Positions 1 through 64,000 of a stretch of 64,000 nt of DNA are shown in pieces. A program made the position numbers and the translations under genes. Each line of letters opens with the position of its first letter. The first letter of the stretch is position 1. Source of the stretch: Pandoraea apista (GTDB lineage Bacteria; Pseudomonadota; Gammaproteobacteria; Burkholderiales; Burkholderiaceae); the NCBI RefSeq assembly GCF_001465595.2, contig NZ_CP013481.2:1426001-1490000 (forward strand). The letters are read 5' to 3'. The notes under the pieces were generated by a model, which saw only the letters and a program-made list of their open reading frames with translations, had not been told where the DNA came from and did no database searches.

Positions 1-1471
1 TGGCCGTCGCCATGCCGATGATGAGCAGGATCGCACCGGAGAGTGCCGCCGTTTCCGTCAGCAGCGGATACAGACGTTTGAAGTTCAGGTGCTTCTTGAA
101 GGCGTGCACGAGAAGACCGATCACGATCGTGTAGGCGATACCGACCGTAGACACTTCGGTGGCCGTGGCGGCCCCTTCGATCACCGCCGTGCGAATCAGA
201 ATCGGCAGCGCGAGGGCAGGCAATGCCACGATGAATGTCTTACCGATCACGCTCCACGGCGCACGGCGTGCCGCGCTCGGGGCTTCCTTGCGCGAGCGGG
301 CGAAGCACACCACGACGATGGCGAGCGTGGCGATCACGGCAGGCAGCAAGCCGCCGACAAAGAGCGCGGTAATCGATACCCCGCACACCGCACCGATAGT
401 GATGAGCACGAGACTTGGCGGGATCGTCTCCGTCATGGCGCCGGTTGACGAAAGCAGCGCCACGAGGTCTTCCGGTTTCGACCCGCGCCGTTGCATCTCG
501 GGGAAGAGCGCGGGCGCGACGGCCGCCATGTCGGCAGCCTTCGAGCCAGAGATGCCCGAGACCAGGAACATGGCGCCAAGCAGCACGTATTGCAGACCGC
601 CTCGCACGTGGCCGAGCAGCGAGGCCATGAACTCGATCAGGCTGCGAGCGAGCCCGCTCATCTCGATCAACGCACCGAGCAGCACGAACAGCGGCACCGA
701 CAACAGAATGAGGCCCGACATGCCCTCGTCCATGCGGCTCACGACAATCTGCAACGGCGCGTCGGTCACGAGCGCCAGATACGCCAGCGTTGCCGTGCCG
801 AAGGCGAAGGCAATCGGAATCCCCCCCGCCACGCAGGCGCCGACGATCAGCACGAAGAACACCAGCAGGTTGTAGTTGCCCATCGCAATCAGCGCGGGGC
901 GGCCGAGCCAGAGCGCCGCGCCCAGCGCCGCGACGAACAGCACGCCGAGACCGAACTGACGCAGCGTGGAGCACCGCGCCATGCGCGAGATCGCGGCGAT
1001 GAGCATCAGCGCCGCGCCAACCGGCAACGCGGCAGCGCGCAGGCCGTCGGGGATTTCCAGCGCGGGCGTGGTGATGTCCATCTGTTCGATGGCATGCGTG
1101 TACGCAGGCATGATGATGAGAGCGACGAACACGCAGACCGTGAGCGCAGCCATGGTCTGGAACCAGTCCCGCCACGCCGCCGGAAGTTTGTTGACGATGG
1201 CGGAAAGACGCATGTGCTCACCCCGGTCGAGGGCCAGCACCGCGCCAAGCATCGATAGCCAGATGAACAGGATCTGCGCCAATTCGTCCGACCAGGTGAG
1301 GGGATTGTCGAACCCGTAACGCGAGATCACGCCCGCGAGCAGGATGAGAGTCTCCGCCACCACCAGCAGCACGGCAGCCGCTTCGGTGACTTTCATCACC
1401 GCGCGGTTGACATGGCAGAAGAGGCGGGCGAGCGCGTGCGTCGGCTCGGCCGTCATCGTCAACGTTTCCAT
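1..1471 (-). CDS. dctM: TRAP transporter fused DctQ-DctM permease, partial
   Basis: Inner-membrane part of a tripartite TRAP carboxylate importer, which takes substrate from the periplasmic DctP protein and moves it inward with an ion gradient. Reading from the ATG at 1471, 490 codons stay open to the window edge, so the C-terminus is missing. The first ~150 residues look like DctQ (hydrophobic helices with PLTWSDELAQILFIWL). A linker and DctM follow, with GLILLSVPLFVLLGALIEMS, GISGSKAADMAAVAP and STGAMTETIPPS, typical of the large permease. Q and M are therefore one polypeptide. The dctP stop codon (1472-1474) directly abuts this ATG, so the two are translationally coupled. The family is clear; the substrate is unknown. 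Confidence 0.93.
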   Translation of the reverse strand, partial: METLTMTAEPTHALARLFCHVNRAVMKVTEAAAVLLVVAETLILLAGVISRYGFDNPLTWSDELAQILFIWLSMLGAVLALDRGEHMRLSAIVNKLPAAWRDWFQTMAALTVCVFVALIIMPAYTHAIEQMDITTPALEIPDGLRAAALPVGAALMLIAAISRMARCSTLRQFGLGVLFVAALGAALWLGRPALIAMGNYNLLVFFVLIVGACVAGGIPIAFAFGTATLAYLALVTDAPLQIVVSRMDEGMSGLILLSVPLFVLLGALIEMSGLARSLIEFMASLLGHVRGGLQYVLLGAMFLVSGISGSKAADMAAVAPALFPEMQRRGSKPEDLVALLSSTGAMTETIPPSLVLITIGAVCGVSITALFVGGLLPAVIATLAIVVVCFARSRKEAPSAARRAPWSVIGKTFIVALPALALPILIRTAVIEGAATATEVSTVGIAYTIVIGLLVHAFKKHLNFKRLYPLLTETAALSGAILLIIGMATA

Positions 1472-2491
1472 TTACGCGAGCTTCCCGGTGTACTTTTCCA
1501 ACACGCTCCACGCCTCGTCGCCGAACTTCTTGTGCCATTCGGCATAGAAACCGGCCGTGCGGAGCTTCTCGCGGAACTGCTCGTTGTTCGGTGCGTTGAA
1601 CACGAGACCTTTCTGCTTGAGTTCGGCCATCACGCCGTCGTTGAGCTTGCGCACATCGTCGCGTTGCGCCATGGCTGCCGCGTTCACATTGGCGGTCACG
1701 ATCGCCTGCAAGTCCTTCGGCAACTTGTCCCACTTCTGCTTGTTGGCGAGGAACCAGAAGCCGTCCCACATATGGTTCGTCATCGACACGTACTTCTGCA
1801 CTTCGTACAGCTTCGCCGTGGTCAGCAGAGCAAGCGGATTTTCCTGTGCTTCGACGATATGCGTCTGCAAGGCCGAGTACACCTCGGCGAAGTTGATCGA
1901 CGTGGGCGACGAGTCGAACGCGCGGAACATCGACGTCCACAGCGGGCTCGTCGGCACACGGATCTTCAGGCCCTTGAGGTCGGCCGGCGAATTGATCGGA
2001 CGGCTGCTCGTCGTGATCTGGCGATATCCGTTTTCCCAGATCTTGTCGAACGCGAACACCGACGTCTTGGCGATCTGGCCACGCACGTGCGCCCCGAGGT
2101 CGCCGTCCATCGCTGCCCACACCTGACCGTAATCCTTGAACGCGAAGCCCACGCCGGAAATCTGCGCCGAGGGCACCAGCGTGCCGAGAATCAGCGGCGA
2201 GAGCGTGAAGAAGTCGATGGCGCCCGAGCGGATCTGGCTCAGCATGTCGCTGTCGGTGCCGAGCTGGTTATTCGGGTAGATCTGGAAGTCGATACGGCCC
2301 TTCGACTGCTCAGCAATTTTCTGCGCCATTTCTTTGGCGCGAATGTTCATCGGATGGCTGATGGGGAGGTTGTTGGCGAACTTCAGCGTGAATTCGGCGG
2401 CGCGGGCCTGCGTCTGATACAACCCCGTGGCGGCAGCGGCCGATGTGGCGGCCACAACCTTGATGAAGTGGCGGCGATCCATGTTGCTCAT
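1472..2491 (-). CDS. dctP: TRAP transporter substrate-binding protein DctP
   Basis: Periplasmic solute receptor of the TRAP system, 339 aa, the usual DctP length. I chose the ATG at 2491 because AGGAGA lies just upstream and the protein then opens with a Tat-like signal: R6-R7 in DRRHFIKVV, an Ala-rich hydrophobic stretch, and likely cleavage after ARA near residue 31. The mature part begins AEFTLKFANNLP and contains the DctP landmark RADIKGLKIRVP-like segment (here PADLKGLKIRVPTSPLW) and FAEVYSALQ. A longer frame reaches 2605 but would bury the signal peptide. It is transcribed first, before dctQM. A sigma54-type promoter lies about 130 bp upstream. The ligand is not predictable; a monocarboxylate or aromatic acid is plausible from the divergent ligase and thiolase. 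Confidence 0.95.
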   Translation of the reverse strand: MSNMDRRHFIKVVAATSAAAATGLYQTQARAAEFTLKFANNLPISHPMNIRAKEMAQKIAEQSKGRIDFQIYPNNQLGTDSDMLSQIRSGAIDFFTLSPLILGTLVPSAQISGVGFAFKDYGQVWAAMDGDLGAHVRGQIAKTSVFAFDKIWENGYRQITTSSRPINSPADLKGLKIRVPTSPLWTSMFRAFDSSPTSINFAEVYSALQTHIVEAQENPLALLTTAKLYEVQKYVSMTNHMWDGFWFLANKQKWDKLPKDLQAIVTANVNAAAMAQRDDVRKLNDGVMAELKQKGLVFNAPNNEQFREKLRTAGFYAEWHKKFGDEAWSVLEKYTGKLA

Positions 2492-2622
2492 ACTGCATGT
2501 CTCCTGATTATAGGTTTGGTGACTGCGTCTGAAGCACGAGGCGTGCGGCGTATTGCCCTGCAACGTCCCGGCCCACTCGGAGTGCAAACGTGATGCGGCT
2601 CGCAAGTGGCTTGGCTATCTTA

Positions 2623-2638
2623 CGCAAGTCGAATGCCA
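2623..2638 (-). promoter_or_regulatory. Sigma54 promoter for dctP-dctQM
   Basis: On the minus strand the sequence TGGCATTCGACTTGCG matches the sigma54 consensus TGGCAC-N5-TTGC, with the invariant GG and GC separated by exactly 10 bases. Transcription would start near 2611, giving a leader of about 120 nt before dctP. Promoters of this class need an enhancer-binding activator. The triple palindrome at 2816-2895 lies about 180 bp upstream, a normal enhancer distance. Confidence 0.75.
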
Positions 2639-2815
2639 GATCGCGGTCCCAACGGGAAAACCCTTACGTTGTTAAGCACTAGTGAAATCCCGTGTCCGAT
2701 GCATTGCATCGCGCTCCTTTCTTTTATCTGGCGGAACCCGGCGCGATGCCGCCCCGGCGTCGCAAAACGGGTTTGCTGCATCTGCGACGGGGGTCGGATC
2801 CGTGCTTGCGCGGGG

Positions 2816-2895
2816 TGATACACCTGTCGCATTTCTCGCGCGCCCTGCTACACCTGTCGCAGGGCGTCGGCAGGCAAGATGCGACAGGTGTTGCA
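2816..2895. promoter_or_regulatory. Triplicated 16-bp palindrome, shared enhancer (UAS)
   Basis: Three copies of one palindrome: TGATACACCTGTCGCA (2816-2831), TGCTACACCTGTCGCA (2846-2861) and, inverted, TGCAACACCTGTCGCA (2880-2895). They differ only at positions 3 and 4. Each has arms TGCnACA/TGTnGCA around CC, and they start 30 and 34 bp apart, about three helical turns. They lie near the middle of the 661-bp gap between dctP and the thiolase gene, roughly 180-200 bp from a sigma54-type promoter on each side. This is what an enhancer for a Fis-family activator would look like; no such activator gene is in the window. I see no convincing gene elsewhere in 2492-3152. A 13-bp palindrome (GATGCATTGCATC, 2698-2710) is the only other structure noted. 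Confidence 0.75.
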
Positions 2896-3096
2896 GGGCG
2901 CTGGCGCGGGACAGTCGTGTTGCAGCACAGCAAATTCGCTTCACCCGAGCGGCATCCGAATTCACTTGATGGCGCAATACGTACGGCTTTACGCTTACGT
3001 CAATTGCGAGAGCGCCAAAAGCGCGAGTGTCGCAATCGAGACGCAATGAGCAGGGAATGCCGTTGGCGCTTCATCAAGGGGAGATGCGCGCATGTC

Positions 3097-3112
3097 TGGC
3101 ATCGAAATTGCT
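3097..3112 (+). promoter_or_regulatory. Sigma54 promoter for the thiolase operon
   Basis: TGGCATCGAAATTGCT matches the sigma54 -24/-12 consensus with exactly 10 bases between GG and GC. Transcription would start near 3123, about 30 nt before the thiolase ATG at 3153. This also argues against the upstream in-frame ATG at 3027, which would lie before the transcript begins. Confidence 0.78.
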
Positions 3113-3152
3113 CACCGGAGTCTGGATGACCCCAATTTTCCGGAGACACTTC

Positions 3153-4319
3153 ATGGTTGCTGCATGCCTTACCGGCTGGGCCCACTCCCAGTTCGGAAAA
3201 CTCGATAACGTCGATGCCGAAGTTCTGCTGGCCGATGTTGCCCAAGCTGCGCTCGACGATGCGGGCCTTGCGCCCGAACAGATCGATTCCATTCACGTCG
3301 GCACTTTCAACGGCGGTTTTCTGTATCAGGATTTCCCGTCGTCGCTCGTCTTCAACCGAATTCCCGGCCTGCGCTTCAAACCCGCCACACGTTACGAAAA
3401 CGCCTGTGCGACGGGGTCGGCTGCCGTGCATGGCGGACTCCAATCCATCGAAGCGGGTAAGGCCACGCACGTACTCGTGATCGGCTTCGAGAAAATGACC
3501 GAGCTGGCTACGCCGCAGGTCGGCGAGGTGTTGCTCAAATGCTCCTACGCCCGGGAAGAGGCTGGCATTCCGGGGGGCTTTGCAGGGGTGTTCGGCACCA
3601 TTGCGCAAGCCTACTTCGACCGATATGGCGATCAATCCGATGCACTCGCGCGCATTGCGGCGAAGAACCACCGCAATGGTTCGGTCAATCCTTATGCGCA
3701 CATGCGTCGCGATTTCGGTTACGACTTCTGCCGCAACGTCTCTGAGAAAAATCCGTTCGTTGCCGGGCCGCTCAAGCGTACCGATTGTTCGATGGTGTCC
3801 GACGGCGCTGCGGCCCTCGTGATCTCGTCTGCCGATGTGGCGCGCACGATGCCCAAGGCCGTAGGATTTCGTGCGGCGGTGCAGGTCAACGACTACCTGC
3901 CGCTCTCGCGTCGCGATCCCCTGGCCTTTGAAGGCGGTCAGCACGCGTGGCGTCAGGCGCTGGGCGTTGCCGGCCTCTCGCTCAAAGACCTGTCGCTGGT
4001 CGAAACGCACGACTGCTTCACCATCGCCGAACTCATCGAGTATGAGGCGATGGGGCTCGCCAAGCCGGGGCAGGGCGCGAATGTGCTGGCCGAGGGGCTG
4101 ACCGAGAAGAACGGTTTGCTGCCGGTCAATCCATCGGGCGGGTTGAAGGCGAAAGGCCATCCGGTGGGGGCGACGGGCGTGTCGATGCACGTCATGGCGG
4201 CCATGCAACTCACAGGCACTGCCGGCGAGATGCAAATCCCCAACGCGAAGCTCGCGGGCGTTTTCAACATGGGCGGCGCGGCAGTGGCGAACTACGTGAG
4301 CATTCTCGAAGCGCGCTGA
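3153..4319 (+). CDS. Thiolase-family acyl-CoA acyltransferase (SCP-x type)
   Basis: Thiolase of 388 aa, expected to cleave or form a beta-ketoacyl-CoA. The nucleophile is Cys85 in YENACATGSAA. The catalytic histidines sit in ETHDCFT and in GGLKAKGHPVGATG. The usual C-terminal CMGGG loop is replaced by FNMGGAA, typical of the SCP-2/SCP-x thiolase branch rather than the FadA/PhaA branch. I chose the ATG at 3153 because GGAG lies 7 nt upstream and the sigma54 start site is only 30 nt away; the frame is open from 3027. It is the first gene of an operon with an acyl-CoA ligase and two PPC-domain proteins, which points to activation and thiolytic shortening of an imported acid. The usual DUF35 partner of such thiolases is absent. 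Confidence 0.9.
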   Translation: MVAACLTGWAHSQFGKLDNVDAEVLLADVAQAALDDAGLAPEQIDSIHVGTFNGGFLYQDFPSSLVFNRIPGLRFKPATRYENACATGSAAVHGGLQSIEAGKATHVLVIGFEKMTELATPQVGEVLLKCSYAREEAGIPGGFAGVFGTIAQAYFDRYGDQSDALARIAAKNHRNGSVNPYAHMRRDFGYDFCRNVSEKNPFVAGPLKRTDCSMVSDGAAALVISSADVARTMPKAVGFRAAVQVNDYLPLSRRDPLAFEGGQHAWRQALGVAGLSLKDLSLVETHDCFTIAELIEYEAMGLAKPGQGANVLAEGLTEKNGLLPVNPSGGLKAKGHPVGATGVSMHVMAAMQLTGTAGEMQIPNAKLAGVFNMGGAAVANYVSILEAR

Positions 4320-4413
4320 TCCATTGCGCGACAGCGTGTCAGGCGGGCTGCCCGGCGTTGGCCGGGCAAGACAGACAGCAAGACTGAGAAAGAAGAAAGA
4401 GGAGACGAGCGAA

Positions 4414-5991
4414 ATGCTCAAGAAGGTCATGAATCTCGGCCGCCTGCTGGCCGACGTTGCCCGGCGTCATCCCGATGAGCCCGGCGTGATCATCGGCGAG
4501 ACGGTCAGCACATGGGGTGAGATCGACGCCCGCGTGAATGCCGCCGTCGAAGCCTTGCGCAAGCTGGGGGTGGGCAAGGGCGACAAGCTGCTGGTGCATT
4601 CGCGCAATAACCTGCCTATCTTCGAGAGCGCGTGGATCGCCTTTCGGCTGGGCGCGATCTGGGTGCCTACGAACTTTCGCATCACTGCGCCGGAGGCCGC
4701 GTATCTGGGCCAGTCGAGCGGTGCGTGCGTGATGATCTACGACGCCGGCTTCGAGGGGCATGTCGATGCGGTGCGGGCTGCGTCGCCTGCATTGCGGCAT
4801 GTGATAGCGCTGGGCGCGCCGCGTGCCGGCGAGCTGCACTACGAGACCCTCGTGGCTGAGCATCTCGGCGCCCCGGGCTACGAGGCAGAAGTCGAGTACG
4901 AAGATCCTCTGTGGTTCTTCTACACGTCGGGTACGACCGGGCATCCGAAGGCGGGCGTGCTCTCCCACGGGCAGATGGCTTTTGTCGTGACCAACCATCT
5001 GGCCGATCTGATGCCCGGCATTACCTACCGCAGCCGCTCAATGGTGGTGGCGCCGCTCTCGCATGGCGCGGGCATTCACGCCATCGTCAATACCGCGCGC
5101 GGGGCGGCGAGCGTGCTGCTGCCGGGCGAGAAGATGGATGCGGAGCAGGTCTGGCGGGCCATCGAGCGTCATCGCGTCGACAACATGTTCACGGTGCCGA
5201 CTATCGTGAAGATGCTGGTCGAGGACCCGGCCGTCGACCGTTACGACCATAGCTCGTTGCGTTTCGTGATCTATGCCGGGGCGCCAATGTACCGTGCCGA
5301 TCAGAAATACGCACTGCAAAAGCTGGGCCGGGTGCTGGTTCAGTACTACGGGCTGGGCGAGGTGACGGGCAACATCACCGTATTGCCGCCGTGGCTGCAC
5401 AGTGAGGACGACGACGCTCCCGACGCGCGCATCGGCACCTGCGGCGTGCCGCGCACCGGCATGGAGGTGGCAATTCTCGACGAGCGCGGCGAGCGTCAGC
5501 CGCCGTTCGCGTCGGGCGAGATTTGCGTGCGCGGGCCGGCCGTCTTCATGGGGTATCACAACAACCCGGACGCGAACGCCAAGGCGTTCAAGAACGACTG
5601 GTTCCACACCGGAGACCTCGGTCATGTGGATGCGCAGGGCTTCCTGTACATCACCGGGCGAGCGTCGGACATGTACATCTCGGGCGGATCGAACGTCTAT
5701 CCGCGCGAGATCGAGGAAGCGTTGCTCACGCACCCGGCCGTTTCCGAGTGCGCGGTGCTCGGCGTGCCCGACCCCAAATGGGGCGAGAGCGGGCTCGCGG
5801 TGGTGGTCGCCCGGGAAGGCATGGCCGCTCAGGCCGATGAACTGCTCGGACATCTCGAAGCGCGTATCGCCCGCTACAAGTGGCCGCGTCGCTTCGTATT
5901 CTGGAGTGCCATGCCCAAGTCGGGCTACGGCAAGATCGTGAAGAAGCAAATCAAGACGATGCTCGAAGAGCAAGGAGACTATCGACTATGA
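4414..5991 (+). CDS. AMP-dependent acyl-CoA synthetase/ligase
   Basis: ATP-dependent CoA ligase (ANL superfamily), 525 aa, which activates a carboxylic acid through an acyl-adenylate. The P-loop signature YTSGTTGHPKAG is at residues 170-181, the YYGLGEVTGN motif near 311, the HTGDLGHVD hinge region and GRASDMYISGGSNVYP follow, and the catalytic lysine is in SGYGKIVKK near 507. The ATG at 4414 follows GAGGAGA; an upstream in-frame ATG at 4324 would add a basic, non-family leader. The 94-bp gap after the thiolase has no obvious promoter. The stop overlaps the next ATG (ATGA at 5988). The acid substrate cannot be told from sequence; it is probably the ligand of the divergent TRAP transporter. 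Confidence 0.92.
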   Translation: MLKKVMNLGRLLADVARRHPDEPGVIIGETVSTWGEIDARVNAAVEALRKLGVGKGDKLLVHSRNNLPIFESAWIAFRLGAIWVPTNFRITAPEAAYLGQSSGACVMIYDAGFEGHVDAVRAASPALRHVIALGAPRAGELHYETLVAEHLGAPGYEAEVEYEDPLWFFYTSGTTGHPKAGVLSHGQMAFVVTNHLADLMPGITYRSRSMVVAPLSHGAGIHAIVNTARGAASVLLPGEKMDAEQVWRAIERHRVDNMFTVPTIVKMLVEDPAVDRYDHSSLRFVIYAGAPMYRADQKYALQKLGRVLVQYYGLGEVTGNITVLPPWLHSEDDDAPDARIGTCGVPRTGMEVAILDERGERQPPFASGEICVRGPAVFMGYHNNPDANAKAFKNDWFHTGDLGHVDAQGFLYITGRASDMYISGGSNVYPREIEEALLTHPAVSECAVLGVPDPKWGESGLAVVVAREGMAAQADELLGHLEARIARYKWPRRFVFWSAMPKSGYGKIVKKQIKTMLEEQGDYRL

Positions 5992-6524
5992 AACCTGCGC
6001 TTTCACGGATCTATCGGCATGCAGGCGCCCCCACGTTACCCCGTGTGGAAGACTGCGTGTTGAGCGGGCAGCACGAACTGCGCGTGACGATCCGGTCTGG
6101 TGCGAATCTCGGCGAGGCCCTGCGCGCGGCGTTATCCCGCTATGCGTACGGCGGCGGCGTCGGCCGTTTCTGCGCGGGTACCGCGCGAGGTCTGCGGTAT
6201 CACATGATCGAGAACACCGCAGACACGGAGCGTCCCTTCGGTTATGGGGCGCCGGTCGACGAAACCCGGGAAGTGGATCTGATCGGCGGCGCAATCACGG
6301 TCGGCCGCACAGCCGACGGTGCCACGCTGTTGCATTGCCATGCGGGGTTTTCCGATCCGTCGGGCGAGTTGCACGGCGGTCATCTGATTCTCGATCACAC
6401 CTGGGCCGGCGACGAGCCCGTGGTAATTCGGCTGTGTTTGTTCGAACACGGCGGATACGTGACCGCAGACGACGAGGAGACACGCTTTCATCTGCTCCAT
6501 CCGGTTGCCGGAGGTCTCTCATGA
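5988..6524 (+). CDS. PPC/DUF296-domain protein (first of a pair)
   Basis: A 178-aa cytoplasmic protein. Residues about 20-170 resemble the PPC (DUF296) fold, including LLHCHAGFSDPSGELHGGHL, the His- and Gly-rich segment that lines the trimer interface in this family. Its ATG overlaps the ligase stop and AAGGAG precedes it, so it is translationally coupled; it overlaps the next PPC gene in the same way. The biochemical role is not known. A small-molecule binding or accessory role for the ligase and thiolase is inference from the operon only. Confidence 0.75.
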   Translation: MKPALSRIYRHAGAPTLPRVEDCVLSGQHELRVTIRSGANLGEALRAALSRYAYGGGVGRFCAGTARGLRYHMIENTADTERPFGYGAPVDETREVDLIGGAITVGRTADGATLLHCHAGFSDPSGELHGGHLILDHTWAGDEPVVIRLCLFEHGGYVTADDEETRFHLLHPVAGGLS

Positions 6525-6934
6525 GCGCAGCACTGGATGTTCCGGTCGCCATCGAGAACGGCACACTGGGCAGGTTGGTCGTGGCGCGTCTCAAGCCGAA
6601 TCAGGATCTGACGGAAAGCATCGAAGCGCTGTGCGCAGAGCACGGCATATCGCGCGCCATCGTGCGCGGCGCAGTGGGCAGTCTGATCGATGCACGTTTG
6701 GCGTTCCGCGCAGGTGATGGCTGGCGTGAGCAACTGGTGAGCGGCCCGGGGGTGGAGATTCTCAACGTGTTCGGGGAGGTCGATGTCCGGCCCGACGCCG
6801 CGCATGCGCTGCCCATGCTGCACGGCATGGTGGCGGACACCGACGGGCGCATGTTCGCCGGGCGCTTCGTGCGGGGAGGGAACCTCTCGTTCATCACTAT
6901 CGAAGTGACGTTGCAGGAGTGGTTGCCAGCGTAG
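6521..6934 (+). CDS. PPC/DUF296-domain protein (second of a pair)
   Basis: A 137-aa single-domain PPC (DUF296) protein. It shows the family signature well: GRLVVARLKPNQDLTESIEA at the start, HGISRAIVRGAVGSLIDA, GPGVEILNVFGEV, and HGMVADTDGRMFAGRFVRGG near the end. In plants the same fold follows AT-hooks; here there is none, so it is a free-standing bacterial version. ATGA overlap with the preceding gene. It is the last gene of the sigma54-driven operon and is followed at once by a terminator. Function unknown; two adjacent diverged copies suggest a hetero-oligomer, which is an inference. Confidence 0.85.
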   Translation: MSAALDVPVAIENGTLGRLVVARLKPNQDLTESIEALCAEHGISRAIVRGAVGSLIDARLAFRAGDGWREQLVSGPGVEILNVFGEVDVRPDAAHALPMLHGMVADTDGRMFAGRFVRGGNLSFITIEVTLQEWLPA

Positions 6935-6966
6935 CGGCGGTAGTTGAGATTGCGCGTGAGACGAGT

Positions 6967-6994
6967 GGGGAGTCCAGGGACTCCCCATTTTTTC
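6967..6994 (+). terminator. Intrinsic terminator of the thiolase operon
   Basis: GGGGAGTCC and GGACTCCCC form a perfect 9-bp stem with a 2-nt loop, followed by ATTTTTT. It ends the plus-strand operon just before the convergent hydrolase gene. Confidence 0.9.
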
Positions 6995-7014
6995 GTCGGC
7001 GTTGCGCTTGGCGT

Positions 7015-7779
7015 TCAGGTGTCGCCGGCGCTGCGCAGGAAGGTTTCGATAGCCGCGACCAGCGCGAGGGGCGTCTCGTTCATCGGATAGTGGCCGGCGT
7101 TACCGAGGACTTCGAGACGGGCATGCGTGTAGCGGCGCAGATACGTTTGCGTCATGAGCTCGGTGTTGAACACGGGATCGTGTTCGCCGATCAGCACCTT
7201 GACCGGCAGCGCGCTGTGAATCTCGTCGATGAAGTCCGTGTCGGCCCAGGCGTTGAAATAGGCGGCGAACGCCTGAGCAGACGAATGCGTCGCCGAGTAT
7301 TGCGCCTTCCATTCGATCCATGACGGCGGCAAGCGCTCGCCGGTACTGCGCGCGATGATCGTTTTGCGATAGTCCTGCGACGTTGCTGCACCTTCGAACA
7401 ACGCGCGCCGCGCGGCATCGAACGACACGCCGCCGCAAGGTACCGGCGCGATGGGAATAAGTTTGCGCACGCGGCGAGGGGCCAATGCGGCGACCTTTTC
7501 GATAGCCATGCCTCCCATCGAATGGCCGATCAGGCTGAAGGTGGACAGATCGAGGGCGTCGGCCAGCGCGATAGCGTCTCCGGCGATTTCCGCAATAGTG
7601 TAGCGGCCGGGCATGGCTTGCATGCCGCCATAGCCGCGGTAATCCATGAAGACATAGCTGAACTCGTCTGCCGAAAACCACGGCTCGCATTCGTGAAAGG
7701 AACGGGCGTCGCCGAACCAGCCATGCAGCACGATGACAGCATGCGGGCCGTGACCGACACGGTGATGGGTATTGGGCAT
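7015..7779 (-). CDS. Alpha/beta-fold hydrolase
   Basis: A 254-aa single-domain alpha/beta hydrolase. It has the HGWFGDARSF oxyanion segment near residue 20, the nucleophile elbow GHSMGG (Ser catalytic), a late acid in GEHDPVF and a C-terminal His in NAGHYPMNE, giving a full Ser-Asp-His triad. I started it at the ATG at 7779, which follows GGAG; the open frame extends to 7908 but overlaps the divergent AraC gene. No signal peptide, so cytoplasmic. It is divergent from the AraC regulator at 7907, which may control it. Substrate unknown. Confidence 0.9.
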   Translation of the reverse strand: MPNTHHRVGHGPHAVIVLHGWFGDARSFHECEPWFSADEFSYVFMDYRGYGGMQAMPGRYTIAEIAGDAIALADALDLSTFSLIGHSMGGMAIEKVAALAPRRVRKLIPIAPVPCGGVSFDAARRALFEGAATSQDYRKTIIARSTGERLPPSWIEWKAQYSATHSSAQAFAAYFNAWADTDFIDEIHSALPVKVLIGEHDPVFNTELMTQTYLRRYTHARLEVLGNAGHYPMNETPLALVAAIETFLRSAGDT

Positions 7780-7906
7780 TTCGACTCCGGTAGGAACGCT
7801 CAGATCCCCGGGCGCGCCTCGTGGCGGCCGGTGAGCAACGCTAATCGTAGGGATGCCGGCGGGTGCCCGCTGCCGATGTTGGGTCATTGTCTGTAGAATT
7901 CGGGCC

Positions 7907-8686
7907 ATGCGAAATACGCTGATCGACCCTTACGAACATCTGCCCCGAAGCGTGGTTGTCACGGCCAACGATTACCCGGCGGGATTCACCTTTCCGGAGC
8001 ATGCGCACGCGCGTGGGCAGTTTGCGTTGGCGTCGCGGGGCATGATTACGGTATCGACACCGCAAGGCCGGTGGTTCGTGCCGCCCCAGCGCGCCTGCTG
8101 GGTGCCTGCTGGTGTTTCGCATGCCATGACGATGAGCGGCCCGGTCACCATGCTCAATACGTTCGTCACACCCCACGCGGCGTTGGTCGCGGGGTTGCCG
8201 GATCGTTGCTGTGTGTACGGTGTGTCCCCGCTGCTCAGGCAGTTGCTGGACCACGCTGTCGATCTGCCGCCGATGTACGACGAAGACGCACGCGACGGCA
8301 AGCTCATGGCGTTGCTGATGGCCGAGATGGCGGTCATGCCGCCTCTGTCGTTACACGCACCGTTGCCGGGCGACGCGCAACTGGCACGCGTTTGCCGGGC
8401 GATCTTCGAGGCCCCATCGATGACCACAGATCTCGAAGCGGCGGCGGCGATGGCATCGATGAGCCGTCGCACGTTTACGCGGCGGTTCCGTGAAGAGACG
8501 GGGGTGAGTTTTGCCGAATGGCGTCAACAAGTTTGCCTGCTGGCGGCGATTGCGCGGCTGAACGACGGACAGTCCGTGACCCGCGTGGCGCTCGATCTGG
8601 GGTATGGCAGCCCGAGTGCATTCACCGCGGCGTTTCGACATGTGCTGGGCGCGGCGCCCAGCCGTTATCTTGCGGCGCCGGATTGA
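7907..8686 (+). CDS. AraC-family transcriptional regulator
   Basis: A 259-aa regulator with an N-terminal cupin sensor domain (FPEHAHARGQFALASRG; WFVPPQRACWVPAGVSHAM) and a C-terminal pair of AraC helix-turn-helix units (MASMSRRTFTRRFREETG; VALDLGYGSPSAFTAAFR). The cupin resembles the HTH-type NimR/YdeC group. The ATG at 7907 is preferred over an upstream frame, which lacks family similarity. It is divergent from the alpha/beta hydrolase across 127 bp, so that gene is the likeliest target. No effector can be named. Confidence 0.9.
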   Translation: MRNTLIDPYEHLPRSVVVTANDYPAGFTFPEHAHARGQFALASRGMITVSTPQGRWFVPPQRACWVPAGVSHAMTMSGPVTMLNTFVTPHAALVAGLPDRCCVYGVSPLLRQLLDHAVDLPPMYDEDARDGKLMALLMAEMAVMPPLSLHAPLPGDAQLARVCRAIFEAPSMTTDLEAAAAMASMSRRTFTRRFREETGVSFAEWRQQVCLLAAIARLNDGQSVTRVALDLGYGSPSAFTAAFRHVLGAAPSRYLAAPD

Positions 8687-8715
8687 GCGTTGTTGCTTGC
8701 CAAGCCGCCAAACGA

Positions 8716-8751
8716 ATCGGGACGCTTCGCCTACGGCGAGTGCGTCCCGAT
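8716..8751. terminator. Inverted repeat between convergent genes, probable terminator
   Basis: ATCGGGACGC and GCGTCCCGAT form a 10-bp stem that can extend inward through TCGCC/GGCGA. It lies between the convergent araC-type gene and alaC. There is no clear T-run on either side, so termination is likely but not certain. Confidence 0.55.
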
Positions 8752-8783
8752 GTTGCTCCCAACGTTACACGTGCGATCGCGCT

Positions 8784-10001
8784 TTAAGCGACCGTTGGCT
8801 GCACCAGCCCGTCTTCACGGAACATGTGCTTGATGCCACGCACTGCCTGGCGAATGCGCGACTCGTTTTCGATCAGAGCGAAGCGCACATATTCGTCGCC
8901 GTACTCGCCGAAGCCGATACCCGGCGAGACGGAGACCTTGGCTTGCGCGAGCAGCTTCTTGGTGAATTCGAGCGAGCCGAGGGTGCGATACGGTTCGGGA
9001 ATGCGCGCCCAGATGTACATCGACGCACGCGGCAGATCGACCGCCCAACCGGCTTCCGTCAGACCCTTGTAGAGTACGTCGCGGCGGCGCTGATACTGCG
9101 CGCGGATCTCTTCGACACACTGCTGATCGCCTTCCAGCGCAGCGATGGCCGCGACCTGCACCGGCGTGAACGTGCCGTAGTCGTGATAGCTCTTGATGCG
9201 TGCGAGGGCGGCGACCAGTTCCGCATTGCCGACCATGAATCCGATGCGCCAGCCGGCCATGTTGTAGCTCTTCGACAGCGTGAAGAACTCGACGGCGACG
9301 TCTTGCGCGCCGGGCACCTGCATGATCGACGGCGCCTTGTAGCCGTCGTAGACGATATCGGCGTAGGCCAGATCGTGCACGACGAGAATGTCGTGTTTGC
9401 GTGCAAGGGCGACCACGCGCTCGAAGAATTCGAGCTCGACGCACTGCGCCGTGGGGTTCGACGGAAAACCGAGGATCACCATCTTCGGCTTCGGATGACT
9501 CTCGCGAATGCCGCGTTCGAGTTCGGTGAAGAAGTCGATGCCGGGCGTCATCGGCACGGAGCGAATGTTGGCCCCTGCGATGACTGCGCCGTAAATATGA
9601 ATCGGGTACGACGGGTTCGGCACCAGCACCGTGTCGCCCTGATCCAGTGTGGCGAGCATCAGGTGCGCCAGGCCCTCCTTGGAGCCGATGGTGACGATAG
9701 CTTCGCGCTCGGGATCGAGGTCCACGTCGTAGCGATTCTTGTACCAGTGCGTGATCGCGCGGCGCAGGCGCGGAATACCGCGCGACGTCGAATAACCGTG
9801 CGTGTCGGGGCGTTGAGCGACTTCGACGAGCTTGCTGACGATATGTGGCGGTGTCGCGCCGTCGGGATTGCCCATCGACAGATCGATGATGTCTTCGCCA
9901 CGGCGGCGCGCCGCCATCTTCAGCTCGGCGGTGATATTGAAAACGTACGGGGGAAGACGATTGATGCGCGCAAAGCTGCGCGAGCCCTGAGAGCTTGACA
10001 T
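8784..10001 (-). CDS. alaC: Alanine transaminase AlaC-type, PLP-dependent
   Basis: A 405-aa class I/II aminotransferase close in length and sequence to AlaC (YfdZ), which interconverts pyruvate/glutamate with alanine/2-oxoglutarate. The start region [19 protein letters not shown] and DLSMGNPDG are diagnostic of this branch. The Schiff-base lysine is K244 in [13 protein letters not shown], and NPTAQCVE and the Tyr and Asp of the cofactor pocket are present. I chose the ATG at 10001, preceded by AGGA; the frame is open to 10508 but the extra N-terminus is Arg-rich and not family-like. The gene stands alone and is divergent from an SMR pump. Confidence 0.92.
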
Positions 10002-10112
10002 GTTGATCCTGGAACGTAAGCGCCCGGAACCGTCCGAGCGACGCCGGTGTGCTGGCCACACCGTGACGGCGACTGTAGCGCGGCGCGGCGCGCTTAGGCA
10101 AGCGATTTTTGC

Positions 10113-10123
10113 GGGGGGGGGGG
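10113..10123. repeat. 11-G homopolymer tract in a divergent promoter region
   Basis: Eleven consecutive G residues lie between alaC and the SMR transporter, 59 bp before the SMR start codon. Tracts of this length can slip during replication and alter promoter spacing. Sequencing error in the tract length is also possible. Confidence 0.85.
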
Positions 10124-10181
10124 CGTGGAACCCGTCGGTTATGATGAGCGCCTCTTGAGTTCGGGCATACGAGGAGTTTCG

Positions 10182-10511
10182 ATGGCGTATCTGTACCTGC
10201 TGGTGGCGATCGTGGCAGAGGTGATTGCAACGTCGGCGCTCAAGGCATCGGAGGGGTTCACGCGTGTCGGACCGGTGGCGCTGGTTGTCGCGGGGTACGG
10301 CGTGGCGTTCTACATGTTGTCGCTCACATTGCGCACGATTCCGGTGGGCATTGCCTATGCGATGTGGTCGGGCCTGGGCATCGTGCTCATCTCGATTGCG
10401 TCGCGCGTGCTGTTCGGGCAAAAGCTCGATGCGCCCGCGATGCTCGGTATGGCGCTCATCGTCGCGGGTGTTCTCGTGATGAACGTCTGGTCGAAATCGT
10501 CGGCCCATTGA
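10182..10511 (+). CDS. SMR-family multidrug/quaternary ammonium transporter
   Basis: A 109-aa small multidrug resistance protein with four hydrophobic helices. The essential membrane glutamate is E13 ([18 protein letters not shown]). The [14 protein letters not shown] segment typical of EmrE-like exporters is present, and the length matches EmrE (110 aa). The ATG at 10182 follows GAGGAG; an upstream in-frame ATG at 10125 lacks this. Expected to export lipophilic cations by proton antiport as a dimer in the inner membrane. It is a single SMR gene, not a paired SMR type. Confidence 0.93.
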
Positions 10512-10562
10512 CGGGCGTAGCCATTGCCCGGCGTTCTTATGCGTCGCACTAAGGTCCTGCGC

Positions 10563-11768
10563 TCAGGCATCGGCTTCGGCTTCTGCGAGCACCGCCTTGA
10601 GCGCGGAGATGCAGGTGTCGATCTCGGAGCGCTCGATAACGAGCGGCGGGGCGAGGCGCAACACCGTCGCTCGTGTTTCTTTCGCCAGCACGCGCCGGCG
10701 CAGCATGCGCATCGAGAGGTCATGCGCATCGGCGCGCGCCGGATCGATCTCAATGCCGGCCCAGAGACCGCGTCCGCGGACTTCCCGAATGAGTGGCGAG
10801 TGAATCGCGTGCAATCGCGAGAGCAGGTATTCCCCCATTTCGGCGCTTCTTCCCGGTAAGTCTTCGTCTGCCATCACGTCGAGGGCTTCCAGCGCAACGG
10901 TGGCGGCCAGCGCATTGCCGCCGAAGGTCGAGCCGTGACTGCCGGGTTCGAACAGGTCGATGATGTCGCGTCGGGCCACGAATGCCGACACCGGCAGCAA
11001 CCCACCGCCGAGGGCTTTGCCGAGCATGAGGCCGTCGGGCACGACGTTCTCGTGCTGATAGGCGAACCAGCGGCCGGTGCGCCCGAGTCCCGATTGAATT
11101 TCGTCGAGCAACATAAGCACGTTCTGTTCCGTGCAGAGTTGGCGCAGGGCGCGCAGAAAGCCGTCGGGGGGCACGACGATGCCGCCTTCGCCCTGAATGG
11201 TCTCGAACAGCACGGCGCAGGTGTTGGGCGTGATGGCCGCGCGTACGGCATCGATATCGCCGAAGGGGACGCGCACGAATCCGGGGGCGAACGGGCCGAA
11301 GTCGGCGCGATAGGCCGGCTCGGAGGAGAAGCCGACGATAGTGGTCGTGCGTCCGTGGAAATTGCCGTCGGCGACAATGATCTCCGCTTTGTCGGCAGGA
11401 ATGCGCTTGACGCTGTAACCCCAGCGCCGCGCGGCCTTGATGGCCGTTTCGACAGCTTCTGCGCCCGTGTTCATCGGCAGCGCGCCGCCGAGGGTCGTGA
11501 GATCGCAAAGCCGTTCGAGAAAGGCGCCGAGCCGGTCGGTATAGAAGGCGCGGGAAACGACTGCGAGGCGTTGTGCCTGAGCCGCGAGCGCGGCGACCAG
11601 ACGCGGATGCGCGTGGCCGTGGCTGACGGCAGAGTAGGCGCTCATCATGTCGAGATAGCGATTGCCCTCGACATCCCAGACCCAGACCCCTTTGGCGTGC
11701 GACAGCACCACGGGCAGCGGTGCGTAGTTATGGGCGCCAAAGCGTTGTTCGCGTTCGATTTCATTCAT
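10563..11768 (-). CDS. rocD: Ornithine-oxo-acid transaminase
   Basis: A 401-aa class III aminotransferase that converts ornithine plus 2-oxoglutarate to glutamate semialdehyde. It has FGAHNYAPLPVVLSHAKG at the start, MNTGAEAVETAIKAAR, GNFHGRTTTI, the DEIQSGLGRTG motif and the PLP lysine K251 in LGKALGGG, all in the order expected for RocD. I chose the ATG at 11768, preceded by GGAG; a GTG at 11783 would overlap that site. Standalone gene, convergent with the SMR transporter. Part of arginine/ornithine catabolism or proline supply. Confidence 0.93.
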   Translation of the reverse strand: MNEIEREQRFGAHNYAPLPVVLSHAKGVWVWDVEGNRYLDMMSAYSAVSHGHAHPRLVAALAAQAQRLAVVSRAFYTDRLGAFLERLCDLTTLGGALPMNTGAEAVETAIKAARRWGYSVKRIPADKAEIIVADGNFHGRTTTIVGFSSEPAYRADFGPFAPGFVRVPFGDIDAVRAAITPNTCAVLFETIQGEGGIVVPPDGFLRALRQLCTEQNVLMLLDEIQSGLGRTGRWFAYQHENVVPDGLMLGKALGGGLLPVSAFVARRDIIDLFEPGSHGSTFGGNALAATVALEALDVMADEDLPGRSAEMGEYLLSRLHAIHSPLIREVRGRGLWAGIEIDPARADAHDLSMRMLRRRVLAKETRATVLRLAPPLVIERSEIDTCISALKAVLAEAEADA

Positions 11769-11961
11769 GACGCGCTCCTCCACGTCAGCAGTCTAGAGGC
11801 GAACGGGACGGTACGTAAAGAGGACATATCCTGAAGTCGCCATCACGAAATCGGCATGCGCGTGCGCTATAATCGTGGATTACTCGAATGCAATGCGATT
11901 TTCATGCGCATTGTTGCGTCGAGTCCTGCCGGCAGCGACGCCCGGTCGCCGCCATCACGCA

Positions 11962-12038
11962 CTGCCCATAGCTCAGTTGGATAGAGCATCGGCCTTCTAA
12001 GCCGACGGTCGGGGGTTCGAATCCCTCTGGGCAGGCCA
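11962..12038 (+). tRNA. tRNA-Arg (anticodon TCT)
   Basis: A 77-nt cloverleaf: acceptor stem CTGCCCA/TGGGCAG, D-arm AGCTCAGTTGGATAGAGC, anticodon loop CTTCTAA giving TCT (reads AGA), T-arm with GGTTCGAATCC, discriminator G and an encoded CCA. The minus-strand frame that crosses it is spurious. Confidence 0.96.
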
Positions 12039-12127
12039 GCCAAAGCATCAGGCCCCGCCTGAACGAGCGCGTGAATTCGACGTTCACTCCCTTAGGTTCG
12101 GTGCCTCTTTCTGAAAAGATACTGCCG

Positions 12128-12559
12128 ATGTTTCGAATTTCAGCCCTTTCCATTCCTCTCTGCGTCGTGTCGCTCGCTGGCGGTGCATTGGCGGTTGAGC
12201 AACCGGAGAAGCACGCCGGACCGGCCGTTATGGTTCATTTTGATTACTACCGAACGGATGACGCAACGCTCCGCAGTCTTGAGCAGCGGCTCGGCAAAGC
12301 GATCAAAAAGGCCCAGGTGGGTGAGTTGAGCGAAAGCGAATTGCACCTCGACGGCAATGACGGTTACCTATATATGTACGGCCCGGATCCTGATCGGCTG
12401 TATGACGTGGCCCGCCCGATTTTGCGAGCTTACCGGTTGACGGCAAACGCCGAGATCACCAAATGGCACGGCACGGCCAAGGAGACGTTTTTGCTGCCGC
12501 CGGGCAAAACCCCCCATCCTGTCGGCGCAGGAGGGCGCACGCCCAATCGTTCGGAGTGA
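12128..12559 (+). CDS. Small secreted hypothetical protein
   Basis: A 143-aa protein of unknown function. The first ~22 residues ([22 protein letters not shown]) form a signal peptide, so it is periplasmic or secreted. The mature part is soluble, with a charged helical stretch ([17 protein letters not shown]) and a segment rich in Tyr/Asp ([19 protein letters not shown]), ending in a Pro/Gly-rich tail. I chose the ATG at 12128 because it gives a clean signal peptide; an in-frame ATG at 12071 does not. It starts 90 bp after the tRNA. I do not recognise a family. Confidence 0.75.
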
Positions 12560-12662
12560 CCGGCGATCCCGTAGCCATCGGGCGTGCCCGCGACGTGGCA
12601 CGGCACAGCATTCGACGCGGTGCCTTATGATGGGCGCTTCAATGTTCCCGAAATCAACCCAC

Positions 12663-13145
12663 ATGCAAGTTTTCGTCGACGCCGACGCCTGTCCTGCCGC
12701 GATCAAGGAAATTCTGTTTCGCGCGGCGCGCCGTGAGGAGATTCCGGTGACGCTGGTGGCGAATCAATTCTTGCGCACCCCTCCGTCGCCATTCATCAAG
12801 ACGATTCAGGTACCGTCCGGATTCGACGTTGCCGACGCACGCATTGTCGAATTGGCCGCGGCGGGCGACCTGGTGATTACCGGCGATATTCCGCTCGCGG
12901 CGGCAGTGCTCGACAAGGGGGCCAGCGCACTCGATCCCCGGGGAAGCTGGTTCACGCCGGACAATATCAGGGAGCGTCTGTCCGTTCGCGACATGATGGA
13001 TCAGCTTCGCACCGCCGGTATCGAAACCGGCGGACCCGCGCCCTTTAGCCCCCGCGACAGCAAAGCGTTCGCGGGGGAGTTCGACCGCTTTCTCTCGCGC
13101 TATCGCGCGTCGGCCAACGCTGTCAAAAGAACATCTCGAGATTGA
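12663..13145 (+). CDS. yaiI: UPF0178 (YaiI/YqxD) family protein
   Basis: A 160-aa protein of the UPF0178 family, related to PIN/NYN-type nuclease folds. The family signature [11 protein letters not shown] opens the protein, followed by [23 protein letters not shown] and the [14 protein letters not shown] segment, with acidic residues placed as in metal-binding nuclease-like folds. The ATG at 12663 matches the start of homologues such as E. coli YaiI. Its last 23 bases overlap the end of the convergent autotransporter gene. Activity is not established for the family. Confidence 0.92.
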
Positions 13146-15366
13146 CCCCGACGTGAGCGCGCGAGCCGATATCGGCGCCCGTCACCCCGTTGACGAATGC
13201 CGAGACCTTCGCTTTTTTATTCACCTGGTAGCCCAGCCGGGCGCCGTACTCCATCCAGTTGAGGCGGTCCGGCACTTGCGGCGAGAGGGCCCCAACGCCG
13301 CCGACATTTAGCTGCGAGCTGTCGCGATAGCCGAAGCCGTGCGCCCACGCACCCCAGATGGCAGCGTCGATACTCGACGTCAACGCATGCACCCATTTCG
13401 CGCGCAGCTTGAACACGTTCATCGTGGACGACGACGCCTGCATGTTGGCCTCGAACGGGTTGGCGGGCGATAGTACTTCGCCGTACGATCCTGTGTGCAA
13501 GACCTGACGGCCGATTTCAAGTGACTGCGTCAGTTGATCGTTCGCGCTCACGTTGATCAGCACGCCAAGACGCGCGAAACCATACGCCTGTCGGCCCGAC
13601 GCACTGCCGCTGCCCGTTGCGGTGCTCGTGCCGTTCGCGTATTGGCGAGAAAAGCGATAGTTGCTATCGGGTGAGTAAAAGCCGCCGGCTTCGCCGAACC
13701 AACCGATTCGGTCGTCGAACCTATAGGTGTAGCGCAGCTTGGCTGCCGCCGTAAAGGCGCCTTTCATCTCCGTATCCGAATAGCGCTCCGACGCATAGCC
13801 CAGTCCTGCGACAAGTTCGAACGGCGCCAGATTCACATGCCCTGTGATCCCGGCGGCGAGCGAGCCGACCGAACCGAAGGCCGACACGCCGCTCGGTGCA
13901 CCGGAAAGCGAACCTTCACCCAGCATCTGATCGGCGAAGCCGTGCATTTGCCCCATGACGGTCTGGCGCGCCTTGCCCACCTGATTCGCCGAGGCTTGCA
14001 CCGATGCCGGCGTGGTGATACCTGCGATCACGGGGGGCGCAGGCGGGATCGGAGAGGGAGCGGCGCCTGGCGTGCCGGCCGGGTCCTGCGGGGTACCGGG
14101 CTCCGTTGCGGGAGGTGTCGAGACCGTCGCATCGATATATCGGACGAGATAGGCCTGGACGACGCCATTCGTCGCCGGCCCGCTGCCGTCGGCGACGATG
14201 TACTGCCCATTCGATGACAGGCGTGGTATCCCGGACAGAGTGACGCCGTACGTGCGCACACCGGCATTGGCAAGCAAAACTTGCAGATCCTGAATGCCGG
14301 TCGCACTCGTCCAGCGAAAGACGTGCGAGTCGCCATTGGTCGTCTCGGCGAGACCCACGACGACAGACCCATTGGCGTTCACCGCGCTCGCCGTAGATTG
14401 GAGGCCACCCAGCGTTCCGAGATCGACCATACCCGTCGTGCTTGCCCAGCGGAAGGCGTGAATGACGGGAGGCCCCGACAACGCTGCCCCGCCGACGAGC
14501 ACGGAACCGTCGGCGTTCATGCCGTAAAAGTAGGTGTTGTCTCCGCCAAGCGTGCCGATATCCTTCATGCCTGTGGCGCTTGTCCAGCGGAACACACGCA
14601 GGCCGTTGCCTATCGAGGTCGCCTGACCCGCCACGACGGTGCCGTCCGCACTGACCGCCGATGCGCTTGAGCTTCCGCCGTCGAGGGCGCCCAGGTCCTG
14701 CATTGCCGTAGAGGACGTCCATCGGAAAGCGCGCGTGACATTGCCGCTGGTCAAGGCGGCGCCTACGACCACACTGCCGTCGGCACTGACGGCATAGGCG
14801 TTGGAGTTAGGGCCGCCCAGCGTTCCCAGATCTGCCATGCCGCCCGAGGCTGTCCAGCGAAAGGCATGCGAGTTGAAGGCGGTCGTGGTGTCCGAGATGC
14901 CGACGACCACGGCGCCATCGGCACTCACGGCTGTCGCACTGGAAGTACTGCCGCCGAGGGTGCCGAGACTCTGCATGCCCGTGGCGCTTGTCCAGCGAAA
15001 GGCGAACGAGCCGCTCGTGAACGTCGGCATGTGTAGACCGACGACGACACCACCATTGGCGCTGACCGCAGCCGGGACGGACTCGATGGCATTGGACGAG
15101 CCGAGATCCTGCGTGCCGAGCGTGCTCGTCCAGCGAAAGGCTCGCGCGAGGCCCTGAGTCGTGGCAATGCCGATGACGGTGGAGCCGTCTGCACTGATGG
15201 CGACGGAATTTGCCGAGCCGCCGTTATTCGGTCCGAGAGAAAGGGGGGCGTCCGCAATCACTGCATCGGCCGCAAATGCTACCGGGGCGAACAGCGCACC
15301 GATCGATAGGGCAAGGAGCGAAACGGGCGGATAAGGGCTTCGGCGCGTGGTCGGGGTGGGGAGCAT
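13123..15366 (-). CDS. Autotransporter-like protein with HAF repeats
   Basis: A 747-aa surface protein. A signal peptide ending in APVAFAADA (about residue 33) is followed by seven repeats of about 50 residues, each with an (H/R)AFRWTS-xxGMxDLGTLGG core and an AVSADGxVVVG core. This is the HAF repeat family, expected to form a beta-propeller-like passenger. A Pro-rich linker (about residues 420-450) joins it to a C-terminal beta-barrel of about 270 residues that ends in EMFF, the terminal Phe expected of an outer-membrane protein. This is type V architecture with an unusual passenger. An AraC regulator lies 116 bp upstream on the same strand. The natural role is unknown; adhesion is a guess. 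Confidence 0.85.
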
Positions 15367-15482
15367 CGTTTAGGATCGTGAAAAAACACGATCGTCTACG
15401 AATCGAAAATCTCATACCCCGCCCTACGTCCCAGAAAACTTGACCGACGATCCCACTGCTGACGATGACGTATCGCCTTGCT

Positions 15483-16550
15483 TCAGGCGGACGTCTTCGC
15501 CCAGATCGCCGGCGTGCGTTGAATCCCTTCCAGCCAGCCTCGCACGGTCGCCTCGTCGTCTGGCGATGCCGGTCCGGCGGGGTGACGATCCCTCGTTTGT
15601 CTGGCGCTGGCGCGCACTTCGCGCGGACTGACGCCGAACCGGCGGCGAAAGGCTCGGCTGAATACGCTCTCGCTCGAGAAGCCGTAGCGATAGGCAATCT
15701 CGATGATCGTGACCCGATAACCCGTGGACAGCATGAGTTCATCAAAGCACCTGTCCAGCCTGCGCCCCTGAATATAGGCCTGGACTCCCCCCTCCGCCTG
15801 AAACAATCGATACAGGTTGGAGCGCGAAATTCCCATCGCCGCCGAGATTTGCTCCGGCGATAACGCATCGGTCGTCAGGTAGCGATCGATGTGATCCCGA
15901 ATCAGCCGTTTGACGCCGTCCCGGATGACCTGCTGCGCGTCGCCTGCGCTGTCGAGCAGCTTCGACTGTGCGCCGCCAAGCAGAATCAGACTAGCGTTCA
16001 CGGAGGCGGCCATTTCTTCGCGAGTAAGCAGAGGAGCGCTTTGCAGCAACTCGGTAAGATGCGAGGCCAGCAAACGGGTCGCACCCAAACCGGGGGCCAA
16101 TACCGCGCCGTGCAGTTTCTGGCTGCGTAGCGACGTCGGCAGACGGTCGCGCGGCACGGTCAGGGTGATGGTCGAGAACGACGTGGTGCGGCTGTCGACC
16201 GTTTGCCCCAGATCGAACACGCTGATCGCCCCCGCTGCGGCGTTGACCGTGCGCTTGCCGTACGTCCCCTGAACGCCTCCCGAAGTGAAGAGCTGGATCA
16301 GCAGATGATCCACATGGCTTCGACGGATATCCATTGCGTTACGACGGTGGTCCATCGTGGCGGTGCATGCACTGCGGCTGATCAGGCAGTCCCCGAGATG
16401 GGTGCCGCTCATCTCGCCCGAGAAGCCGTGTGGGCTCGCCTCGATTCGAACGTCGACGTAGGGCCGCACCAGGGTGCGCCAGACCTCCGGTGCCTCCGGA
16501 AGCGCCCGGCTGTCGAACCGGGCGACGAACTGCCTTGACGCTGCTTGCAT
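15483..16550 (-). CDS. AraC-family regulator with AraC-binding-like sensor domain
   Basis: A 355-aa regulator. The N-terminal ~200 residues match the AraC-binding-like domain (GDCLISRSACTATMDHRR; ISVFDLGQTVDSRTTSF). The C-terminal ~100 residues carry two helix-turn-helix motifs (ISAAMGISRSNLYRLFQAEG and IAYRYGFSSESVFSRAFRRR, then FGVSPREVR). The gene is co-directional with, and 116 bp upstream of, the HAF-repeat autotransporter, so it may activate it. Starts at the ATG at 16550, shortly after the LysR gene that is also on the minus strand. No effector identifiable. Confidence 0.92.
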   Translation of the reverse strand: MQAASRQFVARFDSRALPEAPEVWRTLVRPYVDVRIEASPHGFSGEMSGTHLGDCLISRSACTATMDHRRNAMDIRRSHVDHLLIQLFTSGGVQGTYGKRTVNAAAGAISVFDLGQTVDSRTTSFSTITLTVPRDRLPTSLRSQKLHGAVLAPGLGATRLLASHLTELLQSAPLLTREEMAASVNASLILLGGAQSKLLDSAGDAQQVIRDGVKRLIRDHIDRYLTTDALSPEQISAAMGISRSNLYRLFQAEGGVQAYIQGRRLDRCFDELMLSTGYRVTIIEIAYRYGFSSESVFSRAFRRRFGVSPREVRASARQTRDRHPAGPASPDDEATVRGWLEGIQRTPAIWAKTSA

Positions 16551-16631
16551 TGATTCATGTCTCCTCTGAACTTACCCGCAACAACCTGGCAAACCGAGCA
16601 TCGCATCAGCGCTCCCCAATCGTCGGCGTGC

Positions 16632-17504
16632 TCACACCTGAGGCGCGCTTGCCCGCAGCAGTTCGGCAAATCGCGCCTCGCACCAGCGCATGACATCGTT
16701 GGGTTCTCGCCCAAAACGCCAGAGCATCCGCACGGGCAACTGTGGCAGACCGAGATCGTCGCAGCGCAGTTCGTGCAGGTCTTCGTATTCCGCAATGTCG
16801 ATGGGGAGCACTGCCCAGCCGAGTTTGTCGACAACCATGCTCGCAATCACGTACGAACTGTCGGCCCGCCAGATCGACGGGCTAAGCTGCAACGGAGTGA
16901 TATCGTCCATTTGCAACAGAATCTGGCGGTACTTCGCCAGATCGCCGCGGGTTACCTGATCGCGATGCGCCAGCGGGTGGTCGCCCGCCACGAATACCCC
17001 CTGCACGGCCGCCCCAATGTACTTGTGTCCCAGCGCCGACGAGATCGCGCCGCGATCCACGTGAAAGCCAATGTCTGCGCGCTGTTTCTCGACATACTCG
17101 GCGACCTCCGTCGACGTGCCGTTCAGCAGCGTGAGTTCCAGATACGCGAACTGATGAGCCAGATCACGCATCAGCTCGCTCACCGCCTGATAGGGGAGTG
17201 CCTCATCGAGCGCCAGCGACAACTGCGGCTGCTCGCCGTACGCCAGGGCATTCGCGCGATGGTTCAGGCCTTCGGCTTGCCGCAGCAACTCCTTTGCCTC
17301 GAGCAGCATCACCTCGCCCTGATCGGTGAGTCTCGCGTTACGGCGACTCCGATCGAATAGTTCAAATCCCAAATCGGCTTCGAGCAGCGATATCGCCGTA
17401 CTCACCGCCGACTGAGCTTTGCCGAGCCGCCGGGCGGCAGCTGATATCGATCCTTCCTCCGAGGCCGCCACAAAGTAGCGCAATTGTTCTATTGTCCAGT
17501 TCAT
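16632..17504 (-). CDS. LysR-family regulator, probably of the RND efflux operon
   Basis: A 290-aa LysR-type regulator. The N-terminal winged helix-turn-helix is MNWTIEQLRYFVAASEEGSI then AAARRLGKAQSAVSTAISLL; the effector domain occupies residues about 90-290. It is divergent from a complete RND efflux operon across 300 bp. LysR control of an RND operon is the arrangement of mexT-mexEF-oprN and bpeT-bpeEF-oprC, so this gene is the likely activator. The effector is not predictable. Confidence 0.92.
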   Translation of the reverse strand: MNWTIEQLRYFVAASEEGSISAAARRLGKAQSAVSTAISLLEADLGFELFDRSRRNARLTDQGEVMLLEAKELLRQAEGLNHRANALAYGEQPQLSLALDEALPYQAVSELMRDLAHQFAYLELTLLNGTSTEVAEYVEKQRADIGFHVDRGAISSALGHKYIGAAVQGVFVAGDHPLAHRDQVTRGDLAKYRQILLQMDDITPLQLSPSIWRADSSYVIASMVVDKLGWAVLPIDIAEYEDLHELRCDDLGLPQLPVRMLWRFGREPNDVMRWCEARFAELLRASAPQV

Positions 17505-17804
17505 CCATCCATTTTATAGATAAGTTCCAACTTTTTCTAACGGCAATTTCGGTGCAAACTCGCACTTCTCCAAATAAAGCGCCAGTTTGAACGCCAACAT
17601 AGGCGAGGCGGCAGACGACCGGATCTTCCGGTCCGGTGGTCTCAGGCAAAGATCCCCTTCGCGTAACGCGCACCTGCCACCCAACGCGCTCCCGGAGAGA
17701 TGTGGGCCCCCGGTTCCCCACCACTGGCTTCGCCACTGGTTGACGTCGCGCACCGAAAGCGGCCTCGACACCCTGACCGGATGTCGTAAATCCAAAGTTC
17801 TTAT
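17505..17804. other. Divergent promoter region, LysR / RND operon
   Basis: 300 bp without a gene. It must hold promoters for the LysR gene and the efflux operon. I could not assign a LysR box or -35/-10 pair with confidence. Confidence 0.5.
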
Positions 17805-19073
17805 ATGTCATCGAAAATCGATTGCCGAACCCGCTTCGGAATGCTAACTGGCATGTCCGCGAGCCTGATCACCAGTGTTCTCCTGCTCGCCGCCTGCTCG
17901 GATCGCGGCGAGAAGGACACTGCCGATGCCACGCCCGAAGCCGTTGTACGCACGGTCGAGCGTCGCGCCGAGCCGCTCACGACTCAGCAACCGGGACGCC
18001 TGGAGGCTTTCCGCAGTGCCGACGTGCGCGCCCGTGCGAGTGGTGTGGTCATCGAGCGCCGCTATCAGGAAGGCCAGAAGGTCGCCAAGGGAGACGTGCT
18101 GTTCCGCATCGACCCGCAACCGCTGTCGGCGGCGCTCGACGCCGCTCGCGGCGCGCTCGCCAAAGCGCAGGCCGAGCATGATTCGGCCCGTGACAAGATC
18201 GAACGCTATCGGGGCCTGCTCGAAGAGCGTGCGATCAGCGCCCGCGAAGATGCCGAGTCGCGCGCGGCCGAAGCCCGCGCCCGTGCAGAGGTGCTCGCTG
18301 CCCGGGCAGAAGTCCGTAAGGCGGAACTCAACCTCGGTTATACGAGTGTGGTCTCGCCCATCGCGGGGCGTGTGCGTCGCGCAGAAGTCACCGAAGGCGC
18401 ACTCGTCGGACTCGATTCGGCGACGTTGCTCACGCGCGTGGAGCAGATCGACCCGATCTACGTGAACTTCTCGCAACCGGCCGCCGAGGTCTACGCCATG
18501 ACACGCGATCTGCGCGCGGGCAAGCTGCAACATGGCAGCGAGTCGGCTGCGCCACAGGTACACGTGACCTTGCCCGACGGGCGCGCGTACACGTTGCCCG
18601 GCAAGCTGCTCTTCACCGATCTGGCGGTCGACCCGGGCACGGACACTATCGCCATGCGCGCCTTGCTGCCAAACCCGGACGGCGTGCTGCTGCCGGGCGC
18701 CTTCGTGAAGGTGAGCATGCAGGGGGCGGTCAATCCGAACGTCGTTCGCGTGCCGCGCGAATCGCTCACCCGCACGGCCGATGGCGCTGTGGTGCGTGTG
18801 GTCGATGCGCAGGGCAAGGTACACGACACCAAGGTGCATGCCGAAGCGATCGACGGCCATGACTGGCTGGTGACGGACGGTCTCAAAGGTGGCGAGAAGG
18901 TCATCGTGCAGAACGTCGCGCAGTTCGCCGACGGCATGCAAGTCAAGCTCAAGGAAGCCGCCACGGACGCCGCCGCCAAAGCGCAACCGCCTCGTGACGC
19001 GAAGCCGCAAGACAACGCCAAACCGGTAGAGCCCGCACGGGCTGGTCCGGCCTCCAACGCGGAGACGCAATAA
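17805..19073 (+). CDS. RND efflux periplasmic adaptor (AcrA/MexA type)
   Basis: A 422-aa membrane-fusion lipoprotein linking the inner-membrane pump to the outer-membrane channel. A lipobox LLLAAC places the lipidated Cys at residue 31. A lipoyl-like domain follows (SADVRARASGVVIERRYQEG then KVAKGDVLFRID), then an alpha-hairpin rich in Ala/Arg/Glu (residues ~110-190), the second lipoyl half (YTSVVSPIAGRVRRAEVTEG) and the beta-barrel domain. The tail is low-complexity Ala/Lys/Pro. The start is uncertain: ATGs at residues 13 and 17 would give a more ordinary signal peptide. First gene of a three-gene RND operon, 2 bp before the pump gene. Confidence 0.92.
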   Translation: MSSKIDCRTRFGMLTGMSASLITSVLLLAACSDRGEKDTADATPEAVVRTVERRAEPLTTQQPGRLEAFRSADVRARASGVVIERRYQEGQKVAKGDVLFRIDPQPLSAALDAARGALAKAQAEHDSARDKIERYRGLLEERAISAREDAESRAAEARARAEVLAARAEVRKAELNLGYTSVVSPIAGRVRRAEVTEGALVGLDSATLLTRVEQIDPIYVNFSQPAAEVYAMTRDLRAGKLQHGSESAAPQVHVTLPDGRAYTLPGKLLFTDLAVDPGTDTIAMRALLPNPDGVLLPGAFVKVSMQGAVNPNVVRVPRESLTRTADGAVVRVVDAQGKVHDTKVHAEAIDGHDWLVTDGLKGGEKVIVQNVAQFADGMQVKLKEAATDAAAKAQPPRDAKPQDNAKPVEPARAGPASNAETQ

Positions 19074-19075
19074 CC

Positions 19076-22000
19076 ATGGCCCGTTTCTTTATTGATCGCC
19101 CGGTCTTTGCCTGGGTGATTTCACTGTTGATTACGCTGGTGGGCGTGCTCGCGATCCGGGCGCTGCCCGTCGCCCAGTACCCCGACATCGCACCGCCGAC
19201 AGTCAGCGTGTGGAGTAGCTATCCGGGCGCTTCGGCGAAGGTGGTCGAAGACTCCGTCACGGCGCTCATCGAACGCCAGATGAACGGCGCACCGGGGCTC
19301 ATGTACACGTCGGCGTCCAGCGGAAATGGCCGTTCGTCGATCAACCTCACCTTCCGTCAGGGCACCAGCCTCGATCTGGCTGCGGTGGAAGTGCAGAACC
19401 GCCTGAAGACCGTCGAATCACGCTTGCCTGAAGTCGTGCGCCGCGACGGCGTGGTGGTGGAGCGTGCCGCCGACAACATTCAAATGGTGGTCACGCTCGC
19501 GTCGGCCAATCCTGCCATTGACGAGTTCGACCTCGGCGAGCTTGCCGCCGCGCAGGTCGTCAATCAGCTCAGGCGGATTCCAGGTGTCGGGCAGGTGCAG
19601 GTCTGGGGCACCGAAAAGGCCATTCGTATCTGGCCCGATGCTGCAAAGCTCGTCGCGCTGGACCTGACAGCGTCGGATGTCGTCTCGAAGGTGCGTGCCT
19701 ACAACGCGCGCGTGACGGTCGGCGATATCGGCGCGGGCGCCACGCCTTCGTCGGCACCCATCAACGCCAACGTGGTGTCGGACAGTGCCTTGTCGACACC
19801 GGAAGCGTTTGCCGATATTCCGTTGCGGGTGCGCGCCGACGGCTCGGCGATTCGCCTGGGCGATGTGGCCCGCGTGGAATTGGGGGCGTCCGATTACAAC
19901 TATTCGTCGCGTGTGGACGGCATGCCGGCCACGGCAATGGCGATCAAACTGGCGGCGGGTTCAAACGCCGTCGAGGTGATGAAGGCGGTGCGCAAGGTGA
20001 TGGACGAGCAATCGGCGCTGTTCCCGGCCGGGGTCTCGTATCAAATCCCCTATGAAACGGCGTCGTTCGTGAAGGTCTCGATTCAGAAGGTCTTGATTAC
20101 GCTGCTCGAGGCCGTGGTGCTGGTGTTTCTGGTGATGTATCTGTTCATGCAGAACCTGCGCGCTACCCTGATTCCGACGCTCGTAGTGCCGGTGGCGTTG
20201 CTGGGCACTTTCGGTGTGCTGCTCGGACTCGGCTATTCGATCAACACCCTCACCATGTTCGGTATGGTGCTGGCGATCGGCATTCTGGTCGACGACGCCA
20301 TCGTCGTGGTCGAGAACACCGAGCGGATCATGGTCGAAGAGGGGCTTTCGCCCTATGCGGCGACCGTCAAGGCGATGTCGCAGATCAGCGGGGCCATCGT
20401 GGGGATTACGGTGGTGCTCGTCACGGTGTTCGTGCCGATGGCGTTCTTCTCGGGCGCGGTGGGCAACATCTACCGGCAGTTCGCGGTCACGCTGGCGGTG
20501 TCGATCGGATTTTCGGCATTCCTCGCACTCTCGCTCACGCCGGCGTTGTGTGCCACGATGTTGCGCCCGATTGCTGCCGGCCACCATGAGAAGCGAGGCT
20601 TCTTCGGCTGGTTCAACCGCACGTTTGCGCTGGGCACCGCGCGCTACACGCGCACGGTCGACAAGACGCTGCGTCGTCCGTGGCGCGCCTATCTGGTCTA
20701 CGGCATTGTGCTGATCGCCGTGCCGCTGGCGTTCATGCGCTTGCCGTCGGCGTTCATTCCCGAGGAAGACACGGGCAGTTTCATGGTGATGGCCTCGGAG
20801 CCGCAGGGGGCGACCCTGCCCGAAGCGATGACTGCGCTCAAGCGTATCGAGAGCTATCTGCTCAAGAACGAGCCGGTCAAGCACGTCTTCGTGCTGGGCG
20901 GATGGAACGAGTTCGGCTCGGGCCCTGGGGGCGGCATGTTGTTCGTCACGCTCAAGGACTGGCATGAACGCACGTCGAAGCATGACAGCGTGCAAGCCGT
21001 CGTCGACCGCGTCAACGAGACATTCGGGGGGCAACCCGACCGCATGATGATGGCGATGAACAGCCCGGCGTTGCCGGAACTGGGCTCGTCGAACGGCTTC
21101 AACCTGCGTTTGCAGGATCGTGCCGGGGTGGGCAAGGATACGCTCGTTGCCGCTCGCGACGAATTGCTGAAAAAGGCTGCACAAGACCCGTTACTCAAAA
21201 ACGTGATCTTTGCGGGACAGGGAGATGTGCCGCAGATCGACGTCACCATCGACCGCCGCAAGATGGAAGCGCTCAAGGTCAGCATGGACGACGTGAACAC
21301 GACGCTCGCCACCATGTTCGGCTCCGACTACGTGGGCGACTTCATGTTGGGCACGGAGAACCGCCGGGTGATCGTGCAGGCGGACGGCAAGCAACGCGTG
21401 TCGCCCGAAGACATCGGCAATCTGCGCGTGCGCAACGTCAACGGCGAAATGGTGCCGCTCTCGACATTCGTCTCGCTCAAGTGGAAGCTCGGCTCGCCGC
21501 AGCTTCGGCGCTACAACGGCTATCCGTCGTTCACGATTCAGGGCGAGGCGGCACCGGGCAAGAGCAGCGGGGAAGCCATGGCGCGCATGGAGCAATTGAT
21601 GACCGAATTGCCCAAGGGCATTGGTTACGAGTGGAGCGGACAGTCGCTCGAAGAGCGTATCTCGGGGGCGCAGGCGCCAATGCTGTTCGCGTTGTCGGTG
21701 CTGATCGTATTCCTGGCGCTCGCGGCCCTCTATGAAAGCTGGGCCATTCCGGCGGCTGTGATCATGGTGGTACCGCTCGGTGTGATCGGGGCGCTGGGCG
21801 CCGTGAGTCTGATGGGCATGCCCAACGACATCTACTTCAAGGTGGGGCTCATTGCGACCATCGGTCTGTCGGCGAAGAACGCGATTCTGATCGTGGAGGT
21901 CGCTAACGATCTGACGAAGCAGGGCATGACGTGGCTCGATGCGGCCGTGGAGGCAGCGCGTTTGCGTCTGCGCCCGATTGTGATGACGTCGCTCGCGTTC

Positions 22001-22231
22001 GGGTTTGGCGTGGTGCCGCTGGCAATTGCCTCGGGGCCGGCGTCGGGCGCACAGCGTGCCATTGGCGTGGCGGTGCTTGGCGGGATTGTGACGGCCACGG
22101 TGCTGGCGATCTTCCTGGTGCCCTTGTTTTTCCTGTTGGTCGGCCGCTTCGTGCGCCGGCCGAAAGCAGACAGTACGGATAGCACGGACGCCTCGCGCGA
22201 GGGTGCGCCAGCCGTCGAGGGGAACGTATGA
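19076..22231 (+). CDS. RND multidrug efflux pump, inner-membrane transporter
   Basis: A 1051-aa HAE1-type RND pump, the standard AcrB/MexB length. It opens with MARFFIDRPVFAWVISLLIT. The proton-relay aspartates are D406-D407 in GILVDDAIVVVENTERI, and GAQRAIGVAVLGGIVTATVL closes the last helices. Two large periplasmic loops (about residues 30-340 and 560-870) form the porter and docking domains. The ATG follows the adaptor stop by 2 bp and its own stop overlaps the channel gene start (ATGA). Proton-driven export of a range of drugs is expected; the actual substrates are unknown. Confidence 0.96.
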   Translation: MARFFIDRPVFAWVISLLITLVGVLAIRALPVAQYPDIAPPTVSVWSSYPGASAKVVEDSVTALIERQMNGAPGLMYTSASSGNGRSSINLTFRQGTSLDLAAVEVQNRLKTVESRLPEVVRRDGVVVERAADNIQMVVTLASANPAIDEFDLGELAAAQVVNQLRRIPGVGQVQVWGTEKAIRIWPDAAKLVALDLTASDVVSKVRAYNARVTVGDIGAGATPSSAPINANVVSDSALSTPEAFADIPLRVRADGSAIRLGDVARVELGASDYNYSSRVDGMPATAMAIKLAAGSNAVEVMKAVRKVMDEQSALFPAGVSYQIPYETASFVKVSIQKVLITLLEAVVLVFLVMYLFMQNLRATLIPTLVVPVALLGTFGVLLGLGYSINTLTMFGMVLAIGILVDDAIVVVENTERIMVEEGLSPYAATVKAMSQISGAIVGITVVLVTVFVPMAFFSGAVGNIYRQFAVTLAVSIGFSAFLALSLTPALCATMLRPIAAGHHEKRGFFGWFNRTFALGTARYTRTVDKTLRRPWRAYLVYGIVLIAVPLAFMRLPSAFIPEEDTGSFMVMASEPQGATLPEAMTALKRIESYLLKNEPVKHVFVLGGWNEFGSGPGGGMLFVTLKDWHERTSKHDSVQAVVDRVNETFGGQPDRMMMAMNSPALPELGSSNGFNLRLQDRAGVGKDTLVAARDELLKKAAQDPLLKNVIFAGQGDVPQIDVTIDRRKMEALKVSMDDVNTTLATMFGSDYVGDFMLGTENRRVIVQADGKQRVSPEDIGNLRVRNVNGEMVPLSTFVSLKWKLGSPQLRRYNGYPSFTIQGEAAPGKSSGEAMARMEQLMTELPKGIGYEWSGQSLEERISGAQAPMLFALSVLIVFLALAALYESWAIPAAVIMVVPLGVIGALGAVSLMGMPNDIYFKVGLIATIGLSAKNAILIVEVANDLTKQGMTWLDAAVEAARLRLRPIVMTSLAFGFGVVPLAIASGPASGAQRAIGVAVLGGIVTATVLAIFLVPLFFLLVGRFVRRPKADSTDSTDASREGAPAVEGNV

Positions 22232-23691
22232 CAATGTTTCAAACCCGCATACGCGGGATCGCTGTGGCGAGTGTGTGTCTGATCGCATTGCTGGGCGGAT
22301 GCACGCTGGCGCCGACGTATGAACGCCCGGCGGCGCCGATGCCCACCACGTATGAAGCCGCCCCGTCGGGCAGCGAAGTTCAGCTCGCGCTGGCCGAGCC
22401 GCTCACGGCCGACGCGGACTGGGCCGACGTGTTCACCGATCCGGGTTTGCGCACGCTGATTCGCCGCGCGCTTGAGCAGAATCGCGACTTGCGTCTGGCG
22501 TCGTTGCGCGTGCAGGAAGCGCGAGCGCTCTATGGTATCGAGGCGGCCAATCTGCTGCCGAGCGTGCAGGCGGGCGGCACGTTCTCCCGCCAGCGCTACT
22601 CCGGTTCGGCAGGTTTGCCGGATAGCAGCAGCAATACCGCCGGCGGCTACGTGGCGAACGACTTGCGCGCCACAGCCGGGGTGAGCGCGTTCGAACTCGA
22701 TTTCTTCGGACGCGTTCGCAGCTTGCGCGACGCGGCTTTGCAAGCGTATCTGGCGAGCGAAGAAGCGCAGCGCGCCGCACAGGTGAGTCTGGTGGCGGAG
22801 GTGGCAACGTCTTACATCGGACTCGTGGCGATCAACGAGCAGATCGCTTACGCTCGTGAGGTGCTATCGGCTCGCGAAGAAGGTATTCGGGTGATTCGCC
22901 TGCGCGCTGAGCGCGGACTGGTCGATGATCTCGATCTGAACACCGAGACCACGCAGGTCGAAGTGGCGCGAGCGGCGTTGGCTGCGCGCGAGCGTCAGCG
23001 CAGCGAGATCGTGCATGCGTTGCAGATTCTCACCGGCGATGTCGGTGCGAAGCCGGTGGCGGCGGCCACGCTCGACGACGCGTTCGTCGTGCCCGTCGCG
23101 GCCGGGTTGCCTTCATCGCTGCTGATGCGCCGCCCGGACATTCGTCAGGCGGAAGCACAACTGCGCGCCGCCAACGCGAATATCGGCGCAGCACGCGCGG
23201 CCTTCTTTCCGTCGATCAAGCTGACGACAGATATCGGTACGGCCAGCGCGCGCTTCTCGGATCTGTTCAGTGCGGGTACCGGCGTGTGGTCGTTCATGCC
23301 GCAGATCACCGTGCCGATCTTCGAAGGCGGCCGCAACCTGCAAGGGCTGAATCTGGCGAACGTGCGCAAGGAGATGGCCGTCGTGACCTACGAACGTGCC
23401 ATTCAGACGGCGTTCGCGGAAGTGGACGACACCCTGGCCGCAAAAGAACTGTTGGCGCGTCAGTTTCAGGCGCAAAAGCGGGTGTCGGACGGCGAGCGCG
23501 AGCGACTTCGTCTGGCCAAGCGCCGCTACGTCAACGGTGTGGCCAGCTATCTCGAACTACTCGATGCACAGCGCAGCGAGTTTCAGGCCGCGCAACAACT
23601 GATCGACGTAAAGCAGCGGGTGCTGGTCAATCAAGTCGCCCTGTATCGCGCGTTGGGGGGCGGCTGGTCGCCGCAGACCAGTGCTTCCTGA
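22228..23691 (+). CDS. RND outer-membrane channel lipoprotein (NodT/OprM family)
   Basis: A 487-aa TolC-like channel. The signal peptide ends in the lipobox LLGGC near residue 25, followed by TLAPTYERP as in OprM/OprN-type lipoproteins. Two outer-membrane efflux repeats follow, with the conserved LLMRRPDIRQAEAQLRAANA at about residue 300 and GGGWSPQ at the end. Translationally coupled to the pump gene. Forms the exit duct of the tripartite system. A strong terminator lies just downstream. Confidence 0.95.
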   Translation: MTMFQTRIRGIAVASVCLIALLGGCTLAPTYERPAAPMPTTYEAAPSGSEVQLALAEPLTADADWADVFTDPGLRTLIRRALEQNRDLRLASLRVQEARALYGIEAANLLPSVQAGGTFSRQRYSGSAGLPDSSSNTAGGYVANDLRATAGVSAFELDFFGRVRSLRDAALQAYLASEEAQRAAQVSLVAEVATSYIGLVAINEQIAYAREVLSAREEGIRVIRLRAERGLVDDLDLNTETTQVEVARAALAARERQRSEIVHALQILTGDVGAKPVAAATLDDAFVVPVAAGLPSSLLMRRPDIRQAEAQLRAANANIGAARAAFFPSIKLTTDIGTASARFSDLFSAGTGVWSFMPQITVPIFEGGRNLQGLNLANVRKEMAVVTYERAIQTAFAEVDDTLAAKELLARQFQAQKRVSDGERERLRLAKRRYVNGVASYLELLDAQRSEFQAAQQLIDVKQRVLVNQVALYRALGGGWSPQTSAS

Positions 23692-23718
23692 TACCTGGCT
23701 GTTCGTCTGGCATCACGC

Positions 23719-23754
23719 AAAACCCCGCCGGGTCTTACGATCCGGCGGGGTTTT
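23719..23754. terminator. Bidirectional terminator after the RND operon
   Basis: CCCCGCCGG and CCGGCGGGG form a 9-bp stem flanked by AAAA on the left and TTTT on the right. It can terminate both the RND operon and the convergent nitroreductase gene. Confidence 0.92.
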
Positions 23755-23800
23755 GTTTGTGGGGCCCGGCGCGGTTGACGACAGCGCGAGGACAGCGGCG

Positions 23801-24397
23801 TCAGAACGCGAAACGGCCCTCTGCGGCGATCTTCGACAGCGGCTCGCGCGGGCTCGGAACTTCGCGAGCACGCAGGCCTTCGGGCAGTGTGGCGGGGTCG
23901 CCGGGGCGGCCAATGGCGACGGCCGCTTCGATCTTGTACTTCGGCGACAGATCGAGTTCGTTACGAATCTTGTCGTGCTCGATACCTGCCATGGCGTGCG
24001 TTGCCCAGCCCGAGAGCGAAGCTTGCAGCGCGAGGTAGCCCCATGCCGCGCCAGCGTCGAACGCATGGGTCGGGGCGGGCACTTCCTGGTCGCTGCCCGG
24101 CGGCGTCAGCGTGGACTTCGAGATCACGATGACGATGGCTGCGGCGTGCTTCGCCCAGCTCTGGTTGAATTCGTTGAGGAAGCCGACGAACTGTTCCCAG
24201 TGCGGCGTGCCCCGGCGTGCGTAGACAAAGCGCCACGGCTGGGCGTTGTATGCCGACGGCGCCCAACGGGCGGCTTCGAAGAACGACAGCAGCGTGGCTT
24301 CCGGCAGCGTTTCGTCGGTGTAGGCGCGCGGCGACCAGCGGGCAACGAACTGCGGGTCGATGGGGTGGTCGGCTTGGCGGGCGGTCGTGTCGGGCAT
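23801..24397 (-). CDS. Nitroreductase-family flavoprotein
   Basis: A 198-aa FMN-binding oxidoreductase of the nitroreductase superfamily. It has RWSPRAYTDETL at the start (FMN phosphate contacts), AARWAPSAYNAQPWRFVYA, and the closing GRPGD segment of about residue 165. Expected to be a cytoplasmic dimer that reduces nitro or quinone compounds with NAD(P)H. It is divergent from a LysR regulator 115 bp away, a common arrangement for an inducible oxidoreductase. Substrate unknown. Confidence 0.93.
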   Translation of the reverse strand: MPDTTARQADHPIDPQFVARWSPRAYTDETLPEATLLSFFEAARWAPSAYNAQPWRFVYARRGTPHWEQFVGFLNEFNQSWAKHAAAIVIVISKSTLTPPGSDQEVPAPTHAFDAGAAWGYLALQASLSGWATHAMAGIEHDKIRNELDLSPKYKIEAAVAIGRPGDPATLPEGLRAREVPSPREPLSKIAAEGRFAF

Positions 24398-24512
24398 GCG
24401 AATGTCTCGTCGGCGAAAAAGGCTCAGTGGATCCCGAGCGGGTGGCTAGGATACCGTGCGAGCGTGCCGATCCCAACCAATATCGCCGCATGTACATATA
24501 TCATCACGCCTC

Positions 24513-25466
24513 ATGAACACCTTAAAGAACATGCGGATCTTCGTGCGCGTGGCCGATGCGGCCAGCTTTGCCGGTGCGGCGCGCTCACTCGACATGACGA
24601 CGGCGCAGGTGTCGAAGGCGGTCTCCGAGCTGGAAGCGCACTTGCGCACCCGCCTGCTGCACCGTACGACACGCAAGCTGGCGCTGACTGACGCGGGCAA
24701 ACGCTATCTGGGCCGCTGCCGCGACATCATCTCGCTCGTCGACGACTCGGAAGCCGAAGCGGGCGCAGCAAGTGCGGCACCCGCCGGCACGCTACGTTTG
24801 CATGCGCCGGCCAGCTTCGGACAGGTGTTCGTGATTCCCGCGCTCGCCCGGTTTCTTGAGCGGTACCCGGAGGTCGAGGCAGACCTTTTGCTGTCGTCGC
24901 GCGTGCCCGATCTACTGGAAGAGAATATCGATGTCTCGCTGCGACTCGCCACGTCGCAGTTGCCCGACTCCGGTCTTGTGTCGGCGCGGATCTGCCGTAT
25001 GGCGTCGGTGTTGTGCGCTGCGCCGCAATACCTCGACAAGCACGGCGCCCCGGCGTCGCTCGACGAATTGGCGCAGCACACGCAAGTTCGTCTCGTCGCA
25101 CCGCATTACTCGGTCGATCACTGGGATTTCGACGGCCCGGACGGCCGCGTGAAGTTGCCGGTGCCCTCGGCGCGCTTGCGGGTGAACACCGCCGACTCGT
25201 TGGCGGCGGCGCTGATCAGTGGTTGCGGTGTCGGGCCGGTGCCGTTGCTCTCGGCACTTCCGGCGTTGCGCAGCGGCACGCTGATTCGTGTGCTGCCGGC
25301 CTATGAAATGCAGGGGACAAATGTCTATGCGGTCTACGCGTCGCGCCTGTATCTCGACGCCAAGGTCAAGACGTGGATCGCGTTTCTGCAAGGGTTTGTG
25401 GAGCAGGCGCTGGCGGCGCCAGACGCCGCAGCGTTAGCGCCGCAGCCGCAATCAGCAGGCCGATAG
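24513..25466 (+). CDS. LysR-family transcriptional regulator
   Basis: A 317-aa LysR regulator of the group that begins MNTLKNMRIFVRVADAASF. The HTH is GAARSLDMTTAQVSKAVSEL; the effector-binding domain runs from about residue 90 to 295, and an Ala/Pro-rich tail follows. I chose the ATG at 24513 from family alignment; the frame is open from 24456. It is divergent from the nitroreductase gene, its probable target. Its last 101 bases overlap, tail to tail, the end of the MFS gene on the other strand, and both overlapping tails are low-complexity. Confidence 0.92.
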   Translation: MNTLKNMRIFVRVADAASFAGAARSLDMTTAQVSKAVSELEAHLRTRLLHRTTRKLALTDAGKRYLGRCRDIISLVDDSEAEAGAASAAPAGTLRLHAPASFGQVFVIPALARFLERYPEVEADLLLSSRVPDLLEENIDVSLRLATSQLPDSGLVSARICRMASVLCAAPQYLDKHGAPASLDELAQHTQVRLVAPHYSVDHWDFDGPDGRVKLPVPSARLRVNTADSLAAALISGCGVGPVPLLSALPALRSGTLIRVLPAYEMQGTNVYAVYASRLYLDAKVKTWIAFLQGFVEQALAAPDAAALAPQPQSAGR

Positions 25467-26598
25467 CGAGCGAGACCCAGAGAATCGCGGCATCGCCCCA
25501 GTGCTCGCGTGCCACGGCATATCCCCATGGGGCAACGGCAGACAGCGCAAACGCAGGCGTGAGCAAAGTGCCCAGCGCGCGTGCGTAGGCCTCGGGGGCA
25601 AAGAGTTCGAGTGGCAGGCTGGCACGCAACAGGGTAGCCAGACCATTCAGGGCGCCATACGTGAAAATGAACACGCCCGCGGCGTAGACCGACGAGAGGC
25701 CGGCAAGCCCCAGTGCGAAGCACAGTGGCAGTCCGCCGCCCACCACGAGATTGAGTTTGATAGCGCTTGCCTGACGCGGCTGAAGCCATTCGAGCGTACG
25801 TGCGCACACCTGACCCAATCCCCAAAGCGCGGCGAGCCCGGCCGGTAGTCCCTGAGCGCCGAGCAGCGACGTGAGATGCGCCGCCAGCCCCGAGGACAGA
25901 ATTGCTACCAGCGTCATGACCGCACAGTAAAGCAGGGCGGGTGTGCGGGGCAGCGGTGAGCGCGTGTGGCGAGGCGCATGCGCGGCAGGCATCCGCGGGG
26001 GTGTCGGTGGCAAGCTGCGCAGCAACGCCCAGGCGAGAAGACCGAAGAGACCGTAGACGAACACACCGGTCCGCCATCCCCAGGTATCGCCCAGCCAGTT
26101 GCCCAGCGGCCAGAAGACGGTCGTTGCGAGTCCGCCCATGAGTGTGATCTGCGTCATCGGTCGGCGCGCAGCGGGTCCGTAGAGGGCCGCGAGCGTGGCG
26201 AACGCCGCGTCGTAAAGCGATAGGCGCATGCCAACACCGAGCAGGCACCACGCCGCGTAGCACTGCACGAGGGTCGTGCTGGTGCCTAGCACCGCACAAC
26301 CCGCCGAGCAGACAAGCGTGCCGGTACACATGACCCGGCGCCCCCCCATCCGCTCGATCCAGCGGCCTGAGAGCGGCGAGATCGCGGCCATCACGAGCAT
26401 GGCGAGCGACGGCCCGGCAAATACCCACGTTTGCGGCCATCCGGTCGTTTGTGCGATACGCCACGCGAAAGCGCCGGGCAGGTAAAAGCTCACTCCCCAG
26501 TTGATCAATTGCGCGAGGCCGAGGGTGATGACGGTGGGCATGGCGGGAGAGGGCGGTGACGAAACCGGAGAACCGATGGGGCGAAGAGACGTTTGCAT
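25366..26598 (-). CDS. MFS transporter
   Basis: A 410-aa major facilitator with about 12 hydrophobic helices. It has GLAQLINWGVSFYLPGAFAW at helix 1, SPLSGRWIERMGGRRVMCTG at the loop 2-3 signature, and a second half beginning near residue 210. I chose the ATG at 26598; the frame is open to 26694 and the shoulder sequence there is not hydrophobic or family-like. It is divergent from a LysR regulator 66 bp away, which probably controls it. Substrate and direction are unknown; the N-terminal half resembles small-molecule permeases of the YnfM/CynX-like group only loosely. Confidence 0.88.
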   Translation of the reverse strand: MQTSLRPIGSPVSSPPSPAMPTVITLGLAQLINWGVSFYLPGAFAWRIAQTTGWPQTWVFAGPSLAMLVMAAISPLSGRWIERMGGRRVMCTGTLVCSAGCAVLGTSTTLVQCYAAWCLLGVGMRLSLYDAAFATLAALYGPAARRPMTQITLMGGLATTVFWPLGNWLGDTWGWRTGVFVYGLFGLLAWALLRSLPPTPPRMPAAHAPRHTRSPLPRTPALLYCAVMTLVAILSSGLAAHLTSLLGAQGLPAGLAALWGLGQVCARTLEWLQPRQASAIKLNLVVGGGLPLCFALGLAGLSSVYAAGVFIFTYGALNGLATLLRASLPLELFAPEAYARALGTLLTPAFALSAVAPWGYAVAREHWGDAAILWVSLAIGLLIAAAALTLRRLAPPAPAPQTLAETRSTS

Positions 26599-26664
26599 GG
26601 TGCGCCGATAGCATCTCTTGGTAAAGTCTTGGCATCTTATCCGGCTCATAAGGAAAACTTTGAG

Positions 26665-27558
26665 ATGCGCCGCCTGAATCTGGACCAGCTTCACACGTTT
26701 TCCGAGGTCGTCGACGCCGGGAGTTTCTCTGCGGCTGCCACTCGCCTCGACCTGTCGCAGCCAGCCGTGAGCTTGCAGGTTCGCCAGCTTGAGCTGCGGC
26801 TCAATGTCAGGTTGATCGAGCGTGTAGGCAAACGGCTCAAGCCGACATCTGCCGGGCTGACATTACTGGAGCACGCCCGGCGCATCGACGCCACTGTCGA
26901 AGAAGCCATGCAGGCGTTGTCGAGCCACGCGAGCGATGTGGCGGGCGAAGTGGCGATCGGAACCGGGGCGACGGCCTGCATTCATCTGTTACCGCCGATT
27001 CTGCGGGCGATGCGCAAGCGCCATCCGATGCTCGACATTCGCGTGAGTACCGGTAACACGGACGACGTGGTGGCCGCGGTGACCGAGAATCGGCTGGACA
27101 TCGGACTCGTTACATTGCCTGCCGCCGGGCGCAGCCTGCACGTCACGCCGGTGTTGCGCGACGAGTTTGTTGCCATCGCTCCCCTCAAGGATGAAGGCTG
27201 GACAGCCGAGGTCACGCCAGACAAGCTCGTTGCGTCGCCGATGGTCGCGTTCGAGTCGGGTAGCAGCACGCGGTTGTTGATCGACGAGTGGTTTCTGCAA
27301 GCCGGATTGCGCGTGCGGCCGGTCATGGCGCTGGGCAGCATCGAAGCGATCAAGGAAATGGTGGCGGCGGGATTGGGCTACAGCATCGTGCCGCGCATGT
27401 CGGTGGCCGCCGCGCATTACCGGCGTGGACTGCGCATCTCGGCGCTCGTTCCGGAATTGTCGAGAACGCTTGCGATTGTCGTGCGTCAGGATAAACCGCT
27501 CACACCGGGATTGCGCAAAGTTATGTCGGCATTGGAGACGTTGAATAATGCCGCATAA
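26665..27558 (+). CDS. LysR-family transcriptional regulator
   Basis: A 297-aa LysR regulator. The HTH is AAATRLDLSQPAVSLQVRQL, the dimer helix follows, and the effector domain (residues ~90-297) has GYSIVPRMSV near its end. It resembles the CysL/GltC-type group that senses a small metabolite. The ATG at 26665 follows AGGA; a longer frame begins at 26593 inside the divergent MFS promoter. Divergent from, and probably regulating, the MFS gene. Confidence 0.92.
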   Translation: MRRLNLDQLHTFSEVVDAGSFSAAATRLDLSQPAVSLQVRQLELRLNVRLIERVGKRLKPTSAGLTLLEHARRIDATVEEAMQALSSHASDVAGEVAIGTGATACIHLLPPILRAMRKRHPMLDIRVSTGNTDDVVAAVTENRLDIGLVTLPAAGRSLHVTPVLRDEFVAIAPLKDEGWTAEVTPDKLVASPMVAFESGSSTRLLIDEWFLQAGLRVRPVMALGSIEAIKEMVAAGLGYSIVPRMSVAAAHYRRGLRISALVPELSRTLAIVVRQDKPLTPGLRKVMSALETLNNAA

Positions 27559-27692
27559 TTTTCAATGCGTAAATGATTGGCACTCCGCGTTAAAAGACCT
27601 GTTGTTTGATGAACAAAATTACTACCCGCAAACCATAAGGCTAGGACTACAATGCGCGAATATCGGCACTTCGCCGGAAAATACTAAGAAAC

Positions 27693-28472
27693 GTGCAACT
27701 CGCAATGCATCATCATCTTTACCGATATGAGGGGCTGTTAGGGGCCCGCTCGGTCGAGGCACTCGACGCAGAGTTTCAGAATCTGACGCACGCGCTGGGA
27801 TATGACGCGCTGTTCTATGCGCCGCTCCTGCCCCGTCGAGAACGAGAGGCCGCAGCATTTCAGATTGAAGATCAGCGGATTTCGGCGAAGGGTATGCCGA
27901 GTCGCCATATTTTTACGACATTTCCTGCGGCGTGGATTGAGCGTTATCAAAGCGCGGGATATGCCGAAGTCGATCCCGTTCTGATTGCCGCCAATTTATC
28001 GCCACTGCCGATTCTGTGGCGGACTTTTCTGTCTCAGAAACGACCGCATCCGATCTTCGCGGATGCCCGCGCGCACGGGCTCGCGTCCGGGGTGTCGATT
28101 CCCATCTATGGCGCGGCCGGCGAGCGAGCCATCTTCAGCGCTGCGACAGCACAGTCGCCTGAAGCCTCGGCTGAGCACGAAGCGCGCATGGTCGGGGAAA
28201 TTTATCTGACGGCGGTGTATTTTCACCAGGCGATTCAGCAACTCGACATGCAATGGGTGGCGAGTCGCAGCGTTGGCAAGCTCAGTCCGCGCGAGATCGA
28301 AAGTCTGCTGTGGGCCGCGCGCGGTAAAACGGCGTGGGAAATTGGTTTGATTCTGAAGATTTCCGAGCATACGGTGACGTTCCATATCAATAACGCCAAG
28401 CGTAAGCTCGGTGCCGTCAATCGGCACCAGGCCATTGCCGCTGCGATCAGCAGCGGTTTAATTTCCCCCTGA
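27693..28472 (+). CDS. LuxR-type quorum-sensing regulator without an adjacent synthase
   Basis: A 259-aa LuxR-family protein. The N-terminal ~170 residues match the autoinducer-binding domain, with WIERYQSAGYAEVDPVL and LPILWRTF carrying the W, Y, D, P and W residues that contact acyl-homoserine lactones, and GLASGVSIPIYG. The C-terminal LuxR HTH is LSPREIESLLWAARGKTAWE then ISEHTVTFHINNAKRKLGAV. The start is a GTG at 27693 or the ATG four codons later at 27705; neither has a clear ribosome site. No luxI-type gene is in the window, so it behaves as a LuxR solo. Pandoraea species are known to carry LuxR solos beside a luxI/luxR pair. Confidence 0.9.
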   Translation: MQLAMHHHLYRYEGLLGARSVEALDAEFQNLTHALGYDALFYAPLLPRREREAAAFQIEDQRISAKGMPSRHIFTTFPAAWIERYQSAGYAEVDPVLIAANLSPLPILWRTFLSQKRPHPIFADARAHGLASGVSIPIYGAAGERAIFSAATAQSPEASAEHEARMVGEIYLTAVYFHQAIQQLDMQWVASRSVGKLSPREIESLLWAARGKTAWEIGLILKISEHTVTFHINNAKRKLGAVNRHQAIAAAISSGLISP

Positions 28473-28834
28473 ATTTCTCCCCCGAATTTTCCCCTGATTC
28501 CTCTGCGATTGATTCCCGCTCGTGAGCGCGTTCTGCGGCCGCTCACGAGGCGATATTCGCCCGCCATTCCTGCACGTACCGTTCCCGCCAACGGGCTTCA
28601 GACGAAATCGCACGATCTTCGAAAGACCGGTGCGGTTTCCGTCCCGGTTTCTGCCACATTCAGGCCATTTCAACGTCGAATTCGGCCGATTTCACAACTT
28701 TTCCGAAACAGTGTGTTGTCGCTTTAGGGCTGGTTCGTTGGTAAGGGAAAACTATAATTTACTCATGGCGAAAACTAATTGATTGGCGGTTTTCGAGTCC
28801 ATGAGCGTTATATGAACGATAAAAGGAGTTTTCC
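28473..28834 (+). promoter_or_regulatory. Intergenic region with inverted repeat and strong -10 for the DUF4148 gene
   Basis: 362 bp without a gene. It holds a perfect 10-bp inverted repeat CTCGTGAGCG / CGCTCACGAG (28519-28528, 28540-28549), possibly a factor-independent stop for luxR without a T-run or an operator. A consensus TATAAT (28753-28758) lies 77 bp before the next ATG, and AAAGGAG precedes that ATG. Short CCCC/AATTT reiterations follow the luxR stop. Nothing else is apparent. Confidence 0.55.
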
Positions 28835-29104
28835 ATGAAAAAGAACCTGTTAACCGCTGTCGCGCTCGTTGGTCTGACGATGGCTGCTGGCTCGGTGTTT
28901 GCGGCAGATCAGAGCCAAACGGGCGGTGTGACCCGCGCCCATGTACGTGCCGAGCTGCAAGCTGCACGTGAACTCGGCCTTTCGCCGGTGACGGAATTCA
29001 ACTTCCCGTACACCTACGAACAGTCGGTTCAGTTGCAGAATCTGACGGCCAAGATTGAAGCGCAGAACCAGGCAGGTGCACCGCAAGCCCCGAGCGCCAA
29101 CTAA
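28835..29104 (+). CDS. DUF4148 small secreted protein
   Basis: An 89-aa exported protein. The signal peptide is MKKNLLTAVALVGLTMAAGS followed by VFAAD, cleaved near residue 24. The mature ~65 residues match DUF4148, a short motif domain common in Burkholderiales: THRAxVRAEL-like core here RAHVRAELQAARELGLSP, then a Gln-rich tail. Good AAAGGAG ribosome site and a TATAAT element upstream suggest strong expression. Single gene; DUF4148 proteins have no assigned function. Confidence 0.92.
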   Translation: MKKNLLTAVALVGLTMAAGSVFAADQSQTGGVTRAHVRAELQAARELGLSPVTEFNFPYTYEQSVQLQNLTAKIEAQNQAGAPQAPSAN

Positions 29105-29346
29105 ATGGCGTTCAGATAACCTCGGTTATCGATAGCAGTCCCGGATTCGCCGACGGCCCGCCCAACGCTTCATCGAGCCTTGCCCGCGCCGCGCGATTCC
29201 GCTCACAGACGCCATAGCGCGTCGCCTACCACAGCCCCGCCCGAGAATTCGTTCCCGACGGGGCTTGTGTGTTTCTGGAGGGAAGGCGTTACGAGAACGC
29301 GAGAACGCGAGAACGCCGCGCCCCTCGTCCTCATCATTTCAATGGA
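29105..29346. repeat. Intergenic region with an 8-bp tandem repeat
   Basis: No gene. GAGAACGC occurs three times in tandem at about 29293-29316. A weak hairpin, AGCCCCG/CGGGGCT (29233-29265), followed by TGTGTGTTT, may terminate the DUF4148 transcript, and GATAACC/GGTTATC lies just after that gene. Confidence 0.5.
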
Positions 29347-30861
29347 TCAATGGGCAGACGGTGCCGGCGAGGCGTTTGTGCCGCCGTGTTCCGCCATCGA
29401 ATGCGACCCGGCCACCGATGTCTTGTCGTTGGCGGCGCTCGATTGCCAGCCACCCCCGAGTGCCAGGAACAGATTGACCTGATCCATCGCGACTTGCGTT
29501 TCGGAGGCGGCTAACGCTGCCTCGGCGTTGGCGTGGGTGCGCTCGGCATCGAGACTGGTCAGGTACGGTGCGCGACCGGCCTGATAGAGCTTGTGATTCT
29601 GCTCGGCCGCGGCGCGCGACTTGTCGCGGGCGTCGCGCAGGGCGTCGTCGCGCTGCAATTCACGGGTGTACGCCGAGAGCGACGTCTGCGTTTCCTGCAA
29701 CGCCTTCAACACCACGCCGTCGAAATGGGCGAGGGCGGCGTCGGCGCCGGCTTCCATACCTTTGATGTGGGCGCGCACGCCGTTGGTCGGCAACGACCAC
29801 GTGATCATCGGTCCCACGGTCCACTGCTCCGTGCGGCCTTGTCCGAAGTGTTCCAGGACCCCGCTCGCCCCGATCGAGGCACCGAGTCGAATCGACGGGT
29901 ACAGGTCCGCCGTAGCGACACCGATCTTCGCCGTGGCCGACGCCAGTTCGCGCTCGGCCTGACGTACATCGGGGCGGCGCTTGAGCAGTGCCGTGCCGTC
30001 GCCGACAGGCAGCGTCTGGCTCAGTTGGGGAATGCGGCGGCATTGCGCGATGCTTGCGTCGAGCGTGCCGGGTACCTTGCCGAGCATGACGGCCAGCCGA
30101 TAGGTCGCGGCTTCGTGCTGTGCCTGAAAATGAGGCAGCGCGGCGCGTAAGGTGTCGGCCTGCGCCTGAGCGCGCAGCAGATCGGTGGGTTGATCACGCC
30201 CCGCGTCGACCAGCTTGCGTGTAATGGCCACGCTCTTTTCCTGCAATTGCAGTTGCTCGCTGGCGATGTCGTACTCATGATTGGCCGCGCAGCTTTGCAC
30301 ATAGGCGCGCACCGTTTCGGCGGCCACGCTCACGCGAGCGACGTCGAGTGCTGCCTGACTCGCTTCGGCGGCGGCGAGCGCAGCTTCGTCCGCGCGCGCC
30401 AGCTTGCCGAAGAAGTCGATCTGGTACGAGACGGACAGTGCGGCGGCGGCAAGATTGATGACCGGCAGTTTCTCTTCCTGGAGAAAGCTCTCGCCGGAAA
30501 GCTGGGCGCGTGCCGCATTGGCTTCCACGCCGCCCTGCGGCAGATTCTCCGACTCGACTTCGTGATACATCGCAATAGCGCGGCGCACATTGGCGAGCGC
30601 CACACGCACGTTCGTGTTGGCGGCAAGCGCCTCTTTCACGAGCGCGTCGAGCTTGGGGTCGTCGTAGAGTTGCCACCAATCATCGGGAACGGCGGCAATT
30701 GAAACCGCGTGCTGTGCATTGCCGGCGATGGGGCCGTTCGCTTCGGGCGAGCGCATCACCGAGTTTTCCGGCAAGTGGTAGTCGGGGCCGACGGTGGTAC
30801 ATCCGGCAACGAGCGCGGCCGCTGCGGCCACGGCGCTCATCAGGAGTAATCGAGTTTTCAC
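29347..30861 (-). CDS. Outer-membrane efflux channel lipoprotein (NodT family)
   Basis: A 504-aa TolC-like channel. The lipobox LVAGC near residue 21 and TTVGPDYHLPE follow the signal peptide, and LLKRRPDVRQAERELASATA marks the second repeat near residue 315. GGGWQSS precedes a low-complexity tail. The start is a GTG overlapping the stop of the HlyD gene (GTGA). It completes a marR / FUSC / DUF1656 / HlyD / channel operon, so it should give the FUSC pump a route across the outer membrane. Confidence 0.94.
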   Translation of the reverse strand: MKTRLLLMSAVAAAAALVAGCTTVGPDYHLPENSVMRSPEANGPIAGNAQHAVSIAAVPDDWWQLYDDPKLDALVKEALAANTNVRVALANVRRAIAMYHEVESENLPQGGVEANAARAQLSGESFLQEEKLPVINLAAAALSVSYQIDFFGKLARADEAALAAAEASQAALDVARVSVAAETVRAYVQSCAANHEYDIASEQLQLQEKSVAITRKLVDAGRDQPTDLLRAQAQADTLRAALPHFQAQHEAATYRLAVMLGKVPGTLDASIAQCRRIPQLSQTLPVGDGTALLKRRPDVRQAERELASATAKIGVATADLYPSIRLGASIGASGVLEHFGQGRTEQWTVGPMITWSLPTNGVRAHIKGMEAGADAALAHFDGVVLKALQETQTSLSAYTRELQRDDALRDARDKSRAAAEQNHKLYQAGRAPYLTSLDAERTHANAEAALAASETQVAMDQVNLFLALGGGWQSSAANDKTSVAGSHSMAEHGGTNASPAPSAH

Positions 30862-31829
30862 TGACGGGCTCCCGGTTGGGCGCCGGTCTCGCGTGAGGCG
30901 GCCAGCGTCGCGGATGCTGCGTCAGCCTCTTTCGACTGCCTCGACTGCCCGGACTTGTCCTGCTGATCTTGTACGACGGTCACGGTCGCGGTGCGGCCGG
31001 CGACCAGCCGCATGTCCTGGGGCACATCGTCCAGCGCAATGCGCACCGGAATGCGCTGGGCGAGACGTACCCAGTTGAACGTCGGGTTGATGTTGGGCAG
31101 CATCGACGCGCCGCTCGTGCGATCCCGATCCTCGATCCCGGCAACGATGCTCTGCACGTGGCCGTGCAGCACATGCCGCTCGCCCATCAGGCGCACTTCG
31201 ACTTTGTCGCCGATATGGATGCCACGCATCTTGGTTTCTTCGAAGTAGCCTTCGACGTGCAGCGAGTTGGCATCCACCATCGAGAGCACCGGGCGGCCGG
31301 TGCTGACGTAGTCACCCACGCGCGGCAAACGATCGTTCAGGTAGCCGTCGGCGGGGGCGAGAACGCGCGTGCGCTCAAGGTTGAGCTTCGCGAGTCGCAC
31401 GGCCGCTTCGGCCTGCGCGACGGCGGCCTCGCCGGATTCGACCTTGGCCTGACCGGCCTCGACCACTTCCTTGGCGACCACTTCCGTCAACTGATGGTTA
31501 CGTGCGTTTTCGCGGCGTGCCTGCGCGAGCGTGGCGCGTTGCGCGGCAACGGTAGCTTCCGCCTGTTGCAGTGCGAGTGTGTAGCGATCACGGTCGATCA
31601 CGAACAGCAGGTCGCCACGGTGTACCTGCTGGTTGTCCTTGACCTCGACATCGGTGATGAGACCGGAGACGTCGGGCGCCACCTGCACGATGTCGGCGCG
31701 AATGCGCCCGTCGCGTGTCCAGGGGGCAACGGTGTAGTAGTCCCACAGATGCAGCAGCACGAAGACGGCGACGCAAGATACCGCAAGCGTCAGCACAACG
31801 GGGCCGAGAGAGCGAAGTTTCAGTTTCAT
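30858..31829 (-). CDS. HlyD-family periplasmic adaptor (AaeA/EmrA type)
   Basis: A 323-aa membrane-fusion protein anchored by one N-terminal helix (VVLTLAVSCVAVFVLLHLW). The first lipoyl half is QVAPDVSGLITDVEVKDNQQ followed by VHRGDLLFVID. A coiled-coil hairpin occupies ~80-150, and APADGYLNDRLPRVGDYVST and the barrel region follow. It ends in a Ser/Ala/Gln-rich tail. Overlaps the genes on both sides by 4 bp, so all are co-translated. It should bridge the FUSC pump and the NodT channel, as AaeA does for AaeB. Confidence 0.93.
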   Translation of the reverse strand: MKLKLRSLGPVVLTLAVSCVAVFVLLHLWDYYTVAPWTRDGRIRADIVQVAPDVSGLITDVEVKDNQQVHRGDLLFVIDRDRYTLALQQAEATVAAQRATLAQARRENARNHQLTEVVAKEVVEAGQAKVESGEAAVAQAEAAVRLAKLNLERTRVLAPADGYLNDRLPRVGDYVSTGRPVLSMVDANSLHVEGYFEETKMRGIHIGDKVEVRLMGERHVLHGHVQSIVAGIEDRDRTSGASMLPNINPTFNWVRLAQRIPVRIALDDVPQDMRLVAGRTATVTVVQDQQDKSGQSRQSKEADAASATLAASRETGAQPGARQ

Positions 31830-32035
31830 GGTTGGCAGGCGCGCGCAATGGCGACGATGCCGCCCAGCGCGATGATGTACACAGCAAGGTTGAATAACGA
31901 ACGGTGCCAGACGAGCTTGTAAAAGCCGATGCGCGCGAGCACGAAGCGCAGCACGCCCGTCAGCACGAAAGCCACGACCATCAGGACTAGCAGTGTCGGC
32001 ACGAATACGCCGTAGATATCGATCTCACCGCTCAT
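31826..32035 (-). CDS. DUF1656 small membrane protein (AaeX-like)
   Basis: A 69-aa inner-membrane protein with two hydrophobic segments (TLLVLMVVAFVLTGVLRFVL and LAVYIIALGGIVAIA). This is the DUF1656/AaeX family, almost always found between FUSC and HlyD genes of p-hydroxybenzoate-type efflux systems. It begins MSGEIDIYGVFVP, the family start. Overlaps both neighbours by 4 bp. Its exact role in the pump is not known. Confidence 0.93.
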   Translation of the reverse strand: MSGEIDIYGVFVPTLLVLMVVAFVLTGVLRFVLARIGFYKLVWHRSLFNLAVYIIALGGIVAIARACQP

Positions 32036-34041
32036 TGGATACTCCCGGATCGTGTGGCCGGGAACAACGCGACGTGGATGTCCATGAGCGACGCGCGCGC
32101 ACTGCGCGACGCCTGATCGCTATGGGCCACCAACGAGCGCACCGCGCCCAGCAGTTTGTCGTGCAGCGTGGTGTCGGGCTCGCTCACCTGTTCGTCGAGT
32201 CGCGCTTGATAGAAGCGCGCCACGTCGGTGAGCACGGCCTCGACGGCGTCGCGCTGCGATGGATTCAGATGCGGCAGCTCGCGCTGCAACGCCAGCGCAG
32301 AGAGTTCGACGCGGACTTCGGTAAAACCGTCGCTCGACGTCTCGCTCTCGCTTGCCGCCAGACGCGGCACCAGTTGGCCGAGCCGGTCGAGCAGTCTCGC
32401 GCGCAGGCGTCCGTGCTCGGCGACCGAGCGGCCGACCGCGTTCTTCGCAATGTCGCGCCAGCTCGAATGAATTAGGCGGCGCATGGCGACGCGTGTGCCG
32501 AAGGGGCGGGTCTGCAACGTCCAGAGCAGGGCGAACAGGACACCGGCCAGACCGGCAAGATTGCTATTGAAGAACGCCTGGAAGTCGGCGCTGTAGCCCC
32601 CCTGAATACCGACGAAGCTCGCGGTATTGACGGCAACGAGCATCGCCACCATCGTGAAGCGGGGCTGTGGAATGAGCGTGCCGAGCAGCAGATACGGTAC
32701 GGCGAACATCGCCACGAGCAGACCGAAGTCATGCGCATTCGTCAGGATAAAGAACACGTAGACGGCGGCGAACACCACGCACACGGCCGTTGCCCAGAAG
32801 AACGAGCGGATGAACGGTGCGGGCTCGTCCATGGCCGCGAAGAAGCAGCAGGCTACGGCGCCGAGCGAAACGCCGGCGGCGCCGTCGTTCCAGCCTGTGT
32901 AGATCCAGGCCATGCCCATGAGAAACGTACACAACGCGGCCGATACGGTTGAGAACAGCAGCAGGCCGTGATCGTAGTGGCGTGCGCCGCCCAGTTCCCA
33001 GTGCTGGAAAGCGGGCTTCCATTCGTAGCCGCTGTCCCGATCGTCGTATTGGCCGAAGCGGCGTTGCAACGACACGCAGTCCTGCCAGAGTTGCACCAGC
33101 GAGCGCAGGCGATCCTCCGTTGCGGCCACCAGCGCGCCGTACCAGTCCGAGGCTTCGCCGGCCGATTGCGGCGGGCTCAGCAAGTGGGCCGGGGCGGGTG
33201 ACGGTGCGCCACGCCGCAGCCATGCGACCACCTCTGCCATCTTCGCTTCGAGTGCTTCGGGTGCGCCCTTGGGGTGCTGACGCAACGTGTGCACCAGCGA
33301 CGCCACCGTCGAGAGCACCGGCATCATCATGGTCATGCGCCCGCGCAATTCCTGCGCATCGCGCACGCGCTCCGACGTGTCGGCATCGTAGGAAAGCTGG
33401 CTGATCAACTGGTCGAGCGCCAGAATGTCGGCCGCCATGCGGTGACGGCTCATGTGGCGCGTTGCCTTGCCTTCCGGGTCGGCGGAGAGCATGTCGGTTG
33501 TCCAGCGTGCGGCGTCGGTGAGCCAGCGGGCCGAGCGGTCGTGCAGTACCTTGGCCACACTTGTGGGCAGGATCACGGCGCCGACGACGCTCGCGCAGAT
33601 GATGCCGAGAATGATCTCTTCGGAGCGCGCCACGGCAATGTCGAAGATCACGTCGGGCGTGTTCACCGCTGGCAGGGCGATCAGCGGCAGCGTGTACGAC
33701 GCCAGCAGAAACACGTAGCTACGTGGCGAACGATGCAATAGCGAGATATAGAGCAGCGTGCCGGTCCACAGCCCGACGGCCGCCATCAGCAACTCGGGGT
33801 TGTTGACGAGCGCGGGGACGAAAGCAATGGAAGCGGCGGCGCCGAGGAGTGTGCCGAGCACGCGATACAGCGCCTTGGAGCGTGTCGCGCCGGTCAGCGG
33901 GTGCGACACGATATAGACCGTGGCCATGGCCCAGTATGGGCGCGGCAAGCCGAGCGCCAACGCGATGTAGAGCGCCAGCATCGAGGCGACAAACGCCTTG
34001 ATCGAGAAAATCCAGTCGCGTGAGGATGGCCAGTTGAACAC
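32032..34041 (-). CDS. FUSC-family efflux transporter (AaeB-like)
   Basis: A 669-aa inner-membrane exporter of the FUSC/AaeB family, which handles aromatic carboxylic acids in E. coli. It has two membrane blocks, residues ~15-170 (FVASMLALYIALALGLPRPY then WAMATVYIVSHPLTGATRSK) and ~360-510, separated by a soluble helical domain, as in AaeB. The start is a GTG 3 bp after the marR stop, with GAAGAAG upstream. Substrate not certain, but weak acids that the MarR regulator can sense are the obvious candidates. Confidence 0.93.
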   Translation of the reverse strand: MFNWPSSRDWIFSIKAFVASMLALYIALALGLPRPYWAMATVYIVSHPLTGATRSKALYRVLGTLLGAAASIAFVPALVNNPELLMAAVGLWTGTLLYISLLHRSPRSYVFLLASYTLPLIALPAVNTPDVIFDIAVARSEEIILGIICASVVGAVILPTSVAKVLHDRSARWLTDAARWTTDMLSADPEGKATRHMSRHRMAADILALDQLISQLSYDADTSERVRDAQELRGRMTMMMPVLSTVASLVHTLRQHPKGAPEALEAKMAEVVAWLRRGAPSPAPAHLLSPPQSAGEASDWYGALVAATEDRLRSLVQLWQDCVSLQRRFGQYDDRDSGYEWKPAFQHWELGGARHYDHGLLLFSTVSAALCTFLMGMAWIYTGWNDGAAGVSLGAVACCFFAAMDEPAPFIRSFFWATAVCVVFAAVYVFFILTNAHDFGLLVAMFAVPYLLLGTLIPQPRFTMVAMLVAVNTASFVGIQGGYSADFQAFFNSNLAGLAGVLFALLWTLQTRPFGTRVAMRRLIHSSWRDIAKNAVGRSVAEHGRLRARLLDRLGQLVPRLAASESETSSDGFTEVRVELSALALQRELPHLNPSQRDAVEAVLTDVARFYQARLDEQVSEPDTTLHDKLLGAVRSLVAHSDQASRSARASLMDIHVALFPATRSGSIQ

Positions 34042-34044
34042 GGT

Positions 34045-34518
34045 TTACTTCTTCGGGGGCTCCATCGTGAGAATCCCCACGTCGGGGCTCGCCACGTTGG
34101 AAATCGCTTCGAACACACGCAACACCGCCTCGAAATCCTCGCGCGGGATGTTCGCGAAAACCTTCGCGCGCAACTGGCTGAGTTCGATTTCGAGCTTCTC
34201 GGCGAGCGCCTCGCCGGCCTCCGTGAGCCGCAGCGCGTTGGCGCGACGGTCGCTAGCATCCACTTCGCGCAGCACGAGTCCGGCTGCGCACAATTGATCG
34301 AGCAGCCGCACCAGAGATGCGCCTTCGAGCCCGACGTATTCGGCAAGCTCGACCTGACGCACCCCCTGGCCAAGGCGGCGGATGAACAACAACGGGCCTG
34401 CGCTCGCCGCAGAAATTCCGTATTCGACGATCGCGCCCTGTGAGATCTGACGCCACTGCTTGCCTGCCAGCAGCAAGTGGCTGGTGAAGACAAAGCGGAG
34501 CGATTCTAGGGAGGTCAT
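34045..34518 (-). CDS. MarR-family repressor of the FUSC efflux operon
   Basis: A 157-aa MarR regulator. The winged HTH spans about residues 50-115 (VELAEYVGLEGASLVRLLDQ as recognition region; VDASDRRANALRLTEAGE as wing). It is the first gene of the five-gene operon and its promoter carries an operator-like inverted repeat, so it is probably an autoregulated repressor relieved by a phenolic ligand. No Shine-Dalgarno precedes the ATG at 34518; a TATAAT ends 8 nt before it, which suggests a leaderless message. Confidence 0.92.
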   Translation of the reverse strand: MTSLESLRFVFTSHLLLAGKQWRQISQGAIVEYGISAASAGPLLFIRRLGQGVRQVELAEYVGLEGASLVRLLDQLCAAGLVLREVDASDRRANALRLTEAGEALAEKLEIELSQLRAKVFANIPREDFEAVLRVFEAISNVASPDVGILTMEPPKK

Positions 34519-34526
34519 GGAGAAAG

Positions 34527-34561
34527 ATTATATGTTAACTAATAATTAGGATGCTAGTTAA
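34527..34561 (-). promoter_or_regulatory. MarR operator and -10 element, probably leaderless start
   Basis: On the minus strand TATAAT (34532-34527) lies 8 nt before the marR ATG, so the transcript should begin at or next to the start codon. TTAACTA and TAGTTAA (34535-34541, 34555-34561) form an inverted repeat in the -10/-35 spacer, with a smaller palindrome CTAATAATTAG (34539-34549) inside. A repressor bound here would block the promoter. Confidence 0.65.
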
Positions 34562-34712
34562 TGCGTTATTGCGTCAGACGGCGAGATCGACTGGAAAGTC
34601 CGGCCTGCAAGGGGGCTGGGGCTATTCCAGGGGCTCTGACAGGCGCGCGGAATCGGGCACTTTCGGTCGTTTGTGCCCGTTTTATTTTTCGGTGTGCGCC
34701 GAAACTGGCCTG

Positions 34713-35249
34713 TCAGACGCCTGTGACATCGGCCGGGCTGGCGTCGGCGATTTCTCCGTCCGCGCCGGACATCTCGTCAATCCGCTTCATGTTCTCGAGC
34801 AGTTTGAGCAAGTAGTGCAGGGTGTGGGTGATGTCGCCTGTCGAGAACTCATCCAGTGCGCGCCCGTAATAGTCGTGAATGCGCGGCACGGCTTCCCGGT
34901 GCCAGACATGATGACCGTGCTCGGTCATCGTAATGCGCCGGGAGCGCCGGTCGCGTCCGTCCGGTGCGCTGACGATATGGCCGTCGCGCTCCATGCGGCT
35001 GATCAGGCCAGACAGGTTTTGGCGGCTCACCATCAGATAGCGGGCCAGATCGCCCACGCTCATCCCGTCTGGCACTTCCGGCCGGGACAGTGCCCCCAGC
35101 ACGGCCCATTGCTGAGTCGTCAGGCCAAGGCTTTCGACGGCTCTCGTCCCTGTTTTATGCAACATATTGGCGCATTGATAGAGCCGGAAAAACAATCGAT
35201 TGGCCAGCTCCATCCGGGTAATTTCTACGTTTTTATTAGGGTTTTCCAT
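34713..35249 (-). CDS. badR: MarR-family regulator BadR of cyclohexanecarboxylate genes
   Basis: A 178-aa MarR regulator. The HTH is MSVGDLARYLMVSRQNLSGL and the wing GRDRRSRRITMTEHG, at about residues 60-115. I chose the ATG at 35249 (GAGGA upstream); the frame is open to 35309 but that would include the operator. It is divergent from badH-badI-aliB-aliA, and in Rhodopseudomonas the BadR MarR protein controls the same genes. A perfect 20-bp palindrome lies between the two starts. CoA-thioester ligand binding is expected from that family but not visible. Confidence 0.82.
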   Translation of the reverse strand: MENPNKNVEITRMELANRLFFRLYQCANMLHKTGTRAVESLGLTTQQWAVLGALSRPEVPDGMSVGDLARYLMVSRQNLSGLISRMERDGHIVSAPDGRDRRSRRITMTEHGHHVWHREAVPRIHDYYGRALDEFSTGDITHTLHYLLKLLENMKRIDEMSGADGEIADASPADVTGV

Positions 35250-35301
35250 ATCGAATCCTCTGCGGTTACGTGCTTGCGCATCACCGATCTGATGTCTAGT
35301 A

Positions 35302-35321
35302 TACGTCAATATATTGACGTA
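35302..35321. promoter_or_regulatory. Perfect 20-bp palindromic operator, badR / badH
   Basis: TACGTCAATATATTGACGTA is a perfect palindrome midway between the divergent badR and badH genes (53 bp from the badR start, 74 bp from the badH start). It fits the size and symmetry of a MarR-family site, so BadR is the likely binder, controlling both directions. Confidence 0.8.
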
Positions 35322-35394
35322 ATTTAATCGGCGGGCAGGCCCCTTTCGCGCTCAGCAAGGATACCGTGCCCGTCAGCGACTCTGGAGGCAGGAC

Positions 35395-36162
35395 ATGCAG
35401 CGGTTCGAGGGCAAGGCCGTCATTGTGACGGGGGGCGGGGGCGGGATTGGTGGGGCGACGTGCCGCCGGCTGGGAGGCGAGGGAGCGGCCGTGGCCGTGT
35501 TCGATCGCGATTTGGCCGCAGCGCAGCGTGTGGCCGGGGAGATCGTCGAGGCCGGGGGGCGGGCACAGGCGTTTGCGTGCGACATCACCGTGCGCGAGCA
35601 GGTCGACGCAGCAGTGGCCGCAGTCGCGCAGGCATTCGGTCCGGTGAGCGTGCTGGTCAACAACGCCGGTTGGGACATCTTCAAACCCTTTACCAAGACA
35701 GTGCCCGCCGAGTGGGACCGGCTGATCGCCATCAATCTGATCGGCGCATTGCACATGCATCACGCGGTACTGCCGGAGATGGTGGCGCGGCGCAGCGGAC
35801 GGATCGTCAACATCGCATCCGACGCCGCGCGGGTCGGCTCGTCCGGCGAAGCGGTCTATGCCGCGTGCAAGGGCGGGATTGTGGCGTTCTCGAAAACCAT
35901 CGCGCGTGAACATGCGCGTCACGGCATCACCGTCAATGTGGTGTGCCCCGGGCCGACTGACACGGCGCTTTTCGCCGACTACAAGGAGGGGGCCGGAAAC
36001 CCCGAAAAACTCGTCGAGGCGTTCACGAAGGCGATCCCTCTGGGGCGCATTGGCCAGGCAGACGATCTGCCCGGTGCAATTGCCTTCTTCGCAAGCGACG
36101 ACGCGGCGTTCGTCACCGGTCAGGTGCTGAGCGTGTCCGGCGGCCTCACGATGAACGGCTGA
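35395..36162 (+). CDS. badH: 2-hydroxycyclohexanecarboxyl-CoA dehydrogenase
   Basis: A 255-aa short-chain dehydrogenase that oxidises 2-hydroxycyclohexanecarboxyl-CoA to the 2-keto thioester. The cofactor motif is TGGGGGIGG (residues ~12-20), NNAGWD follows, and the catalytic Ser-Tyr-Lys lies in NIASDAARVG and YAACKG (YxxxK). The sequence is strikingly close to R. palustris BadH, for example KPFTKT and GPTDTALF. Good GGAGG ribosome site. First gene of the operon, 66 bp before badI. Confidence 0.9.
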   Translation: MQRFEGKAVIVTGGGGGIGGATCRRLGGEGAAVAVFDRDLAAAQRVAGEIVEAGGRAQAFACDITVREQVDAAVAAVAQAFGPVSVLVNNAGWDIFKPFTKTVPAEWDRLIAINLIGALHMHHAVLPEMVARRSGRIVNIASDAARVGSSGEAVYAACKGGIVAFSKTIAREHARHGITVNVVCPGPTDTALFADYKEGAGNPEKLVEAFTKAIPLGRIGQADDLPGAIAFFASDDAAFVTGQVLSVSGGLTMNG

Positions 36163-36228
36163 CATTTCCTATCAAGACGATGCCGGACACGGCCGGAAGT
36201 CGTGTGGCCGGCGGCGAGGACCAAGACA

Positions 36229-37011
36229 ATGAACTACGAAGACATTCTGTATGAAGTGCGCAACGGTGCGGCATGGATCACGATCAACCGTCCGGAGAAG
36301 ATGAATGCATTTCGCGGACGCACCTGCGACGAATTGATTCACGCGATCAACAAGGCGGGCTACGACAGGGAGATCGGCAGCATTGTGCTTGCCGGTGCCG
36401 GCGAGAAGGCGTTTTGCACCGGCGGCGACCAGTCCGCGCATGAAGGGCAGTACGACGGGCGCGGCACCATCGGCTTGCCGATGGAGGAACTGCATAACGC
36501 GATTCGCGACGTGCCCAAACCGGTGATTGCGCGTGTGCAGGGCTATGCGATTGGCGGTGGCAACGTGATTTGCACCTTGTGCGACTTCACGATCGCTTCC
36601 GAGAAAGCTGTCTTCGGTCAGGTCGGGCCGAAAGTCGGTTCGGTCGACCCCGGCTTTGGCACGGCGTTTCTGGCACGCGTGGTCGGTGAGAAGAAAGCGC
36701 GCGAAATCTGGTACCTGTGCCGTCGCTATACCGCAGCTGAAGCGCTCGGAATGGGCCTTGTGAACACCGTCGTTCCGCATGAGCAACTCGACGCCGAAGT
36801 GCAGAAATGGTGCGACGAGATCATGGAGCGCAGCCCGACCGCGATCGCCATCGCAAAGCGCTCGTTCAACATGGACACCGCGCAGCAGGCGGGCATCGCC
36901 GGCATGGGCATGTACGCGCTCAAGCTCTATTACGAGACGGAAGAGTCGCGCGAAGGCGTGCGCGCGTTTCAGGAAAAGCGCAAGCCCGATTTCCGCAAGT
37001 ACGCCAAATAA
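36229..37011 (+). CDS. badI: 2-ketocyclohexanecarboxyl-CoA hydrolase (ring opening)
   Basis: A 260-aa crotonase-fold enzyme that opens the ring of 2-ketocyclohexanecarboxyl-CoA to give pimelyl-CoA. Key signatures are WITINRPEKMNAFRGRTCDE, GAGEKAFCTGGDQSAHEG and VQGYAIGGGN, and VGPKVGSVDPGFGTAFLARV is nearly as in R. palustris BadI. The C-terminus EKRKPDFRKY is also BadI-like. It differs from true enoyl-CoA hydratases, which have two Glu at these positions. I chose the ATG at 36229, with GAGGA 9 nt upstream. Confidence 0.92.
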   Translation: MNYEDILYEVRNGAAWITINRPEKMNAFRGRTCDELIHAINKAGYDREIGSIVLAGAGEKAFCTGGDQSAHEGQYDGRGTIGLPMEELHNAIRDVPKPVIARVQGYAIGGGNVICTLCDFTIASEKAVFGQVGPKVGSVDPGFGTAFLARVVGEKKAREIWYLCRRYTAAEALGMGLVNTVVPHEQLDAEVQKWCDEIMERSPTAIAIAKRSFNMDTAQQAGIAGMGMYALKLYYETEESREGVRAFQEKRKPDFRKYAK

Positions 37012-37026
37012 GCGAGGCAGACCGCG

Positions 37027-38181
37027 ATGCTCAATCCGTATCTCGACGACGATCTCGTAGCCCTGGCCGAGCACACGCAGCGTTTTGCTCAGGCTCGGAT
37101 TGCTCCCGGCTTTCAGACGCGCGACCAGACGCGCGTGCTGGAGCGCAGTCTTATGCGGGAGATGGGGGAAATGGGGTTGATTGCGCCCGAACTCCCGGAG
37201 GTCTATGGCGGGCAGGGCATGGGGCGTTTGGCCGCCGGTGTGATTCACGAGGCGATCGCGCGCGCCGATCTCAGCATGTCGTACGTCAACCTGCTGGCGT
37301 CGCTCAACGGTCAGATTCTGGCTGAGCACGGCAAGCCGGAGGTGGTGACCCCCTGGTTGGAGAAGCTCACGCGCGGCGAGACGCTGCTGGCCATCGCACT
37401 GACCGAGCCGCGTGGCGGCTCCGACGCCGCAAACCTGCGCATGCGCGCCGACTTCGACGGCACGCACTACGTTCTCAATGGCGAGAAGACCTCGATCTCG
37501 GCTGCCGATCAGGCAGACGCGGCCGTCGTCTTCGCGCGAACCGGCGAGGTGTCCGAACTTGCGCGCGGCATCTCGGCGTTTTTTGTGCCGCTCGACCTGC
37601 CGGGTGTCACGCGCCAGCGCTTTGACTGTCATGGGCAACGCGCCATCGGCCGGGGGTCGCTGTTCTTCGAGAACGTCAGAATTCCTGCCGACCATGTGCT
37701 CGGCGCGCCCGGCGAGGGCTTCGTGCAGGTGATGCAGGGCTTCGACTTCTCGCGCGCGCTGATCGGTCTGCAAGTGCTGGCTGTCGCCCGGGCGGCACTG
37801 GACGAAACATGGGCGTACGTGGCCCAGCGCGAGGCGTTCGGCAAGCCGCTTTCGGCCTTTCAGGGGGTGTCGCATCCGCTGGCGGATTTCGACACACAGG
37901 TCGAGGCGGCCAGACTGCTTTGCCTGCAAACGCTCTGGCTCAAGGACCGCGGCTTGCCGCACAGCGCCGAAGCCGCGATGTGCAAATGGTGGGGGCCGAA
38001 GCTGGCGTACGACACGATTCATCAGTGCCTGCTGATGTTCGGACACGGTGGCTACGATCGTGGCGTGATGGAGCAACGCCTGCGCGACGTGCTGGGGTTC
38101 CAGATCGGCGACGGCACCGCACAGATCATGAAGACGATCATTGCGCGCACCCGGGCGGGCAGGCAGGCCGTACCGATCTGA
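37027..38181 (+). CDS. aliB: Acyl-CoA dehydrogenase, probable AliB
   Basis: A 384-aa FAD-dependent acyl-CoA dehydrogenase. It has TEPRGGSDAANLRMRA (FAD and substrate contacts, residues ~120-140), QREAFGKPLSAFQGVSHPLA, and a C-terminal QIGDGTAQIMKT in place of the usual YEGTxQI. That variant and its position between badI and aliA suggest cyclohexanecarboxyl-CoA dehydrogenase (AliB), which forms cyclohex-1-enecarboxyl-CoA. The assignment of function is by context. It begins 15 bp after the badI stop. Confidence 0.78.
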   Translation: MLNPYLDDDLVALAEHTQRFAQARIAPGFQTRDQTRVLERSLMREMGEMGLIAPELPEVYGGQGMGRLAAGVIHEAIARADLSMSYVNLLASLNGQILAEHGKPEVVTPWLEKLTRGETLLAIALTEPRGGSDAANLRMRADFDGTHYVLNGEKTSISAADQADAAVVFARTGEVSELARGISAFFVPLDLPGVTRQRFDCHGQRAIGRGSLFFENVRIPADHVLGAPGEGFVQVMQGFDFSRALIGLQVLAVARAALDETWAYVAQREAFGKPLSAFQGVSHPLADFDTQVEAARLLCLQTLWLKDRGLPHSAEAAMCKWWGPKLAYDTIHQCLLMFGHGGYDRGVMEQRLRDVLGFQIGDGTAQIMKTIIARTRAGRQAVPI

Positions 38182-38268
38182 GGGCGCAGGCATCGACGCC
38201 GGCAGCAGCAAAAAGCGACAGCAGGACCATAACGATACGAACGATGCGACAGCACAGGAGACGATGCA

Positions 38269-39951
38269 ATGGAATTCGATGCGGTGTTGCTTCCCCCAAG
38301 GCGCGAGCAGAGCGTGGCACGCGGCTGGTGGCCCGAACGCACGATCAACGATGCCCTCGATGCTGCTGTCGCGGCATCGCCCGACAAGGTTGCCCTCACG
38401 GCGGTGTCGAGCGCCACGGGACAGACGCAGCGGCTGACTTATGCGGCCCTTGCCGATGCCGCGGAGCGCCTCGCGCTGGGGCTGATGCGTCGTGGTGTCG
38501 GGCGCGGTGATGTCGTGGCCTGTCAATTGCCCAACGGCTGGCAGTTCGCCGTCACTTATCTTGCTTGCGCAAGGATCGGCGCCGTGCTCAATCCGCTGAT
38601 GCACATTTTCCGCGAGCGGGAGTTGTCGTTCATGCTGCGCCACGGCGAGGCGAAGGTGTTCGTCGTGCCTCGCCAGTTCCGGGGGTTCGATCACGCGGCA
38701 ATGGCTCGGGCGCTACAGCCGGACTTGCCGGACCTGCAACATGTCATCGTGGTCGACAGCAAGAACAACAGCGACGGCCTGGGCGAGGACAGCTTCGACG
38801 CGGTGCTCATGGCGGGCGAACCCGCCGCGTCGAGCGACGAGCGGGCCACGATGCTGGCAGCGCGCGCCCATCCCGACGACATCATGCAGTTGATGTACAC
38901 CTCGGGCACGACGGGTGAGCCCAAAGGGGTGATGCACAGCGCGAACACCACGTTCTCGAACATTCTTGCCTATGCCGAGCGCATGCGCCTGGGCCGCGAC
39001 GACGTGATCCTGATGGGGTCGCCCCTCGCTCATCAGACCGGCTTCATGTACGGACTCATGATGCCGGTGATTCTCGGGGCGAGCGCCGTGATGCTCGACA
39101 TCTGGGACCCGGCAAACGCCGTGCGGCTGATTCGCGAGCAAGGGGTGACATTCACCATGGCGTCGACACCGTTTCTTTCCGACCTGACGAAAGCGGTAGC
39201 GGCCAGTGGCGAGACCGTGCCGAGCCTGCGTGCATTTCTGTGTGCCGGCGCACCGATTCCCGGCCCCGTCGTCGAACAGGCGCGCAGCGTACTCGGCGCA
39301 AAGATCGTTTCGGCATGGGGGATGACGGAGAACGGTGCCGTTACGCTCACGCGTCTCGATGACGATGATGTGCGGGCCTCCACGACCGACGGTTGCCCGC
39401 TGCCGGGCGTAGAGTTGCGCGTGGTCGACGCGCAGAACGACACGTTGCCCGTCGGCGAGACCGGGCGGCTGCTGGTGCGCGCCTGTTCAAATTTCGGTGG
39501 CTATCTGAAGCGCGCGCAATGGAACGCTACCGACGATCAGGGCTGGTTCGACACCGGCGACATGGCGTGGCTCGACGAGACTGGCTACGTGCGCATTGCC
39601 GGACGCAGCAAAGACGTGATCATTCGCGGTGGCGAGAACATCCCGGTCGTGGAAATCGAAGCCCTTCTGTACCGGCATCCGGCGATCGCTACGGTAGCGA
39701 TCGTGGCCTACCCGGACGAGCGTCTGGGCGAGCGCGCCTGCGCGGTCGTCGTGCCGCGCGCGGGCGAATCGATCGACCTCGCGGCGGTGACCGACTTCCT
39801 CGCGTCGCACAAAGTGGCGCGGCAGTACTGGCCCGAGCGGATCGAAGTTCGTGAGACGCTGCCGACGACGCCCACGGGTAAGATACAGAAATTCAAGCTG
39901 CGCGAGATGCTCCAGGCCTCCCGCGCAAGCGCCACTGAACACACGCCTTGA
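38269..39951 (+). CDS. aliA: Cyclohexanecarboxylate-CoA ligase
   Basis: A 560-aa ANL-superfamily acyl-CoA ligase. It begins MEFDAVLLPPRREQSVARGW, close to the AliA start, and has the P-loop YTSGTTGEPKGVMHS (~residues 210-224), GWFDTGDMAW, GRSKDVIIRGGENI and the catalytic Lys in TPTGKIQKFKL. It activates cyclohexanecarboxylate, the entry step. AGGAG precedes the ATG. It follows aliB after 87 bp and ends 13 bp before the next acyl-CoA dehydrogenase. A broader alicyclic or aromatic specificity cannot be excluded. Confidence 0.85.
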   Translation: MEFDAVLLPPRREQSVARGWWPERTINDALDAAVAASPDKVALTAVSSATGQTQRLTYAALADAAERLALGLMRRGVGRGDVVACQLPNGWQFAVTYLACARIGAVLNPLMHIFRERELSFMLRHGEAKVFVVPRQFRGFDHAAMARALQPDLPDLQHVIVVDSKNNSDGLGEDSFDAVLMAGEPAASSDERATMLAARAHPDDIMQLMYTSGTTGEPKGVMHSANTTFSNILAYAERMRLGRDDVILMGSPLAHQTGFMYGLMMPVILGASAVMLDIWDPANAVRLIREQGVTFTMASTPFLSDLTKAVAASGETVPSLRAFLCAGAPIPGPVVEQARSVLGAKIVSAWGMTENGAVTLTRLDDDDVRASTTDGCPLPGVELRVVDAQNDTLPVGETGRLLVRACSNFGGYLKRAQWNATDDQGWFDTGDMAWLDETGYVRIAGRSKDVIIRGGENIPVVEIEALLYRHPAIATVAIVAYPDERLGERACAVVVPRAGESIDLAAVTDFLASHKVARQYWPERIEVRETLPTTPTGKIQKFKLREMLQASRASATEHTP

Positions 39952-39964
39952 GGACGACTGGCAA

Positions 39965-41134
39965 ATGACAACGAAGGGACTGGATCACGAATCGTTCGAG
40001 CTGTTGCTCGCGGCGGTCCAACGTTTCATCCGCGAGCGGCTGGTGCCCGCAGAGAACGACGTGGAGGAGCACGACGAAGTGCCTGCCGCGATCGTCGACG
40101 AAATGAGAGAGATGGGATTGTTCGGCCTGTCGATCCCCGAGGAATTCGGCGGCATCGGCTTGTCGATGTCGCAGGAAGTACGCGTAGCCTACGAGTTCGG
40201 GCAGACGTCGCTGGCCTTTCGCTCCGTATTCGGCACCAATGTCGGCATTGGCTCGCAGGGCATTCTGATGGACGGCACCGAGGCGCAGAAACGCGATCTG
40301 TTGCCGCGTGTGGCGAGCGGCGATCTGATCATGTCGTTCGCGCTCACGGAGCCCGACGCCGGCTCGGACCCGGCGGCCCTCAAGACGCGGGCGGTGCTCG
40401 ACGGCGACACTTACGTGCTCGACGGCGTGAAGCGTTTCATCACGAATGCGCCGCGCGCCGGGGCCTTCACATTGATGGCGCGCACCGGCGGCGAAGGCGC
40501 GGGCGGCATTTCGGCGTTCATCGTGCCGGCCGACACGCCGGGGTTGTCGCTGGGCAAGCCTGACAAGAAGATGGGACAACGCGGCACAAAGACCTGCGAC
40601 GTCGTGCTGGAGGGCGCGCGCGTGCCGGCAGCGAATATCATTGGCGGCGAGGCGGGCAAAGGATTCAAGACGGCCATGAAGGTGCTCGATCGCGGACGTT
40701 TGCATGTGGCGGCGCTCTCATGCGGCATGGCGCAACGCATTCTCGACGAATCGGTGGCCTACGCGCGCGAACGCAAGCAGTTCGGTCATCGCATCGGCGA
40801 TTTTCAGCTTGTTCAGGCAATGCTCGCGGACAGTCAGGCCGAACTCTATGCCGGGTGGTCGATGGTGCAGGACTGCGCCGCGCGCTACGACGCGAAACCG
40901 GCAGGCAAGCGCGATGCCGATGTCAGCATGCGGGCATCGTGCGCCAAGATGTTCTGCACGGAAATGGTCGGCCGCGTGGCCGATCGTGGCGTGCAGGTGC
41001 ATGGCGGAGCAGGGTATATCAATGAGTACAAGGTCGAGCGGTTCTACCGCGACGTGCGCTTGCTTCGTCTGTACGAGGGCACCACGCAGATTCAGCAATT
41101 GATTATCGGCCGCGCACTCATGCAGGACGACTGA
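39965..41134 (+). CDS. Second acyl-CoA dehydrogenase of the bad/ali operon
   Basis: A 389-aa acyl-CoA dehydrogenase of the ordinary type. It has FALTEPDAGSDPAALKTRAV, RKQFGHRIGDFQLVQAMLAD, the VHGGAGYINEY segment and RLYEGTTQIQQLIIGRAL with the usual catalytic-region Glu. The ATG at 39965 (GAGG upstream) follows the aliA stop by 13 bp. The operon already has an AliB-like dehydrogenase, so this one may oxidise pimelyl-CoA after ring opening, or it could itself be AliB. Which is which cannot be settled from sequence. Confidence 0.85.
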   Translation: MTTKGLDHESFELLLAAVQRFIRERLVPAENDVEEHDEVPAAIVDEMREMGLFGLSIPEEFGGIGLSMSQEVRVAYEFGQTSLAFRSVFGTNVGIGSQGILMDGTEAQKRDLLPRVASGDLIMSFALTEPDAGSDPAALKTRAVLDGDTYVLDGVKRFITNAPRAGAFTLMARTGGEGAGGISAFIVPADTPGLSLGKPDKKMGQRGTKTCDVVLEGARVPAANIIGGEAGKGFKTAMKVLDRGRLHVAALSCGMAQRILDESVAYARERKQFGHRIGDFQLVQAMLADSQAELYAGWSMVQDCAARYDAKPAGKRDADVSMRASCAKMFCTEMVGRVADRGVQVHGGAGYINEYKVERFYRDVRLLRLYEGTTQIQQLIIGRALMQDD

Positions 41135-41214
41135 GGTTGCCGCTTCGGCACCGGGCAGCGCTGGCGTGGCGGTTGTAATACACTCGCTGGCGTTCGCTGC
41201 CCCCGAGAGCCGTC

Positions 41215-42708
41215 GTGTCCGAAACTGCCCAGTCGCGCCAGCCGTCCGCATCACCTTCGCCATCCGGGCTATCCGGGCTATCCGAATCGTCCGGGAAGCC
41301 TCCCCGCCAGGGACAGACGGTTTCGCAGACGGCATTGCCGTTGCTCGTCGCGTCCACGTTCTTCATGGAGAACCTCGACGCGACCATCATCACCACGTCG
41401 TTGCCCGCGATGGCTGTCGACTTCGGTGTGGCGCCGTCTCAACTCTCTATTGGTTTGTCGGCCTATCTGGTGGCCCTCGCAGCGTTCATTCCTGCGAGCG
41501 GCTGGCTTGCCGACCGGCTTGGCCCGCGTCGCGTGTTTCCTTCGGCGATTGCGCTCTTCACGCTCGCGTCGGTGTTGTGCGCGATGAGCACCAGCCTCGA
41601 CATGTTTACGCTGTTTCGCGTGTTGCAAGGGCTTGCGGGCGCGATGATGGTGCCCGTCGGCCGGCTGGTTGTCTTGCGCAACACGCCCAAGCCTGCGCTG
41701 GTGCGCGCCATTGCGACGATCACCTGGCCGGGGCTTGCCGCGCCGGTGTTGGGGCCGGCGCTCGGCGGCTTCATTTCATCGACGTGGAGTTGGCACTGGA
41801 TCTTCCTCATCAACGTGCCGCTCGGCATTGCGGCCTTCGCGGCGGCGCTGTGGCTGGTGAAACCGTCGCCCGGGCAACGCAAGCCGTTCGATCTGCCGGG
41901 ATTCATCGCAAGCGGCGTGGGCGCCAGTCTGTTGATGTTCGGCGTGGAACTGGCCAGCCGCACGCCGGCCGACTGGCCGCTGGTGATTGGGTGTCTCGCA
42001 CTCGGGCTGGTGGCCATGGTGTGGTCGATACGGCATTTCATGCGCGCGACGCATCCGCTCATCAATCTCGCCGCACTGCGTGTGCAGACGTTCGCCGTGA
42101 CCGTGTGGGGCGGCTCGCTGTTTCGTATCGCCATCGGCAGCGCACCGTTTCTTCTGCCGCTGATGTTCCAACTGGCGTTCGGCATGAGCGCCGTGACGTC
42201 GGGGTTGCTGATGCTCGCCCTGTTTGCGGGCAATCTGGGAATCAAGCCTGCGACCACGCCGATCCTGCGCCGCTTCGGTTTTCGTAGCGTATTGCTGGGC
42301 AATGGCGTGCTCGTGGCGCTGGGCTTCGGGCTATGCGCGCTACTGACGGCGACGACACCGCTGTGGCTCATTGCGCTGGTGCTGCTCTTCGGGGGCGTCT
42401 GCCGCTCGGTGCAGTTCACTACCCTCGCCACGATGGGCTTCGCCGACGTGCCGCCAGACGACATGAGCGGCGCCACCACGCTTTTCTCCGCCCTTCAGCA
42501 AATGACCTCCGGCCTGGGCATCGCACTGGGCGCGCTCGTCCTCAAGATCACCGAAGTGGCGGGGGCCACGCCATTCGGCGCGACCAGTTTCCGGTGGACG
42601 TTCGCCGCAATGGCGGCCATTGCGCTCCTGGCATTGATCGACGGCGTTCGCCTGCCTGCCAACGCCGGTGCGCACGTGAGCGGGCATACGCCGTCGGCGG
42701 CACGCTAA
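41215..42708 (+). CDS. DHA2-family MFS drug transporter
   Basis: A 497-aa major facilitator with 14 predicted helices, the DHA2 length. Signatures are LDATIITTSLPAMAVDFGV in helix 1, GWLADRLGPRRVF in loop 2-3 and GPALGGFISSTWSWHWIFLI in helix 5. The start is a GTG at 41215 with no good ribosome site; the ~40-residue N-terminus is Ser/Pro/Gly-rich and includes a 9-bp DNA repeat (ATCCGGGCT twice). It is an export pump, not a NarK-type nitrate carrier, although it precedes the nitrate operon. It ends just before the NtrC-like boxes. Confidence 0.9.
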   Translation: MSETAQSRQPSASPSPSGLSGLSESSGKPPRQGQTVSQTALPLLVASTFFMENLDATIITTSLPAMAVDFGVAPSQLSIGLSAYLVALAAFIPASGWLADRLGPRRVFPSAIALFTLASVLCAMSTSLDMFTLFRVLQGLAGAMMVPVGRLVVLRNTPKPALVRAIATITWPGLAAPVLGPALGGFISSTWSWHWIFLINVPLGIAAFAAALWLVKPSPGQRKPFDLPGFIASGVGASLLMFGVELASRTPADWPLVIGCLALGLVAMVWSIRHFMRATHPLINLAALRVQTFAVTVWGGSLFRIAIGSAPFLLPLMFQLAFGMSAVTSGLLMLALFAGNLGIKPATTPILRRFGFRSVLLGNGVLVALGFGLCALLTATTPLWLIALVLLFGGVCRSVQFTTLATMGFADVPPDDMSGATTLFSALQQMTSGLGIALGALVLKITEVAGATPFGATSFRWTFAAMAAIALLALIDGVRLPANAGAHVSGHTPSAAR

Positions 42709-42710
42709 CG

Positions 42711-42767
42711 CGCATCATCCTGGTGCGAACAAGGCGGGCTTGCCCCGTCTTGCACTGCTGCGGTGCA
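42711..42767 (+). promoter_or_regulatory. Two NtrC-type boxes upstream of the nitrate operon
   Basis: TGCAC-N7-GTGCA (42751-42767) is a consensus NtrC site. CGCAT-N7-GTGCG (42711-42727) is a weaker one with the same geometry. They lie about 90 and 130 bp upstream of the sigma54 promoter, a standard NtrC enhancer distance, so the operon should respond to nitrogen limitation. Confidence 0.75.
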
Positions 42768-42858
42768 GCAGGTTTCGCCAGATTTTCGGGTGTTTCCCAT
42801 AGACATTTCTGCCATATCGCCTTAGCCGGCAAGGCTCTGCCGAGAGTGGTCGCGTGGT

Positions 42859-42874
42859 TGGCACGCTTGTTGCG
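42859..42874 (+). promoter_or_regulatory. Consensus sigma54 promoter of the nas operon
   Basis: TGGCACGCTTGTTGCG matches the sigma54 consensus TGGCACG-N4-TTGC at every key position, with GG and GC 10 bases apart. Transcription should begin near 42885, so the RNA opens directly with the leader hairpin. Confidence 0.88.
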
Positions 42875-42885
42875 TTAGCGTAGAG

Positions 42886-43011
42886 GCCAGCGGCAAAGGC
42901 GTCGCCGGCAACGAATTCAAGGGTGACGTCGGGCGCGATAGCCTGTGACGTTCCCACAGGACAACGGCGTCCCTCCGTGCTTCGGCACGGATGGACGCCG
43001 TTTTGTTTTTT
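42886..43011 (+). promoter_or_regulatory. NasT-type leader: ANTAR hexaloop hairpin and terminator
   Basis: The first RNA hairpin has stem GCC-A-GCGGC / GTCGC-C-GGC with one A/C mismatch (42886-42909) and hexaloop AAAGGC, which has A at position 1 and G at position 4, the known requirement for ANTAR proteins. A second, weaker hairpin could form from CGTT/AACG (42949-42952 with 42963-42966) around a loop containing ACAGGA, also A1/G4; it would use the 5' arm of the terminator and so act as an antiterminator. CCTGTG/CACAGG (42942-42960) is an alternative stem. NasT, encoded in the same operon, is the expected RNA-binding protein. Confidence 0.7.
42963..43011 (+). terminator. Leader terminator before nirB
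   Basis: AACGGCGTCC/GGACGCCGTT and the inner CCGTGC/GCACGG around a TTCG tetraloop form a very stable stem, followed by TTTTGTTTTTT. It lies inside the transcript, 36 bp before the nirB ATG, so it must be bypassed for expression. This is an attenuator rather than an operon end. Confidence 0.92.
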
Positions 43012-43046
43012 CGGGCGCTGCACGCGTTGCAACAGGAGAAGACAGC

Positions 43047-45497
43047 ATGCGCAAACCTCGTCTGGTCGTGATCGGCAATGGTATGGCGGGCATCCGCACG
43101 CTAGAAGAGTTGCTGGAGATCGCACCGAATCAGTACGACATCACCGTGTTCGGCGCGGAGCCGCATCCGAACTACAACCGCATTCTGCTCTCGCCGGTGT
43201 TGGCGGGCGAACAGGCGTTCGCCGACATCGTGCTCAATCCGCTGGATTGGTATGCGGAAAAGGGCATCACGTTGCATCTGGGCAAGGAAGTCGTGCAGAT
43301 CGACCGGCCGCGCCGCGTGGTGCGTTGTGCCGACGGTACCGAGGCGTCTTACGATCGCCTGCTGATCGCCACCGGCTCCAGCCCGTTCATCCTGCCGGTA
43401 CCGGGCAAGGATCTCGACGGCGTAATCAGCTATCGCGACATTCGCGACACCGAAATCATGATCGAGACGGCGCGCGTGAAGCGTCACGCGGTCGTGATCG
43501 GTGGCGGCTTGCTCGGTCTTGAGGCGGCGAATGGCCTCAAGCTGCGCGGCATGGACGTCACCGTTGTCCATCTGGCCGAAACCCTGCTCGAGCGTCAGCT
43601 CGACAGCACGGCGGGCAAGCTCCTGCAACAGTCGCTTGAGGCACGCGGTCTCGCGTTCCGGTTGTCGCATCAAACGTCTGCGATTCTCGACAACGGCAAG
43701 GGAGCCGTGCGCGCCGTGCAGTTCAGCCATGGCGAAGAGATTGCCGCCGACCTGGTGGTGATGGCAGCGGGCATCCGGCCGAATACCACGCTTGCCGAAG
43801 CGGCCGGGCTGTATTGCTCGCGAGGTATCGTTGTGTCCGATACGCTGCAAACCTACGATCCGCGCATCTACGCCGTGGGCGAGTGCGTGAGCCATCGGGG
43901 CGTGGCTTACGGTCTCGTTGCGCCGCTGTTTGAACAGGCCAAGGTCTGCGCCAACCACCTCGCCCTCATGGGCATTGGCAGCTATCGTGGCTCGGTGCTG
44001 TCGACGAAACTCAAGGTCACGGGCATCGACCTGTTCTCGGCCGGCGATTTTCTCGGCGGCGACGGCACCGAAGAAATCGTGCTGTCCGATCCAGCGAGTG
44101 GTGTCTACAAGAAGCTGGTGATCCGCGACGACAAGCTCGTCGGCGCGTGTCTGTACGGCGACACGGCCGATGGCGCGTGGTATTTCAAGCTGCTGCGCGA
44201 AGGGCGCGCGCTAGGTGAATTGCGCGAGCGCATCATGTTCGGCGAGTCGAGTGTGGGCGACGTCGGTACGCAGGGGCAGAACCGTGCGTCGGCCATGTCC
44301 GATAGCGACGAAGTCTGCGGATGCAACGGGGTGTGCAAAGGCACCATCGTGAAGGCGATTACCGAGAAAGGGCTGTTCACGCTGGACGACGTGAAGAAGC
44401 ACACCAAGGCTGCCAGCTCTTGCGGCTCGTGCGCGGGATTGTGCGAACAGATTCTGATGAGCACGCTGGGCTCGACCTACGACGCCGCGCCGAAGGAAAA
44501 AGCCGTGTGCGGGTGCACCGACCTCTCGCACGCGGACGTGCGCCGCGCGGTGCGCGAGCATCACCTGACAACGCACCGCGCCGCCTTCGACTTCCTGGCG
44601 TGGCGCACGCCTAACGGCTGCGCGACGTGCCGTCCCGCGCTGAACTACTACATGCTGAGCACGTGGCCGAAAGAGGCCGTCGACGATCCGCAGAGCCGCT
44701 TCGTCAATGAGCGGGTGCACGCCAATATCCAGAAGGACAACACGTTCTCCGTCATCCCGCAGATGAAGGGCGGCGTGACGAATGCGAGCGAGTTGCGCCG
44801 TATCGCCGACGTGGCGGACAAGTACCAGATTCCGATGGTGAAGGTCACGGGCGGTCAGCGCATCGACCTGCTAGGTGTGAAGAAGGAGGATCTCGTGAAT
44901 GTCTGGCGCGATCTCGGCATGCCGTCGGGACACGCTTACGGCAAGTCGATCCGCACGGTGAAGACGTGTGTGGGCAGCGAGTTTTGCCGCTTTGGCACAC
45001 AGAACAGCACCCAGATGGGCATCGATCTCGAGACGATGCTCGCCAATATGTGGTCGCCACACAAGGTGAAGCTCGCTGTGTCGGGTTGTCCGCGCAATTG
45101 CGCCGAGGCGGGCATCAAGGACGTGGGCGTGATCGCCGTCGATTCGGGCTGGGAACTGTACGTTGGCGGCAATGGCGGCATCAAGACCGAAGTGGCGCAG
45201 TTTCTCGTCAAGGTGAAGACGGCCGAAGAGGTGAAGGAGTACACGGGCGCCTTCCTGCAACTTTATCGCGAGGAGGCCTACTACCTCGATCGCACGGTGC
45301 ACTACCTCGAGCGCGTGGGTCTCGACTACGTGAAGCAGCGTGTGGTGAACGACGCGGCCAGCCGTCATGCACTTTACGACCGGCTGCTGTTCGCGCTCGA
45401 CGGCCTGCCCGACCCATGGAAGGCTCGTATCGAAGGGGCGCAAGCCAACGAATACCGTCCGCTTGCGCCGCTGGGCGTGGCGCCTGCGACTGTCTGA
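43047..45497 (+). CDS. nirB: Assimilatory nitrite reductase [NAD(P)H] large subunit
   Basis: An 816-aa enzyme reducing nitrite to ammonium in the cytoplasm. Residues 1-~300 form the FAD/NAD(P)H module (VVIGNGMAGIRTLEELLE; VIGGGLLGLEAANGLKLRG). Two BFD-like [2Fe-2S] regions follow, CGCNGVCKG (C424 on) with CGSCAGLC, then CGCTD with GCATC. The C-terminal half is the siroheme domain with cluster ligands C641, C647, C681 and C685 in CVGSEFCRFG and SGCPRNCAEAG. I chose the ATG at 43047 after AGGAGA; a longer frame starts at 42945 inside the leader terminator. First structural gene of the nas operon. Confidence 0.96.
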   Translation: MRKPRLVVIGNGMAGIRTLEELLEIAPNQYDITVFGAEPHPNYNRILLSPVLAGEQAFADIVLNPLDWYAEKGITLHLGKEVVQIDRPRRVVRCADGTEASYDRLLIATGSSPFILPVPGKDLDGVISYRDIRDTEIMIETARVKRHAVVIGGGLLGLEAANGLKLRGMDVTVVHLAETLLERQLDSTAGKLLQQSLEARGLAFRLSHQTSAILDNGKGAVRAVQFSHGEEIAADLVVMAAGIRPNTTLAEAAGLYCSRGIVVSDTLQTYDPRIYAVGECVSHRGVAYGLVAPLFEQAKVCANHLALMGIGSYRGSVLSTKLKVTGIDLFSAGDFLGGDGTEEIVLSDPASGVYKKLVIRDDKLVGACLYGDTADGAWYFKLLREGRALGELRERIMFGESSVGDVGTQGQNRASAMSDSDEVCGCNGVCKGTIVKAITEKGLFTLDDVKKHTKAASSCGSCAGLCEQILMSTLGSTYDAAPKEKAVCGCTDLSHADVRRAVREHHLTTHRAAFDFLAWRTPNGCATCRPALNYYMLSTWPKEAVDDPQSRFVNERVHANIQKDNTFSVIPQMKGGVTNASELRRIADVADKYQIPMVKVTGGQRIDLLGVKKEDLVNVWRDLGMPSGHAYGKSIRTVKTCVGSEFCRFGTQNSTQMGIDLETMLANMWSPHKVKLAVSGCPRNCAEAGIKDVGVIAVDSGWELYVGGNGGIKTEVAQFLVKVKTAEEVKEYTGAFLQLYREEAYYLDRTVHYLERVGLDYVKQRVVNDAASRHALYDRLLFALDGLPDPWKARIEGAQANEYRPLAPLGVAPATV

Positions 45498-45507
45498 GGA
45501 GCTCACC

Positions 45508-45858
45508 ATGACGCTATCCGAACCGATCTGGCTGCACGTATGCGACGTCGATGCGATTCCGCGTCTGGGCACGCGCGTGTTGCGGCATGCGAGTGGTGAC
45601 ATCGCGCTCTTTCGCACCGAGAGCGATAACGTTTTCGCGTTGCGCGACCAGTGCCCGCACAAAGGCGGCGCGCTGTCGCAAGGCATTGTGCATGGCGAGA
45701 AGGTCACGTGTCCGCTGCATGCCTGGAACATCGATCTGACGACCGGCGAGGCGTGCGCTCCCGATGTGGGTTGCGCGCAGCGCTTTCCCGTGCGGATCGA
45801 CGCCGGTGAGGTGTACCTCTCGCTCGACGAGGCGGTGCAGGCCACCGCCGCCGCCTGA
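45508..45858 (+). CDS. nirD: Nitrite reductase [NAD(P)H] small subunit
   Basis: A 116-aa Rieske-like NirD subunit. It binds a Rieske-type cluster through C49-P-H51 and C68-P-L-H71, both motifs intact (NirD proteins vary here). The ATG at 45508 follows GAGGAG that overlaps the nirB stop, so it is coupled to nirB. It stabilises or feeds electrons to NirB. It is followed after 26 bp by nasA. Confidence 0.94.
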   Translation: MTLSEPIWLHVCDVDAIPRLGTRVLRHASGDIALFRTESDNVFALRDQCPHKGGALSQGIVHGEKVTCPLHAWNIDLTTGEACAPDVGCAQRFPVRIDAGEVYLSLDEAVQATAAA

Positions 45859-45884
45859 TTCTCTCTCCACCGCCGGAGCGCCCT

Positions 45885-48602
45885 ATGACCACCATGACGC
45901 GAACGACCTGTTGCTACTGCGGCGTGGGGTGCGGCATGCTTGTCGAGAGCGACGGTGAGCGTATTGTCGGTGTGCAGGGCGATCCGGCGCATCCGGCGAA
46001 TTTCGGACGTCTGTGCAGCAAAGGCATGACGTTGCCGCTCACTGCGCAGTCGCTGGCCGGCCGTGTGCTGATGCCGGAGCTTCGCCACACGCGCGAGGCG
46101 GCGCGCGCACCTGCGACGTGGAACGACGCGCTCGAAACCGTGGCCTCGCGCTTTGCCGACGTCATCCACCGTCACGGGCCGGACGCCGTAGCGTTCTATG
46201 TGTCGGGGCAGTTGCTGACCGAGGACTACTATGTCTTCAACAAGCTGGCCAAGGGGTTGGTGCGCACCAATAACATCGATACGAACTCGCGGCTGTGCAT
46301 GTCGAGTGCCGTGAGCGCTTACAAGATGGCGTTCGGCGCCGATGGGCCGCCGACATGCTATGACGATCTCGAAGCCGCCCGCACGGTGCTCTTCGCGGGC
46401 AGCAACATGGCCTACGCGCATCCGGTGCTGTTCCGTCGGTTGGAAGCGGCGAAGGCGGCCGATCCGTCGATTCGCTGGATCGTCGTGGACCCGCGTCGCA
46501 CCGACACGGCGGCAATGGCCGATCTGCATCTGGCTATCGAGCCGGGCACCGATGTCGCGCTTTTTCACGGCATGCTGCATCACCTGATATGGGAAGGGCG
46601 CATTGATCGGCGATACATCGATGCGCATACGCAAGGGTTCGACGCGCTCAAGCAAGTGCTGCGCGCCTATCCACCGCAACTCGCGGCGGATATTTGCGGC
46701 ATTGAAGAGTCCGCGTTGCGGCAGGCGGCGGACTGGTTCGGCGAAAGCCCGGCCGCGCTGTCGCTTTACTGCATGGGGCTGAATCAGTCGAGCCATGGCA
46801 CGGAGAAGAATCTCGCCCTCATCCATTTGCATCTGGCCACCGCGCAGATCGGCCGCGCGGGCGCCGGGCCGTTCTCGCTCACCGGGCAACCCAACGCCAT
46901 GGGCGGCCGCGAAGTGGGCGGGCTGGCAACGATGCTCGCTGCGCACCGCGAGATCGGCAACGCGGCGCACCGCGCGGAAGTCGAGCGGCTATGGGGTGTG
47001 CAGGGGCTCTCGGACAGGCCGGGCCTGCCCGCTGTCGAGATGTTCGACGCCGTGCGCGACGGCCGTATCAAGGCAATCTGGATCGCTTGCACGAACCCTG
47101 TGCATTCGATGCCCGACAGCGAGCGCGTGCGTGAGGCGCTGGCCAAGGCGGAATTCGTTGTGGTGCAAGAGGCCTTCCATCAGACCGATACCGTGCCATA
47201 TGCCGATGTGCTGCTGCCCGCATCGAGTTGGGGCGAGAAGGCGGGCACGGTTACGAACTCGGAGCGTCGTATCTCGCGTGTGCGGGCAGCCGTGCCGGCC
47301 CCGGGCGCGGCGCGCGCAGACTGGTGGATTGCCGGCGAGGTTGCTCGTCGTCTCGCGCCGAAGCTCGGTGCCTCGCCGGCGCCGTTCGCGTTGTCTGGCG
47401 TCGAAACGATTTTCGAGGAGCACCGTTCGCTGACCGTGGGGCGCGATCTGGATATCGGTGGCATCGATTACGCGCTGCTCGACGCTCGCGGCCCCCAGCA
47501 GTGGCCGTTTCCGTCAGGCGCATTGCATGGACAGGCGCGCCGGTATGAGAACGGCGTGTTCGCCACCGTCGACGGGTGCGCACGTTTTCATGCGTTCGAC
47601 TATCACCCCGTTGCCGAGCCGATCAATGCCCGACACCCGATGCGCCTGATTACCGGGCGCCTGCGCGATCAGTGGCACGGCATGAGCCGCACGGGGCGGG
47701 TGGGGCAGTTGTTCGAACACGCTCCCGAACCCGCACTGACGATGCACCCGGCCGATGCCGCGCGACGCAGCTTGCGCGCGGGCGATTTCGTGCGCCTGTC
47801 CAGCCGTCGCGGCGAGCGGGTGCTGATGTTGAACGTGAGTGAAGACGTTGCGTCGGGCACGGTTTTCGTCCCCATGCACTGGAGCGGGCAGTTCCTCGGG
47901 GGCGGCGGCGTGAACGATACGACCCTCAGTGCCGTAGATAAATACTCGAATCAGCCGGAGTTGAAGCACGCCGCCGTGCGCGTCGATCCGCTCACGCTGC
48001 CGTGGCGCGTGGCGGCGGTGCGTCGCGGCGACGCGCTGCAATTGCACGCGGCGGTACAGCCGTTGCTGGCGGAGCGGCGTTTCGCGATGGTTCGTCTGGA
48101 GGGCGACGACCGGATTGTGGTCGCCGCGGCCGACGATCAGCCCGATGCCGTTTGGCTCGAACGTTTGCACGCTGCGTTGGCGCTGCCGCGTGACGCGTCG
48201 TTGCTGGAGTATCGCGACGCACGCCGGGCAATGACCAAACGCGTGGCGTGGCGCGACACATGGATCGACGGCGTACTGGTGGCGGGGAGCGAGGCGGATG
48301 TCGCCGCGTCGGCGTCGCTGCTCGCGCGCGTGCGGGAAACGTCACCGTGGACACGCGCACGCCACGCGGTTTTCGTGGCGGACAGCGGGCCGGTTACGCC
48401 GCGCGATCGCACCGTATGTCAGTGCAAATCGGTCGCGGCGTCGAGCATCGAAGCCGCGATTTGCGCGGGCGCCGACGTTGCACAACTCAAAGCGAAACTC
48501 GGTTGTGGCACCGTTTGCGGCTCGTGCGTGCCGGAGTTGCGTCGCATGTGTGCGGCAGCGGACAAGCCGGCCGCGCAGCCCATGGCGACGAACGCCGTTT
48601 GA
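45885..48602 (+). CDS. nasA: Assimilatory nitrate reductase catalytic subunit
   Basis: A 905-aa molybdenum enzyme reducing nitrate to nitrite in the cytoplasm. The N-terminal [4Fe-4S] ligands are C9/C12/C16 (CCYCGVGCGM) and LCSKG near residue 43. The Mo ligand is expected to be the Cys in NSRLCMSSAV, the nitrate reductase signature, and GPFSLTGQPNAMGGREVGGL marks the molybdopterin region. A C-terminal BFD-like [2Fe-2S] domain (residues ~840-890: VCQCK, then GCGTVCGSC) is fused, as in NasA of Klebsiella. There is no Tat signal. No nasC-type flavoprotein is present in the window, so its electron donor lies elsewhere or is NirB. Confidence 0.96.
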   Translation: MTTMTRTTCCYCGVGCGMLVESDGERIVGVQGDPAHPANFGRLCSKGMTLPLTAQSLAGRVLMPELRHTREAARAPATWNDALETVASRFADVIHRHGPDAVAFYVSGQLLTEDYYVFNKLAKGLVRTNNIDTNSRLCMSSAVSAYKMAFGADGPPTCYDDLEAARTVLFAGSNMAYAHPVLFRRLEAAKAADPSIRWIVVDPRRTDTAAMADLHLAIEPGTDVALFHGMLHHLIWEGRIDRRYIDAHTQGFDALKQVLRAYPPQLAADICGIEESALRQAADWFGESPAALSLYCMGLNQSSHGTEKNLALIHLHLATAQIGRAGAGPFSLTGQPNAMGGREVGGLATMLAAHREIGNAAHRAEVERLWGVQGLSDRPGLPAVEMFDAVRDGRIKAIWIACTNPVHSMPDSERVREALAKAEFVVVQEAFHQTDTVPYADVLLPASSWGEKAGTVTNSERRISRVRAAVPAPGAARADWWIAGEVARRLAPKLGASPAPFALSGVETIFEEHRSLTVGRDLDIGGIDYALLDARGPQQWPFPSGALHGQARRYENGVFATVDGCARFHAFDYHPVAEPINARHPMRLITGRLRDQWHGMSRTGRVGQLFEHAPEPALTMHPADAARRSLRAGDFVRLSSRRGERVLMLNVSEDVASGTVFVPMHWSGQFLGGGGVNDTTLSAVDKYSNQPELKHAAVRVDPLTLPWRVAAVRRGDALQLHAAVQPLLAERRFAMVRLEGDDRIVVAAADDQPDAVWLERLHAALALPRDASLLEYRDARRAMTKRVAWRDTWIDGVLVAGSEADVAASASLLARVRETSPWTRARHAVFVADSGPVTPRDRTVCQCKSVAASSIEAAICAGADVAQLKAKLGCGTVCGSCVPELRRMCAAADKPAAQPMATNAV

Positions 48603-48693
48603 TAGCGAAATTCCGGCGTTCGATCCCGAGCGCCACGACCCAACTTTGAATCGGGCGACATGCAGGACATCGAGGATTTGAGGGAGAACGATC

Positions 48694-49491
48694 ATGAAGA
48701 ACGGCAAGGTTACCCTGCTCAGCGCGGGCCCCGGCGCGCTCGATCTGCTCACACTGCGCGCGGCGCGCGTGCTCGGGGAGGCCGACGTATTGCTCGTCGA
48801 CGATCTGGCCAACCCCGAGATCGCCACGCTCGCACCCCAGGCCCGCGTAATTGCCGTGGGCAAGCGCGGCGGTTGCCGGTCGACCCCGCAGGCTTTCATC
48901 GAACGGCTGATGTGCCGCTTCGCGCGCACTGGCGCGCATGTCGTGCGCGTAAAGGGGGGCGACGCGCTAATGTTCGGGCGTGCCGGCGAAGAGATGTCGG
49001 CGCTTCGCAGCGCGGGTGTGCCAGTGGAGATCGTCAACGGGGTGTCGGCGGCCTTCGCGGCAGCGGCCGGTCTCGGCATGTCGCTCACGCATCGCGATCA
49101 CTGCGCGGGCGTGACCTTCGTGACCGCCCACCGGCAGGACGGCAGCTCGCCCAACTGGGCGGCGCTTGCCGCCACGGGCACCACGCTGGCGATCTACATG
49201 GGGGTGAATCGGGTCGAAGCGCTGGCCGAGACGTTGATGGCCCATCTCGACGCGACGACACCGGCGGCGGCTGTGCAGTGGGCCGGCACGCAGCAAGAGC
49301 GGCGACTCGTGACCTCACTGGGGCGTCTGGCGGCCGACGTGCGCGCCGGAGCCTTCGCCAGCCCGGCCATTCTGCTCGTGGGCGGCGCGGTCAGTGAGGC
49401 GGCGTTGACGGCACCGCCGCAGGCGTCCGGCATTGTGACCGGGCATGCGTCTGGCGATATCGCGCCGGACGTCATCGCGCAGGCGGCCTGA
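48694..49491 (+). CDS. cobA: Uroporphyrinogen-III C-methyltransferase (SUMT)
   Basis: A 265-aa SUMT that makes precorrin-2 from uroporphyrinogen III with two S-adenosylmethionine. It has VTLLSAGPGALDLLTLRAAR at the start (SAM-binding loop), VVRVKGGDALMFGRAGEE and the VNGVSAAFAAAAGLGMSLTH segment. In this operon it supplies siroheme precursor for NirB. It is a single-domain CobA, not the CysG fusion, so dehydrogenase and chelatase steps come from another gene. Starts 91 bp after nasA. Confidence 0.94.
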   Translation: MKNGKVTLLSAGPGALDLLTLRAARVLGEADVLLVDDLANPEIATLAPQARVIAVGKRGGCRSTPQAFIERLMCRFARTGAHVVRVKGGDALMFGRAGEEMSALRSAGVPVEIVNGVSAAFAAAAGLGMSLTHRDHCAGVTFVTAHRQDGSSPNWAALAATGTTLAIYMGVNRVEALAETLMAHLDATTPAAAVQWAGTQQERRLVTSLGRLAADVRAGAFASPAILLVGGAVSEAALTAPPQASGIVTGHASGDIAPDVIAQAA

Positions 49492-49506
49492 CGCGTTATC
49501 TCCTTT

Positions 49507-50178
49507 ATGGCCATGACCCCTCGCGACCCCCGCCCGCCTGCCGACCCTGCGGCTTCTGCGCCCGCTGCGACGCCCGATGTCGAGACGGGCGGGACGCAGG
49601 GCATGTTGCGCGTGTTGCTCGTGACCGACACCGACAAGCCGATTGGCGAGTTGCGAGTCGAACTCGCGCGTCTGGGCTGCGAGATGCTGGCGGAAGTCGC
49701 CAAACCGCAGGCGTTGCCGCGCGTGGTGGAGAGTGAGCGCCCGGACGTGGTCATCATCGATACCGAATCGCCGTCGCGCGACACGCTCGAACAACTTGCC
49801 GTGATGAATGCGGCCGCGCCGCGCCCCGTGCTGGTGTTCTCTGCCGACGGCAATCAGTCGCTGATTCGCGCGGCCGTGGATGCGGGTGTCACGGCGTACT
49901 CCGTGGAAGGGCTCGCCGCCGACCGGCTCGCTCCGATTCTCGAAGTCGCGCTCGCGCGTTTCGCTCATGAGGAGAAGTTACGGGCCCGGCTGGTCAAAGC
50001 CGAGAGCGAACTGGCCGACCGCAAGCTGATCGACCGCGCGAAGCGCCTGCTCATGGATCGACGCAGGATTTCCGAGCAGGAGGCCTATGCCATTCTGCGC
50101 AAACGGGCGATGGATCAGGGCGAGAAGCTCGTCGAGGTGGCACGCCAACTCGTCTCGATTGCCGAATTACTGGGGTAG
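49507..50178 (+). CDS. nasT: NasT-type antiterminator with ANTAR domain
   Basis: A 223-aa regulator. After a ~32-residue Ala/Pro-rich N-terminus, a receiver-like domain starts at MLRVLLVTDTDKPIGELRVE, with DVVIID as the acidic pocket strand. The C-terminal ANTAR RNA-binding domain is LADRKLIDRAKRLLMDRRRI then SEQEAYAILRKRAMDQG. The true start may be the Met at 49603. It should bind the hexaloop hairpin of the nirB leader and prevent termination; NasS should hold it inactive without nitrate. It lies 16 bp after cobA and just before nasS. Confidence 0.93.
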   Translation: MAMTPRDPRPPADPAASAPAATPDVETGGTQGMLRVLLVTDTDKPIGELRVELARLGCEMLAEVAKPQALPRVVESERPDVVIIDTESPSRDTLEQLAVMNAAAPRPVLVFSADGNQSLIRAAVDAGVTAYSVEGLAADRLAPILEVALARFAHEEKLRARLVKAESELADRKLIDRAKRLLMDRRRISEQEAYAILRKRAMDQGEKLVEVARQLVSIAELLG

Positions 50179-50187
50179 ACACAGCTC

Positions 50188-51366
50188 ATGTCGACGTCAT
50201 CATGGTTGGCTTCCGATGCGCAATCGCCAAACGGTGCACCGGAGAAGCGTCATTTGCGCGTGGGGTTCGTCGCGTTGTCCGACGCCGCGCCGCTGGTCGT
50301 GGCGAAGCGTCTGGAACTGGGGCACGAGCATGGGTTGACGCTGGAGTTGAGCCGGGAATCCTCGTGGGCTGCCGTGCGCGACAAGTTACTCACCGGCGAG
50401 CTGGATGCAGCGCATTCGCTGTACGGTCTCGTGTACGGTGTGCAATTGGGCATAGGCGGACCGCGCGAGGACATGGCGGTGCTCATGGTGCTCAATCGCA
50501 ATGGACAGGCCGTGACGGTGACGCCGCAACTCGCCGACGCGATGGCGCGCACCGGCGATTTGCGCGACGCGCTCGCGTCGCTGGGGCGCAAGCCGGTCTT
50601 CGCGCAGACGTTCCCGACGGGCACGCATGCGATGTTTCTCAATTACTGGCTGGCCGCGCAAGGTATCGATCCGCTCGCCGAGGTCTCGAGCATCGTGATT
50701 CCTCCGGCCCACATGGTTGCCGCGATGGAAGAGGGCGGCCTCGACGGCTTTTGCTGCGGAGAGCCCTGGCACGCAGTGGCGCAGGCGCGTGGATTGGGAC
50801 GTACGGTCGCGGTGTCGAGCGACATCTGGCCGAATCATCCCGAGAAGGTGCTCGCGTGCCGCCGGGATTTCGTGACCCGTTACCCGAAGACGGCACAGGC
50901 GTTGGTGCGCACGTTGCTCAGCGCGTGCCGCTGGCTGGATATGCCCGGGCATCGGGCGGAAGCGGCGGGGTGGCTGGCGGAGCCGGCATGGGTCGGTGCG
51001 CCGCGCGACCTGATTGCGGCGCGTCTGCTGGGCGATTTCGGGCGATTGCAAGGGCGGCACGCCTTGCTGGCGGTGAGTTTCTTCGACGAGGGGGCGGTGA
51101 ACTACCCGCATCCCTCGGATGGCATGTGGTTCATCTCGCAATATCGCCGATGGGGTATGGCGGGGGCTGAGGCGGTGGCAGAGGCCGCGCGCACAGCTGC
51201 CGAGGTGAATCAAACCGCGTTGTTCGAGGCGGCAGCCCGGGCGGAAGGCGTGCCGGTAGTGTCGTCGCCGGCCAGCGAAGTGCTTTGCGACGCAAAGGTC
51301 TGGGGGGCGGCAGAGGCCAGCGATCTGAATGCCTACGTTGAGGGATTTGCCATCCGAGCGCGGTGA
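50188..51366 (+). CDS. nasS: Nitrate sensor NasS (NrtA-like, cytoplasmic)
   Basis: A 392-aa NrtA/CmpA-like nitrate- or nitrite-binding protein without a signal peptide, which is the mark of NasS. It has RVGFVALSDAAPLVVAKRLE, the GELDAAHSLYGLVYGVQLGI segment, PPAHMVAAMEEGGLDGFCCG and EPWHAVAQ, all typical of this clan. It follows nasT by 9 bp. NasS and NasT form a complex that releases NasT when nitrate binds. Gene order nasT-nasS and their position at the end of the operon they control are less usual than a separate nasST pair. Confidence 0.92.
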   Translation: MSTSSWLASDAQSPNGAPEKRHLRVGFVALSDAAPLVVAKRLELGHEHGLTLELSRESSWAAVRDKLLTGELDAAHSLYGLVYGVQLGIGGPREDMAVLMVLNRNGQAVTVTPQLADAMARTGDLRDALASLGRKPVFAQTFPTGTHAMFLNYWLAAQGIDPLAEVSSIVIPPAHMVAAMEEGGLDGFCCGEPWHAVAQARGLGRTVAVSSDIWPNHPEKVLACRRDFVTRYPKTAQALVRTLLSACRWLDMPGHRAEAAGWLAEPAWVGAPRDLIAARLLGDFGRLQGRHALLAVSFFDEGAVNYPHPSDGMWFISQYRRWGMAGAEAVAEAARTAAEVNQTALFEAAARAEGVPVVSSPASEVLCDAKVWGAAEASDLNAYVEGFAIRAR

Positions 51367-51411
51367 GCGGTCGATAGATCGGTCGTCTTGTGTTGGGCTG
51401 GATCGGCAGAA

Positions 51412-51669
51412 TTACTGTGCGAGGGCGTCGCAGTCGCCGCCGCGCGCCTCACAGGCGCGCAGTGCGCGTTCCCGGTGGCGATGATGCAGGTTCAGGTGAT
51501 AGACGAGTGCGAGCAGCACGACCTGACGCGACACATTGGCGAGCATCGGCTCGATACCGGCGGCGCGGGCCAGCGCGCGGCGCAGGACCGGGTGCAGGCA
51601 GGCGAGCGCGAGGATCGCGAAGGAGCCGGGCACTGCGAGGAACGCGGCTAAAGCAATTTTCTTTTTCAT
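51412..51669 (-). CDS. Small hypothetical membrane protein
   Basis: An 85-aa open frame starting MKKKIALAAFLAVPGSFAIL: Lys-rich start, one strong hydrophobic segment, then a second helix (VLLALVYHLNLHHRHRERAL) and a His/Arg-rich tail ending with two Cys (RACEARGGDCD). The layout is that of a real small membrane protein. Ribosome site weak. It is convergent with nasS and I do not recognise a family. It could be spurious. Confidence 0.5.
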   Translation of the reverse strand: MKKKIALAAFLAVPGSFAILALACLHPVLRRALARAAGIEPMLANVSRQVVLLALVYHLNLHHRHRERALRACEARGGDCDALAQ

Positions 51670-51743
51670 GGCCGTCTGGTGTGGTGATGGCGTGCCGGTG
51701 TATGGGTGGCTTGCCTTCCGGAGACGGTTGAGGTTTGAACGGA

Positions 51744-51769
51744 AACCGGCGCACCTGTATGCGCCGGTT
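51744..51769. terminator. Inverted repeat, possible terminator
   Basis: AACCGGCGCA/TGCGCCGGTT form a perfect 10-bp stem with a 6-nt loop, followed by GCATCGTTTT on the plus strand. A weak T-run makes termination likely but not certain. The rest of 51670-51963 shows no gene. Confidence 0.6.
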
Positions 51770-51963
51770 GCATCGTTTTGGCGGGCGTCTCCTCCCGTCT
51801 CACTGCATGCGTTTCAGTCTAGAGACTCGCTCTGGTCCGATAAACACTCGAAACTGAAAGCGACTCTTGCATGGAGTGGGGAGAATCGGCCGGCAGCGCG
51901 CGGAGCGCGCCTTGTCGTGGGGCGTGAAGCGTAAATCAGGCCACGATCTGGCCTGTGCGCCAG

Positions 51964-52305
51964 TCACACCTTCTTGACGAATTCCGACTTCAGGCTCATC
52001 GCGCCGAAGCCATCGATTTTGCAATCGATATCGTGGTCGCCGTCGACCAGCCGGATGTTCTTCACCTTGGTGCCCACCTTGATCACGCCGGACGAACCCT
52101 TGAGCTTCAGATCCTTGATGACGGTGACCGTGTCGCCGTTCTGCAGCACGGTACCGGTGGCGTCGCGGTAGACACGTTCCGTGACCTCGGCCGGGGCGGT
52201 GTCTTGCGCCGACCATTCGTGCGCACATTCCGGGCAGATGTACAGACCTCCGTCTTCATAAGTGAATTCGGAGTTGCATTTCGGACAAGGGGGCAGTGCG
52301 CTCAT
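51964..52305 (-). CDS. phnA: PhnA/YjdM-family zinc-ribbon protein
   Basis: A 113-aa protein of the PhnA (YjdM) family. The N-terminal zinc ribbon is [20 protein letters not shown] followed by C, giving CPxC-x14-CPxC. The C-terminal domain has [20 protein letters not shown] and the [20 protein letters not shown] segment, typical of the family. Although named from the phosphonate locus, its real role is not settled. I chose the ATG at 52305; the frame is open to 52686 but the added part is not family-like. Single gene, no phosphonate genes nearby. Confidence 0.93.
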
Positions 52306-52428
52306 GTGGTGAAGTCCCTGAGAGGTGACGAAGACGGTAAGAGCGCGAGAGTATAACGCTGCGTGGCGAATTGTCCGGCGCACGGTCTCTGCTCTGCGCA
52401 GAATGAGGCGCCGCGCCGGCACGCGGAC

Positions 52429-52462
52429 ATCCCTAATGGATGTAAATCGACATAATAGGGAT
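52429..52462. promoter_or_regulatory. Operator-like nested inverted repeats
   Basis: ATCCCTA (52429-52435) and TAGGGAT (52456-52462) form an outer inverted repeat, and ATGT-AAATCG-ACAT forms an inner one. They lie in the gap between phnA and the divergent gene at 52567. A downstream GGCAATCCC tandem repeat (about 52531-52556) is also noted. No regulator can be assigned. Confidence 0.45.
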
Positions 52463-52566
52463 ACTTGAGCCGCCGACAATTGAAGCGCTGCGACAGGTCT
52501 GCGTGAGCGCCGCGCAAGGGCTGCGGCAATCCCGGCAATCCCGGCAATTCGCTTCCCGTCATCGAC

Positions 52567-52980
52567 ATGCACGACGAGACCCTTTTCCCGATCCGTACCG
52601 AGTGTCCGCCCGGTGCCTGCACCTGCGAGCGGGAGCGCCTCATGGAGGACCCCCACGGTGATCGCCGGATCTTGCGTTTGACACAAGCGGAAGAGAAGCG
52701 GCTGGTGGCGCGCATCGAATCGCTTACCAGTTACGCCGAGTTGCTGCGTCTGTCAGAGCGTATGCATGCCCAACTCGGCATTGTGCTGCGGATCGCGCCG
52801 AGTCTTAACGAAGTTCGCACGGTTCGGGGCATCGCTATCCAGTTGGAAGTCCAGCCCGGTCTCTGCCGGAAGACACATGCTGCGATTCCAGCGGCCATAC
52901 GCCGCTGTCTCGATCAGCGTCCCGAGATTGCCTATGCGATTCTGGACGCAGACGGCCTGTTCGGTGCCGACAGCCAATAA
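52567..52980 (+). CDS. Conserved hypothetical protein with N-terminal Cys motif
   Basis: A 137-aa cytoplasmic protein without transmembrane segments. It begins with a cysteine cluster [18 protein letters not shown], which could bind metal. A basic helix follows ([20 protein letters not shown]), then [20 protein letters not shown] and [20 protein letters not shown]. This resembles conserved hypothetical proteins of Burkholderiales that I recall only generally; function unknown. It is divergent from phnA across 261 bp. Codon use is ordinary. Confidence 0.75.
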
Positions 52981-53066
52981 TCGCTTGCGGGCGAGCCGTC
53001 GCAAATCCCTGGCCGCGTACAAGAAGGCCGATTCCAGCGCGATGCTGACGAGCTATGGCGCGGTGG

Positions 53067-53111
53067 TTGCCTAAGTTGCGATTCGCAACTATATTGGTTG
53101 CGTTGCGCAAC
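53067..53111 (+). promoter_or_regulatory. Promoter with tandem palindromic operators for the MarR-GNAT gene
   Basis: -35 TTGCCT (53067-53072), 17-bp spacer, -10 TATATT (53090-53095). AGTTGCG-ATT-CGCAACT (53074-53090) fills the spacer and GTTGCG-TTG-CGCAAC (53097-53111) covers the start site. Both contain GTTGCG-N3-CGCAAC and their centres are 22 bp apart, on one face of the helix. A repressor here would block RNA polymerase, so autorepression by the downstream MarR protein is likely. Confidence 0.82.
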
Positions 53112-53127
53112 TTATGTGGGATGACAC

Positions 53128-54096
53128 ATGGATCTCGTCGATCTGCCCGGCAAGCCCCGCGAAGCGGAGATTCTGGAACTCCGCGACTTTTCCCGCCGAT
53201 TGGTGCGTGAATTGGGTTTCATGCGCACGACGCTGGCCGACAGTGATCTTGCGCCATCGGCCGTGCACGCCATCATCGAAATCGGCGCTGCGCCAGGAAT
53301 CAGTGCGAAGGACCTCGGCAACATCCTCCGGTTGGACAAATCGAACACGAGCCGTCAGGTCGCCAAGCTCGAGGCCGGCGGTCTGGTCAAACGCGAGACC
53401 GCAAACGGCGATGCGCGCTCGTCCGAGCTTTATCTGACGGAGGCCGGGCAGAAGCTTCGGAAGAAAATCGATCGCTTTGCGACGGATCAGGTGTCCAGTG
53501 CGCTGCGACGGATCGTGCCGGCCGATCAGGCGGCGCTGGTTCGTTCTCTCGCACTTTATGCCGACGCGCTCGCGCAGGACAACGCCGCGCACGGCAGGGC
53601 AGACAGTGACGTGTCTGCCCAAATCGTGCAAGGGTATCAACCGGGCTGCATCGGCGACATTGCCAGCTTGCACGCCCGGTTTTACTCGGCGCATTGGGGC
53701 TTCGGCGCGTTCTTCGAGAAGAAAGTGGCGACGGAGCTTGCCGAATTCGCCGGTTCGCTGCCGGCCAACGGGAAGGCGTTATGGTGCTACGTCGAGAATG
53801 GCCGAACGCTCGCGTCTCTCGCCATTGACGGGAATGAGGCAACCGGCGTCGCGCATCTGCGATGGTTTATCGTCGACGACGCCCTGCGCGGTTCCGGTGT
53901 TGGACGGCAATTGATGTCGCAAGCGATGCGTTTCGTCGATGAGTACTTTCGCGAGACTTACCTGTGGACCTTCAAGGGGCTGGACGCCGCTCGCCATCTG
54001 TACGAGTCGTTCGGTTTTCGATTGGGCGACGAGTCCGAGGGCGAGCAATGGGGCACCAGGGTGGTCGAGCAACGGTTCTGGCGTCGCGCGGGGTGA
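53128..54096 (+). CDS. MarR-family regulator fused to a GNAT acetyltransferase
   Basis: A 322-aa two-domain protein. Residues ~15-150 are a MarR winged helix (GISAKDLGNILRLDKSNTSR; GDARSSELYLTEAGQ). Residues ~165-320 form a GNAT acyltransferase with the acetyl-CoA loop in LRWFIVDDALRGSGVGRQLM, and LYESFGFRLGDE near the end. MarR-GNAT fusions are a known architecture but their acetyl targets are mostly unknown. The promoter carries two operators that this protein is likely to bind. Single gene, 147 bp after the upstream hypothetical. Confidence 0.93.
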   Translation: MDLVDLPGKPREAEILELRDFSRRLVRELGFMRTTLADSDLAPSAVHAIIEIGAAPGISAKDLGNILRLDKSNTSRQVAKLEAGGLVKRETANGDARSSELYLTEAGQKLRKKIDRFATDQVSSALRRIVPADQAALVRSLALYADALAQDNAAHGRADSDVSAQIVQGYQPGCIGDIASLHARFYSAHWGFGAFFEKKVATELAEFAGSLPANGKALWCYVENGRTLASLAIDGNEATGVAHLRWFIVDDALRGSGVGRQLMSQAMRFVDEYFRETYLWTFKGLDAARHLYESFGFRLGDESEGEQWGTRVVEQRFWRRAG

Positions 54097-54113
54097 GTGC
54101 TGCCGACCGGCGT

Positions 54114-54755
54114 TCAGCCGAGCAGATCCAGTGCGCCGGCCAGAGACAGCACCGTTGTGCGTGAGTCGAACGCTGTCGAGAACAGATGCTCGTGCACGAC
54201 AGGATCCGGGTCGTAGCAACAGTCCTTGACAGTGAACAAGCGGTAGTCGGCATCGCTTGCATAGGCGATTGACGAAAGCATCACGCCGGTCGAGGCAATG
54301 CCCACCATGATCAGCGTATCGATACCCTGTGCCGACAGCCGGACTTGCAGGTCGGTGCCGAAGAACACACTGGCGCGATGCGCAATGACGAGCGGTTCAT
54401 CGGCGCGCTGGCCGAGTTCGGGCGAGATCCGGTCGTCGACAAAGCGGCCCAGTTGTTTGATGCCTTGCCCGTTCCGGTTCAGCGGACTGACTTCCGGATA
54501 GCCGGGGCTGAAGTGGATCTTCGCGAAATAGACGCTGACGCCTTTTGCCCGCGCCGCATCGCACAGCGTGCGCGTGTTGGCGAGCAGGGCCGGCGCGACC
54601 GACGGGAACAGCGCCATGATGTCGGTCTGATAATGCATGACCAGCAGCGCGGTCTTCGCGGGTGAAATGTTCCGGCTGTGTGCGCTGACGGCACTGTCCG
54701 CGCGCGATTGACGATCTGCTGAATCGGCGGGCTCACGTTCAACGGGAAGCGACAT
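54114..54755 (-). CDS. Isochorismatase-fold protein lacking the catalytic Cys
   Basis: A 213-aa protein of the isochorismatase/nicotinamidase fold (ALLVMHYQTDIMALFP start, GIASTGVMLSSIAYASDADY in the nucleophile region). The classical Asp of the LxxDxQ motif is replaced by His41 and the Cys of GVATxxCV is Val158, so cysteine hydrolase chemistry seems impossible, although Lys79 is present. A subfamily with GIxTSGVVLST in this place is known. I chose the ATG at 54755 to fit the family; the frame extends to 54875. Divergent function or a binding role is inference. Confidence 0.85.
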   Translation of the reverse strand: MSLPVEREPADSADRQSRADSAVSAHSRNISPAKTALLVMHYQTDIMALFPSVAPALLANTRTLCDAARAKGVSVYFAKIHFSPGYPEVSPLNRNGQGIKQLGRFVDDRISPELGQRADEPLVIAHRASVFFGTDLQVRLSAQGIDTLIMVGIASTGVMLSSIAYASDADYRLFTVKDCCYDPDPVVHEHLFSTAFDSRTTVLSLAGALDLLG

Positions 54756-54872
54756 ATGGTGGCGCAATAGAGAAGGATGGCCGACTCTATCACGACCCCG
54801 CCGGTCATCGTTTGCCAGCGGAAGCGGGGAGGAGGCCGCCATCATGCTGCGGGATGCCGGCGCCCGGAATGA

Positions 54873-54907
54873 CAAAAGCCCGTCGATCTTGCGATCAACG
54901 GGCTTTC
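54873..54907 (-). terminator. Terminator of the initiator tRNA gene
   Basis: AAAGCCCGT/ACGGGCTTT with an inner GATC/GATC pairing around TTGC. On the minus strand it ends in TTTT. It lies just downstream of the minus-strand tRNA-fMet. Confidence 0.85.
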
Positions 54908-54912
54908 GAATT

Positions 54913-54989
54913 TGGTTGCGGGGACAGGATTTGAACCTGTGACCTTCGGGTTATGAGCCCGACGAGCTGCCAGACTGCTCCACCCCGCG
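54913..54989 (-). tRNA. Initiator tRNA-Met (anticodon CAT)
   Basis: A 77-nt cloverleaf read from the minus strand: CGCGGGG at the 5' end with the C:A mismatch at position 1:72 typical of initiator tRNA, three G:C pairs under the anticodon loop (GGG CTCATAA CCC), T-arm GGTTCAAATCC and an encoded CCA. Confidence 0.96.
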
Positions 54990-55159
54990 TCTGAAGAAAT
55001 GAATAGTACGGGAATTCTGCGCATTGTGTCAAGCATTTATGACATTTGTTTAATGGACTTCCTGAAAATCATGCATGAGGCGTGCATTTTCGGCGCGTCC
55101 CGCGCGCATGTGTTGTGCCACAGGTATTCACTTGTCCCATCCTCTGGTTTAGTATTTGT

Positions 55160-55179
55160 GTTACCAACCAGTTAATTAA
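55160..55179. promoter_or_regulatory. TetR operator upstream of the tetR gene
   Basis: TGTTACCAACCAGTTAATTA lies 8 bp before the tetR ATG. Its reverse complement differs at only two positions from the operator at 55880-55899. A possible promoter (TTCACT, 18 bp, TAGTAT at 55151-55156) would place it at the start site, implying autorepression. Confidence 0.7.
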
Positions 55180-55187
55180 AGCTATCC

Positions 55188-55832
55188 ATGACGAACGATC
55201 CTCAAGTGGCTCGAGTGACCCGAAACCGTGATCGCACGCGTGCTCAGATTCTCGCCGCCGCGCGCGATGAGTTTTCGCTGCGCGGCTATGAAGGCGCCCG
55301 TGTGGAGGCCATCGCCGAGCGTGCTGGCTCCAACAAGCGCATGCTTTATTACTACTTCAAAAACAAAGACGAGCTGTTTCTCGCCGTGATGGAAGAGACC
55401 TATCGCGGCATTCGCGACGCAGAAGCCGAACTGCGCCTGCTCGACCTTCCGCCTATCGACGCCATTCGAGCACTCGTGACATTCACGTGGGAGTACTACC
55501 TCGCGCATCCCGAGTTTCTGTCGCTGCTGAATAGCGAAAATCTCTATCACGCACAACATTTGCGCCGCTCCACCGACATTCGCTCGCTGAATTCGCCGCT
55601 CATCGACACTCTCGGTGAAATCCTCGCACGCGGTCACCGCGAGAAGCTCTTCCGTGGCGGCGTCGATCCGCTTCAGCTCTACATCTCCATCGCGGCGCTC
55701 GGCTATTTCTACCTGTCGAACAACGCCACGCTGTGCACTGTGTTCGGGCGCGATCTGTCCACACCCAAAGCGCGTCTCGAACGTCTTCAGCACATGATCG
55801 ACATGGTCTTGGGGTATCTACTGATCAACTGA
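55188..55832 (+). CDS. TetR-family regulator of the ABC / enolase locus
   Basis: A 214-aa TetR regulator. The HTH is AREFSLRGYEGARVEAIAER-like (here ARDEFSLRGYEGARVEAIAE) followed by SNKRMLYYYFKNKDELF, and the ligand-binding domain is helical up to LERLQHMIDMVLGYLLI. Similar regulators sit beside pyrimidine or xenobiotic catabolic genes. Matching operators before this gene and before the ABC operon make it the likely repressor of both. The inducer is unknown. Confidence 0.92.
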   Translation: MTNDPQVARVTRNRDRTRAQILAAARDEFSLRGYEGARVEAIAERAGSNKRMLYYYFKNKDELFLAVMEETYRGIRDAEAELRLLDLPPIDAIRALVTFTWEYYLAHPEFLSLLNSENLYHAQHLRRSTDIRSLNSPLIDTLGEILARGHREKLFRGGVDPLQLYISIAALGYFYLSNNATLCTVFGRDLSTPKARLERLQHMIDMVLGYLLIN

Positions 55833-55852
55833 TTTTTTACGCGATTCCCCGT

Positions 55853-55899
55853 TGACAGCGCAATATCGCCTGCCTAAGATAATTAACCAGTTGGTAACA
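55853..55899 (+). promoter_or_regulatory. Sigma70 promoter with TetR operator, ABC operon
   Basis: -35 TTGACA (55853-55858), 16-bp spacer, -10 TAAGAT (55875-55880), then the operator TAATTAACCAGTTGGTAACA (55880-55899) across the start site. The operator matches the one before tetR in inverse orientation with two differences, so one repressor should close both promoters. Confidence 0.8.
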
Positions 55900-55982
55900 A
55901 AAGACGAAAAAGACGCCGGCGATGTCCGAGACCTGATCTCGCACACGACCGGCCCGTACCTCGCCAAGGATGGAGACAACTC

Positions 55983-56786
55983 ATGGCGCAAGCGACACCG
56001 TTGGTTCGTAAGGTATTCGAGTCTCGCGCGTTCAGGCCCATTGCCCTGATCGCATTCATCATCATCGGCTGGGAGCTGACCATTCAGCTCTTCCAGATCA
56101 AGCCGTATCTGGTGCCCGATCCGCTAGTCGTCATCCGCCAGCTTGTGACCGATTGGCCCAAGCTCTGGAGCGAGACACTGGTGACGACGTACGCCACTGT
56201 CGGCGGTTTCCTCCTCTCTGCCCTGATTGGTGTGCCGCTCGCGATGCTCATCGCGTACTCGCGGCTAGTGGAGAGCTATGTCTACCCACTGCTCGTTTTC
56301 TCGCAATCGATTCCGAAGATCGCGATCGCGCCGTTGCTCGTGGTCTGGTTCGGTTTCGGCATCGTGCCGAAAATCGTCACCGCGTTTCTGCTTGGCTTCT
56401 TCCCGGTGGTCGTATCGACAGTCATGGGGTTCAAGTCCGTCGACCGCGACATGATCGACCTGGTGCGTTCCATGAAAGCCAGCCGCTTGCAGACGTTCCT
56501 CAAGATCAGTCTGCCATTCGCCATGCCCAGCATCTTCAGCGGATTGAAGGTGTCGGTCACGCTGGCGGTGGTCGGGGCCGTTGTCGGCGAGTTCGTCGGC
56601 GCCAACTCCGGCATCGGTTATGTGTTGCAAGTGGCGAACGGCAACTTCGACCTGCCCCTCATGTTCGCCGCGCTCATCCTGCTCTCGCTCGTCGGTGTGG
56701 TGCTGTTCGTGCTCGTCGACATGGTCGAGCGGGTGATGATTCCCTGGCACGCTTCGCATCGCGACGATTACTACGTCAGTCCCTGA
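55983..56786 (+). CDS. ABC transporter permease (SsuC/TauC type)
   Basis: A 267-aa inner-membrane permease with about six helices. The cytoplasmic EAA-like coupling loop is MKASRLQTFLKISLPFAMPS at ~160-180, and PLAMLIAYSRLVESYVYPLL and WFGFGIVPKIVT are SsuC-like. ATG after GGAGACA. First structural gene of the locus; the binding protein follows after 113 bp. Substrate unknown: transporters of this class carry sulfonates, nitrate, pyrimidine precursors and similar compounds. Confidence 0.93.
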   Translation: MAQATPLVRKVFESRAFRPIALIAFIIIGWELTIQLFQIKPYLVPDPLVVIRQLVTDWPKLWSETLVTTYATVGGFLLSALIGVPLAMLIAYSRLVESYVYPLLVFSQSIPKIAIAPLLVVWFGFGIVPKIVTAFLLGFFPVVVSTVMGFKSVDRDMIDLVRSMKASRLQTFLKISLPFAMPSIFSGLKVSVTLAVVGAVVGEFVGANSGIGYVLQVANGNFDLPLMFAALILLSLVGVVLFVLVDMVERVMIPWHASHRDDYYVSP

Positions 56787-56899
56787 TCGCAGCACCGTAT
56801 CAGCGGCTTGGCAGAGTCACCGAATTTCGCCGTGGCGTGGCGCAGCTCGCGCGCGGCTCGTCTCATCCCCCGTACGAAGAACGACATAAGGAGACTGGC

Positions 56900-57964
56900 A
56901 TGATTCGAATGGAAGCGCGGCGCGGTGGTGTGCCGCGACGGGTATCGGGCGCAAGACCCATGTTCCTCGCAACGATCACCCGTATGATCGGGATGGTCGC
57001 GACCGGCGCAGTCATTGCATTCGGCATGGCCTCGCCGGCACAAGCGCGCGATAAAGTCACGCTGATGCTCAACTGGTACACCTATGGCGAGCATGCGCCG
57101 TTCTACCTTGGTGTCGAACGTGGTTACTTCGCGGCAGAGAACATCGATCTCGACATTCAGGAGGGACGCGGCTCGGCCGTCACCGTGCAAGCCGTGGCGG
57201 CAGGTTCGACAACGCTCGGTTATGCCGACGTCAGCACCATGATCAAGGCAGCCGCGAAGGGCGCGCCGGTGGTAACAGTCGGTGTGATGCTGCAAAAGAG
57301 TCCGGCATCGGTGATGGGCTTCGCCGACAAGAACATTGTCAAACCTTCGGACATCAAAGGCCGCACGGTTGCGATGACCCCGGGCGACTCGCTCTCGCAA
57401 CTCTGGCCGGTCTATCTCAAGTCGAATCATCTCGGTGACACAGACTACAAACCCGTGTCGGGCGACGCGGCCACCAAACGTAACGCTGTGGTCAACGGCC
57501 GTGCCGATCTGTTGCTGGGGAATGTGAACGACCAGAAGCCGATCATCGAGGAAATTACGGGCAAGCCGGTGCGAGCGCTGTTGTTCGCCGATGCAGGCGT
57601 CAATCCTTTGAACGGCGGCATCATCGCGCGAAAGGAAATGCTGAAGTCGAACCCCGACTTGCTGCGTCGCTTTCTGCGGGCGGCGGTGAAATCGGTGCAG
57701 GCAGCCACGCAGTCGCCGCAAGACGCCGTGAACGCCATGCTCAAGATCAATTCGAAAGCCGGTAAGCCGGAAACGCTGGCCAAGAGCTGGGAGGCAACGA
57801 TTCCGCTGCTGCATACCGCCAGCACGCAGAATCTGCCGCCGCTGCGCTTCGATCCTAAGGACATGGCCGCAACGCTCGATCTGATGGTGAAGTACGGCGG
57901 CGTTGACGGCGCCACCGCCGGTAAGGCCGAGGACTACTACACGCTGGAGTTTCTGCCGAAATGA
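56900..57964 (+). CDS. ABC transporter substrate-binding protein (NMT1/SsuA type)
   Basis: A 354-aa periplasmic receptor. The signal region is long: a basic N-terminus, then a hydrophobic stretch near residues 28-45 and cleavage after ASPAQA (~52). The mature domain has VTLMLNWYTYGEHAPFYLGV at the start, typical of NMT1/THI5-like proteins, and EGRGSAVTVQAVAAGSTTLG. The ATG at 56900 follows AAGGAGA; an upstream frame is open to 56153 but overlaps the permease. Its stop overlaps the ATPase start (ATGA). Closest known neighbours bind aminopyrimidine or sulfonate-like ligands, but the ligand here is open. Confidence 0.93.
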   Translation: MIRMEARRGGVPRRVSGARPMFLATITRMIGMVATGAVIAFGMASPAQARDKVTLMLNWYTYGEHAPFYLGVERGYFAAENIDLDIQEGRGSAVTVQAVAAGSTTLGYADVSTMIKAAAKGAPVVTVGVMLQKSPASVMGFADKNIVKPSDIKGRTVAMTPGDSLSQLWPVYLKSNHLGDTDYKPVSGDAATKRNAVVNGRADLLLGNVNDQKPIIEEITGKPVRALLFADAGVNPLNGGIIARKEMLKSNPDLLRRFLRAAVKSVQAATQSPQDAVNAMLKINSKAGKPETLAKSWEATIPLLHTASTQNLPPLRFDPKDMAATLDLMVKYGGVDGATAGKAEDYYTLEFLPK

Positions 57965-58809
57965 ACCGTCCAGTTGAAAGTGTGCTGACGGCGTTGTCGG
58001 CGGTGCCCGGCAACGCGCCTGAACCTTCGATGCGCCTGGAACCGATGATCCGTTTCGACGGCATTGCGAAGACGTACGACACGAAAGAAGGGGCGGTTCG
58101 CTCGCTGAATCCCGTGTCGCTCGACGTGGCGCCAGGCGAGTTCGTATCGATCGTCGGACCCAGCGGCTGTGGCAAGAGCACGTTGTTGAAGATTGCCGCC
58201 GGATTGCTGCCGGCCTCGGAAGGCGAACTGATCATTAACGGTAAGTCCGTCGACGGGCCGCCGGACGACATCGGCATGGTTTTTCAGAATGCCGTGCTGC
58301 TTGCGTGGCGCGACATTCTGTCGAACATCATGTTGCAGATCGAAGTGCGAAAACTTGATCGGGCCACGTATCTGGCACGGGCAAAGGCGCTCATCGAGAT
58401 GGCCGGTCTGACGGATTTTGCGCACAAGTTGCCCTGGCAACTTTCGGGCGGAATGCAGCAACGCGCCGCGATCTGCCGCGCGCTCGTGCACGATCCGAAG
58501 ATTCTGCTCATGGACGAGCCGTTCGGCGCGCTCGACGCCATGACGCGCGAGAAGATGAACCTGGAGTTGCAACGCATCTGGCTTTCCACGGGCAAAACGG
58601 TGTTGCTCATCACGCACAGCATTCCGGAGGCCGTGTTCCTGTCGGATCGTGTGGTGGTGATGTCCGAGCGTCCGGGCAGCATTGCGGCGATCTACGACGT
58701 GAAGTTGCCGCGTCCGCGCGGGCTCGACGTCATGGGCGATCCGGAGTTCGCACGCCTCACGCGCCAGATTCGCTCGCACTTTTACGCGCAGGGGAATCTG
58801 GACGAGTAA
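57961..58809 (+). CDS. ABC transporter ATP-binding protein
   Basis: A 282-aa ATPase of the SsuB/TauB type. Walker A is GPSGCGKST (residues 66-74), the ABC signature LSGGMQQRAAICRAL, Walker B ILLMDEP with FGALDAMT, and the H-loop LLITHSIPEAVFLSD. It begins with ~20 extra residues that may be non-essential. Translationally coupled to the binding protein gene (ATGA). Completes the importer; the enolase-type gene follows after 83 bp. Confidence 0.95.
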   Translation: MNRPVESVLTALSAVPGNAPEPSMRLEPMIRFDGIAKTYDTKEGAVRSLNPVSLDVAPGEFVSIVGPSGCGKSTLLKIAAGLLPASEGELIINGKSVDGPPDDIGMVFQNAVLLAWRDILSNIMLQIEVRKLDRATYLARAKALIEMAGLTDFAHKLPWQLSGGMQQRAAICRALVHDPKILLMDEPFGALDAMTREKMNLELQRIWLSTGKTVLLITHSIPEAVFLSDRVVVMSERPGSIAAIYDVKLPRPRGLDVMGDPEFARLTRQIRSHFYAQGNLDE

Positions 58810-58892
58810 TTCCGGCGGGCAGCGCCCGCATCGCACCGGCCGCCCTGCGGCGGCTTCGAGTTAACGCGTTGTTTCTTTTTTGGGACTGACGT

Positions 58893-60326
58893 ATGTCAGC
58901 GGTATCGCTCACCCTAACGTTTTGCGAATTGTTCGAGCGCGACGTTGCGCTGCGCTTGCCGTTCCGCTTCGGTGCGGTCACGTTGCGGCATGCGACGCAG
59001 GCCTTCGTGCGCGTAGGGGTGCGTCTGGCCGACGGTCGCGAAGCGGTGGGGGCGACCGCCGAACTGATGGTGCCGAAATGGTTCGACAAGTCGCCGGAAC
59101 TCTCGCAAGCGCAGAACACCGAGCAGCTACGCGAGTCGCTTCGCCTGGCGCGTCGCCTTGCGCTGGAAAACAGTGCGCCTGCGACCGCCTTTGCTCGCTT
59201 CGAGCGGCAGTATCCCGCGCAACTGCATGAAGGGGCGGCGCTTGGACTGAATCCGCTTGTGGCGTCGTTCGGGCTCGCGCAGATCGACAAGGCAGTCCTC
59301 GACGGTCTGTGCCGAGCGTTGGGGATCTCGTTTTTCGACGCCATGCGGCGCAACGTTGTGGGTCTGCGGCACACGACGCTCGCCCCGGATCTCGACGGCT
59401 TCGATTTCGACGCGCTATTAACGGATCTCCGGCCGACGCGCGCGCTGGCCTTGCGTCACACGGTGGGCATGGCAGACGCCCTCGCGCGTGCGGATGGTGC
59501 GGACTTTCCCGGCGACGGACTTCCCGCAACGCTTGAGGAGGTGGTGCGCCGCTATCGTCCGCGCGAATTCAAGCTCAAGCTCGGCGGCGATGCGAAGCAG
59601 GATCGCGAACGCCTTGCGGCCATTGCATCGCTGCTGGGGCAAGCGTGCCCGGATTACCGGGTCACGCTGGATGGCAACGAGCAATACCCGGACGCCAGTA
59701 CGTTTCTCGCCTTCTGGCGCGCGATGGAGCGTGACCTGTATCTGGCCGACATGGTGCGCAGGGTGCGTTATGTGGAGCAGCCATTGGCGCGCAGCGTGGC
59801 GTTGCGTCACCCGTTGGGGCCGCTCGCGAGCGCTGTGCCGATGATGATCGACGAATCCGACGAGACGCTCGATGCCTTCGTGAGCGCCAAGGCGCTGGGT
59901 TATCGCGCGGTGTCGAGCAAGAGTTGCAAGGGGCTTTACAAGTCGCTGATCAACCGTGCGCGTTGCGAGCTCTGGAACACACAGACGGGGGTACGCCGCT
60001 ACTTCATGACGGCGGAGGACCTGACCTGCCAGGCGGGGCTTGCCGTCCAACAGGATCTCGCGCTTGCCGCACTGCTTGACGTAACGCACGTCGAGCGCAA
60101 CGGGCACCACTATGTTGCCGGAATGCCGGGGGCGCATGAGGATGAGCAGCGAGCGTTCGCGCTGCGTCATCCGGCGCTCTACACGTGGCAAACCGGGCAG
60201 GCGTCGGGCGCGTTGCGTTTGCGAGTCGACGAGGGGGACATCGCGTTGGAGGATCTTTATGCCGAGGGTTTCGCGTCGAGCGCCATGCCGGACTGGACGA
60301 GGCTTCGGGAAATGACGACTCGTTGA
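58893..60326 (+). CDS. Mandelate racemase/enolase-superfamily enzyme
   Basis: A 477-aa enolase-fold enzyme. The TIM-barrel residues expected are K227/K229 (FKLKLGG), metal ligands D260 (LDGNEQY), E295 (YVEQPL) and D320/E321 (IDESDET), and K343 (SSKSCKG), all in place. It should abstract an alpha proton next to a carboxylate, giving dehydration, racemisation or cycloisomerisation. It is longer than typical members (~380-400 aa), with extra sequence around residues 100-150 and at the end. In operon order it follows the importer. Substrate unknown. Confidence 0.87.
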   Translation: MSAVSLTLTFCELFERDVALRLPFRFGAVTLRHATQAFVRVGVRLADGREAVGATAELMVPKWFDKSPELSQAQNTEQLRESLRLARRLALENSAPATAFARFERQYPAQLHEGAALGLNPLVASFGLAQIDKAVLDGLCRALGISFFDAMRRNVVGLRHTTLAPDLDGFDFDALLTDLRPTRALALRHTVGMADALARADGADFPGDGLPATLEEVVRRYRPREFKLKLGGDAKQDRERLAAIASLLGQACPDYRVTLDGNEQYPDASTFLAFWRAMERDLYLADMVRRVRYVEQPLARSVALRHPLGPLASAVPMMIDESDETLDAFVSAKALGYRAVSSKSCKGLYKSLINRARCELWNTQTGVRRYFMTAEDLTCQAGLAVQQDLALAALLDVTHVERNGHHYVAGMPGAHEDEQRAFALRHPALYTWQTGQASGALRLRVDEGDIALEDLYAEGFASSAMPDWTRLREMTTR

Positions 60327-60380
60327 GACGAGGCAGCCGGCGAAATGTCAGGCCGGAATGATCGTCAAACAATTAGGTAT

Positions 60381-60397
60381 ACGAAATTTTATTTCGT
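60381..60397. promoter_or_regulatory. 17-bp palindrome upstream of the Gfo/Idh gene
   Basis: ACGAAAT-TTT-ATTTCGT, perfect arms, 92 bp before the ATG of the oxidoreductase gene, in a 162-bp AT-rich gap inside the locus. It differs from the TetR operators, so a second regulator may act on the last three genes. Confidence 0.65.
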
Positions 60398-60488
60398 CAG
60401 GCAGCTTCGATGACCGGCGCCGGGCATTAACGAAGCGACGACGAATCGATAGGGCATCGCTACAAGGGAAGTCACAGGAGATTACATA

Positions 60489-61652
60489 ATGGCAACGCTT
60501 CGAATCGGCATCATCATGCACGGCGTGACCGGTCGCATGGGTATGAATCAGCACTTGATCCGCTCCATCGTGGAGATTCGCAAACAAGGGGGCGTGACAC
60601 TCGCCAACGGCGACCGTCTCATGCCCGATCCGATTCTGGTCGGACGCAACGCGGAGAAGATTGCGGCGCTCGCGCGTCAGTATGGTATCGAGCGCTGGAG
60701 CGCGAATCTGGACGAGGCGCTCGCCAACCCCGACGACACGGTGTTCTTCGACGCCGCGACCACGCAGGCGCGTCCGGCGTTGCTCAAGCGCGCCGTGAAA
60801 GCGGGCAAGCACATCTATTGCGAGAAGCCTGTTGCGACCAATCTGGCCGAAGCGCTCGATCTGTATCGCGCGGCGCAAACCGCAGGCGTGAAGCACGGCG
60901 TAGTGCAGGACAAACTCTGGCTACCGGGACTGCGCAAGTTGCAACTGCTCAACGACGCGGGCTTCTTCGGGCAGGTGCTGTCCGTGCGCGGCGAATTCGG
61001 TTACTGGGTGTTCGAAGGCGATCTGCAACCGACACAGCGTCCGTCGTGGAACTATCGCAGTGAAGATGGCGGCGGCATCATTCTCGACATGCTGTGCCAC
61101 TGGCGCTATGTACTCGATAACGTCTTCGGCAAGGTCAAAAGCGTGTCGTGCCTTGGCGCCACGCATATTCCGCAGCGCTGGGACGAGCAAGGCAAGCCGT
61201 ACAAGGCGACGGCCGACGATGCCGCTTACGCGACTTTCGAGCTCGAGAACGGCGTGATCGTTCAGTTGAACAGTTCGTGGTGCGTGCGCGTGCGACGCGA
61301 CGATCTCGTCACGTTCCAGGTGGACGGCACGCACGGCTCGGCCGTTGCGGGGCTGACGGACTGCTGGACGCAATCGCGCGTGAACACACCCAAGCCGGTG
61401 TGGAATCCGGACGTACGCCAGACCCACGATTTCTTCGACGACTGGGTCAAGGTGCCCGATACGACCCCCTACGACAATGCGTTCAAGGTGCAGTGGGAGC
61501 TGTTCCTGCGTCATGTGGCGGGCGAGGGCGAATTCAAGTGGAACCTGCTCGAAGGCGCGAAGGGGGTGCAACTCGTGGAACTCGGACTGCAAAGCTGGCG
61601 CGAGCGCCGCTGGCTCGACGTGCCGGATCTGTCCGGCCGGGAAGGAGCGTAA
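60489..61652 (+). CDS. Gfo/Idh/MocA-family oxidoreductase
   Basis: A 387-aa NAD(P)-dependent oxidoreductase. It begins RIGIIMHGVTGRMGMNQHLI (Rossmann fold with an unusual HGVTGRMG loop). The catalytic-site EKP is at 112-114 in HIYCEKPVATN, followed by the larger sheet domain with GGGIILDMLCHWRYVLD, where the Asp and His of the family sit. It acts on sugars, inositols or related polyols in known members. An AGGAG site precedes the ATG. It is the first of three genes coupled closely (3-bp gap, then a 4-bp overlap). Confidence 0.92.
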   Translation: MATLRIGIIMHGVTGRMGMNQHLIRSIVEIRKQGGVTLANGDRLMPDPILVGRNAEKIAALARQYGIERWSANLDEALANPDDTVFFDAATTQARPALLKRAVKAGKHIYCEKPVATNLAEALDLYRAAQTAGVKHGVVQDKLWLPGLRKLQLLNDAGFFGQVLSVRGEFGYWVFEGDLQPTQRPSWNYRSEDGGGIILDMLCHWRYVLDNVFGKVKSVSCLGATHIPQRWDEQGKPYKATADDAAYATFELENGVIVQLNSSWCVRVRRDDLVTFQVDGTHGSAVAGLTDCWTQSRVNTPKPVWNPDVRQTHDFFDDWVKVPDTTPYDNAFKVQWELFLRHVAGEGEFKWNLLEGAKGVQLVELGLQSWRERRWLDVPDLSGREGA

Positions 61653-61655
61653 GTC

Positions 61656-62825
61656 ATGGCGCCGACGCTCAAGCTGATCGATCGCGACGGGCATCTCGTG
61701 CCATTCACCGTGCGTACCGAACGCACATGGCATCCGACGCCGTCGCCAAAGATGAATCGTATTGCCTATTCCGCCGCGCACGTGGTGGCGGATGCGCGCT
61801 CGGCGGCCGATCCGTGGCTGACGGCCGCCGTCGACTGGGACGCCACGCTGGCGTATCGCGAGCGGCTGTTCTCGCTCGGCCTCGGCGTGGCCGAGGCGAT
61901 GGATACGGCGCAGCGTGGTATGGGGCTGGACTGGCCGACGTCGCTCGAACTTATTCGCCGCAGTGTTGCACAAGCGAAGCATCATCCCGGCGCGCTGATT
62001 GCCTGTGGTGCCGGCACCGATCACCTCGTGCCAGCCGCGGGCCTTACGCTCGACGACGTGATTCGCGCGTATGAGGAACAGATCGAGGCGGTCGAAGCGG
62101 CCGGCGGCCGGATTATCCTGATGGCAAGCCGTGCACTGGCCGCTGTGGCCAGCGGGCCGGAAGACTACCTGCGCGTGTACGAGCGGATATTGCGTCAGGT
62201 GCGCGAGCCGGTGATTCTGCATTGGCTTGGCGACATGTTCGACCCGGCGCTGGCGGGCTATTGGGGGCATGGCGATCTCGATCGCGCGACGGATGTCTGT
62301 CTGCAGGTCATCGAGACGCAACCGGCGAAGGTCGACGGCATCAAGATTTCGTTGCTCGACAAGGACAAGGAGATCGCCATGCGCCGGCGTTTGCCGCAGG
62401 GCGTGCGCATGTACACGGGCGACGACTTCAACTACGCGGAACTGATTGCGGGCGACGCGCAGGGGTACTCGGATGCGCTGCTCGGTATCTTCGACGCGAT
62501 TGCCCCGGCGGCGTCGAGCGCGCTTGAGGCGTTGGGCCGAGGTGATCGCGCGAGCTTCGATGCAATTCTGGCGCCAACGGTGCCGTTGTCGCGTCATATC
62601 TTCGCCGCGCCGACGCGATTCTATAAATCGGGCGTGGTCTTCATGGCATGGCTTAACGGCCATCAGGATCACTTCGCCATGATCGGCGGCCAGCAGAGCG
62701 CGCGCAGTCTCTGGCATTACTGTGAGTTGTTCCGTCTGGCGACCGCCGCACAACTGATCGAAGATCCGGCGCTGGCGGCCTATCGCATGAAGCTCTGGCT
62801 GGCAGTGAACGGGGTGGAAGCATGA
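61656..62825 (+). CDS. DUF993 family protein (TIM-barrel aldolase-like)
   Basis: A 389-aa protein of DUF993, a family related to dihydrodipicolinate synthase-like barrels. Landmarks are AGTDHLVPAAGLTLDDVIRA and KVDGIKISLLDKDKEI, where the Lys in DGIKIS is the expected Schiff-base position of the DapA fold, and YTGDDFNYAELI. It is predicted to be a lyase or aldolase, but no activity is established. It lies 3 bp after the oxidoreductase and overlaps the next gene by 4 bp. Confidence 0.88.
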   Translation: MAPTLKLIDRDGHLVPFTVRTERTWHPTPSPKMNRIAYSAAHVVADARSAADPWLTAAVDWDATLAYRERLFSLGLGVAEAMDTAQRGMGLDWPTSLELIRRSVAQAKHHPGALIACGAGTDHLVPAAGLTLDDVIRAYEEQIEAVEAAGGRIILMASRALAAVASGPEDYLRVYERILRQVREPVILHWLGDMFDPALAGYWGHGDLDRATDVCLQVIETQPAKVDGIKISLLDKDKEIAMRRRLPQGVRMYTGDDFNYAELIAGDAQGYSDALLGIFDAIAPAASSALEALGRGDRASFDAILAPTVPLSRHIFAAPTRFYKSGVVFMAWLNGHQDHFAMIGGQQSARSLWHYCELFRLATAAQLIEDPALAAYRMKLWLAVNGVEA

Positions 62826-63697
62826 GCGCCGGCACGCGTGACGTGGTGACATCGGTGTCGCCTTACGTGCCGCCGCCTGCGGAGAAGCTGTCGATCAACA
62901 CGGCGACGGTGCGCCAGCAGTGGAAGCTCGACGCCATCATCGACGGCATTGCGCGGCATGGCATCCGTGGCATTTCGCCGTGGCGCGATCAGGTGGCTGA
63001 GTTAGGGCTCGCCGAGACGGCACGACGGATTCGCGCGCATGACCTGACCGTCACTGGATACTGCCGGGGCGGCATGTTTCCGGCAGCGGATGCGGCGGGG
63101 CGCCTGGCCGCACGAGATGACAACCGGCGGGCGGTCGACGAGGCGCTGACCGTAGGGGCCAAGTGTCTTGTGCTCGTCGTGGGTGGGTTGCCGGCCGGGT
63201 CGAAGGATATTGCGGGTGCGCGGGCACAGGTGCGCGATGGGATTGCCGAGTTGCTGGATTATTCGCGCGGCGCAGGGATGCCGCTGGCGATCGAGCCGTT
63301 GCATCCGATGTATGCCGCCGACCGGGCGTGTGTGAACACGATGTCGCACGCCAACGATCTTTGCGACGAACTGGGCGACGACGGATTGGGTATTGCCGTC
63401 GATCTGTATCACGTGTGGTGGGATCCGCAGTTGGCCGCGCAAATTGCTCGGGCGGGAAAGAAGCGTTTGCTGGCGTTTCACATTTGCGACTGGCTCGTTC
63501 CGACGCGTGAGTTGCTGCTCGATCGCGGAATGATGGGCGATGGCGTCATCGATATCCCCGCTGCTCGCGCGCTCGTGGAGGCGCAGGGGTACGACGGCAT
63601 GCATGAGGTCGAGATCTTTTCGTCGCAGGATTGGTGGAAACGTGCGCCCGACGACGTGCTGGCAACTTGCAAGGCGCGCCATCTTGCCTGTTGCTGA
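62822..63697 (+). CDS. Sugar-phosphate isomerase/epimerase-like TIM barrel
   Basis: A 291-aa AP-endonuclease-2-like TIM barrel (IolE/xylose isomerase-like clan). Metal-site residues are suggested by MPLAIEPLHPMY (Glu/His), IAVDLYHVWWDP (Asp/His), LLAFHICDWL (His) and GMHEVEIFS (Glu). It overlaps the DUF993 gene by 4 bp, so the three last genes are a single translational unit. It may isomerise or dehydrate a keto-polyol; the exact reaction is unknown. Confidence 0.92.
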   Translation: MSAGTRDVVTSVSPYVPPPAEKLSINTATVRQQWKLDAIIDGIARHGIRGISPWRDQVAELGLAETARRIRAHDLTVTGYCRGGMFPAADAAGRLAARDDNRRAVDEALTVGAKCLVLVVGGLPAGSKDIAGARAQVRDGIAELLDYSRGAGMPLAIEPLHPMYAADRACVNTMSHANDLCDELGDDGLGIAVDLYHVWWDPQLAAQIARAGKKRLLAFHICDWLVPTRELLLDRGMMGDGVIDIPAARALVEAQGYDGMHEVEIFSSQDWWKRAPDDVLATCKARHLACC

Positions 63698-63766
63698 CGA
63701 GGGGAGGGTGAAGCAAGGCGGGTGGCTGTTGCGTTACCGGATAGTCCCCCCGCCGTGTGGCTGCGC

Positions 63767-64000
63767 TTACCAGCGGATGGTGACGCCGGCCTGTACCGAG
63801 TGCGAGATCGAGGCGGGGTTCAGGCCGCGTTTGTAGCCCACGTCCAGATCGAGATCCTTAGTGGGGCTGTAGATCGCACCGACCAGAGCGTAGCCCGGTT
63901 TCGTTTGGGTGGTGCTGTCAGGATTGGTCGCGAGGCCGATGTCCGCCACCAGCCGCAGGGTATCCGTCACACTGAAAAGCACGGCCGTGGAGGCATTCCA
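63767..64000 (-). CDS. Outer-membrane beta-barrel protein, C-terminal fragment
   Basis: Seventy-seven codons read from the right window edge to a TAA (63767-63769). Alternating polar/hydrophobic strands (LRLVADIGLATNPD; GYALVGAIYSPTKDLDLDVG; SHSVQAGVTIRW) and a terminal Trp show an outer-membrane barrel end. It resembles the C-terminus of transporter/porin-like proteins often found with aromatic catabolic genes. The internal GTG at 63982 is not a convincing start, since the frame remains open to base 64000. It is convergent with the TIM-barrel gene. Confidence 0.75.
   Translation of the reverse strand, partial: WNASTAVLFSVTDTLRLVADIGLATNPDSTTQTKPGYALVGAIYSPTKDLDLDVGYKRGLNPASISHSVQAGVTIRW

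Follow-up and report, generated by a model that had tools for sequence, protein, structure and literature searches.

The 64,000-nucleotide stretch of DNA analyzed here (the window, G000:C1:1426001-1490000 of a 5.57-Mb genome) contains a gap from which two sets of genes are read in opposite directions. The gap separates a minus-strand dctP gene from a plus-strand thiolase gene, whose closest named relatives are from Pandoraea, and holds two sigma54 elements with three 16-bp sites between them (Table 1). The reading that we favor, with a probability of roughly 0.85, is that the gap acts as a control region shared by both gene sets, in which a sigma54 activator, here called R1, would act from the three sites to open both sigma54 promoters, so that uptake and CoA activation of what is predicted to be a carboxylate substrate would be co-produced.

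Table 1. Features of the dctP/thiolase region, in window coordinates.
Feature	Position	Strand	Evidence or remark
dctQM, fused TRAP permease	1..1471, continues left of window	minus	TIGR00786 dctM 280 bits (cut-off 268); L024:15594-17471
dctP, TRAP solute-binding protein	1472..2491	minus	Pfam DctP 261 bits; TIGR00787; reading frame checked
sigma54 -24/-12 element TGGCATTCGACTTGCG	2638-2623	minus	predicted dctP operon promoter; alignment conservation 0.93-0.96; in 18/18 Pandoraea loci
Conserved island CGTAAGGGTTTTCCCG	2653..2668, within 2650-2673	minus	directly upstream of dctP sigma54 element; sole exact genome copy
Putative enhancer site 1 TGATACACCTGTCGCA	2816-2831	plus	2 mismatches to TGCGACANNTGTCGCA
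Putative enhancer site 2 TGCTACACCTGTCGCA	2846-2861	plus	1 mismatch to TGCGACANNTGTCGCA
Putative enhancer site 3 TGCAACACCTGTCGCA	2880-2895	minus	1 mismatch to TGCGACANNTGTCGCA
LiuR-like operator TTTACGCTTACGTCAA	2988..3003	plus	conserved; between enhancer and thiolase promoter
sigma54 -24/-12 element TGGCATCGAAATTGCT	3097-3112	plus	predicted thiolase operon promoter; alignment conservation 0.98-0.99; in 18/18 Pandoraea loci
Thiolase-domain protein	3153..4319	plus	NF005704/PRK07516 655 bits (cut-off 412)
Acyl-CoA synthetase (AMP-forming)	4324..5991, start approximate	plus	NF005676/PRK07470 895 bits (cut-off 774)
PCC-domain-like protein 1 (PCC1)	5952..6524, start approximate	plus	PF03479 23.8 bits, just under cut-off 25
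PCC-domain protein 2	6518..6934	plus	PF03479 59.9 bits

The leftward operon would serve uptake (DctP, DctQM and an SDR protein, whose gene comes after dctQM) and the rightward operon CoA activation and cleavage (acyl-CoA synthetase, thiolase and the two PCC proteins). By eye, dctP likely starts at the ATG at 2491, which is preceded by AGGAGA, and the ribosome site of the thiolase gene is GGAG at 3142. The two sigma54 elements reported in the first-pass annotation can be read directly from the DNA and face outward, and both have GG-N10-GC in a TGGCAC-N5-TTGCW context. Set against TGGCAY-N5-TTGCW, the plus element fits and the minus element ends in G, not W. The genome has one copy of rpoN (PF04552, 225.8 bits). 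The bare TGGC-N7-TTGC pattern occurs 11 times in the window against 3.45 expected (none of 100 shuffles reached 11) and such an element by itself is little proof of a promoter; both of the positions considered here are conserved across genera. A second GG-N10-GC element, GGCCGGGACGTTGC, is present in the dctP leader at 2560-2573 on the minus strand, 64 bp downstream of the first, and many relatives have a TGGC-N7-TTGC match at this place in the leader, at 43-94 bp.

Between the promoters, the sequence TGNNACACCTGTCGCA accounts for exactly three matches in the window, with start-to-start steps of 30 and 34 bp. These had been described as three identical palindromic copies; the copies and the steps stand, and the third copy proved to be inverted. 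In each site one half (TGTCGCA) is intact and the other is altered, and the bases given as variable ("nn") in the original 16-mer are the altered half of a palindrome, TGCGACA-NN-TGTCGCA, that is intact in most relatives. The three copies are the sole sites in the 64 kb with at most two mismatches to TGCGACANNTGTCGCA, and when the 458-bp spacer was simulated 4000 times (first-order Markov) and searched by the same criterion, 3983 spacers had no site, 17 had one and none had more. Genome-wide, the exact 16-mer of the first-pass annotation is not scattered but is found at the gap only, and TGYNACACCTGTNGCA with at most one mismatch, a search that covers this 16-mer, gave 10 matches compared with nine for the reversed control. 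Neither the target of R1 nor that of its paralog R2 (see below) has a perfectly palindromic site in this genome, so activation in this strain may be weaker.

To place these features in context, relatives were sampled as 80 thiolase loci comprising 1,545,604 bases (1.55 Mb). All 18 Pandoraea loci have, in order, a minus element, between one and three sites with no more than one mismatch, and a plus element, and the same order with a perfect site is found in 20 of the 22 Herbaspirillum/Duganella loci, the exceptions being L048, whose upstream DNA is too short, and L064, which is a second copy in Herbaspirillum and lacks all of these parts. In three Burkholderia/Paraburkholderia loci (L069, L070, and L072) two elements flank a perfect site, the plus element showing one departure. 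Steps of 30-31 and 33-34 bp recur in 16 of the 18 Pandoraea loci (L043 has a step of 22 and L044 one site). Conservation in the Pandoraea alignment is 0.36-0.6 in the left spacer, 0.75-0.89 in the sites and 0.93-0.99 in the sigma54 elements, the element before the thiolase being at the top of the alignment and level with thiolase coding DNA; other conserved stretches include two operator-like islands and the leaders. The 80 loci together yield 77 sites at a limit of one mismatch, of which 73 lie no more than 750 bp upstream of the thiolase. Three more are upstream of PCC1 in rearranged clusters, where L088, L096, and L103 have exact sites, and one is elsewhere, in L064; L088 has a site before the thiolase, but a strict sigma54 element is absent there. 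A profile built from the 84 sites that have two mismatches or fewer, a selection that biases it toward the consensus, has G at position 4 in 84/84 and nearly invariant ACA and TGT cores. The distance from site to sigma54 element ranges from 76 to 419 bp, one stray second site in L065 having been set aside. That the repeats arose by chance, or are a widespread genomic repeat without regulatory function, draws on the occurrence of the bare sigma54 pattern elsewhere in the window and on the control-level count of one-mismatch 16-mers in the genome, but is contradicted by the spacer simulations, the conservation, the placement of sites in the 80 loci and the confinement of sites to R1 and R2 loci described below, and we give it almost no weight.

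The first-pass annotation had predicted a Fis-type activator gene outside the window, to the left of its first base. A search of the genome for sigma54 activators returned nine strong and five weak matches, and the nearest strong match, R1 (G000:C1:1417218-1418459, 413 residues), is 7.5 kb left of base 1 and linked to the cluster, which makes it the likely candidate. R1 has a sigma54 AAA+ domain (PF00158, 211 bits) with a Walker A motif and a GAFTGA-type loop, a lid domain, and a Fis-type DNA-binding domain (HTH_8, PF02954, 48.1 bits). The loop reads GAFSGA in R1 and in 52/52 of its relatives, and the portion of PMC4641369 consulted places GAFSGA among the loop variants expected to stay active. 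The Pfam search identified no domain, sensory or other, before residue 64. In stop-to-stop frames the N-terminus of R1 relatives is variable, and a 361-residue form is also predicted. Relative to 44 R1 relatives, some of which are probably the same species, the only departure of R1 from columns conserved at 90% or more is E92D in Walker A. We considered whether the R1 helix of this strain had been altered to suit its changed half-sites and rejected this, as the helix matches that of other Pandoraea.

R1 lies back-to-back with a LysR gene and travels with the gene cluster across genera. An R1 relative was identified within the examined DNA in 52 of the 80 loci and, by a distance rule, a divergent LysR gene is beside it in 49/52; the open frames overlap in two of the exceptions (L036 and L084) and the third, L086, shows no LysR. 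In this genome R1 is displaced from the cluster by inserted IclR, alcohol dehydrogenase and MFS genes, and the same genes are present in L029 and L031. At L024:9691-13565, between the LysR and SDR genes, these are an IclR gene, an iron-type alcohol dehydrogenase gene and an aromatic-acid-type MFS gene. An AT-rich, fairly conserved segment between R1 and LysR (L024:8595-8630) is a possible LysR-box region.

A paralog of R1, R2, shares 54-55% identity with R1 and is nearer (64-66%) to the R1 relatives of L069, L070, L072, and L073. The LysR protein encoded beside R2 is 54% identical to that beside R1, and the other neighbors of R2 encode an adenylation-carrier-reductase protein, an aminotransferase and a phosphopantetheinyl transferase-like protein. 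Upstream of the transferase gene there are two 16-mers (2 mismatches) and a sigma54 element, TGGCATCCAAATTGCT; in the 10 relatives with a fetched R2 site, the site is perfect and has one sigma54 element near it. The segment L025:1188-11294, with R2, its LysR and biosynthesis-like genes, is possibly a small secondary-metabolite unit.

The association of site and regulator was examined both in whole genomes and in the named loci, two sets of counts that are not independent because they overlap in species, the genus of the whole genomes being inferred from named relatives. The 32 genus genomes contain 73 exact sites, compared with three for the reversed-pattern control, and 69 of the 73 are within 15 kb of R1 (52) or R2 (17). 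The four elsewhere comprise two in G004, whose R1 lies on a separate contig, one on G001:C6 and one in G020. An exact site is near R1 in 27 of 30 genomes and near R2 in 17 of 21, and the genome of the window is one that has no exact site near either. In an order-wide draw of 150 genomes the exact site was present in five, with seven sites in total (control, one), and the only R1 match to pass 1e-92 among the order genomes, judged in many of them on at most 12 candidates, was the window's own. TGGC-N7-TTGC lies within 500 bp of the site in 26 of 28 genus site loci, so the proposed tie between sites and sigma54 elements extends to relatives, compared with one of seven sites (two overlapping) in genomes where R1 was not found.

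For the named loci a two-by-two comparison was made with 67 usable loci, 12 having been set aside because R1 could lie outside the DNA examined and one because it was too short. A site with at most three mismatches is present in 44/52 loci with R1 and 4/15 without (p = 4.5e-5); with at most two mismatches the counts are 38/52 and 4/15 (p = 0.0019), and with at most one they are 33/52 and 4/15 (p = 0.018), although these p values are only a guide because the loci are related. Similarly, the plus-strand sigma54 element is found in 49/52 loci with R1 and the divergent pair in 43/52, each against 4/15 without R1. The R1 loci that lack a site number 19/52 at one mismatch (15 of them Pseudomonas) and 8/52 at three (five Pseudomonas). 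Four of the 15 loci have a site with no R1 within the examined DNA, namely L029, L031, L049, and L034; R1 may lie beyond the 10 kb examined in L029 and L031, since they have the same inserted genes as this genome, and the sequence of L049 begins at the LysR gene.

The recognition helix of R1 mostly changes where the site changes. Of the 33 loci with the helix RASLYRKL, 31 have, upstream of the thiolase, a site with no more than one mismatch, the exceptions being L067, which has the standard helix and no site with two or fewer mismatches, and L086. Such a site is absent from all 15 Pseudomonas loci in which the helix is RPSLYRVL or a near variant (ending in YRV or YRI plus one residue), and their gaps contain altered 16-mers, for instance AGCGACAGGTGTCTCC; as these loci are one lineage, the shift of helix and site may be a single change. 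L096 and L103 contradict a simple helix-site rule, having the helix RSTLYRQL and yet a perfect site upstream of PCC1.

These two loci bear on whether R1 binds the palindromes at all, as it is conceivable that they are bound by the LysR protein encoded next to R1 and that R1 acts elsewhere. A perfect site retained despite a different R1 helix would fit binding by LysR, and linkage alone cannot separate the two proteins, because they are co-inherited (49/52 loci) and both duplicated at the R2 locus. The LysR box is T-N11-A, however, and by its geometry an even 16-bp palindrome cannot contain a centered box of this form. Moreover, sigma54 enhancers act over a range of distances that covers the 76-419 bp found here, and the tendency of the R1 helix to change where the site changes points to R1. 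We therefore judge binding by LysR to be improbable.

A second question is whether the sites serve both promoters, or one only, with the other sigma54 element inactive or under another activator. Eight Herbaspirillum loci lend themselves to the latter, in that the site is 320-419 bp from their thiolase element but still 143-155 bp from the dctP element, and the sites at the R2 locus and in the rearranged clusters serve a single promoter. In contrast, every one of the 18 Pandoraea loci retains both elements along with the sites, and the coding-level conservation of the thiolase element argues for its use. In some Pseudomonas loci, furthermore, the TRAP genes have moved off and the thiolase keeps a sigma54 element and a weak 16-mer (3-4 mismatches), although shuffled DNA, in which single-base composition only was kept, reached a site-like 16-mer with three mismatches in 5/200 trials and with four in 47/200. 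Service of one promoter is in our view unlikely, if less so than binding by LysR.

Under the shared-control reading, R1 would thus be a sensorless sigma54 activator that binds three enhancer sites near the middle of the gap, and DNA looping in either direction would allow it to open the two outward promoters in a process that would need RpoN. As R1 would open both, the proteins for uptake and for CoA activation and cleavage would be made together; the proposal that transport and CoA activation are switched on jointly by one Fis-type activator is well supported, as far as comparison with relatives can carry it. Because R1 is without a sensing domain, the signal most likely enters via the neighboring LysR protein, which would set the level or activity of R1. 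We also considered, as a doubtful extension, that LysR and R1 might be a split one-component system, with LysR supplying the ligand input by acting directly on R1, in the form of a portable two-gene cassette, duplicated as R1 and R2, that has been joined along with its 16-bp site to distinct sets of metabolic genes.

Group 4 bacterial enhancer-binding proteins such as PspF and HrpR/HrpS consist of AAA+ and HTH domains and have no regulatory domain, according to the text consulted of PMC7175178. R1 likewise has AAA+ and HTH without a regulatory domain, consistent with group 4, but differs from PspF and HrpR/HrpS in its GAFSGA loop, its LysR neighbor and its transport and CoA-activation cluster. 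For R1, the LysR neighbor is a candidate for the trans-acting partner of a group 4 protein. Some R1 relatives are named "Acetoin catabolism regulatory protein" in databases (among the best 120 of 4114 matches). We rejected R1 as a member of the AcoR type, a ligand-sensing, domain-bearing group 2 activator (PMC7175178, in part), since by Pfam its N-terminal ligand-sensing domain is absent. A precedent for divergent sigma54 operons with a shared predicted activator motif comes from the type III secretion genes of Desulfovibrio, with DVUA0100 (PMC4641369, section consulted). The activator, site and genes differ from those considered here, where there are three sites at approximately three-turn steps in most Pandoraea. 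In Klebsiella, nifH and nifJ are divergent sigma54 operons with common upstream sites for NifA, of the form TGT-N10-ACA. The site described here is likewise a 16-bp even palindrome for a Fis-type HTH but is TGC-N10-GCA with a long conserved core. The regulon prediction is well supported by sequence comparison and of a kind already known, both in its divergent sigma54 operons and in its sensorless activator, and the less usual part is the cassette of LysR and sensorless activator with its own site. Among the literature matches listed, and in the part of PMC6449761 consulted, there was no description of this cluster, and TGCGACACCTGTCGCA had no literature match; the regulon may nevertheless have been published elsewhere. 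For a transport and CoA-activation cluster that occurs in Pandoraea, Herbaspirillum, Paraburkholderia, and Pseudomonas, the analysis defines an operator, names a candidate activator and predicts a small regulon, and both the regulator and the site are open to direct testing. The position of a sensorless activator beside a LysR gene raises the question of how the signal gets in.

Two further conserved elements were noted in the gap. The core of the island beside the dctP promoter, GGGAAAACCCTTACG, recurs in each of the 18 Pandoraea loci, with no more than two mismatches, and in none of the others among the 80; the island was considered as a common genome motif and this was rejected, as GGGTTTTCCC has its exact copy here only. 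By eye, no convincing IHF site was seen between enhancer and promoter. The operator before the thiolase promoter, which we liken to the LiuR motif, is present as TTTACGCTTACGTCAA with at most one mismatch in 16/18 Pandoraea loci. This genome also has a similar operator where a MerR-family gene begins; NCBIfam gives the product of that gene no LiuR name, and the parts consulted of the LiuR/MerR literature on Burkholderiales gave no motif letters. Five Herbaspirillum loci have a perfect palindrome, TTTACGTTAACGTAAA, in the corresponding gap, and the conservation of an operator of this kind ahead of the thiolase promoter suggests an additional level of regulation.
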